Source: Geobacter sp. (GTDB taxonomy: Bacteria > Desulfobacterota > Desulfuromonadia > Geobacterales > Pseudopelobacteraceae). From it: DNA of 32,589 bases. The notes below the pieces were generated by a model, which saw only the letters and a list, made by a program, of their open reading frames with translations, made no database searches and was not told the origin of the DNA. The translations under genes were made by a program, and so were the position numbers. The stretch spans positions 1 through 32,589 of the forward strand of contig VFJW01000091.1 in NCBI GenBank assembly GCA_009885845.1, given 5' to 3'. Shown here piece after piece: positions 1 to 32,589 of this stretch; positions within the stretch are counted from its first letter, which is position 1; each line of letters opens with the position of its first letter.

Positions 1-320
1 AAAACGATCCGGATGCCTACTACCGGCGAAACGAGCGCTTTCATATGGCGATCTATGCGGCGAGTCACAACGGATTTCTGATCGAGGAGGCCGACGCCCT
101 GCATCGGCGTTTAAGTGCCTATCGTCGCCTGCAGGTGCGGGTGCGGGATCGAATGCGTTCTTCTTTTCTGGAACATTCGGCCATTGTCGATGCACTTATT
201 GCCGGTGACGGGGATACCGCATCAGAACTGCTCAGGAAACATGTTATCATACAGGGGGAGCGTTTCGCGGACCTGATTGCTTCACTGTCAAGTTTCGGAA
301 TTTCGGGAGAAACGGTGTGA
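1..320 (+). CDS. GntR-family transcriptional regulator, FCD domain (C-terminal part, cut by window edge)
   Basis: This is the 3' end of a gene that begins outside the window; the frame is open from base 3 and ends at TGA 318-320, giving about 105 residues. They are all-helical and match the C-terminal half of FCD ligand-binding domains: a RFHMAIYAASHN segment, then LEHSAIVDALIAGD, then a LLRKHV helix. Those histidines occupy the positions that bind a metal in FadR/FCD regulators (family knowledge). The N-terminal winged helix is not visible. Such proteins sense small organic acids and repress adjacent catabolic or transport genes. The TSUP permease and the oxidoreductase downstream on the same strand are possible targets, but this is inference. 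The effector cannot be deduced. Confidence 0.85.
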   Translation, partial: NDPDAYYRRNERFHMAIYAASHNGFLIEEADALHRRLSAYRRLQVRVRDRMRSSFLEHSAIVDALIAGDGDTASELLRKHVIIQGERFADLIASLSSFGISGETV

Positions 321-405
321 TCCAGGAAGGTTGCGGCGAAATATCCGGCACATCGACAGACTGAACATAGATAAAGAAAAACATTACACAGAGTAAAGGG
401 GTGTT

Positions 406-1200
406 TTGATAACATACTGGCTGTTCTATTCTCTCACCGGTGCGGTTGCCGGTTTATTTGCCGGACTGTTCGGTCTTGGCGGCGGCGTTATTGTCGTGCC
501 GATTCTGACCTTTCTTTTTACCGCGCAGCATATGCCTGAAATACACATCCTGCACATGGCGCTCGGCACCTCGCTCGCTTCCATACTGTTTACGTCGCTG
601 TCGAGTATGCGGGCACATAACAAGCGTGGCGCAGTAGAATGGCCGACTGCACTGAAGATAGCTCCCGGAGTTCTGGTCGGAGCTTTTTCAGGTTCCTGGC
701 TGGCTGCGCAGATTTCCACCCGTTACCTGAAGATTTTTTTCGTCATCTTTCTCTTTTACATTGCTTTTAGGATAGTCAGGCACATTGCGCCAGAGATTAA
801 GAAACCCTACACTTCCGGAGGAATTTTTGGCGTCGGAGCCTTGATTGGCGCAATCTCCAGTCTTGTGGGAATCGGCGGCGGAACCATGTCGGTGCCGTTT
901 CTGCTCCGTTGCAATGTTTCTATGCACAGTGCAATCGGGACATCTTCGGCGATCGGATTTCCAATTGCACTGGCCGGAGCGGTCGGTTATGCGTTAAACG
1001 GCTCCCGGATCATTGATCTGCCGCCGTATACTCTAGGGTATATCTATCTGCCGGCTCTGCTGTTTGTCGCACTCGCAAGCGTTACGACGGCTCCACTCGG
1101 CGCGAAGCTTGCGCACAAACTTCCGGTGGCCAGGTTGAAGATGATTTTTGCGGGTCTGCTGTTGGTGATGGCACTTAAAATGTTAACAGGACTTTTTTGA
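406..1200 (+). CDS. TSUP/TauE-SafE family membrane permease
   Basis: A 264-residue, strongly hydrophobic protein with about eight predicted membrane segments. It has the internal duplication typical of TauE/SafE (TSUP) transporters: a glycine-rich LFGLGGG motif near residues 21-27 is echoed by LVGIGGG near 153-159, each followed by a VP pair. The family exports or imports sulfite, sulfoacetate and other small anions across the inner membrane; the substrate here is unknown. The start is TTG at 406, chosen because an AAAGGGG ribosome-binding site lies about five bases upstream and no in-frame ATG precedes the first membrane segment. It lies 85 bp after the FCD regulator and 37 bp before the MDR enzyme, so co-transcription with the latter is plausible. 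Confidence 0.85.
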   Translation: MITYWLFYSLTGAVAGLFAGLFGLGGGVIVVPILTFLFTAQHMPEIHILHMALGTSLASILFTSLSSMRAHNKRGAVEWPTALKIAPGVLVGAFSGSWLAAQISTRYLKIFFVIFLFYIAFRIVRHIAPEIKKPYTSGGIFGVGALIGAISSLVGIGGGTMSVPFLLRCNVSMHSAIGTSSAIGFPIALAGAVGYALNGSRIIDLPPYTLGYIYLPALLFVALASVTTAPLGAKLAHKLPVARLKMIFAGLLLVMALKMLTGLF

Positions 1201-1237
1201 AGAACACACGATTACTTCCACTTGGGGGAAAACGATC

Positions 1238-2218
1238 ATGAAGATTGCACGAACGGTACGGCTTGAGGAATGTGGCGGTCCCGAAAAGATGCGCGTTACC
1301 ACTTTAGAACTGCCTCTTCTCGCGGCTGGAGAGGTGCAACTCCGCCACACGGCAATCGGTTTCAACTACATTGATGTCTACCAGCGCAAAGGTCTGTATC
1401 CGCTGCCGCTTCCTACCGGTCTCGGCCATGAGGCTGCCGGAATTGTGGAGGCGGTTGGTCCGGGTGTTGATCAATTCAATCCGGGAGACCGGGTGGCATA
1501 CATGAACGCAGGAGTCGGAGCCTATGCCGACTATCGCAATGTGCCGGCTGACCGGCTGGTCAGGATTCCGGTTGAGGTCTCCGATGAGCAGGCTGCGGCA
1601 TTGTTGTTCAAAGGTCTTACGGCACAGTATCTTCTGAAAAAAACTCATGCAGTCAAGTCGGGAGAGATCATTCTGGTGCATGCAGCAGCAGGGGGTGTCG
1701 GACAGATTCTATGCCAGTGGGCAAAAGGGCTCGGAGCATTCGTGATCGGTACGGCAGGTACGGAGGAAAAGTGCACCATCGCTCGAGACGCCGGGTGTGA
1801 TGTCGCTATCAATTATTCAGATGAACAGTGGCCGGCAGCAGTTGTTAAAGCATCCGGAGGAAAAAAGGCGGATGTCGTGTATGATTCGGTCGGCAAGGAC
1901 ACTTTCCTCAAGTCGCTCGATTGTACGGCACAATTCGGGCTTGTCGTCCTGTATGGAGCGGCTTCCGGTCCTGCGCCCCTTATAGATCCGGATTTGCTCA
2001 ACAAAAAAGGGTGCCTGTTTCTTACCCGCCCCTCGGTCTTCCCGCACAATGCGAACCCGGCAGCATTGCGTGCTAATGCTGCGGATCTCTTTGAGGCAAT
2101 TTCAAGCGGTCTGGTAACCGCACATATCGGAGCCAGGTTTTCTCTCGATGATATCGTTGCCGCTCATAGTGCGGCCGAAAGCAGAACAACTCAGGGTGCG
2201 ACTCTGATTATTCCCTGA
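1238..2218 (+). CDS. NADPH:quinone oxidoreductase-like MDR enzyme
   Basis: A 326-residue zinc-independent medium-chain dehydrogenase/reductase of the quinone oxidoreductase type. It shows the N-terminal GroES-like fold with NYIDVYQRKGLYP and GLGHEAAGIVEAVG (residues about 43-75), then a Rossmann domain whose nucleotide-binding loop is AAAGGVG at 149-155. Catalytic and structural zinc cysteines of alcohol dehydrogenases are absent. Family members reduce quinones or enones with NADPH in the cytoplasm; the physiological substrate is not predictable. The start ATG follows a TGGGGGAA site at 6-8 bases. It converges on moaC, with 71 bp between the two stop codons and no clear terminator in the gap. 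Confidence 0.88.
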   Translation: MKIARTVRLEECGGPEKMRVTTLELPLLAAGEVQLRHTAIGFNYIDVYQRKGLYPLPLPTGLGHEAAGIVEAVGPGVDQFNPGDRVAYMNAGVGAYADYRNVPADRLVRIPVEVSDEQAAALLFKGLTAQYLLKKTHAVKSGEIILVHAAAGGVGQILCQWAKGLGAFVIGTAGTEEKCTIARDAGCDVAINYSDEQWPAAVVKASGGKKADVVYDSVGKDTFLKSLDCTAQFGLVVLYGAASGPAPLIDPDLLNKKGCLFLTRPSVFPHNANPAALRANAADLFEAISSGLVTAHIGARFSLDDIVAAHSAAESRTTQGATLIIP

Positions 2219-2289
2219 GGGTGCACAAAAGTTGCCGTTCCTGATTTTCCACCTGCGTTACATCACTTCGCGCTGCATGCGGAACAGGG

Positions 2290-2778
2290 TCACCCCTCAC
2301 TACCGGTGTTACGCCGGTAGACTCCGCTTTTGCCGCCTTCCTTGAAAAGCAGCTTGATCTCCCCGATGGTTATCGATTTGTCGCTCCCCTTGCACATGTC
2401 ATAAATCGTCAGAGCTGACAGACTGGCTCCGGTCATAGCCTCCATTTCAACGCCGGTGCGCTCAAATGCCCGTACGGTGCAGCGGACGGTGATCAGCCCT
2501 GTGACATCATTTATTTCAAAATCGACCGTGACATTATGGATGGCCAGCGGATGCGAAAGCGGAATCAGGTCAGATGTCCGCTTGGCGGCCATGATTCCGG
2601 CAAGACGTGCAACGCCGAGTACGTCTCCTTTGGCGACTCCACCGGTCTTGACAGCAGTAAGTAACTCCGGTGAGAGGCGTACTTCGGCTGCCGCCACAGC
2701 GGTCCGCATTGTCGGATGCTTTGCGCTGACATCGACCATAATCGCATGGCCGTTTTCGTCAAAATGGTTAAAATCCAC
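2290..2778 (-). CDS. moaC: cyclic pyranopterin monophosphate synthase MoaC
   Basis: A 162-residue protein of the usual MoaC length. It makes cyclic pyranopterin monophosphate from the 3',8-cyclo-GTP produced by MoaA, the first stage of molybdenum cofactor synthesis, in the cytoplasm as a hexamer. Visible signatures are FNHFDENGHAIMVDVS at the N-terminus, K50-G51 in the AKGDVLG loop, the SHP triad at 75-77, MTGASLSALTIYDMCK around 115-130 with D127, and the C-terminal KSGV tail. These correspond to the active-site Lys, His and Asp of the family. The start ATG at 2778 has AGGAG about eight bases upstream. It follows the outer-membrane protein gene on the minus strand by 68 bp. No other moa gene is in the window. 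Confidence 0.96.
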   Translation of the reverse strand: MDFNHFDENGHAIMVDVSAKHPTMRTAVAAAEVRLSPELLTAVKTGGVAKGDVLGVARLAGIMAAKRTSDLIPLSHPLAIHNVTVDFEINDVTGLITVRCTVRAFERTGVEMEAMTGASLSALTIYDMCKGSDKSITIGEIKLLFKEGGKSGVYRRNTGSEG

Positions 2779-2846
2779 GGAGTTTCTCCTGTTGCTGCAA
2801 GCGGGTTTCAGAGATAATGCGGCTCAGCTCTCAATCGTTGCAAAGG

Positions 2847-3782
2847 TCAGTTTTTTGCCCCTTTTTTAACGCCATCATAGGTAAAGCCGAGGCTCAAGAT
2901 CACTTCATTCATCCAGAGTGATTGATGAGCCGTCCCCTGATAGACCGGGATGTTGTAAAGACGGGAGTATGCCACTTTGTCAGTCAACTCAAGATAAACA
3001 GGTTTGACAAGCACCAGCCGCACTCCTGCTTCTATGCCGACGGTCCAGCCATCGAACTGCCACCAGCCGTTACTTGTGCCGAAATAATTACTGAACTTTT
3101 TTTCTCCGACATTATTTTTGTTTCCCAAAACGGTATTGTCAGAGTGCGGTACCATAAGGCCTATTCCAGCTTTACCTATGGCTGCAAGGCTCAGACTTTC
3201 GTTCGTTGCGCCGATCAGCGGCAGGCGCTTGACAACGTTAATCATCAGGTGGTTGGCGCCATTATGCAGGTTATAGCGGAAGGTGTTATCATCAAGCTGC
3301 ATAGTGGTATTGACAGGAGCCCCGTTTATTGTACCGGTTACCGTGGCGGTCTGGCCGTTGGTGGAAGTGTATTTTGTGTGGTCGAGGCTCAGTTCAACAG
3401 CGAGCGTACGATCTTCATCGACGAAGCGACCTATCCGTATATTTGTTTGCGGCGCGAAGAGACCTTTGTTAAAGATCCCGGTGTCCCAACCTGGCTCATC
3501 ATGTCCCTTGACGTTATGGATAGTGAAGTCGTTGCCTAGAGATGGCTGCGAAACATGAATATCGCTCGGCGCCCATGTTTCTTTGTTGTAACCCCAAGAA
3601 AAATACCATTCTCCCTCAGTAAAAAAACGGGTAATGGGCGAGGAGACAGAAGGGGCTGAGGTGACAGAGGGGGTGCTGGAGAGGTCGATCGGAGTGTCCG
3701 GCAGATCGCCTGCCCGGCTGATGGCAGATGTGGAGATTAAAATCAGTGCTGTCAGCAGACAGACTTTAATAGATGGTTTCAT
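2847..3782 (-). CDS. predicted outer-membrane beta-barrel protein, unknown function
   Basis: A 311-residue exported protein when started at ATG 3782, which has a clean AAAGGAG site; an upstream in-frame start at 3818 would overlap the end of dnaB and has no better signal. Residues 1-24 form a signal peptide (a KPSIK basic end, a hydrophobic core, then ISRAGD). A Ser/Pro/Thr-rich linker follows (about 25-50), then alternating amphipathic strands such as GEWYFSWGYNKETW, NIRIGRFVDEDRTLAVELSLDH and YLELTDKVAYSR, ending in VILSLGFTYDG. The strands and aromatic girdle suggest an outer-membrane barrel. I do not recognise the family; a lipid-modifying barrel or small porin are possibilities. The gene starts only 19 bp after the dnaB stop, so it is probably co-transcribed. 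Confidence 0.7.
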   Translation of the reverse strand: MKPSIKVCLLTALILISTSAISRAGDLPDTPIDLSSTPSVTSAPSVSSPITRFFTEGEWYFSWGYNKETWAPSDIHVSQPSLGNDFTIHNVKGHDEPGWDTGIFNKGLFAPQTNIRIGRFVDEDRTLAVELSLDHTKYTSTNGQTATVTGTINGAPVNTTMQLDDNTFRYNLHNGANHLMINVVKRLPLIGATNESLSLAAIGKAGIGLMVPHSDNTVLGNKNNVGEKKFSNYFGTSNGWWQFDGWTVGIEAGVRLVLVKPVYLELTDKVAYSRLYNIPVYQGTAHQSLWMNEVILSLGFTYDGVKKGAKN

Positions 3783-3801
3783 AGCATCTCCTTTAAATGA
3801 A

Positions 3802-5163
3802 CTATTCACTGCGGTCACTCAGGTTCTCAAAACGGGTATGTTCACCAAAAAAGGCCAGACTTACGGTGCCCGTTGCCCCGTTTCTCTGCTTGCCGATGAT
3901 CAGTTCGGCGTTGCGTTCGTGCCCCTGGGTACAGGAACCGTCCCGTTTTCGGCACTGTTCGCAGTAAACTGCTTCGCGGTACACGAACATGATCACGTCG
4001 GCGTCCTGCTCTATGGCACCCGATTCGCGCAGGTCGCTCATCATCGGGCGCTTGTCGGCGCGTTTTTCAAGTTCGCGATTGAGTTGGGAGAGAGCCACAA
4101 CCGGCACACTCAATTCTTTTGCCAGCGCTTTCAAGGCCTGGGAAATCTCGGAAATCTCCTGCTGGCGCGATTCGATGCGAGTGCCGGATTTCATCAGTTG
4201 CAGATAGTCGACAATGATCAGTCCTATGTCATGTTCGCTTTTGAGGCGGCGAGCTTTGGACCGCAGTTCCAGGACACTTATCGCCGGAGAATCGTCAATA
4301 AAAATCTTCGCATCATGGAGAAGTCCGGCCGCTCTTGTTAAGCGAGGCCAGTCGCTGTCATGAAAGTGGCCGGTGCGCATCCGCCCGAAATCAACCCGGG
4401 CGATAGAGGCAAGAAAGCGCATTACCAGATCTTCTTTGCTCATTTCCAGAGAAAATATCACCGAAGCCGTTTTCTTCTTGCTCTCGGCGCTGGCATGTTG
4501 AGCGATGTTGAGCGCCAGAGTCGTCTTGCCCATGGAAGGGCGCGCGGCTATTATGACCAGGTTGCCCGGCTGGAACCCCGCAGTCATCTGGTCGAGATCA
4601 ACATAGCCGGTTGGCACGCCGGTGATGTGTTCTTTGCGCTCATTGAGAGACTTGAGAATTTTGAAGGCCTCTTTGATAAGCGGCTGAATCGGCACATACT
4701 GAGGTCTGAGCTTGTTTTCACCGATCTCGTACAGGTCTTTCTGAGCCTTGTCCAGCAGTTCATTAACATCCGTCTGGTCTTCATAACTGCGGGTGACAAT
4801 TCCGGTGGCAATGGAGATCAGCTTGCGGTTGACAGATTTTTCTTTGACGATTCTGCAGTAATAACTGATGTTAGCCGCTGTCGGGACGTAATCGACCAGC
4901 ATGAGCAGATAGGCAGCCCCACCGATTTCATCCAACTCCCCTTTTTTTCGGAGGGTTTCAGTCAGCGTCACCAGGTCACACGGTTCACGCTTGTCGGACA
5001 GCGCCATCATCGCCAGAAATATCTTGCGATGCACCTCACGGTAGAAATCTTCCGGAACGATGCTTTCCAGCACCCGGTTAATTGCGTCATTATCGATCAG
5101 GATCCCGCCCAGAATAGACATCTCGGCGTCAAGGTTCTGGGGGGGGAGTTTCGGGTCATTCAT
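3802..5163 (-). CDS. dnaB: replicative DNA helicase DnaB
   Basis: A 453-residue hexameric 5'-3' helicase that unwinds DNA at the replication fork. The start at ATG 5163 (MNDPKLPPQNLDAEMSILGG) is chosen over an in-frame upstream start at 5277 because the family begins here and an AAGGAAA site lies upstream; the extra 38 codons would run through a repeat arm. The N-terminal helical domain (about 1-110) and linker are followed by the RecA-like domain: Walker A ARPSMGKTT with K213, Walker B IIVDYLQ with D319, the SQLNRELEKR arginine-rich motif and DLRESGAIEQDAD. Unusual is a short insertion between DVIMFVYRE and the final IGKQRNG motif with C401, C404, C411 and H415 spaced C-x2-C-x6-C-x3-H, which could bind zinc. 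No intein is present. Confidence 0.97.
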   Translation of the reverse strand: MNDPKLPPQNLDAEMSILGGILIDNDAINRVLESIVPEDFYREVHRKIFLAMMALSDKREPCDLVTLTETLRKKGELDEIGGAAYLLMLVDYVPTAANISYYCRIVKEKSVNRKLISIATGIVTRSYEDQTDVNELLDKAQKDLYEIGENKLRPQYVPIQPLIKEAFKILKSLNERKEHITGVPTGYVDLDQMTAGFQPGNLVIIAARPSMGKTTLALNIAQHASAESKKKTASVIFSLEMSKEDLVMRFLASIARVDFGRMRTGHFHDSDWPRLTRAAGLLHDAKIFIDDSPAISVLELRSKARRLKSEHDIGLIIVDYLQLMKSGTRIESRQQEISEISQALKALAKELSVPVVALSQLNRELEKRADKRPMMSDLRESGAIEQDADVIMFVYREAVYCEQCRKRDGSCTQGHERNAELIIGKQRNGATGTVSLAFFGEHTRFENLSDRSE

Positions 5164-5212
5164 GCGGATATTTCCTTGGGCTCTTACGATTTGAGTGTAT
5201 GAGGCAAAACAT

Positions 5213-5221
5213 TGTATAGCA
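5213..5221 (-). promoter_or_regulatory. possible extended -10 promoter element for dnaB
   Basis: Read on the minus strand, bases 5221-5213 give TTGCTATACA, a TGn-TATACA extended -10 element about 50 bases before the dnaB ATG. No good -35 box lies at 16-18 bp spacing; that position falls inside the arm of the adjacent repeat element. Weak single-site prediction. Confidence 0.3.
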
Positions 5222-5230
5222 AAACCGGCC

Positions 5231-5345
5231 TCACGCGACGACGCACCAAAAGTAGGCGCTTTTAGGCGACGTCGCAACGTTTTAAAATCATAGACTCGGA
5301 ATTTGGTTTAAATGACTTTCGTTGCGTCGTAGCGGCGTTGCGTGA
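5231..5345. repeat. intergenic inverted-arm element, ACGCAACG unit type (dnaB-U32 gap)
   Basis: The left arm starts at 5231 (TCACGCGACGACGC) and resumes at 5266-5279 (GCGACGTCGCAACG). The right arm at 5320-5345 reads, in reverse complement, TCACGCAACGCCGCTACG followed by ACGCAACG, that is three 8-bp units of ACGCAACG type. The two arms are inverted copies except that the left is interrupted at about 5243-5265 by a segment containing CCAAAAGTAGGCGCTT, also found at 12291. The interior is about 40 bp. This element fills most of the 221 bp between U32 and dnaB. It has the same architecture as the CACGGAG-type elements elsewhere in the window. Confidence 0.7.
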
Positions 5346-5384
5346 TAAATGGTTCGGCCTTGTACTGCTTCAGATTTTCATTGT

Positions 5385-6620
5385 TCATGCTGATTCAACT
5401 TTCTCTCGTCGCAGCAGATCTCCCGCCTCGACCGCAAACGGTACCGTCAGGAGTATCTGTGAGTTCGGGTTGGCAGCCTCGGCAGTAACAGCTGCTCCGC
5501 GCTCGCCAAGAAGGGAAAAAGACGGCAGAGTCAGAGTATTACACCGCATTCCCGGGCCGATAAACTCGATCAGGTCACCGGCTTTAATCCGGTTGCGCAC
5601 GCTGATCAGAAGGGCTCCGTCGTCTCGGATCTCATCGATGACCCCGACAAAATCGTGGCTGCGGATGTAGGCCGACTCATACTCCTGCCCGACGACCCGT
5701 GGCTGGCCGAACAGGAAACCGGTTGTGTAGCCGCGATGGCTCAATTTGGCCAGTTCCTCCAGCCATTCCGTCCGGCATCTCCACCCAGAGGGGTTCGTCA
5801 GATATTCGTCCAGTGCCTGACGATAAACCCGCAGCACCGAAGCGACGTAGTTAATCCCTTTCATGCGCCCCTCGATCTTGAGTGAGCGCACCCCGCTTGA
5901 GACAAGGGCCGGAATATGCTCCAGAAGACAGAGGTCTCGGGAGTTGAAGATGAAAGTTCCGTTCTCGTCCTCTACAACCGGGAAGTACTCTCCCGGTCGG
6001 GACTCTTCAACCAGGTGGTAGCTCCAACGGCAGGGATGCGTACATTCCCCCTGGTTGGCGTCGCGGCCGGTCAGCATGCTGGAAATCAGACAGCGGCCGG
6101 AATAGGAGATGCAGAGCGCACCGTGGATAAAGGCTTCAAATTCTATTTCAGGGACTTTGATCACTGTCTCTTGAATGTTGTCCAGACTCATTTCGCGTGC
6201 CAGGTTTACTCGGCGGATACCCTGCTGCTGCCAGAATCGGGCCGAGCGCCAGTTGATCGTGTTGGCCTGGGTCGAGAGGTGCAGTTCGCGCCCCGGCGAC
6301 ATCTGCCGTACCGCATCTACAACCCCCGGATCGGCGACAATATAGGCGTCAAAAGGGAGCGGGGCAATCTGCGCCAGGTACTCTTCCAACTCCGGGAGTG
6401 ACTCATTACGCGGATAACTATTGATCGTCAGATAGGCTTTAACACCCTTTGCATGACAGAAATCCAGAGCAGCACTCATCTCATCAAGAGAAAAGTTATC
6501 GGCCATATTGCGCAGGCCGAAGCTTTGTCCGCCAAGATACACGGCATCAGCGCCGTAGTGTACGGCTATTTTAAGCTTTTCCATATTGCCGGCCGGGGCC
6601 AGCAGTTCGGGTTTCTGCAT
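5385..6620 (-). CDS. U32 family peptidase / tRNA-hydroxylation type protein
   Basis: A 411-residue U32 family protein with an N-terminal TIM-barrel-like part (PELLAPAGNMEKLKIAVHYG) and the U32 signature FEAFIHGALCISYSGRC at 161-177. C170, C177, C193 and C197 match the four cysteines that bind an iron-sulfur cluster in the family. Members annotated as collagenase-like peptidases include TrhP/RlhA, which hydroxylate RNA bases using prephenate-derived chemistry; the length and short C-terminal beta domain fit TrhP-like proteins, but I would not choose a single substrate. The start at ATG 6620 (MQKPELL) is preferred over an in-frame TTG at 6632; a TTTGGAA stretch lies upstream of it. It is divergent from the cpoB-like gene and lies upstream of dnaB on the same strand. 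Confidence 0.85.
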   Translation of the reverse strand: MQKPELLAPAGNMEKLKIAVHYGADAVYLGGQSFGLRNMADNFSLDEMSAALDFCHAKGVKAYLTINSYPRNESLPELEEYLAQIAPLPFDAYIVADPGVVDAVRQMSPGRELHLSTQANTINWRSARFWQQQGIRRVNLAREMSLDNIQETVIKVPEIEFEAFIHGALCISYSGRCLISSMLTGRDANQGECTHPCRWSYHLVEESRPGEYFPVVEDENGTFIFNSRDLCLLEHIPALVSSGVRSLKIEGRMKGINYVASVLRVYRQALDEYLTNPSGWRCRTEWLEELAKLSHRGYTTGFLFGQPRVVGQEYESAYIRSHDFVGVIDEIRDDGALLISVRNRIKAGDLIEFIGPGMRCNTLTLPSFSLLGERGAAVTAEAANPNSQILLTVPFAVEAGDLLRREKVESA

Positions 6621-6719
6621 GGGATGTTCCAAATATATAATTAGCCAGCGTTTGATGAAACGCGGAGCCGGATGCTACCATATTCAGTCGGCCAATAAAA
6701 CTGAAAAGGCACCTTTCAC

Positions 6720-6748
6720 TTGACAAAGATGGCTATATCGCTTTAATT
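6720..6748 (+). promoter_or_regulatory. sigma-70-like promoter for the cpoB-like/LysM pair
   Basis: TTGACA at 6720-6725 is followed after 16-17 bases by TTTAATT (6742-6748), a plausible -10. It lies about 30 bases before the cpoB-like ATG, in the divergent gap with the U32 gene, so the leader would be short. Confidence 0.5.
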
Positions 6749-6777
6749 ATGAAAAACATGCGATAAATGGGGGTATT

Positions 6778-7506
6778 ATGCCGTCAGGCACTCGATTATT
6801 ACCATACCTGTGTTTGTCTCTTTTTCTGTCAGGATGTGCCGCCAATGACCTGATGGTTAAACGTCAGACAGAGTCTGAAGCAAAAATAGAATTTCTGATT
6901 CAAACGTCAAAAAAAGCGGAACAGCGTCAGAATGAACTTGATGGCGTTCTGCAGGTTCAGGATGGACGGCTTCAAACAGTAGCCGGAGAGATAATGCAGA
7001 TGAAGGACGAGAATCGTGATCTGCGAGCTTCCCGCGACGAACTTGCCGCCAGAGTTGCGAGTCTGACCCGGCAGTCACAAACCCCCAAGGTAGAGATAGT
7101 CAACCAGCCGTCGTCAGCTAAAGCAACCAGAGAGCCGGGCCCCCCTGCGGAATATTTCAAAGCATTCGGACAGTACAGCGCCAATAATTTTGCTGCAGCA
7201 ATCGCGTCGTTTGAGTCTTTTCTCGCCAACAATCCTCAAAGCGACTACGCTGCCAATGCCGTCTACTGGATAGGTGAGTGTCACTACACTCTTTCGGATC
7301 TTCCCAAAGCAAAAGAAGCATTTTCGAGAGTTGCGGACAGCTACCCGAAAAGCACTAAAACGCCTGATGCGCTCTTAAAACTTGGCTATACGCTTGCGGC
7401 CATGAAAGAAAAGGATCAGGCAACGGCCATATTTGAGAGAATTATTACGACATATCCAAGCAGCCCTGCTGCAGTAAAGGCCCGTGAACGTCTCAATGCG
7501 AATTGA
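6778..7506 (+). CDS. CpoB/YbgF-like TPR lipoprotein
   Basis: A 242-residue envelope protein. Residues 1-20 are a lipoprotein signal with lipobox LSGC and acylated C20. A coiled coil follows (about 30-105, rich in Gln, Glu, Lys and Arg, like the YbgF trimerisation segment), then a linker, then about three tetratricopeptide repeats (from about 125: EYFKAFGQYSANNFAAAIASFESFL, NAVYWIGECHYTLSDLPKAKEAF, ALLKLGYTLAAMKEKDQATAIF in overlapping succession). CpoB links Tol-Pal constriction to peptidoglycan synthesis in the periplasm. Here tolB and pal are not adjacent; a LysM protein follows instead. Most CpoB proteins have a cleavable, non-lipid signal, so the lipobox is a variation. A GGGGG ribosome-binding site lies upstream. 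Confidence 0.85.
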   Translation: MPSGTRLLPYLCLSLFLSGCAANDLMVKRQTESEAKIEFLIQTSKKAEQRQNELDGVLQVQDGRLQTVAGEIMQMKDENRDLRASRDELAARVASLTRQSQTPKVEIVNQPSSAKATREPGPPAEYFKAFGQYSANNFAAAIASFESFLANNPQSDYAANAVYWIGECHYTLSDLPKAKEAFSRVADSYPKSTKTPDALLKLGYTLAAMKEKDQATAIFERIITTYPSSPAAVKARERLNAN

Positions 7507-7554
7507 GCCTGCCTGTCCTGCAGTCATACTTCAAAGGCACATGAGGTGTACTCC

Positions 7555-8586
7555 ATGAAAATCAGAATGCTGCTGCTGTTACTGGCTCTTTTTGTTACGC
7601 CATCTACTCTGCTTGCCGCCGGGCAGGACGAACCCACCATCTATGTCATTAAACAGGGTGACACGCTTTGGGGCCTCTCCGAGCGTTTTATTAAAGACCC
7701 GAATTACTGGCCAGAGATGTGGTCGAAAAACAGTCAGGTAACCAATCCGCATTTTATATATCCGAGCCAGAAAGTGCGTATTTTCCCTGATCGACTGGAG
7801 CTTGTTCCCAAAGAACAATCTAAAGAACAATCCACCGTTATTCCTGCGCAAAAAACCGCTCCTGCAGAAACAGTTACTGAAGCTATTCAGCAGGTTGCCG
7901 CCGAGAAAACCTATACTCTCTATGGTACTGAGGGATTTCTGGCAGAGAAGGATTTCAAACCCTTCGGCCTCGTGATCGGGTCTCAATATGATCGTATTGT
8001 CACCGGAGTAGATGATATTGTGTACACCGATATCGGTACTGATCAAAAAGCCGGTGGTGGGGATAAATTTTCCGTATTTCGCAAGGATGTCTCAGTCAAA
8101 CACCCGCTGAACAATGAGGAAATGGGATATAAGATCATTCCGCTCGGGACTCTGCAGCTTACCGATGTGGAGCCGAAATCTTCGCGGGCCATCATTACAA
8201 AATCATCAAGAGAAATTATCCCCGGAGCCTATCTCCTCCCCTATAAGGGCAGCCTGCGGCGGGAAATCCCCTTGAAGAACACCGACCTCGATCTCAAGGG
8301 ATATATACTGGACAGTTATAGCGGCGTCAGCATAATTGCAGCCGGAGATATCGTCTTTACCGATCTCGGCGCATCGCAGGGGGCTGAGGTTGGCAATATG
8401 CTTTATATCGTTCGGGATGTAATGATCGATCAGCGCTATGTGGAAGGGCGAATCGATAAACTGCCGCAAGAACTGCTGGGTGCCGTTGTTATCCTTGAAA
8501 CCGGAAACAAAACTTCCATGGCATTGGTGGTAAAGAGTATCGATACCATCTACAAGGGCGACCGGATTGTGAGCCAGACAAAGTAA
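7555..8586 (+). CDS. LysM-domain periplasmic protein
   Basis: A 343-residue exported protein started at ATG 7555, which has a GAGGTG site; an in-frame GTG at 7546 overlaps that site and is rejected. Residues 1-22 form a signal peptide ending near LLAAGQ. One LysM domain follows (about 28-77: YVIKQGDTLWGLSERFI and the NPHFIYPSQKVRIFPD end), the peptidoglycan-binding module that usually marks cell-wall proteins. The remaining 260 residues form beta-rich repeats around the pattern GDIVFTDLG and VDDIVYTDIG, unassigned to a named family here. It is 48 bp after the TPR lipoprotein and is followed by a strong terminator, so the two probably form one transcript concerned with the cell wall. Confidence 0.82.
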   Translation: MKIRMLLLLLALFVTPSTLLAAGQDEPTIYVIKQGDTLWGLSERFIKDPNYWPEMWSKNSQVTNPHFIYPSQKVRIFPDRLELVPKEQSKEQSTVIPAQKTAPAETVTEAIQQVAAEKTYTLYGTEGFLAEKDFKPFGLVIGSQYDRIVTGVDDIVYTDIGTDQKAGGGDKFSVFRKDVSVKHPLNNEEMGYKIIPLGTLQLTDVEPKSSRAIITKSSREIIPGAYLLPYKGSLRREIPLKNTDLDLKGYILDSYSGVSIIAAGDIVFTDLGASQGAEVGNMLYIVRDVMIDQRYVEGRIDKLPQELLGAVVILETGNKTSMALVVKSIDTIYKGDRIVSQTK

Positions 8587-8606
8587 CAAATCAGATTCTC
8601 AAATCC

Positions 8607-8635
8607 AAGACCGGCTTCGGGCCGGTCTTTTTTTG
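8607..8635 (+). terminator. Rho-independent terminator after the LysM gene
   Basis: The hairpin AAGACCGGC-TTCG-GGCCGGTCTT spans 8607-8629, with a TTCG tetraloop-like turn and a run of seven T ending at 8634. It ends the cpoB-like/LysM transcript. The dprA start codon follows within about 12-18 bases, so dprA must use its own promoter or depend on readthrough. Confidence 0.9.
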
Positions 8636-8646
8636 TGCAGGCGCGT

Positions 8647-9744
8647 ATGAAAATGGAAAACTATTACTGGCTGGGTCTCAAGGCTGTTCCCGGAATCGGC
8701 AATGTTGCGTTCCGGCGACTTCTGGAACGTTTTGACACGCCTGAAGCTGTTCTGAAGGCGTCGCCCGTATCTCTTTCCGGTATCAGAGGCATAACAGCTG
8801 CGATCATTGAAAGTGTTAAAAGCGGCGAATGGCGGCGTTTTGCAGAGGAAGAGTGTCGCCGGCTTGAGGCGGGTTCAGTGCGCCTTGTGACCTATCTTTC
8901 GAGTGAATACCCGAAATCGCTGTTTGAGATTCCCGACCCGCCTCCATTTTTGTATATCAAGGGAGAGCTTCGCTCTCATGAGCTTTCAATCGCCGTAGTC
9001 GGCTCACGCCGGGCGACATCCTACGGATTGATGACAACCGGGAAAATGGCCGAGGCACTCGCAAATCATGGTGTCTGTGTTGTCTCAGGAATGGCGCGCG
9101 GTGTTGATACTGCGGCTCATAAGGGGGCGCTTCGTGCAGGAGGAAGAAGCATCGGAGTTCTGGGGTGCGGTGTTGACAACATGTACCCCCCGGAAAACCG
9201 TTTACTCTTTGAAGAGATGGCAGCAAAAGGGTGTCTTGTTTCTGAATTCCCGCTGGGGACCATGCCGCTTGCCGAGAACTTTCCGCGTCGCAACCGCATT
9301 ATAAGCGGTCTCTCAAGCGGCGTTCTGGTCGTCGAGGCTGCCGAAAAAAGCGGTTCATTGATAACCGCCCAGTTTGCTCTGGAGCATGGTCGCGACGTTT
9401 TTGCCGTGCCGGGGAATATTGCCTGTGCCACCAGTCGCGGTTGTAATCGTCTGATCAAGCAGGGGGCAAAGCTGGTCGATTGCGTAGAGGATATTCTGGA
9501 AGAACTTCAGGGGTACGATCGCGAATCAACTGGATCTCCGCTGTTTCAGTCTCCACCCCGCACTTTTGCACTTTCGCCGAAAGAGGCGGCTATTTACGAA
9601 CTGCTGGCCCGTTCTCCGCTGCACATTGATGACATCATTTCCCAAACTGAATTGACAGCCGGAGAGGTTTCCTCTATGTTACTGCACCTTGAACTCAAGG
9701 GCGCGGTCACACCGCTGCCCGGTACACACTACGCGGTGGCATGA
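8647..9744 (+). CDS. dprA: DNA-processing protein DprA/Smf
   Basis: A 365-residue DprA, the loader of RecA onto incoming single-stranded DNA during transformation; it is also widespread in bacteria not known to be competent. An N-terminal helical (SAM-like) region is followed by the Rossmann-fold DNA-binding core with VVGSRRATSYG, VVSGMARGVDTAAHKGAL, GVLGCGVDNMYPPEN, SEFPLG, NFPRRNRIISGLS and the KSGSLITAQFALEHGRDVFAVPGN stretch. The C-terminal winged helix (about 305-365) is present. Start choice is uncertain: GTG 8635, ATG 8647 and ATG 8653 are all in frame; 8647 is chosen because a weak CAGG lies five bases upstream. It lies immediately after a terminator and upstream of topA, a pairing seen in many bacteria. 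Confidence 0.95.
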   Translation: MKMENYYWLGLKAVPGIGNVAFRRLLERFDTPEAVLKASPVSLSGIRGITAAIIESVKSGEWRRFAEEECRRLEAGSVRLVTYLSSEYPKSLFEIPDPPPFLYIKGELRSHELSIAVVGSRRATSYGLMTTGKMAEALANHGVCVVSGMARGVDTAAHKGALRAGGRSIGVLGCGVDNMYPPENRLLFEEMAAKGCLVSEFPLGTMPLAENFPRRNRIISGLSSGVLVVEAAEKSGSLITAQFALEHGRDVFAVPGNIACATSRGCNRLIKQGAKLVDCVEDILEELQGYDRESTGSPLFQSPPRTFALSPKEAAIYELLARSPLHIDDIISQTELTAGEVSSMLLHLELKGAVTPLPGTHYAVA

Positions 9745-9767
9745 TACATAAAAAATCTGAAAAAAAT

Positions 9768-9914
9768 CCACCACGGAGGCACGGAGAAAACCAGGATCAA
9801 CAGCCTGAACCTATTGGGGATAAACCAAGATTAAATGTTCTGATCCTTTAGTTTGAACCAGAATGAATTTTGTTTTGGTTTTCTCCGTATCTCCGTGTCT
9901 CCGTGTCTCCGTGG
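9768..9914. repeat. intergenic inverted-arm element, CACGGAGG unit type (dprA-topA gap)
   Basis: The left arm at 9768-9793 starts CCACCACGGAGGCACGGAG and continues AAAACCA. The right arm at 9876-9914 is its reverse complement but carries four 8-bp units against two on the left (TCTCCGTA/TCTCCGTG steps). The interior of about 80 bp is not random: it includes TAAACCAAGATTAAA at 9821-9835 and aligns through most of its length with the interior of the element at 23181-23330. It fills most of the 212-bp gap between dprA and topA. Confidence 0.85.
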
Positions 9915-9956
9915 TAAAATGTTTTGAATAAAATTTACGTAAGGATATTAAACTAA

Positions 9957-12260
9957 ATGTCGAAAAACCTCGTTATCGTTGAATCCCCGGCCAAAGGGAA
10001 AACCATAGAAAAATTCCTCGGGCCTGATTTTAAAGTTCTGGCCTCGTTCGGTCATGTCCGTGCTCTCCCGAGCAAGCAAGGCTCAGTTGATATTGAGAAG
10101 GGATTTGAACCCAAATATCATGTCCTGCCGGAAAGCAAAAAGCATCTTGATGCGATCAAGTCGGCACTCAAGGGAGCGGATACGCTGCTGCTGGCGACTG
10201 ACCCCGACCGCGAAGGGGAGGCGATCTCGTGGCATCTGCTAGCGGCACTTGGACTCGACAAAAAAAATCCGGGCATCAAAATCAAACGGGTTGAGTTCCA
10301 TGAGATCACCAAAGAGGCTATTCTGCATGCCGTCAAAAATCCTCGAGACATAGCTCTTGATCTGGTGAACGCCCAGCAGGCACGTTCGATTCTGGATTAT
10401 CTGGTTGGTTTCACCCTTTCGCCGTTTCTCTGGAAAAAAATCCGCTACGGTCTTTCCGCCGGTCGTGTCCAGTCAGTAGCGCTCCGCCTGGTCTGTGAAC
10501 GCGAGAAGGAAATTCTGGCTTTCACTGAGCAGGAATACTGGACAATTGCCGCCCGCCTGGGTGTTTCCGCCGGGCAGGAGTTTAAGGCTGGTCTGGTGGC
10601 AGTCGGGGACAAAAAACTCGGCAAGTTCGATATTCCCGGCGAAGAGGTTGCGATTGCACTGAAAGCGTCTCTGCAGTCGGGCGGCTATCGGGTGGCCAAA
10701 ATCACCAAAACCGAAAAGAAGCGTAATCCGTCTCCCCCCTTCACCACCTCGACCCTTCAGCAGGAGGCATCGCGCAAGCTCGGTTTTTCGGCCAAAAAGA
10801 CTATGTCTACGGCGCAGAAACTGTATGAAGGTATTGATATCGGCGCCGAAGGCACCGTCGGTCTGATTACGTATATGCGTACCGACAGTGTCAACCTTTC
10901 GACTCTGGCGTTGAAAGATGCCCACGACGTTATCTCCGCCGCATACGGAAAGGAATATGCTCTCGCCAAACCGCGCATATTCAAAACAAAGTCAAAAAAT
11001 GCCCAGGAAGCTCATGAGGCTGTTCGACCGACCTATATCGCCAAGACCCCGATCGAACTGAAGAAGTTTCTGACGCCTGACCTGTATAAACTGTATGAAC
11101 TGATCTGGAAACGGACAGTTGCCTGCCAGATGGCTGAAGCTCTGCTGGACCAGACCTCGGTGGATATTACCGCTGAACTTTCTGTGCCACCGGCATCAGG
11201 TCCGTTTGCCGGCTCAGGTCGTGCCGGATTGCGTGCCGCCGGTACGGTTATCCGGTTTCCCGGTTTTATGAAGCTGTATATTGAAGGCCTCGATGATCAG
11301 GACGAAGAAAAAGAGGGGCTTCTGCCGGCCATGACGGAAGGTGCCGCGCTGAAGCTTCATGAAATTCTCCCTGAACAGCACTTTACACAACCCCCTCCCC
11401 GCTATACGGAGGCCACACTGGTCAAGACGCTTGAGGAGTACGGCATCGGCCGTCCTTCGACTTTTGCCTCGATCATGAATACGCTGGTGGAGAGAAAATA
11501 TGCCCGTCTCGACAAAAAGCGCTTTTTCCCGGAAGATGTCGGGATGGTGGTCAGTGATGTTCTGACGGCCCATTTCCAGAAGTATGTCGACTATAATTTT
11601 ACCGCAGGACTGGAAGAAGAGCTTGATCAGGTATCGCGTGGTGAAAAAGAGTGGAAGCCACTTCTGAAAGAATTCTGGGTGCCGTTTATCACACTACTGA
11701 AACAGAAAGAGGGCGAAGTTAATAAAGCTGACCTGACGACCGAGGCGACTGATGAAGTCTGCCCTGAATGCGGTAAGCCCCTGGTTGTCAAACTCGGCAA
11801 GCGCGGTAAATTCATAGCCTGTTCCGGTTTTCAGGAAGGGTGTAAGTATACCCGCAACGTTGATCAGGAGGGTGGTGAGGTCGCCGAACCGGTTATCTCT
11901 GATGAAAAATGTGAAAAATGCGGTCTGCCGATGCTGATCAAGGATGGCCGCTTTGGGAAATACCTTGCCTGTTCCGGCTATCCGGCCTGTAAAAATATTC
12001 AGCCACTGGTCAAGCCACTCAATACCGGCGTGGTCTGTCCGGAGTGCAAAGAAGGCCAGCTTATAGAAAAAAAGTCGCGCTTCGGCAAGCTGTTCTACTC
12101 CTGCAATCAATATCCGAAGTGTAAATTTGCCCTGTGGGACCTCCCGGTGGAAAGCCCCTGTCCGAAATGCGGCTTTCCGCTGTTGGTGAAGAAAGTCTAC
12201 AAGCGTAAGGGTGAATTCCTGAAGTGTCCCAAAGAGGGTTGTGATTACGTCAGCGAGTAA
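9957..12260 (+). CDS. topA: DNA topoisomerase I
   Basis: A 767-residue type IA topoisomerase that relaxes negative supercoils. The TOPRIM domain opens with LVIVESPAKGKTIEKFLG and has the acidic TDPDREGE motif at 81-88. The catalytic tyrosine is Y306 in GLITYMRTDSVNLS. The C-terminal tail (about residue 600 onward) carries four zinc-ribbon units, each a CPxC or CxKC pair followed by a second Cys pair; all four look intact, including the last one ending GCDYVSE. Length and domain order are normal for the family. Translation starts at ATG 9957, with AAGGA about ten bases upstream. It lies between two repeat elements, in the order dprA-topA-trmFO that is common in bacteria. Confidence 0.98.
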   Translation: MSKNLVIVESPAKGKTIEKFLGPDFKVLASFGHVRALPSKQGSVDIEKGFEPKYHVLPESKKHLDAIKSALKGADTLLLATDPDREGEAISWHLLAALGLDKKNPGIKIKRVEFHEITKEAILHAVKNPRDIALDLVNAQQARSILDYLVGFTLSPFLWKKIRYGLSAGRVQSVALRLVCEREKEILAFTEQEYWTIAARLGVSAGQEFKAGLVAVGDKKLGKFDIPGEEVAIALKASLQSGGYRVAKITKTEKKRNPSPPFTTSTLQQEASRKLGFSAKKTMSTAQKLYEGIDIGAEGTVGLITYMRTDSVNLSTLALKDAHDVISAAYGKEYALAKPRIFKTKSKNAQEAHEAVRPTYIAKTPIELKKFLTPDLYKLYELIWKRTVACQMAEALLDQTSVDITAELSVPPASGPFAGSGRAGLRAAGTVIRFPGFMKLYIEGLDDQDEEKEGLLPAMTEGAALKLHEILPEQHFTQPPPRYTEATLVKTLEEYGIGRPSTFASIMNTLVERKYARLDKKRFFPEDVGMVVSDVLTAHFQKYVDYNFTAGLEEELDQVSRGEKEWKPLLKEFWVPFITLLKQKEGEVNKADLTTEATDEVCPECGKPLVVKLGKRGKFIACSGFQEGCKYTRNVDQEGGEVAEPVISDEKCEKCGLPMLIKDGRFGKYLACSGYPACKNIQPLVKPLNTGVVCPECKEGQLIEKKSRFGKLFYSCNQYPKCKFALWDLPVESPCPKCGFPLLVKKVYKRKGEFLKCPKEGCDYVSE

Positions 12261-12278
12261 ACAAAATAATCTGGAAAT

Positions 12279-12356
12279 ACAGAGGCACAGCCAAAAGTAG
12301 GCGCTTCCAAGTGAGGCACTGAGAATAGATTTTAAACCTCAGCGCCTCTGTGTTTT
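12279..12356. repeat. short inverted-arm element with embedded 16-mer (topA-trmFO gap)
   Basis: The left arm ACAGAGGCAC starts at 12279, is interrupted, and resumes with GAGGCACTGAGAA at 12313. The right arm at 12337-12356 reads in reverse complement GAAAACACAGAGGCGCTGAGG, matching the left arm once the interruption is removed. The interrupting piece, about 24 bp, contains CCAAAAGTAGGCGCTT at 12291-12306 and has GAGGCAC on both sides. The interior is only about 12 bp. It is a degenerate member of the family; the right arm ends just before the trmFO ribosome-binding site. Confidence 0.6.
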
Positions 12357-12375
12357 CATAGAAGGAATTTCTGCT

Positions 12376-13683
12376 ATGTCTGAAAAGAGTATCACCATCA
12401 TAGGCGGTGGCCTGGCCGGGTGTGAAGCTGCGTGGCAGTCCGCACAGCGCGGGATCAAAGTTGTTCTCCATGAAATGAAGCCGCAGCGTTTCTCTCCTGC
12501 CCATGAACTGCCGGGTCTGGCTGAACTGGTCTGTTCAAATTCCCTGCGCGGCATCTCTCTTGATAATGCCGTCGGTCTGCTGAAAGAAGAGTTGCGCCGT
12601 TGTGGTTCCCTGACGATGGAGGCTGCCGCAGCCACCGCTGTTCCGGCAGGAGGTGCTCTGGCGGTTGATCGTCAGCTTTTTTCCGACTACGTTACGGAGA
12701 AAATAGAATCACATCCGCTGATTCGAATCGAACGAAATGAAACTACTGAGATTCCGACTGAAGGTATCGTTATCATCGCTTCCGGCCCGCTTACCAGTGA
12801 TGCCCTGGCTGCCTCTCTGGCTGAGCTGACGGGGGACCGGCTCTATTTCTATGATGCTATTGCTCCGATCGTTACCGCAGATTCACTTGACATGACAAAA
12901 GTCTTTGCCGCCTCACGTTATGGCAAGGGTGATGGTGACGACTACCTTAACTGTCCTCTTAATGAGGAGGAGTATCTCCACTTTATCGATGAATTGAATA
13001 GAGGTGAGAAGGTTCCGGCGCGCGATTTTGAGAAGGTTGTTCATTTCGAAGGGTGTATGCCGGTGGAGGAGCTTGCTGCGCGTGGTGTCGAAACCCTGCG
13101 TTTTGGTCCGATGAAACCGGTCGGATTGCTCAATCCGCATACGGGCCACGAAGCTCATGCTGTCATTCAATTGCGAGCCGAAAACCGGGAAAAAACCATG
13201 TATAATCTGGTCGGTTTTCAAACCAAGCTGACCTGGCCGGAACAGCGACGGATCTTTCATCTGATTCCGGGGTTGGAGGGTGCCGGGTTTGTCCGTCTCG
13301 GTTCGATGCATCGCAATACCTTTATCAACTCGCCGGTGTTACTGGAAACGACCCAGCAGCTCAAAAATGCCCCACATATTTTCTTTGCCGGCCAGATTAC
13401 CGGTGTTGAAGGGTATGTGGAGTCGGCAGCAAGTGGTTTGCTCGCCGGCATCGCTGCCGCAGCTCTTGTTCAAGGGGAGTCGATTGCCGTGCCGCCACCT
13501 GAAACCGCTCTTGGCGCGTTGATGCACCACATCACCAATGCTGATACCAAGTATTTTCAGCCGATGAATGTTAACTACGGACTTTTCCCTGAATTGCCGG
13601 GAAGAATCAAGAAGAAAGAGCGCCGTCAAAAATTGGCAGAGCGTGCGCTGATGGCTCTGGAAGAGTGGAAGGAAAAGCTGTAA
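12376..13683 (+). CDS. trmFO: methylenetetrahydrofolate--tRNA-(uracil-5-)-methyltransferase TrmFO
   Basis: A 435-residue flavoprotein that methylates U54 of the tRNA T-loop using methylenetetrahydrofolate and FADH2. The FAD-binding loop is [13 protein letters not shown] (residues 8-20), followed by VVLHEMKP and the typical [11 protein letters not shown] and [10 protein letters not shown] segments. [29 protein letters not shown] and the C-terminal [16 protein letters not shown] and [11 protein letters not shown] blocks are family hallmarks and separate it from the related MnmG. Translation starts at ATG 12376, preceded by GAAGGAA. It lies 115 bp downstream of topA, with a repeat element between them. 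Confidence 0.97.
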
Positions 13684-13694
13684 ATCCAAACAAT

Positions 13695-13832
13695 CCACCA
13701 CGGAGACACGGAGACACGGAGAAAATTTTTAAAATGGTCTTTCAGGAGCAGTTAAGTCTTGAATGAATTGTTTTGTACAAAAAAAGTCGTTACAATGCTT
13801 TTTGTATTGTATTTCTCCGTGCCTCCGTGGTG
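13695..13832. repeat. intergenic inverted-arm element, CACGGAGA unit type (trmFO-GlcF-like gap)
   Basis: The left arm at 13695-13725 begins CCACCACGGAGACACGGAG and has three 8-bp units. The right arm at 13812-13832 (TTTCTCCGTGCCTCCGTGGTG) has two. The interior of about 86 bp is AT-rich and does not obviously match the interiors at 9768 or 23181, so arms are conserved while interiors differ. It occupies most of the 163-bp gap; the right arm ends 14 bp before the next ATG. Confidence 0.82.
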
Positions 13833-13846
13833 AAAGGTATTTTTGA

Positions 13847-15127
13847 ATGGCAAAACAAAACATTGATCCCCTCAAGCGGGTTGAAGATCAACTGAAAAAA
13901 TGTGTCAAATGCGGTGCCTGTCGTCAAAACTGCCCCGCCTTCACCGCCTTTCAGCGAGAGCCTGCGGTTGCTCGTGGTAAGGTGGCGTTGGCCCAGCATA
14001 TTCTGGCTGATGATATCGAACTGGACGACCAGACCTATGTGGCTATGACGAAATGTCTGCTCTGCGGCAGCTGTGTTGATAAATGCCCGAACGATGTGCC
14101 GACTGATGAGATCGTGATCGCTGCTCGTGAGTCACTGGCGCAAAAGCGCGGACTGACCACGTTTCATGCTGCGGTCGGTCAGGTAATCAAGAACAGATCC
14201 CGCATGAAAATGGGAGCGAAAATGGCCTCGCTGCTGGGCCCGCTCTTTTTCAAAAAAGTTCCTGAAACGTCCGGCCTCCGTCTGCGTTTCCCGGCTCCTT
14301 TCGTTGGCAACAAGCGCTTTATCCCCGAAATCGCTAAAAACAATTTTATCGATCAGCATCCAGAGGTTATCCCGGGGGAACCGGGTAAGCCGCGTATCGC
14401 CTTTTTTGTCGGCTGTATGACCAATTTTGTGTATACCGAAGTCGGTGAGGCTGCTCTTGCTCTTTTCCGTCATCTCGGTTGCACGATTATCATTCCCAAA
14501 GGACAGCAGTGTTGCGGTTTGCCGGGTATGTCGGGTGGTGATATCGCAACAGTGCGCGATCTGGCAGAAAAAAATCTGGCGGAATTTGAAAAATATGAAG
14601 TGGATTATGTCATGAGTGCCTGTGCTACCTGCGGCGGCGCCCTGCATCGTCTCTATCCGCTTGTGGTTGGCAAGCGCAATCCGGAACTTCGGGAACGATT
14701 GGATGCTCTGGCGAAAAAAACGGTGGATGCATCGCAGCTGCTACTGCAACTGGGACTTGATCCATCCGAGACCGGTGGGGGAGAGCAGATTCGTATTACC
14801 TACCACGACCCGTGTCATTTGCGCACCCGTGGTGTGATCAAGCAACCACGTGAACTGCTGAAAGGTACGCCCGGCATTGAGCTGGTTGAAATGGAAGGGG
14901 CCGACAAATGTTGCGGTCTGGGTGGTACCTTTAATGTATATCACTATGAATCTTCCATGGATATCAACAGTGAAAAGAGCGAAGCAATTGCTGCTACCGG
15001 AGCCCAGGCCGTTGCTACCGGTTGTCCCGGTTGTATGATGCAGCTTTCCGACGGCCTCAAACAGCATGTTTCAGGCGTAGAAGTCGTACACACGCTACAG
15101 TTGCTTGCCCGCAGGCTTAAACCTTGA
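13847..15127 (+). CDS. GlcF-like iron-sulfur oxidoreductase subunit (2x [4Fe-4S], two CCG domains)
   Basis: A 426-residue protein with two ferredoxin-type clusters, CVKCGACRQNCP (C19, C22, C25, C29) and CLLCGSCVDKCP (C70, C73, C76, C80), followed by two cysteine-rich CCG domains (GCMTNF...QCCGLPG...CATCGG and DPCHLRTRG...KCCGLGG...CPGCMMQ). This layout is that of glycolate oxidase subunit GlcF and related lactate or sn-glycerol-3-phosphate dehydrogenase subunits, which pass electrons from an FAD partner to quinones or heterodisulfide-type acceptors. No FAD subunit (GlcD/LldD type) is adjacent, so the partner is encoded elsewhere and the substrate is open. It starts at ATG 13847 just after a repeat arm; GGTGAAAGG in and after that arm is the only visible ribosome-binding signal. 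Confidence 0.85.
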   Translation: MAKQNIDPLKRVEDQLKKCVKCGACRQNCPAFTAFQREPAVARGKVALAQHILADDIELDDQTYVAMTKCLLCGSCVDKCPNDVPTDEIVIAARESLAQKRGLTTFHAAVGQVIKNRSRMKMGAKMASLLGPLFFKKVPETSGLRLRFPAPFVGNKRFIPEIAKNNFIDQHPEVIPGEPGKPRIAFFVGCMTNFVYTEVGEAALALFRHLGCTIIIPKGQQCCGLPGMSGGDIATVRDLAEKNLAEFEKYEVDYVMSACATCGGALHRLYPLVVGKRNPELRERLDALAKKTVDASQLLLQLGLDPSETGGGEQIRITYHDPCHLRTRGVIKQPRELLKGTPGIELVEMEGADKCCGLGGTFNVYHYESSMDINSEKSEAIAATGAQAVATGCPGCMMQLSDGLKQHVSGVEVVHTLQLLARRLKP

Positions 15128-15140
15128 CAAAGCATTTGAA

Positions 15141-15275
15141 ACACAGAGCAACGGAGCAACTGAGCAAAAATAAAGAAGAATTCAAGTTAAAACCAAAAAA
15201 GATAACTCACCATTTTGGTTATGCCTGTTGTTGATGTAACTGTTTGATTTCTCTGTTGCTCAGTTGCTCTGTGGT
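15141..15275. repeat. intergenic inverted-arm element, AGAGCAAC unit type (upstream of XRE regulator)
   Basis: The left arm at 15141-15168 begins ACACAGAGCAACGGAGCAAC and continues TGAGCAAA. The right arm at 15248-15275 is its reverse complement (TTTCTCTGTTGCTCAGTTGC then TCTGTGGT). The repeating unit is 8 bp, AGAGCAAC or close variants, so it has the same period as the CACGGAG type but a different core. The interior is about 80 bp. It makes up much of the 324-bp gap before the regulator; the rest of that gap holds the promoter at 15379. Confidence 0.8.
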
Positions 15276-15378
15276 CCATGAACTGCCGTTTTTAGGTTAA
15301 ACGGTGATATTTTATTTATCCAAAATAAACTTTTTTTACCACTGCTGTTGATTTGTGGCTCAATTGGAAGGAATTTTA

Positions 15379-15406
15379 TTGACATTGTAAAGCAAATTGT
15401 ATACAA
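15379..15406 (+). promoter_or_regulatory. promoter with palindromic operator candidate upstream of XRE-cupin regulator
   Basis: TTGACA at 15379-15384 is followed after 15 bases by TATACA (15400-15405). The -10 lies inside the perfect 10-bp palindrome TTGTATACAA (15397-15406). A bound regulator there would block RNA polymerase, so autoregulation by the downstream XRE protein is a reasonable inference. The spacer is shorter than the optimal 17, consistent with a regulated promoter. Confidence 0.5.
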
Positions 15407-15451
15407 ACCCCGCACGGAAACTGAGTTTTACTTTACTTGTCAGGGGTTTGA

Positions 15452-16015
15452 ATGCGAGAATTCAACATTGGGGCTAAAATCAAGAAACTTCGCCTCTCAA
15501 AAAAACTGACTCTTCAGGCTGTTGCCAAGGAGACCGGTTTTTCTCCCGCTCTCATTTCCCAGATAGAGAACAATAATGTTTCACCTCCGATTGCCACCCT
15601 CTCCAGAATCGCTAAATTTTTTGATGTTAAAATCGGAGTGTTCTTCACTGAAGATGAAGAAGAGTGCCGTTATGAAGTCGTCCGTTCTCACGAGCGAAAA
15701 TCGATTCCCCGCGTTATCTCCAAGGCCGGAACCAGTCAGGGTTATTCCTATGAATCCCTTTCATTTCACAAACAAAACAAGAAAATGGAACCCTTCCTGC
15801 TTTCTATTACCGAAAAAGCACTTGAAGAGAATACTTACAGCCACGAAGGTGAGGAGTTCCTCTATATTATGAGCGGGACTGCGGAACTTGTACTGGAAGA
15901 AAAAAGAATTATTCTCGAAGAGGGCGATTGCGTCTATTTTGACTCCTCTTTAAAGCACCGGCTGCTTTCACATGACGGCACTGAAGTCAAAGTCCTGGCC
16001 GTCGTCACCCGATAG
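15452..16015 (+). CDS. XRE-family regulator with C-terminal cupin domain
   Basis: A 187-residue transcription factor. Residues about 8-63 form a helix-turn-helix of the Cro/C1 (XRE) type: [20 protein letters not shown], then ALISQIENN and [11 protein letters not shown]. Residues about 110-185 form a cupin barrel ([33 protein letters not shown]) that would bind the effector. This architecture is common in regulators of organic-acid or acyl-CoA metabolism. The gene is the first of the methylmalonyl-CoA cluster and only 53 bp from the carboxyltransferase, so it most likely controls the pathway in response to a pathway intermediate (inference). An AGGGG site precedes the ATG. Confidence 0.9.
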
Positions 16016-16068
16016 AGAATAACCAACACGAGGTAGTTGCTACACATTTCACGAGAAGGATGGCGAAG

Positions 16069-17793
16069 ATGTCAAAAACTGCAATGAAACCATCACTGAA
16101 GAACCCGTTTGCGCCGGCAGAAACTCAGGAATTTACCATTCCAGGTGAAATCCCCGGGAAAAAAGGCGGCTACGAAGAAGCCATGCAGGCCGGCCATGAT
16201 CTGATTCAGCGCCCGATACATTCGGTCAGCATTGATCAGATCGAGAAGCAGCATTTTAAAAAGCGTATGACAGTCTGGGAGCGTATTCGCACCCTGACCG
16301 CCAGTCAGCCGAACATTCTCTTTCAGAACTGGGGAAAGAATCTGGACGGAGCATCGCTGGTTACCGGCATCATCAATGTTGACGGCCGCGACGTAGCTAT
16401 TTACGGACATGACTTCACTGTCCGTGCTGGCTCGATAGACGCTACCAACGGCAGCAAACTCGCCAAACTGTTTAACATGGCGGGGGAAAAGGGCATTCCG
16501 GTTATTGGTATGAATGACAGCGCCGGTGCCTTTGTTCCTGCAGGGGTCGGTGGTCTTGACGGGTATGCTGAGGCCTTTACTGCCTTGCGCAAAATCAGTG
16601 GAGTCGTGCCGTCAATTATGTGCATGTTCGGTTTTAATGCCGGAGGCGGTAGTTATCTGCCCCGCCAGGGCAGCTTTGTCATTCAGCCCAACGACACCTT
16701 CTTTGGACTGACCGGACCAGGTGTTGTCAAGTCGGTACTCGGTGAAGATATTACTCCGGAGGAATTGGGCGGACCCAAAGTCCATGGGAAGTCGGGAGTT
16801 GCCGATTTGACGGTAAACGACGAAGTTGCTGCACTGCGGCAGGCGTTGCGACTGCTTTCATACCTTCCTGACAACAACAGTGTGATGTCCTCCTATCAGC
16901 CTACCAGTGATCCACTTGACCGGAAGACCTGGGAGATCAACACACTGCTTAAAAAGGCCTTCAACTCACCGACCGGTTTCAATACTCCGTTTGACGTATC
17001 AATCGTTATCCAGCAGATCTGCGATCACGGTGATTACTTTGAACTTCAGCCGGACCGTGCCCGTGAGGTAGTGACCGCCTTTGGGCGTCTTGACGGAAAT
17101 GTCGTCGGCTTCTGCGCAAACAACAGTGCGGTATCATCGGGTCAGATCGACTGCGATTCTGCGGTCAAAATTGCCCGGTTCGTCAGATTCTGCAACATCT
17201 ATAATATTCCGATTATCTTTATGGAAGACACCACCGGTTTCCTCCCCGGTCGTGAGCAGGAGTCACGCGGTATTGTCCAGGCCGGCCGCTCGATGCTCGA
17301 CTCCATCGTCGATGTCCGTACCCCGCGTATCCTGCTGATTCTACGCAACGCCTATGGCGGAGCATACGCCTCGTACAACAACTATCCGACCGGTGCAGAC
17401 CTGGTTCTTGCGCTCCCCACCACGAGACTGGCTGTTATGGGTCCGGCGGGGAAAGAATTTGTCTACAAAGATGAGATGCGCAAAATCCGGGGAACCGCTG
17501 GTGATATGACCAAAAATGGCACCAAAGAGCGCATCGCGGCCGGTATGAACGGAGATGATGCCAAAAAAGATGCCGAAAAAGAAGCCGGAGAATGGCTGAA
17601 GCAGCAGGAGGCAGCCCTTAGCACCCGTTATGAAAAAGAGCTTATGAATCCGAGAGAGGGCCTGGCACTCGGTTCGATCTCCTCAATCGTCATGCCGACT
17701 GATCTGCGCAAGGTACTGGGCGAGAACATGAACTTCTTCCTGCGCCATTACAAGCCATCCCCGATGGGCGGCATTCAGAGAGAGTTCCACTAA
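16069..17793 (+). CDS. acyl-CoA carboxylase carboxyltransferase subunit (probable propionyl-CoA/methylmalonyl-CoA)
   Basis: A 574-residue biotin-dependent carboxyltransferase with both crotonase-like halves: [33 protein letters not shown] and [11 protein letters not shown] in the first, and [37 protein letters not shown] and [12 protein letters not shown] in the second, where the two oxyanion-hole glycine motifs lie. It is about 60 residues longer than typical PccB/MmdA and its second half resembles glutaconyl-CoA decarboxylase alpha, so substrate assignment rests on neighbours: a biotin carboxylase/BCCP, methylmalonyl-CoA mutase and epimerase. The start at ATG 16069 is chosen because AGAAGG lies about nine bases upstream; that site directly abuts the alternative ATG at 16060. 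Confidence 0.88.
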
Positions 17794-17810
17794 GCCTTAA
17801 AACCGGAATT

Positions 17811-17956
17811 AACCACAGAGCAACAGAGCAACAGAGAACAGCAATGAGGTAAATGCAAATAAAGCGTCTGATTTAAAATCTAAAGAATATCAGAATCTTG
17901 TTTTTATGCAGAATTGATTTGTAAGGTTTTCTCAGTTGCTCAGTTGCTCTGTGGTT
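17811..17956. repeat. intergenic inverted-arm element, AGAGCAAC unit type (carboxyltransferase-biotin carboxylase gap)
   Basis: The left arm at 17811-17838 starts AACCACAGAGCAACAGAGCA and continues ACAGAGAA, a clean run of the 8-bp unit AGAGCAAC. The right arm at 17927-17956 (TTTTCTCAGTTGCTCAGTTG, then CTCTGTGGTT) is its inverted copy. The interior is about 88 bp and AT-rich. It separates two genes whose products must work together in one complex. Confidence 0.82.
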
Positions 17957-17999
17957 CAAAAATATTTATTACATCCGACATGATTGGAGATACATAGCG

Positions 18000-20879
18000 A
18001 TGACTGATTTCTATAAACACAACCCGTTGATTCACCGCGATCGCCGCCTGAACCTGTCACCGTCCGAATGGGTGCGTTCCTTTGCCTGTGAAGACCTGAA
18101 GCCGTTGATCGTCTGCCGTGGTCCGATCCGTAAAGAGGCAATGGATGTCTACACTGAGATGGGAATTACCCATTTTGGCATCCTGTTGTCTGAAAAGGAT
18201 TCGATCGTGTATCCAAACGCCCTGGCGCCGGAACTGCGCCAACTGACTGATTCGACCCGTGTTCATCGAGTGCCGGATTACAGCGGCGCCAGCAAGGAAG
18301 AGCGTGTCGAGCGGATGAACCAGATTATTACCATCGCCAAAGATAATGGTTATGACTCGGTTTTTGCCGGCTATGGCTTCATGGCGGAAGACGAAGAGTT
18401 CGTCGCTACGATTGAAAATGCCGGTCTCAAATTTATCGGGCCATGTTCCGGGACTCAGGCAAAGGCCGGGAAAAAGGACGAGGCCAAGCGTACCGCCCTG
18501 GCTGTCAACGTCAGTGTTACCCCCGGTATTAACAATATCACGGCGCTGACTCTGCTGAAAAAATTCCCGACCCGCGAAAAACTTCTCAAGCTCGCCGATG
18601 CTGAAGGACTTGACTGTGACAGTAGCGTTCTGGCCGATAAGAAAATGGCGATAGAAGTGCTGGCTGATCACATCCTGATGTCCTCGTATCGCAAAGGTGT
18701 TGATCTGTTCTCGATCGAAGAATTGTGTGCCCAGGTGCAGACGGAGGTCGTAGGACTGTTTAAAAATTACCCGCAGAGCCGCTTCCGTATTAAAGCGATC
18801 GGCGGCGGTGGCGGTAAGGGACAGCGGATATTGGGCGCTTCGCTCTTGACCCTCAAGAAGGCGACCGACAAGCAGATTGCCGCAGCGGCTGAAGAGGCTC
18901 CGACGCTGGTGCGGGAAATTCTGAACGAAGTCAAAACCAACGGGGTCGGCGATAACAAAAACGTGCTTGTTGAGTTAAACATCGAACAGACCCGCCACAA
19001 TGAAATTCAGCTGCTTGGTAATGGTACATGGTGTGTGTCTCTTGGTGGACGTGACTGCTCACTGCAGATGCACGAACAAAAACTGCTGGAGATATCTGTG
19101 ACCCAGGAAGGGTTGCTGGCTGCTATTGAAGGAGCAAAGAAAGCCGGGCGCAAAGCCGAAGTCAAGGCGCTGGAGAGCGATTTGAAGGTGCTCAAGCGGA
19201 TGGAAGAAGAGTCAGCCCGATTCGGACTGGCAGTCGGGCTTGATTCTGCCTCGACCTTCGAATGTATTGTTGACCGTGACCGTCACTACTTCATGGAAGT
19301 CAATACCCGTATCCAGGTTGAACACCGTGTCACCGAACTCTGCTACAGCCTCAAGTTCACCAATCCGAAGAATAAGAACGACTTTTTTGTCGTCGAATCA
19401 CTTGTCGAAGCGATGGCTCTCATTGCACGGCACAAGGGGCGTCTCCCCAAGCCGGAGCGGTTCGTGCGTTTCAACGCTTCCGCCGAAGCCCGTCTGAACG
19501 CTACCGATGCGTCGCTTTCACCCCATGCCGGCGGGATGATTCGCTACTGGTCCAAGCCGATTGATGGCGAAATACGTGATGACCAGGGAATCTGCCTGGT
19601 AAATCCTGATACCAATATGTTCATGCGCTACCGCGTGGCGGGGGCTTACGATTCAAACATCGCCCTGCTTCTTACCAAGGGTGACACCCGCCTTGAAAGC
19701 TATCAACAGATGGCAAAGGTGCTGTGCCACACAACGTTGCGCGGTAACGACCTGGGCACCAATCTCGAATTTCATTACGGCCTTGTCAATTGGTTCCTTG
19801 GCTATAATGTTATGGCAAAGCCGACCACCCGCTTTGTCGTGCCGTATCTGACCCTTGTAGGATTGTTAAAGGATGAGGCCAGCAAGCTTGACCCGGTCTT
19901 TGCGTTTATCCAGATGAAAAAGCAGTATGCCAAGTTGGTGAGTGAGCAGTTTCCAGATCAGCCTGAAGTTGCCAAAGTCATGTCACAGACACTGGATCGC
20001 AAAGGGACTCTGGTTACCCGCCCGATCGAAAAATTCATCGAAGACCCGCACCTCTTGTCCGGCTGGTTGAGTCTCAACCGGAAGAACTTTAAAATGGAGA
20101 AGGGCAAAGTCGTCTGGCTCAAAAACCCGGTAATAATTCTTGATGAAACCTACAAATACCTGAATATGACCTATCGGTCCTACGTACCGGCTGCCGAGGT
20201 CATCTGGAGTCACGATAACGATGTGCTGCAGAGAGCCCTCAGCTTCTACGCAACGCTCAATGAAAAATTCAAACTGGGCGCGGATGATCATGCCAAGCTG
20301 TGTACTATTCTGCAGAAAGACAAGCCGCAGGGGGACTATTCAGAGTCGTTGTGGTCAGAGATCCGTGCATCGCACTTTGGTTTCGAAGCGGGTGTTGAGC
20401 TGCTCGGAATGCTGTTCCTGGTTGCCGACAAAACCAGCTTTTGGGATTTCAGGGTAGAGGAGGATCTTGAGGTAACCATTCCGGATTACCTGTTTGATGC
20501 CGAACTCCAGGTACGGATGAAAAAGATTCTGGTTCCGCCCCCTGCAACGAAAGCCGACGAGGTTGTTGCGATCTGTGGCGGAATGTATTACGGGCAGGAA
20601 GCGCCAGGTCTGCCTCACTTCGTGGAGGAGGGTATGCATTTTGAGAAAGGGCAGGCGCTTTATATCATTGAAGTTATGAAGATGTTCAATACCGTTCGTG
20701 CAACCTACTCCGGGACCATCGACAAAATTGTTATCCAGAGCGGCAATGGATCTATCGTCCAGAAGGGGCAGCCTCTTTTCAAAATTACTCCGGATGAAAA
20801 ATTTGTCGAGGTAGATCCGAAAGCAGTTGAAAAAGAGAAGCGCGAACGGACCACCGAATATTTGAAAGCGGTTCTGTAG
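18000..20879 (+). CDS. biotin carboxylase/biotin carboxyl carrier fusion subunit of acyl-CoA carboxylase (959 aa)
   Basis: A large cytoplasmic subunit that carboxylates its own biotin with ATP and bicarbonate and delivers the carboxyl group to the carboxyltransferase encoded just upstream. The N-terminal biotin carboxylase fold has GYGFMAED (about 124-131), AKAGKKDEAK, the ATP-grasp glycine loop IGGGGGKGQRI at 267-277, RDCSLQ at 351-356 and FMEVNTRIQVEHRVTE at 431-446. The C-terminus is a biotinyl domain with EVMKM, biotin acceptor K894. Compared with ordinary biotin carboxylases, roughly 60 extra residues separate the lysine motif from the glycine loop. About 300 unassigned residues lie between the two catalytic parts. 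A GGAG site lies upstream of ATG 18000. A terminator follows the stop. Confidence 0.9.
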   Translation: MTDFYKHNPLIHRDRRLNLSPSEWVRSFACEDLKPLIVCRGPIRKEAMDVYTEMGITHFGILLSEKDSIVYPNALAPELRQLTDSTRVHRVPDYSGASKEERVERMNQIITIAKDNGYDSVFAGYGFMAEDEEFVATIENAGLKFIGPCSGTQAKAGKKDEAKRTALAVNVSVTPGINNITALTLLKKFPTREKLLKLADAEGLDCDSSVLADKKMAIEVLADHILMSSYRKGVDLFSIEELCAQVQTEVVGLFKNYPQSRFRIKAIGGGGGKGQRILGASLLTLKKATDKQIAAAAEEAPTLVREILNEVKTNGVGDNKNVLVELNIEQTRHNEIQLLGNGTWCVSLGGRDCSLQMHEQKLLEISVTQEGLLAAIEGAKKAGRKAEVKALESDLKVLKRMEEESARFGLAVGLDSASTFECIVDRDRHYFMEVNTRIQVEHRVTELCYSLKFTNPKNKNDFFVVESLVEAMALIARHKGRLPKPERFVRFNASAEARLNATDASLSPHAGGMIRYWSKPIDGEIRDDQGICLVNPDTNMFMRYRVAGAYDSNIALLLTKGDTRLESYQQMAKVLCHTTLRGNDLGTNLEFHYGLVNWFLGYNVMAKPTTRFVVPYLTLVGLLKDEASKLDPVFAFIQMKKQYAKLVSEQFPDQPEVAKVMSQTLDRKGTLVTRPIEKFIEDPHLLSGWLSLNRKNFKMEKGKVVWLKNPVIILDETYKYLNMTYRSYVPAAEVIWSHDNDVLQRALSFYATLNEKFKLGADDHAKLCTILQKDKPQGDYSESLWSEIRASHFGFEAGVELLGMLFLVADKTSFWDFRVEEDLEVTIPDYLFDAELQVRMKKILVPPPATKADEVVAICGGMYYGQEAPGLPHFVEEGMHFEKGQALYIIEVMKMFNTVRATYSGTIDKIVIQSGNGSIVQKGQPLFKITPDEKFVEVDPKAVEKEKRERTTEYLKAVL

Positions 20880-20910
20880 TAATACGATCTGTAGATGTCG
20901 ATCTCAAAGG

Positions 20911-20947
20911 CCAGGGCGGGGAGTGTGACTTCTCCCCTGGTTTTTTT
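20911..20947 (+). terminator. Rho-independent terminator after the biotin carboxylase gene
   Basis: The stem CCAGGGCGGGGAG pairs with CTCCCCTGG across a TGTGACTT loop and is followed by seven T (20941-20947). It suggests the carboxylase genes form one transcript and the mutase is expressed from a later promoter or by readthrough. Confidence 0.82.
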
Positions 20948-20965
20948 ATATGTGGTTTGAGGTTA

Positions 20966-21037
20966 GTAGGGGCGTATTGCATACGCCCGGTAACAGTTGC
21001 AATAATTGCAGCATGGGCGCAAGCGTTGCGCCCCTAC
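20966..21037. repeat. 72-bp three-hairpin intergenic repeat (GTAGGGGCG ... CGCCCCTAC)
   Basis: The outer ends GTAGGGGCG (20966-20974) and CGCCCCTAC (21029-21037) are perfect inverted repeats. Inside are three more small inverted repeats in a row: GGGCGTAT-TGC-ATACGCCC, TTGCAA-TAA-TTGCA and GGGCGCAA-GCG-TTGCGCCC. The whole could fold as a cruciform or three-armed RNA. GTAGGGGCG-type termini are familiar from dispersed small repeats in many bacteria (established knowledge, family not named here). It is unrelated in sequence to the 8-bp-unit elements. Confidence 0.85.
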
Positions 21038-21095
21038 AACACAGGCGGTATTCATACCCGTATTTTTGAATCTATTTTTGTAAAAGGAGTCATAT

Positions 21096-22748
<1,653 letters not shown>

Positions 22749-22761
22749 AACTAAAACAATT

Positions 22762-22792
22762 CACCACGGAGGCACAGAGACACGGAGAAACC
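22762..22792 (+). repeat. solitary left arm, CACGGAGG unit type, abutting the GxxExxY start
   Basis: CACCACGGAGGCACAGAGAC followed by ACGGAGAAACC. This is the left-arm sequence of the 8-bp-unit family with no inverted partner before the next gene. Its last bases supply the CGGAG that precedes the GxxExxY TTG codon, and the frame of that gene is open back through the arm. The next copy in the same orientation begins at 23181, on the other side of the gene. Confidence 0.85.
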
Positions 22793-23164
22793 TTGAGAGA
22801 CTCGGAACTTACAGAGATAATAATCGGAGCCGCAATTGATGTGCATAAAGTATTGGGGCCAGGCCTTTTAGAATCAGCATACGAAGAGTGTTTTTGTTAC
22901 GAGTTGGGTCTGCGCAGTGTTCTTAGTGAACGCCAAAAATCGCTGCCATTGCTATACAAGGGATTAAAACTAGACTGTGGTTACCGTATGGATGTTGTAG
23001 TTGATAGTCGTGTCGTTGTTGAGCTCAAATCAGTTGATAAAATCCTTCCGATACATGAAGCGCAACTTTTAACCTATTTGAAGTTGTCTGGTATCAGGAC
23101 AGGATTGCTGTTTAATTTTAATGTCACTATTTTGAAAGAAGGCCTACGGAGAATGGTCCTTTAA
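22793..23164 (+). CDS. GxxExxY protein, predicted PD-(D/E)XK nuclease fold
   Basis: A 123-residue protein of the GxxExxY family, named for G24, E27 and Y30 in LGPGLLESAY. Residues D67 (YRMDVVVD), E77 and K79 (VVVELKSV) and Q91 (HEAQLLTYLK) match a PD-(D/E)XK nuclease core; function in the family is not established. The start is uncertain. TTG 22793 has a GGAGAA site supplied by the repeat arm, but the frame remains open upstream through the arm, encoding a TTEAQRHGE peptide, and no in-frame ATG is present. Many database members have such arm-encoded N-termini, as far as I recall. It interrupts the mutase-epimerase pair without a metabolic reason, which suggests insertion. Confidence 0.85.
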   Translation: MRDSELTEIIIGAAIDVHKVLGPGLLESAYEECFCYELGLRSVLSERQKSLPLLYKGLKLDCGYRMDVVVDSRVVVELKSVDKILPIHEAQLLTYLKLSGIRTGLLFNFNVTILKEGLRRMVL

Positions 23165-23180
23165 AATACAAAAAAACATT

Positions 23181-23330
23181 CACCACGGAGACACGGAGGC
23201 ACAGAGAAAACCAAGATCAAGGACCTGAAGATTTCGGGTAAACCAGGATTAAAAGCTAGTAGCCTTTGGTGTAAACCAGATTATCTTACTTGTTTTTGAC
23301 TTTCTCCGTGTCTCTGTGTCTCCGTGGTGA
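23181..23330. repeat. intergenic inverted-arm element, CACGGAGR unit type (GxxExxY-epimerase gap)
   Basis: The left arm at 23181-23212 begins CACCACGGAGACACGGAGGC and continues ACAGAGAAAACC. The right arm at 23301-23330 is its inverted copy (TTTCTCCGTGTCTCTGTGTC then TCCGTGGTGA). The interior of about 88 bp aligns with that at 9768-9914: both hold AAAACCARGATCAA after the arm, TAAACCARGATTAAA near the middle (23239-23253 here) and an AACCAGA block later. The epimerase ribosome-binding site lies just past the right arm. Confidence 0.87.
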
Positions 23331-23344
23331 AAAAGGATTTTGAC

Positions 23345-23749
23345 ATGCTGACAAAAATAAACCATATAGGCATCGCCGTTACATCCCTAGAAGCTACTAT
23401 CCCGTTTTACCGCGACAGTCTCGGCATGGCTTTTGCCGGGATTGAGGAGGTCGCCGAACAGAAAGTGCGGGTTGCGATGCTGGGGGTCGGTGAATCGAAG
23501 ATCGAGCTATTGGAGCCAACGTCAGAAGATAGTCCGGTAGCCAGGTTTATTGAAAAAAACGGTACCGGTATTCATCATATTGCGTACGAAGTCGCGGATA
23601 TCGAGGCGGCTATAGCTGTGTTACTGGCCAGCGGAACCCGCATGGTTGATGAGAAACCGCGCGCTGGCGCCCATGGAACGCGTATAGCGTTTATTCATCC
23701 GAAAAGCAGTCACGGTGTGCTGACGGAGTTGTGTCAGGCGGAGCACTGA
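23345..23749 (+). CDS. mce: methylmalonyl-CoA epimerase
   Basis: A 134-residue vicinal-oxygen-chelate protein that interconverts the (R) and (S) forms of methylmalonyl-CoA, linking the carboxylase product to the mutase substrate. NHIGIAV with H7, KIELLEP with E54, GIHHIAYEV with H77/H78 and VLTELC with E128 supply the expected metal-binding and acid/base positions. Length is normal. The start ATG 23345 (MLTKINHIG) has AAAGGA upstream; an in-frame GTG at 23324 lies inside the repeat arm and is rejected. It is separated from the mutase by the GxxExxY gene and two repeat copies. Confidence 0.95.
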   Translation: MLTKINHIGIAVTSLEATIPFYRDSLGMAFAGIEEVAEQKVRVAMLGVGESKIELLEPTSEDSPVARFIEKNGTGIHHIAYEVADIEAAIAVLLASGTRMVDEKPRAGAHGTRIAFIHPKSSHGVLTELCQAEH

Positions 23750-23823
23750 AATTTAAAAATAAGTAATAAATGATCTACTGTTCTATTTTTATGACTTTTG
23801 AGAGGTAATGAGTTAATTAATTG

Positions 23824-23851
23824 TTGACATTCGTTTGATTCGTTGTATATT
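23824..23851 (+). promoter_or_regulatory. strong sigma-70-like promoter for the porin gene
   Basis: TTGACA at 23824-23829, a 16-base spacer and TATATT at 23846-23851. This near-consensus pair lies about 360 bp before the porin start, implying a leader of roughly 350 nt. A perfect odd palindrome, TCAGCGACGCTGA (23925-23937), lies downstream of the start point. Confidence 0.65.
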
Positions 23852-24007
23852 GTGGCCAAACAAATAGAACAAGCCTGAAACAAACGAACCTACAAGTAGC
23901 TGACCGATTTATAACAACAGAGCTTCAGCGACGCTGACAGCAACGACCGGGAGCGAAACACACTGTGAACGTTTCAGAAAGAAAAAATAGTTTTGTCGTT
24001 GGTATTG

Positions 24008-24048
24008 TACCTTTGGACATCCGCTTTTAAGCAGGATGTTTGAAGGTA
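24008..24048 (+). promoter_or_regulatory. long leader hairpin upstream of the porin gene
   Basis: TACCTT at 24008-24013 pairs with AAGGTA at 24043-24048, and inside it ACATCCGCTT (24017-24026) pairs with AAGC-A-GGATGT (24029-24039), leaving a small loop. A second small inverted repeat GGTATTGTACC (24001-24011) overlaps the left side and would compete with it. There is no clean T tract, so it is not a classical terminator. The remaining bases of the 460-bp gap (23750-24209) hold no gene that I can support. Confidence 0.5.
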
Positions 24049-24209
24049 TTTGTGTTTTGAGCGACTTTTGTTATTGAATGGCGATGAAGATTGAGAAGTT
24101 ACGGCCAAATTTACTTTGAAAGGTGGTGAGCAGCGGCATCAAATTAATCTGACAGTACGTTAACCGAAGTTGTACAAGCAACTATCAATAAAAAATGGGA
24201 GGAACAAAC

Positions 24210-25307
24210 ATGAATTTCAAAAAAACCGCAGCAATCGTAGCAGCAGCAGCAGCACTTACCGCAATGGCACTTCCGGCACTGGCAGAAACCAGCTTCTACG
24301 GATCCGCCCGTGTGCATACTGGCTATGTTGCACAAGACAATGCCGTCGGTACCAGAGACACAACCAATTTTGATGAGTCTCTGCTAGCCACCAGCCGTTT
24401 CGGTATGAACGCCTCCAGCGGCGATCTGACCGGTAAGGTTGAATTTGGTTCTGCAAACGCAAACGGCGCTGTGTATACCCGCCTGCTGTACGGTACCTAC
24501 AAATTTGGTTTTGGCAGTGTGAAGGTTGGTCAGGACTATAACAGCTACTACTTCATCTCCAATCAGACGACAGGCGGCGATAACGTCAACAACAACTACG
24601 GTTCATTGTGGGATACACGTCAGCCACAGATCAAAGTGGCTATGAACAACGGCCTGTATGTCGCTTTTATTCAGCCGACCGCCACCGCTACTGGTGCGTT
24701 AACAACCAAAATCCTGATGCCGAAAACAAACATCGGCTATGAAGGCGCCGCCGGCATGTTCAAATTCGGTGCAGGTGTTGTTGGTCAGGCGTATCAGGAA
24801 ACAGTCGCGTACTCAACCGCTACAGCTGCTCAAACAACTACAAGGGTCTCTTCGGCTCTTGGCTACGTCCACGGAACCCTCGGTATGGGCCCTGCCGAGA
24901 TTAAATTCAACCTCGGCTATGGTAATAACCTCGGCAACATGGGCTTTACCTCCGCTGGAACGAACAGAAACGTTCTCGCCGCAGGAAAATACACCAGCAC
25001 AACTACGTTAGAAGGTTTTGTTCAGGCAAAATACACTGTCTCCCCTACTCTGGCGATGAATGTCGGCTTTGGCTATTCAGCCGACACGAACGACGCATTT
25101 CAGACTGCTGCCACTACTACAGCAGCCGCTATCGGCAAGAAAACCGACAACCGTATGATGGTGTATGCCAATGTACCGGTTGGGCTTGGCAAAGGTTTCA
25201 CCGTAGTACCTGAAGTTGCCTACATGGATCAGCTTGATAACAAAAACAGCAACACTAAAGGCGCCAAAACAACATACGTCGGCGCAAAATGGCAGATGGA
25301 TTTCTAG
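24210..25307 (+). CDS. outer-membrane porin (beta-barrel)
   Basis: A 365-residue exported barrel protein started at ATG 24210, which has GGGAGG six bases upstream; the in-frame ATG at 24195 overlaps that site. A 26-residue signal peptide (NFKKTAAIVAAAAALTAMA, cleaved after ALA) is followed by ETSFYGSARVHTGYVAQD, alternating strands such as GKVEFGSANANGAVYTRLLYG and SVKVGQDYNSYYF, and it ends in WQMDF with the C-terminal phenylalanine that the BAM complex recognises. Overall it looks like a trimeric general porin of the Geobacter type. The Thr/Ala-rich stretches (around 190-210 and 295-310) are probably surface loops. It is preceded by a strong promoter and structured leader, followed by a strong terminator, and probably highly expressed. 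Confidence 0.85.
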   Translation: MNFKKTAAIVAAAAALTAMALPALAETSFYGSARVHTGYVAQDNAVGTRDTTNFDESLLATSRFGMNASSGDLTGKVEFGSANANGAVYTRLLYGTYKFGFGSVKVGQDYNSYYFISNQTTGGDNVNNNYGSLWDTRQPQIKVAMNNGLYVAFIQPTATATGALTTKILMPKTNIGYEGAAGMFKFGAGVVGQAYQETVAYSTATAAQTTTRVSSALGYVHGTLGMGPAEIKFNLGYGNNLGNMGFTSAGTNRNVLAAGKYTSTTTLEGFVQAKYTVSPTLAMNVGFGYSADTNDAFQTAATTTAAAIGKKTDNRMMVYANVPVGLGKGFTVVPEVAYMDQLDNKNSNTKGAKTTYVGAKWQMDF

Positions 25308-25333
25308 TCACTGCTTGACAGTACTGCAACTGA

Positions 25334-25365
25334 AAACCCCGGGCTTGCCCGGGGTTTTTTTTTCT
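25334..25365 (+). terminator. Rho-independent terminator after the porin
   Basis: AAACCCCGGGC-TTG-CCCGGGG followed by nine T. A GC-rich stem and long T run make this the strongest terminator in the window. It closes a monocistronic porin unit. Confidence 0.95.
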
Positions 25366-25464
25366 TCCGGACAACGGGCAGATTGTGCAAAGGTGTTTTC
25401 ATGCCCTGCCTAACATCCAACGTCAGCTCTTATGTCTATCTTGTAATTGTTCAGGTCAAAAGGT

Positions 25465-25514
25465 TTTTGCAAGTTAAATATATTTCTTTACATTAGCTTT
25501 TAAAATTTGCAAAA
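25465..25514 (+). promoter_or_regulatory. promoter flanked by TTTTGCAA inverted half-sites upstream of the Fic gene
   Basis: TTTTGCAA at 25465-25472 and its inverted copy TTGCAAAA at 25507-25514 begin 42 bp apart, close to four helical turns. Between them, TTGCAA (25467-25472), 16 bases and TACATT (25489-25494) form a possible promoter, so the half-sites would cover the -35 and the start point. A further inverted repeat, CCGTTA/TAACGG (25521-25543), overlaps the ribosome-binding region. This looks like an operator for the DNA-binding N-terminal half of the Fic protein (inference). Confidence 0.5.
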
Positions 25515-25547
25515 TAGCGCCCGTTAGCAAATAAAAATAACGGAAAC

Positions 25548-27026
25548 ATGGTCGTCATGGCTGTTAAAATGAAAAAATATCCGCTCTTCTTTTTGTCAGA
25601 CACAAAGCTGAGCGCTGAAATATCCAGAGCTGTTAAGGCAGGGTCTGTACGAAAAATCGGGCCACGGCTGTATACTTCCAATATGGCGGACGATCAACAT
25701 CAATTGACCAGGCAAAATCTCTGGCAGATTATATCGGTACTTTTTCCCGGTGCATTGGTGAGCAATCGGTCGGCAATTGAAAACAAGATATCCCCGGCAG
25801 GCAAGTTGTACATAACGGCAGAATCCTCGCGAACTGTTCGTTTGCCGGGATTGGAAATTGTGGTGCACAAAGGTAAACCCCCACTTCAGGAATGGGACAG
25901 CCCGATGTTTGATTTTTTTATCTCCTGCCGGGAACGGGCTTATTTAGAGAATCTTTCTCCGACCAAACAAAAGGGGCAGGAATCAAAGAACCTGGACCAG
26001 AGCGATTTGGAAGACCGGCTGATTTTGATCTTTAAAAGCGGAGGAGAGAGCGGGTTTAACAAATTCCGGGACAGGGCTAAGGAAGTCGCCGATATACTTG
26101 GTTTGAATGCCGAACTGAATAAGCTAGATGCTCTTGTCGGAGGGATTCAGGGGACAAGAAAAATTGAGTTGCATTCCCGTTTGTCCAGAGCATATAACAG
26201 CGGCGAAGGGTATGATCCTGAAGCAATAGAACGGTTTGCAAACCTTCGAACGGTATTGGCAGACACATCTTTTTTTGAGAGATTAAGTCCCGTCGAAGAT
26301 AAGCGCCGATTCTATAATGTCGCTTTCTTTGATGCGTACTTTTCCAATTTTATTGAAGGGACAGAATTTGAAGTTTCAGAAGCACAGGAAATAGTCGAGT
26401 CAGGTGTCGTTCCCGTGAACAGGTCTGCGGACGGTCACGATGTCCTGGGCACCTACCGGATCGTTGGGAATATGGCAGAGATGACAACAATTCCTCGTGA
26501 TTATAGCAGTTTTATCGAGATACTTACCCGCAGGCATTCAATCATTATGGAAGGGCGACCAGACAAACAGCAAGGGTGGTTTAAAGAAAAGGCGAATCAA
26601 GCCGGAATGACCAGGTTTGTCGATCCCGGGCTTGTGCGTGGTACGCTCCGGCAGGGTTTTGAATTTTATCGAGGATTAGATCATCCTTTTGCACGGGCGA
26701 TTGCCATGATGTTTCTTGTGGCTGAAGTTCATCCATTTAATGATGGTAACGGGAGAGTTGCCAGAGCGATGATGAATGCAGAGTTGGTAGCGCGAGGAAT
26801 GACCAGAATTATTATCCCTTCGGTTTTTAGGGGAGAATATCTTTCGGGATTGCGGCGGCTCAGTAACGAGGGCGATCCAACAGTATTAATCCGCCAGATG
26901 GAGTTTGCACAGGAGTTTGTCAGCAGGATCAGTTTCGATGACAAGCTTCAAACAATTGCCGAACTGCAGTGGTGTCAAGCGTTCGAAAAGCCCGAGAGCA
27001 ATGTCCGTCTGAGGATGCCGCAGTGA
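25548..27026 (+). CDS. Fic-domain AMPylator-type protein with AbiEi-like N-terminal half
   Basis: A 492-residue protein. The C-terminal half has the Fic motif HPFNDGNGRVAR (H395 to R406), which transfers AMP or another nucleotide moiety to target hydroxyls. An inhibitory-helix motif S-x3-E-G (S266, E270, G271, in FSNFIEG) precedes it, marking an autoinhibited Fic with the inhibitor N-terminal to the Fic core. The N-terminal 130 residues (SDTKLSAEISRAVKAGSVRK, then IGPRLYTSN and FPGALVSNRSAIEN) resemble the winged-helix AbiEi antitoxin/transcription-factor domain; this assignment is by eye. Starts at 25548, 25557 and 25569 are in frame; 25548 has GGAAAC upstream. No separate toxin or antitoxin gene is adjacent. 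A stress, toxin-antitoxin or phage-defence role is possible. Confidence 0.85.
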   Translation: MVVMAVKMKKYPLFFLSDTKLSAEISRAVKAGSVRKIGPRLYTSNMADDQHQLTRQNLWQIISVLFPGALVSNRSAIENKISPAGKLYITAESSRTVRLPGLEIVVHKGKPPLQEWDSPMFDFFISCRERAYLENLSPTKQKGQESKNLDQSDLEDRLILIFKSGGESGFNKFRDRAKEVADILGLNAELNKLDALVGGIQGTRKIELHSRLSRAYNSGEGYDPEAIERFANLRTVLADTSFFERLSPVEDKRRFYNVAFFDAYFSNFIEGTEFEVSEAQEIVESGVVPVNRSADGHDVLGTYRIVGNMAEMTTIPRDYSSFIEILTRRHSIIMEGRPDKQQGWFKEKANQAGMTRFVDPGLVRGTLRQGFEFYRGLDHPFARAIAMMFLVAEVHPFNDGNGRVARAMMNAELVARGMTRIIIPSVFRGEYLSGLRRLSNEGDPTVLIRQMEFAQEFVSRISFDDKLQTIAELQWCQAFEKPESNVRLRMPQ

Positions 27027-27071
27027 TTGAGCGGCGTGACGGATTTACCGCGGACTTCCCCTCAGTCTGAC

Positions 27072-27099
27072 TTGAAAAAATTGATGCGTACGATTATTA
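27072..27099 (+). promoter_or_regulatory. weak promoter candidate for the FG-GAP-like gene
   Basis: TTGAAA at 27072-27077, 16 bases, then TTATTA at 27094-27099, about 30 bases before the ATG at 27132. Only moderately similar to consensus. Confidence 0.3.
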
Positions 27100-27131
27100 C
27101 TGACTGACAAATCAACAAAAATGGAGACAAC

Positions 27132-28559
27132 ATGAAATCCTGCGTTATCCCGGCACTTCTTTTGTTCATTACTATTACGGCACAGAGCGCCTGGAGCGCT
27201 CCTGTGGCAACGTATGTCGCCGGGTTCAGTGTGAGCGGGTCAGAAAACCCGGAAGCAATGAAAACAACCATTCAGACCCTGCTGCTGACACGATTGGCCG
27301 GCGAAAAGATCACAACGCAGGCGAAGAGTGAAGGGGCCGAGATCAAGGTAACCGGCAGTTATCTGCTCAGCGGTAATGTCTTCAGTCTGGATGCGGTTGC
27401 CGTTAACAACGCCGGAACCGTACTCACCCGGGCGTTTACCCAGGGGAAGAATCCGGACGAGTTTATTCCGGCTCTCGGCACTCTGGCTAAAGCACTCTCT
27501 GATGGTATTGAAAAAGGAATTGCTGCGGTAGTCCCGCAAACTCCGGTTCTGCCAGCTAATATAATCAAAGCGGCTCGCACAGCCCCAGTTACAGAATTGG
27601 CAATACATAAACTGGCCGGTACATTGAGCGGATTAGCGGTCGGGCGTACGTTTCCGGGCGGTGAACGTGAACTGTTCATCGTAGGAAATCAGACCTTGCG
27701 CTATTATCTTCAAGGTTCAGAATTGAAGCTGCTGGCGAATATCCCCTATAAGGTGTTTGAAAAGGTTATTGCGGTTGATACCGCCGATCTTGACAACAAC
27801 GGTATTCCAGAAGTTTACGTTACAGTCATGAATGGCGATGCGCTGGTGTCACAGGTCTGGACGGTGGAAGGCGCCTCATTAAAACAGATTGCCGGGTCGC
27901 TGCCGTATTTTTTCAGAGCCGTTACGAGCGGTGGCGGAGCCAAAAAACTGTATGCCCAGCAGATATCGCATCGGGAGGATTTCTTTGGAGATGTTTCAGA
28001 AGTGATCAAAACAGGTGAGGGCTATCAGTTAGGTCACCCGATAAAGCTGCCTAAAGAGGGATATCTTTATAATTTTAACCTCATCCGGGGATTCAAGGGA
28101 GAAGCCAACACGATAATTATTGACAGGAATCGATATTTGAAGGTGTTTACCCCGTCAGGCGAAGAAATCGGGAAAAGCAGTGAGGAATACAGCGGCAGCG
28201 AGACTCACTTCAGGCGTTCGGATCTTGACAGTATGCGCCGCGGCGAAAGTGGTTTCCGTAATGTGTATCTGGACCAGCGCATAATTGTAAAAGCAAACGG
28301 AGAGTTGCTTGTGCCGAAGAATTCCGGCTCATGGTATGCGCTCAGCAAACATAAATATGCCAATAACAGCCTGTTCTGCTTTGCCTGGGACGGGGCCAGT
28401 CTGGAAGAAAAATGGCATACGAGTCAGATTGGTTTTTACCTTGCTGATTTTGCCTATGATGAGGGGAGTCGCACGTTGATATCGTTGGAAGTTGTTGCCA
28501 GAGAAGAGGGCATTTTTGATAAAGGTGAGAGCAGGCTTGTTATCAGGACACTGGAATAG
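27132..28559 (+). CDS. secreted FG-GAP/VCBS-like protein, unknown function
   Basis: A 475-residue exported protein with a signal peptide (KSCVIPALLLFITITAQSAWS, cleaved near WSA in overlapping view). Residues about 24-140 resemble periplasmic domains that build multi-copy alpha/beta units (VATYVAGFSVSGSENPEAMK, a KVTGSYLLSGN strand and a long amphipathic helix ending GIEKGI). From about 160 onward a beta-propeller-like part begins, with a calcium-type loop DTADLDNNGIPEVY near 215-228 as in FG-GAP/VCBS repeats. Similar proteins occur in Geobacter and relatives without a known role. ATG 27132 follows GGAGACAAC. A terminator follows 70 bp after the stop. Confidence 0.65.
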   Translation: MKSCVIPALLLFITITAQSAWSAPVATYVAGFSVSGSENPEAMKTTIQTLLLTRLAGEKITTQAKSEGAEIKVTGSYLLSGNVFSLDAVAVNNAGTVLTRAFTQGKNPDEFIPALGTLAKALSDGIEKGIAAVVPQTPVLPANIIKAARTAPVTELAIHKLAGTLSGLAVGRTFPGGERELFIVGNQTLRYYLQGSELKLLANIPYKVFEKVIAVDTADLDNNGIPEVYVTVMNGDALVSQVWTVEGASLKQIAGSLPYFFRAVTSGGGAKKLYAQQISHREDFFGDVSEVIKTGEGYQLGHPIKLPKEGYLYNFNLIRGFKGEANTIIIDRNRYLKVFTPSGEEIGKSSEEYSGSETHFRRSDLDSMRRGESGFRNVYLDQRIIVKANGELLVPKNSGSWYALSKHKYANNSLFCFAWDGASLEEKWHTSQIGFYLADFAYDEGSRTLISLEVVAREEGIFDKGESRLVIRTLE

Positions 28560-28628
28560 TTGCGACAAAGGACGTTTGTAATCCTTCGATAGTACGGAAT
28601 AAATTTCACATTATTTCTGAATTTACAA

Positions 28629-28654
28629 GGCGGGAGTAATCCCGTCTTTTTTTT
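28629..28654 (+). terminator. Rho-independent terminator after the FG-GAP-like gene
   Basis: GCGGGA-GTAA-TCCCGTC stem followed by an uninterrupted run of eight to nine T. It ends the FG-GAP-like transcript and precedes a new promoter at 28665. Confidence 0.88.
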
Positions 28655-28664
28655 GGTCTTTCCT

Positions 28665-28693
28665 TTGACGATTGCAAAGAGCTGTGCTACATT
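28665..28693 (+). promoter_or_regulatory. sigma-70-like promoter for the coiled-coil/parA/parB unit
   Basis: TTGACG at 28665-28670, a 17-base spacer and TACATT at 28688-28693, about 27 bases before the first ATG of the unit. It directly follows a terminator, so it probably marks the start of a transcript. Confidence 0.55.
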
Positions 28694-28720
28694 CTCGCCA
28701 GGCAAGATCGGGAGGCATTC

Positions 28721-29020
28721 ATGCAAAAAGATCATCTTGAAATACTGCTTGAATCAATTGACAGCAAATTTCAGATAACTCTGGAAGCGTTTCAGACTCT
28801 TAATCAAAAGATCGATACTAAGGTTGATGAACTGCGGGTTGAACTGAAGCAGGATATTGCCGTAGTTGACAGCAAGGTTATGGGTCTGAGCAAAAGACTT
28901 GATGCAGTTGAAGAGCGCCTTTCCAGTGAAATTGCGGAGGTACGCAATGATTTGGCAGCCCACCGGAACAACACCGAAATGCACCACACGCAACCGAAAC
29001 GCCCACTGAAAAGAGCATAA
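28721..29020 (+). CDS. small coiled-coil protein, unknown function
   Basis: A 99-residue protein with a continuous predicted coiled coil from about residue 5 to 80 (heptad-like LEILLESIDSKFQITLEAF, LNQKIDTKVDELRVELKQ, DSKVMGLSKRLDAVEERL) and a basic, proline-containing tail (KRPLKRA). No membrane segment or signal. It has a GGGAGG ribosome-binding site, lies five bases before the parA start and shares its promoter, so a role tied to chromosome segregation or a nearby structural function is possible; nothing in the sequence proves it. I do not recognise a named family. Confidence 0.75.
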   Translation: MQKDHLEILLESIDSKFQITLEAFQTLNQKIDTKVDELRVELKQDIAVVDSKVMGLSKRLDAVEERLSSEIAEVRNDLAAHRNNTEMHHTQPKRPLKRA

Positions 29021-29025
29021 TTCCC

Positions 29026-29802
29026 TTGAATCCACAAACTAAAATAATCTGTATCGCCAATCAGAAGGGGGGGGTCGGCAAAACGACCACCGCTGTTAAT
29101 CTTGCTGCCTCTCTGGCGGCGACGGAGCGCCCGACCTTGCTGGTCGATATCGATCCGCAGGGGAATGCAACCAGTGGAACCGGCATTGACAAGTCAAGCC
29201 TGAGTCATACCGTCTACGATATTCTGATTAATGAGGCAGACCCCCGGGGAGTAATCATAGACACCGGTCAGCCGTTTCTGCATATTCTGCCAGCAAATTC
29301 TGACCTTACCGGGGCTGATCTGGAACTGGCAACTACCCCCTGCCGGGAACAGAAGCTCAAGTATGCGTTGGCATCCCTGTCAAATCAGTACCGTTATATC
29401 ATTATTGATTGCCCGCCCTCGCTCAACCTGCTGACCATCAATGCCATGACGGCAGCTGATTCGGTACTGATTCCACTCCAATGCGAATACTATGCGATGG
29501 AAGGGCTTTCACAAATTCTGCAGACAATCGGCCTGATTCAGAAAAATCTGAATCCGCTTTTGATGATAGAAGGAATAGTGCTGACCATGTTTGACGCGCG
29601 TGGTAATCTGGGTAAAGAGGTGGCATCAGAAGTACGCAGCCATTTCCCCGGACAGGTCTTCGAGACGGTCATCCCCCGCAACGTACGTCTGGCGGAAGCG
29701 CCAAGCCACGGCAAACCGGTCATCTATTATGATATCACATCGCGCGGCGCCGTCAGTTATCTTCAACTGGCACGCGAGATCATCCAGAGGGAGAAAGAAT
29801 AA
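29026..29802 (+). CDS. parA: chromosome-partitioning ATPase ParA (Soj)
   Basis: A 258-residue ParA/Soj ATPase of the short chromosomal type without an N-terminal helix-turn-helix. The deviant Walker A motif is NQKGGVGKTTTAVNLA (signature K14, catalytic K19). Walker A' LLVDIDPQGNAT and Walker B YIIIDCPPSLNLLTINAM follow. It drives movement of ParB-parS complexes on the nucleoid. The start is TTG 29026; no ATG precedes the first beta strand and no strong Shine-Dalgarno is visible, so translation may be coupled to the coiled-coil gene ending five bases upstream. It overlaps parB by one base (TAATG). Confidence 0.96.
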   Translation: MNPQTKIICIANQKGGVGKTTTAVNLAASLAATERPTLLVDIDPQGNATSGTGIDKSSLSHTVYDILINEADPRGVIIDTGQPFLHILPANSDLTGADLELATTPCREQKLKYALASLSNQYRYIIIDCPPSLNLLTINAMTAADSVLIPLQCEYYAMEGLSQILQTIGLIQKNLNPLLMIEGIVLTMFDARGNLGKEVASEVRSHFPGQVFETVIPRNVRLAEAPSHGKPVIYYDITSRGAVSYLQLAREIIQREKE

Positions 29803-30656
29803 TGGCTAGAATAGGCGGCCTCGGTAAAGGGATGGCTGCGCTGATGCAGATAACTGAAACTGCCGATGAATCAAAAAACTACTTTGTCTGCCCGGTTGAA
29901 AAAATCCGACCTAATCGTAACCAGCCGCGCAAACATTTTGCGCCGGATAAACTGGAGGAACTGGCAGCTTCAATTCGCGAAAAAGGAATTATACAGCCGC
30001 TTGTTGTCACCAGAAAAGGCGACCACTACGAAATTATTGCCGGAGAACGTCGCTGGCGGGCTGCCCAGAAGGCCGGTCTGCACGAGATTCCGGTCGTTAT
30101 CCGTGAGGCGACACCGGATGCGGTCATGGAGCTTGCCCTGATCGAGAATATCCAGCGGCAGGATCTGAACGCGATTGAAGAGGCGATGGCCTATCGCTCA
30201 CTTGTTGAACATTTTAGCATCTCACAGGAAGATGTGGCCCGCAGGGTCGGCAAGAACCGCACAACGGTTACCAATGCTCTGCGTCTGCTCAAACTGCCGG
30301 AAGAGATACAGCGTGATATCGTAGAAGAGCGACTCAGTATGGGACATGCACGGGCATTATTATCGCTTGAAAGCGGCGAACTGATCGAAAAAGCGCGTCA
30401 CGAGATACTGCATCGTCAGTTAAGCGTCCGGGCTACAGAAGATCTTGTGCGCAGATTGAAGGCGAATCCCCACCCGGTTCCGGCCAAACGCATGCAGCAG
30501 CCGGACCTGCTTATGTCATCGCTGGAAGAGCAGCTTCAGAAGCGCTTCCAGTCTCGCGTAGCGATCCGTAAAGTAGGTGCCAAAGGTGGCCGGTTGGAAA
30601 TCCATTTCAGCAATTCGGACGAATTGACGCGGATCATTGACCTGCTGGATATTTAA
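29802..30656 (+). CDS. parB: chromosome-partitioning protein ParB (Spo0J)
   Basis: A 284-residue ParB that binds parS and spreads as a CTP-dependent clamp. The N-terminal peptide GGLGKGMAAL is the ParA-stimulating tail. PNRNQPRKHF and the GERRWRAAQKAG box form the CTP-binding ParB/Sulfiredoxin-like domain, followed by MELALIENIQRQDLNAIEEA, the helix-turn-helix SQEDVARRVGKNRTTVTNAL and a C-terminal dimerisation part ending IIDLLDI. All motifs are intact. Coupled to parA by overlapping stop/start. No copy of the usual parS palindrome (TGTTTCACGTGAAACA type) was seen in this window. Confidence 0.97.
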   Translation: MARIGGLGKGMAALMQITETADESKNYFVCPVEKIRPNRNQPRKHFAPDKLEELAASIREKGIIQPLVVTRKGDHYEIIAGERRWRAAQKAGLHEIPVVIREATPDAVMELALIENIQRQDLNAIEEAMAYRSLVEHFSISQEDVARRVGKNRTTVTNALRLLKLPEEIQRDIVEERLSMGHARALLSLESGELIEKARHEILHRQLSVRATEDLVRRLKANPHPVPAKRMQQPDLLMSSLEEQLQKRFQSRVAIRKVGAKGGRLEIHFSNSDELTRIIDLLDI

Positions 30657-30671
30657 AAACAGAAAAAATAT

Positions 30672-30784
30672 CACCACGGAGGCACTGAGGAAACCAAAAG
30701 CAAAAAACTTTCTGGTTAACCCCAATTAGATTCAGCTTGTGGCCTTGATTTTTCCATGCCTCCGTGCCTCCGTGCCTCCGTGGT
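30672..30784. repeat. intergenic inverted-arm element, CACGGAGG unit type (parB-atpF' gap)
   Basis: The left arm at 30672-30695 (CACCACGGAGGCACTGAGGA then AACC) has about two units. The right arm at 30749-30784 has four (GCCTCCGT steps ending CCGTGGTA). The interior of about 53 bp is shorter but keeps a GGTTAACCCCAATTAGATT stretch that may correspond to the conserved middle of the elements at 9768 and 23181. It starts 15 bp after the parB stop. Confidence 0.8.
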
Positions 30785-30845
30785 AAATTGAATTTTGTTT
30801 AGTTTGGTTTTTTGGAAATAAATATGCCACATCATTTCAATTCCC

Positions 30846-30873
30846 TTGACATCAGATCAAAAACAATGATATT
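30846..30873 (+). promoter_or_regulatory. sigma-70-like promoter for the atp cluster
   Basis: TTGACA at 30846-30851 with GATATT (30868-30873, 16-base spacer) as the probable -10, about 70 bases before the atpF' start. It lies just downstream of the repeat element and is the best candidate for ATP synthase expression. Confidence 0.5.
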
Positions 30874-30940
30874 TAGCCTCTGTTTTGCACCCGTTTCCGG
30901 GATACAGTATACAACTCAGCATACCTGCAAGGGGTAGGTC

Positions 30941-31366
30941 GTGATTGAATTAAATTTGTCGTTCGTAATCCAGCTGATCAATTTCGGCATCCTCGTTCTT
31001 GTTCTCAACGTGTTCCTGTACAAACCGATCCGCAAGGTTCTGGCCGACCGTCGTCAGGTGATCGATTCCGCCAACGAGAAGACTGTTTCGGTTGATGCGG
31101 AAGTTGCTGACAAGATGGCCCAGTACGAAACACGTCTGCATGCAGCCAAGGCAGAGGCCGGCGCCCGTCGTGCTGAAACGCTGAAACTTGCTCAGATTGA
31201 AGAGACTGTTGTGCTTGAGAAAGCCCGTAAGCAGGCTTCAGAGTCACTGGCTTCGATCCGGGTAAGGGTTGCCAAAGAAGCTGGCGAAGCGCGCGAGTTG
31301 CTGAAAAAGCAGGCCGAGGTTCTGTCCGGTGATATCTGCGAGAAAATCCTCGGGAGGAGCCTGTAG
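30941..31366 (+). CDS. atpF': ATP synthase F0 subunit b'
   Basis: A 141-residue b-type stator subunit. One membrane helix near the N-terminus (FVIQLINFGILVLVLNVFLY, residues about 6-25) is followed by KPIRKVLADRR and a long charged coiled coil to the C-terminus. The presence of a second, different b gene directly after it identifies this as the b' of organisms with a b/b' heterodimer. Start GTG 30941 with AAGGGGTAGG upstream. Genes for subunits a and c are not upstream, where the repeat element and parB lie, so they must be encoded elsewhere, as is known in Geobacter relatives. Confidence 0.93.
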   Translation: MIELNLSFVIQLINFGILVLVLNVFLYKPIRKVLADRRQVIDSANEKTVSVDAEVADKMAQYETRLHAAKAEAGARRAETLKLAQIEETVVLEKARKQASESLASIRVRVAKEAGEARELLKKQAEVLSGDICEKILGRSL

Positions 31367-31368
31367 TT

Positions 31369-31980
31369 ATGAATAAGGTAACCGATCGCTCCAAAAAAAT
31401 AATTATCACTCTGACGTATATCACTGCCATCGTGTTACTCGCTTCTGCGGGTTTTGCTTCTGAAGGCGGTGGTGGTGCACACCACCCGGACAGCGGCGCT
31501 CAGATGAAGGATTTTTACTGGCGGGTTTTTGACTTTGCCGCGCTCGTTGGGATAATGGTATGGGCGCTCAAAAAAGCTGACGTAAAGGGTTCGCTGGTTG
31601 CCCGTCAGGCTGAAATCGAGAAAAGTCTGAAGGATGCCGAAACAGCGCGTGATACCGCAGAAGCGAAGCTGCGAGAGTATAGTGGCAAACTGGACCAGGC
31701 ATCAAAAGAAATTGACGAGCTTCATGCTGCCATTATTCGTGAAGGCGAGCAGGAAAAGGGCCGCATTATTGCCGAGGCTAACATCGCTGCAGAAAAAATA
31801 GTTGCCCAGGCCGCTTTATCCGCCGAGCAGGAAACGGTAAAAGCACGCAACGAGCTTCGTGTCGAAGCTGCCCGGCTGGCAGTGGAAATTGCCACTGGCA
31901 AGCTGACCGGCGCAATTCAGAAAAACGACCACGACAGATTTGTCGGCGAATATCTTGACAAGGTGGTACAGATCCAGTGA
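31369..31980 (+). CDS. atpF: ATP synthase F0 subunit b
   Basis: A 203-residue b subunit. Unlike the usual b (about 156 residues), it begins with an extra hydrophobic segment (residues about 10-30, IIITLTYITAIVLLASAGFA) that looks like a cleavable signal peptide, followed by EGGGGAHHPDSG and then the membrane anchor near FYWRVFDFAALVGIMVWAL. A long helical, Lys/Glu/Ala-rich stalk forms the rest. It starts two bases after the b' stop and overlaps atpH by four bases (GTGA), so these genes are translationally coupled. Confidence 0.95.
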   Translation: MNKVTDRSKKIIITLTYITAIVLLASAGFASEGGGGAHHPDSGAQMKDFYWRVFDFAALVGIMVWALKKADVKGSLVARQAEIEKSLKDAETARDTAEAKLREYSGKLDQASKEIDELHAAIIREGEQEKGRIIAEANIAAEKIVAQAALSAEQETVKARNELRVEAARLAVEIATGKLTGAIQKNDHDRFVGEYLDKVVQIQ

Positions 31981-32519
31981 TCAATAACGCGCTTGCAAAA
32001 CGATACGCCAAAGCACTGGTACAGCTTGGTTCGGAGGGTGGTCTGCTGGACCGCTTCCGTGATGAGCTCTCCATAATAGACGGCGTTTTTAACAGTAACA
32101 GTGAGTTGCGCGCCGCATTTGCGGATCCTGCGCTGACTCATGATCAGAAAAAATCCATCATGAAAGAGCTGATTGGGAAAACCTCCTGTTCCGAACTTGT
32201 TGGTAACTTTCTGTTGTTGCTCGTAGACAAAAACCGTGTTGCCTTCCTCGGACAGATAGTTCAAACCTATGAAAAACTGGCTGATGAATTCTCCGGTGTG
32301 ATTCGTCCGGTTATCAAAACCGCTTTTCCGCTGGATAATGGTCAGGTAGTCGCAATTCAGAGTGCTCTGGAAATAAAGACCGGTAAAAAGGTTGTTCCGC
32401 AGTTGGTAGTTGATGCATCTCTGCTGGGTGGTGTAGTAACCCAGATTGGCGATATCGCCTACGATAATAGTGTAAAAACACAGCTTAAACGGATTAAAGA
32501 TATATTACAGAAGGGGTAG
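31977..32519 (+). CDS. atpH: ATP synthase F1 subunit delta
   Basis: A 180-residue delta (OSCP-like) subunit that joins the b/b' stalk to the top of F1. Visible signatures are NALAKRYAKALVQLG at the N-terminus, a six-helix domain to about residue 105, and the C-terminal pattern VVDASLLGGVVTQIGDIAYDNSVKTQL. Start GTG 31977, overlapping the atpF stop in GTGA; the context and alignment with family N-termini support it. Followed eight bases later by atpA. Confidence 0.96.
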   Translation: MINNALAKRYAKALVQLGSEGGLLDRFRDELSIIDGVFNSNSELRAAFADPALTHDQKKSIMKELIGKTSCSELVGNFLLLLVDKNRVAFLGQIVQTYEKLADEFSGVIRPVIKTAFPLDNGQVVAIQSALEIKTGKKVVPQLVVDASLLGGVVTQIGDIAYDNSVKTQLKRIKDILQKG

Positions 32520-32527
32520 GAGCATCC

Positions 32528-32589
32528 ATGGAAATCAGAGCCGAAGAGATCAGCGAGATCATCAAAAAACAGATCAAAGAGTATGGCAA
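32528..32589 (+). CDS. atpA: ATP synthase F1 subunit alpha, N-terminal start only
   Basis: The first 20 codons of a gene that runs off the window end. The peptide begins MEIRAEEISEIIKKQIKEYG, which matches the N-terminus of F1 alpha subunits. GGGGTAGGAG precedes the ATG at a suitable distance. Position directly after atpH fits the b'-b-delta-alpha order. Confidence 0.93.
   Translation, partial: MEIRAEEISEIIKKQIKEYG

Follow-up and report, generated by a model that had tools for sequence, protein, structure and literature searches.

A small predicted nuclease gene enclosed by inverted tandem-repeat arms in Geobacter points to a gene-plus-repeat element of an undescribed kind

The stretch of DNA analysed here (the window; 32,589 nt, contig VFJW01000091.1 of the Geobacter sp. 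assembly GCA_009885845.1) carries at 22793-23164, on the + strand, a 123-aa ORF encoding a small PD-(D/E)XK protein of the GxxExxY family, which scores 142.4 bits against TIGR04256 GxxExxY (cut-off 35) and 138.3 bits against PF13366 PDDEXK_3 (cut-off 22). The gene is flanked by ORFs at 21096-22748 and 23324-23749, which we take to encode methylmalonyl-CoA mutase and an epimerase, respectively. Around it, and elsewhere in the window, lie arms built of short tandem units, here called type A and type C after their sequence:

22760-22790, + strand: left arm of the gene-bearing element, tandem 8-bp units CACGGAGG CACAGAGA CACGGAGA, the source of a GGAG
23179-23210, + strand: internal same-strand arm, which is the left arm of a nested gene-less element (inverted-repeat search)
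23211-23288, no strand: spacer of the nested gene-less element, resembling the spacers of the window element at 9769 and of an element in the corresponding gap of a related genome (G032)
23289-23331, - strand: right arm, 84% complementary to its partner at 23179
9769-9916, no strand: gene-less type-A element (inverted-repeat search, arm pattern)
13696-13832, no strand: gene-less type-A element (inverted-repeat search, arm pattern)
30672-30785, no strand: gene-less type-A element (inverted-repeat search, arm pattern)
15137-15278, no strand: gene-less type-C element with CACAGAGCAACGGAGCAAC arms (inverted-repeat search)
17811-17956, no strand: gene-less type-C element (inverted-repeat search)

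A reading made from the sequence alone (the sequence-only reading) had placed the gene between two same-orientation arms with near-identical short flanks. The + strand arm at 23179 is real, but it proved to be a local complication of a general plan that is an inverted pair, and the flank ATTCACCACGG, although present, belongs to the arm, forming its outer end. The left arm, TTCACCACGGAGGCACAGAGACACGGAGAAA, is 97% complementary over 31 nt to the far end of the right arm (22760-22790 with 23301-23331), so that the gene sits within an inverted pair as well. The window thus holds one gene-bearing and one gene-less element side by side in tandem. RNA folding of the whole element is strong (z -5.65), with the outer arms pairing with each other. 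A known structured RNA family was ruled out, as no Rfam match at gathering level fell within the window.

As that reading had noted, the arm supplies the ribosome-binding site, its GGAG preceding the TTG start at 22793, and the reading frame is open backwards through the left arm (FTTEAQRHGE). The same was seen more widely: among the 79 of 94 loci that had an inverted-repeat score of at least 14, the GxxExxY frame was open into the left arm in 66. In 29 of these 66 loci there was no start codon downstream of the arm, so that translation should begin in or upstream of it.

The genome that contains the window (3.27 Mb, 99% complete) holds 36 matches to an 18-base arm pattern at up to 2 mismatches, against 1 for the reversed control, and 11 distinct gene-less doublets of 110-145 bp could be excised among the loci fetched. 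Type-C arms (CACAGAGCAAC...) are present in it at 15137-15278 and 17811-17956 of the window, and no type-C GxxExxY gene was found in this genome. A second, partial PF13366 match (24 bits) lies within a 459-aa open frame at G000:C140:11075-11257 (L002).

The PD-(D/E)XK residues previously picked out in the protein (D67, E77, K79 and Q91) are conserved: all four are invariant in an 18-row alignment, while in a 42-row alignment D67, K79 and Y95 are invariant and E77 and Q91 are kept in at least 90% of rows. The conserved Q91-x3-Y95 presumably fits the RecB/Cas4 group. A structure model of the protein (pLDDT 96.4) had as its nearest solved folds in Foldseek lambda exonuclease and SSO0001 (probability 0.92-0.99), the latter taken here to be a Cas4 protein, followed by AdnA-AdnB and LHK-Exo; none of these matches fell under E 0.001, the nearest lying at E 0.010 to 0.033. 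Weak matches to Cas4 profiles were obtained for 11 of 18 GxxExxY members (best E 0.0022), as well as for the PADLOC Cas4 profile (E 0.0017). In Pfam at E<=1 the window protein matched, besides PF13366, only a sub-threshold Cas4, and no HUH transposase. By its predicted fold, GxxExxY would be a mini nuclease of the lambda-exonuclease/RecB/Cas4 type. No assigned function for this common family was found in the open-access PMC literature, as far as those texts extend.

A GxxExxY gene is present in 121 of 147 related genomes and at least one arm match in 122 of 147, single matches being near chance since the reversed control likewise hits many genomes. Arms were therefore scored free of any motif, by the strongest inverted match that the 200 bp upstream of the domain made with the 200 bp downstream of the stop. 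Among relatives, 64 of 87 GxxExxY genes reached a score of at least 12, compared with 167 of 1740 mismatched flank pairs and 3 of 118 neighbour ORFs. These 87 genes, from 63 genomes, are those used out of 94 (short flanks and partial matches left out) and comprise the 30 best by E-value, 42 hand-picked among the matches listed, 14 epimerase loci and the window; none came from loci chosen by arm pattern. Since 25 of the 87 are copies in the mutase-epimerase gap, 24 of which pass, the fairer figure is that obtained without them, 40 of 62.

The same measure was applied to 80 loci of other phyla, including Acidobacteria, Planctomycetes, Bacteroidetes, Chloroflexota and cyanobacteria, of which 76 were used. 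Here 49 of 76 loci scored at least 12 (mismatched pairs 227/1520, control ORFs 4/406) and 28 of 76 at least 20 (24/1520 and 0/406); a tandem CRCNRAG pair on both sides was likewise found at 49 of 76 loci and at none of the 406 control ORFs. This default count misses arm pairs where the gene match overlaps the arm, and when such overlap was allowed it rose to 54 of 76, mismatched pairs then numbering 261 of 1520 (up from 227) and control ORFs 9 of 406 (up from 4). Methanothrix, the sole archaeal locus in the set, scored 8, below the threshold. The best unit period was 8 in 34, 9 in 13, 10 in 10 and 11 in 5 of the 64 loci of relatives, and 8 in 21 and 9 in 17 of the 49 loci of other phyla. A clear inverted pair (score of at least 12) was absent at 23 of 87 genes of relatives and at 27 of 76 in other phyla. 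Enrichment of arms at GxxExxY genes, which had been set beforehand as the test of a link between the two, was thus seen in both sets, and the association is firm. The general plan is a single gene within inverted arms of tandem units of about 8 bp, with the core CACRGAG, across phyla.

The same plan was found at genes of the TIGR02436 four-helix-bundle family, which we take to be unrelated to GxxExxY in fold and presumably linked with the S23 protein of the Coxiella intervening sequence (IVS). With all 52 TIGR02436 genes used, 43 scored at least 12, as against 61 of 1040 mismatched pairs and 5 of 110 neighbour ORFs, and the best period was 7 in 38 of the 43 loci. The window's genome has six TIGR02436 matches; at the three loci examined (L273, L274 and L275, on its own contigs 65, 163 and 47) genes of this family lie between inverted arms with a best period of 7. 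When 2954 ORFs were scanned, from loci chosen for GxxExxY, TIGR02436, epimerase or arms, 63 had an inverted-repeat score of at least 20, and 49 of these were GxxExxY or TIGR02436; the remaining 14 looked mostly like host genes flanked by two short elements, or like ORFs that overlap the known genes. In an Acidobacteria MAG, a 154-aa ORF (L330:716-1181) lies in CGCAGAG-type arms after a mutase match and directly 5' of a GxxExxY gene. It had no Pfam match and an NCBIfam match at chance level only, and is a possible third gene family.

In a tree of GxxExxY proteins (88 of 94 taken in), most clades have an arm sequence of their own: type A with CACGGAGR, type B with CACAGAGTCACAGAGGACAC, type C with CACGGAGCAACGGAGCAAC, and further types with CACAAAG, CGCAAAG, CACGAAAAG and GCCGATAAAC. 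Mantel tests of protein against arm distance gave r 0.692 for 53 GxxExxY loci of relatives, r 0.415 for other phyla (39 of 41 loci used) and r 0.406 for 36 four-helix-bundle loci, a value reached in each case by 0 of 2000 permutations. Because arms and gene are physically linked, part of this co-variation is shared descent. At fourfold sites, the other-phyla loci are saturated (identity 0.29 over 741 pairs), so that the likeness of arms across phyla is not leftover synonymous likeness. One exception is G007, whose gap gene combines a type-C outer left arm with a protein outside the type-C clade.

The number of arms elsewhere in a genome also follows the type of gene, most of these arms lying in gene-less arm-spacer-arm units. 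Type-A genes were assigned by hand at no less than 66% identity to the window protein over at least 100 aa, without G045 (68% identity, type-B arms, 17 type-A hits); type-C genes, again by hand, at a minimum of 154 bits in the type-C search and above the score of the window-protein search, without the broken copy of G008. At least 10 type-A arm hits were found in 11 of 11 genomes with a type-A gene and in 40 of 136 without (p 4e-6), and at least 5 type-C arm hits in 11 of 13 genomes with a type-C gene and in 14 of 134 without (p 2e-8), these 14 including the window's own (38 type-C arm hits). Raising the type-C threshold to 8 hits gave 9 of 13 versus 11 of 134 (p 1.3e-6). The two cross pairings of gene type and arm type were not significant (p 1 and 0.09), and within the window's genus alone the A-A and C-C associations had p 0.0035 and p 0.0014; all these p values are optimistic, since the genomes are not mutually independent. 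Enzyme and repeat thus appear to change together.

The expectation that arms would be absent from genomes lacking the gene held only in part. Considering any GxxExxY gene, at least 10 type-A arm hits occurred in 48 of 121 genomes with one and in 3 of 26 without (p 0.006), so that arms are rarer there; but 27 of 147 genomes have 30 or more type-A arm hits and no type-A gene, and in two of these, G043 and G055, each with about 150 type-A arm hits, GxxExxY genes are missing altogether. The 30 G055 loci examined yielded no relict of such a gene.

The gap between mutase and epimerase was compared across related species, one genome per species, in 110 of the 127 genomes with an epimerase match. The order of the two genes is kept in 96 of 110; in the other 14 the mutase was not found in the upstream stretch examined, and 7 of these 14 carry a GxxExxY gene there. 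Gap states were labelled by hand; the gene calls in the gap come from search HMMs built on loci before strand orientation, and the statistics from HMMs rebuilt after it. Of the 96 gaps with a mutase upstream, 30 hold an arm element, broken copies included, and 66 do not. The 30 comprise type A (9), type B (4), type C (10, in two variants), a four-helix-bundle element (1), arm-only type A (1) and an arm-only 7-bp type (5). The 66 unlabelled gaps, when rechecked, contained neither a type-A pair nor a type-C unit, and 10 had other inverted repeats. Empty gaps are as short as 8-28 nt.

The comparison of empty and occupied sites that the sequence-only reading had proposed therefore showed empty, gene-less, internally deleted and occupied states. 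In G032 the gap holds a gene-less element alone, with a spacer similar to the one in the nested element of the window; in G063 an internally deleted type-A gene lies between intact arms (L118, one such copy); and in G007 the layout is the same as in the window, gene plus nested element. At the GxxExxY site of other genomes, G118 has a four-helix-bundle gene in 7-bp arms (L190), which scores below 12 although matching arms are readable, because the frame ends within the right arm. On a tree of the flanking proteins (96 of 110 loci used) gap states are interleaved, and relative to the other labelled rows type B requires 4 changes, each of which supported branches force; of the 8 changes that the gap label needs on the GxxExxY tree, 5 are forced. 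This interleaving and these forced changes indicate that the gap was filled more than once.

Target-site duplications were not seen by eye at the gap, with one genome per species. As the mutase 3' end reads ACGGAGAC in several genomes, arm-like sequence was sought just outside the left arm; an arm-like insertion target was set aside as too weak, the mean score being 6.2 versus 5.5 further out at gap loci and 5.3 versus 5.1 in farther windows at other loci. Gaps of genus g6 (L102, L104, L115 and L122) carry an inverted-repeat element of another kind, GTTGTTGAAAAACAGCC ... GGCTATTTTTGAACAACC. At least some copies have a CGTAGCGCTGCTACGCC-like centre, and the element recalls another Geobacter multicopy family described in PMC2700814. 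Further palindromes, around GTTGCATGCAAC, AGTAGGGATGCTGCATGCAGCATCCCTACT or TAGAGACGCAA, are present in the gaps of L099, L106 and L169, so that the gap hosts many repeat types.

The short elements mostly share arms and not spacers: among 32 elements from three genomes, 44 of 496 spacer pairs exceeded the 99% null level (5 expected), a few spacers being related, as in the window elements at 9769 and 23179 and the G032 element. As most spacers are unrelated, no recent burst of copying is visible, and a MITE with a common interior seems a poor general description. The earlier proposal that short elements are gene-less relatives of the gene-bearing one is thus supported by the gene-less, deleted and occupied states of the gap, and qualified by the fact that most share arms only. 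Among the GxxExxY genes fetched, 25 of 28 pairs of paralogues within one genome are at 65% identity or less, the other 3 belonging to one tandem array, and the best match in another genome has a median of 75%. With paralogues this distant among the fetched genes, the gene itself does not seem to multiply, and the arms are many. Local duplications were observed in G042 (L268), with three near-identical GxxExxY genes about 1.1-1.3 kb apart, and in G032 (L271), where a 1.8-kb tandem duplication contains a GxxExxY gene. Carriage as phage cargo was rejected after 0 matches in 50,697 phage records, and as plasmid cargo after 7 in 72,556 plasmid records, all seven predicted to be non-mobilizable.

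RAYT genes are flanked by their repeats. In the sections of PMC8049555 on this system, REPINs are inverted doublets with a short and highly diverse spacer, in many copies beside a single-copy gene, as here; they persist, at no fewer than 69 copies, in E. coli genomes that lack the RAYT gene, so that arms outlive the gene in some genomes in both systems. Because RAYT-less E. coli keep REPINs, G043 and G055 weaken the idea of a partnership but do not sink it. Another feature in common is that repeats are more numerous in genomes with the cognate gene, as seen here for GxxExxY arms, and RAYT and REPIN have been reported, in the relevant part of PMC8266576, as co-evolved. The comparison with RAYT and REP made in the sequence-only reading therefore stands for doublets, diverse spacers and copy number, but not for the enzyme, which is PD-(D/E)XK here and a HUH transposase there; the arms also differ, being tandem 8-10-bp units here and short palindromes there.

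Similar repeats have been described before. The main text of a 2009 account of Geobacter metallireducens (PMC2700814) lists, in the part on repeats, class 1 (GTTGCTYN) and class 2 (TCTCCGTS[Y]) sequences in opposite-strand pairs with variable spacing; class 2 and class 1 pairs look like the type-A and type-C arms here, respectively. That part interprets them as global-regulator sites, with IHF/HU suggested, and does not link them to GxxExxY or four-helix-bundle genes. In Xanthomonas, tandem 7-bp GGGAATC heptamers, often in convergent pairs (70 and 75 cases), were reported in 2015 (PMC4692102, main text); they resemble the arms of TIGR02436 genes and differ in being interpreted there as G-quadruplex elements, and the terms four helix, intervening sequence, S23 and transposase are absent from that main text. 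The Coxiella 23S rRNA IVS, according to the pages of PMC4990558 devoted to it, is a small ORF in terminal inverted repeats with a 28-bp stem, whose mobility is presumed and whose mechanism of movement is not established. It thus shares with the GxxExxY element one small ORF inside stem-forming terminal inverted repeats; those pages mention neither tandem-unit arms nor dispersed gene-less copies. The IVS also differs in lying in helix 45 of 23S rRNA and encoding the S23 protein, unlike the window element, which lies between two protein genes and encodes a PD-(D/E)XK protein. In open-access PMC (supplements outside), no link of GxxExxY or TIGR02436 genes to such arms was found.

The partnership of GxxExxY and repeats proposed in the sequence-only reading is upheld as an association, by arm enrichment, type match and repeat number. 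As its cause we consider it fairly probable that GxxExxY is the enzyme partner of its repeats, in a RAYT-like role. The protein would recognise the arm type that goes with it, most likely when folded into a hairpin or cruciform, and would cut or trim there; arm-spacer-arm units would thereby be copied or maintained at intergenic sites, rarely with the gene. GxxExxY would then do for its arms what RAYT does for REPINs, by means of an unrelated enzyme. In the window, recombination between the two same-strand arms could remove the gene and leave a gene-less element like that of G032. Distant paralogues, many arms and arms that outlive the gene are in keeping with a RAYT-like life more than with an insertion-sequence-like one.

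It is unlikely, though worth weighing, that the element is of a homing type, in which gene and arms are copied into a preferred intergenic site when a cut made there by the nuclease is repaired. Site preference, not dispersal, would explain why protein types are kept at the gap in several genera: 12 of 13 type-C hits adjoin the epimerase hit of their own genome, and gap copies account for all 4 type-B and all 9 type-C proteins of the tree, a figure biased by the deliberate fetching of gap loci. Moreover, pairs from different related genomes at 60-80% identity share a flanking gene in 147 of 458 cases, compared with 79 of 2040 below 50%, and among the genes fetched, gene-bearing copies are not dispersed within a genome. 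Homing would, however, have to accommodate the dozens of further sites at which these same genomes carry arm-only elements with the same arms, the type-C unit being in 0 of the 66 unlabelled gaps, which leaves no arm-only intermediate, and the 7 of 14 loci that carry GxxExxY where no mutase was found upstream, which shows that the site is not one fixed sequence.

Less probable still is an RNA-level element like the 23S rRNA IVS, with the arms as a transcript stem, serving RNase III processing or masking of the GGAG ribosome-binding site, and the protein as cargo or RNA binder. The strong RNA fold of the whole element (z -5.65), the frame open into the left arm (66/79 loci) and the same plan at TIGR02436 genes, presumed kin of the S23 protein of the IVS, an element with a 28-bp terminal stem (PMC4990558), are consistent with it; yet the modelled GxxExxY fold appears nearest to DNA exonucleases, and dispersed gene-less copies that track the gene type in number are left unexplained. 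That the repeats are host sites for IHF/HU-like regulators or nucleoid proteins, the nuclease gene being a bystander, seems very improbable. Many arms occur without the gene, and similar repeats in G. metallireducens were interpreted in this way in 2009 (PMC2700814, section on repeats), but a bystander would not be expected to have arms of its own type around it in different phyla, where synonymous sites are saturated, nor to co-occur with arms in a type-specific manner.

Returning to GxxExxY as partner of its repeats, one may go further, in a tentative reading to which we give somewhat less than an even chance, and see in inverted arms of short tandem units around one small gene a broad class of bacterial elements whose gene families are interchangeable, each protein reading the arm type that belongs to it and spreading or maintaining doublets without a known transposase, recombinase or reverse transcriptase. 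Its members would be GxxExxY with 8-10-bp units, four-helix-bundle genes with 7-bp units, and perhaps others. Bacterial tandem repeats of 7-9 bp were noted earlier with separate, gene-free explanations (PMC4692102 and PMC2700814, in the parts on such repeats). If the partnership is true, several of these puzzling tandem-repeat families would gain a partner gene and the orphan nuclease family GxxExxY a substrate, and the matching of arms and proteins by type (A with A, B with B, C with C) opens recognition to direct swap tests. Beside REP/RAYT there would then be a second bacterial system of repeat and enzyme, this one based on a fold of the exonuclease type.
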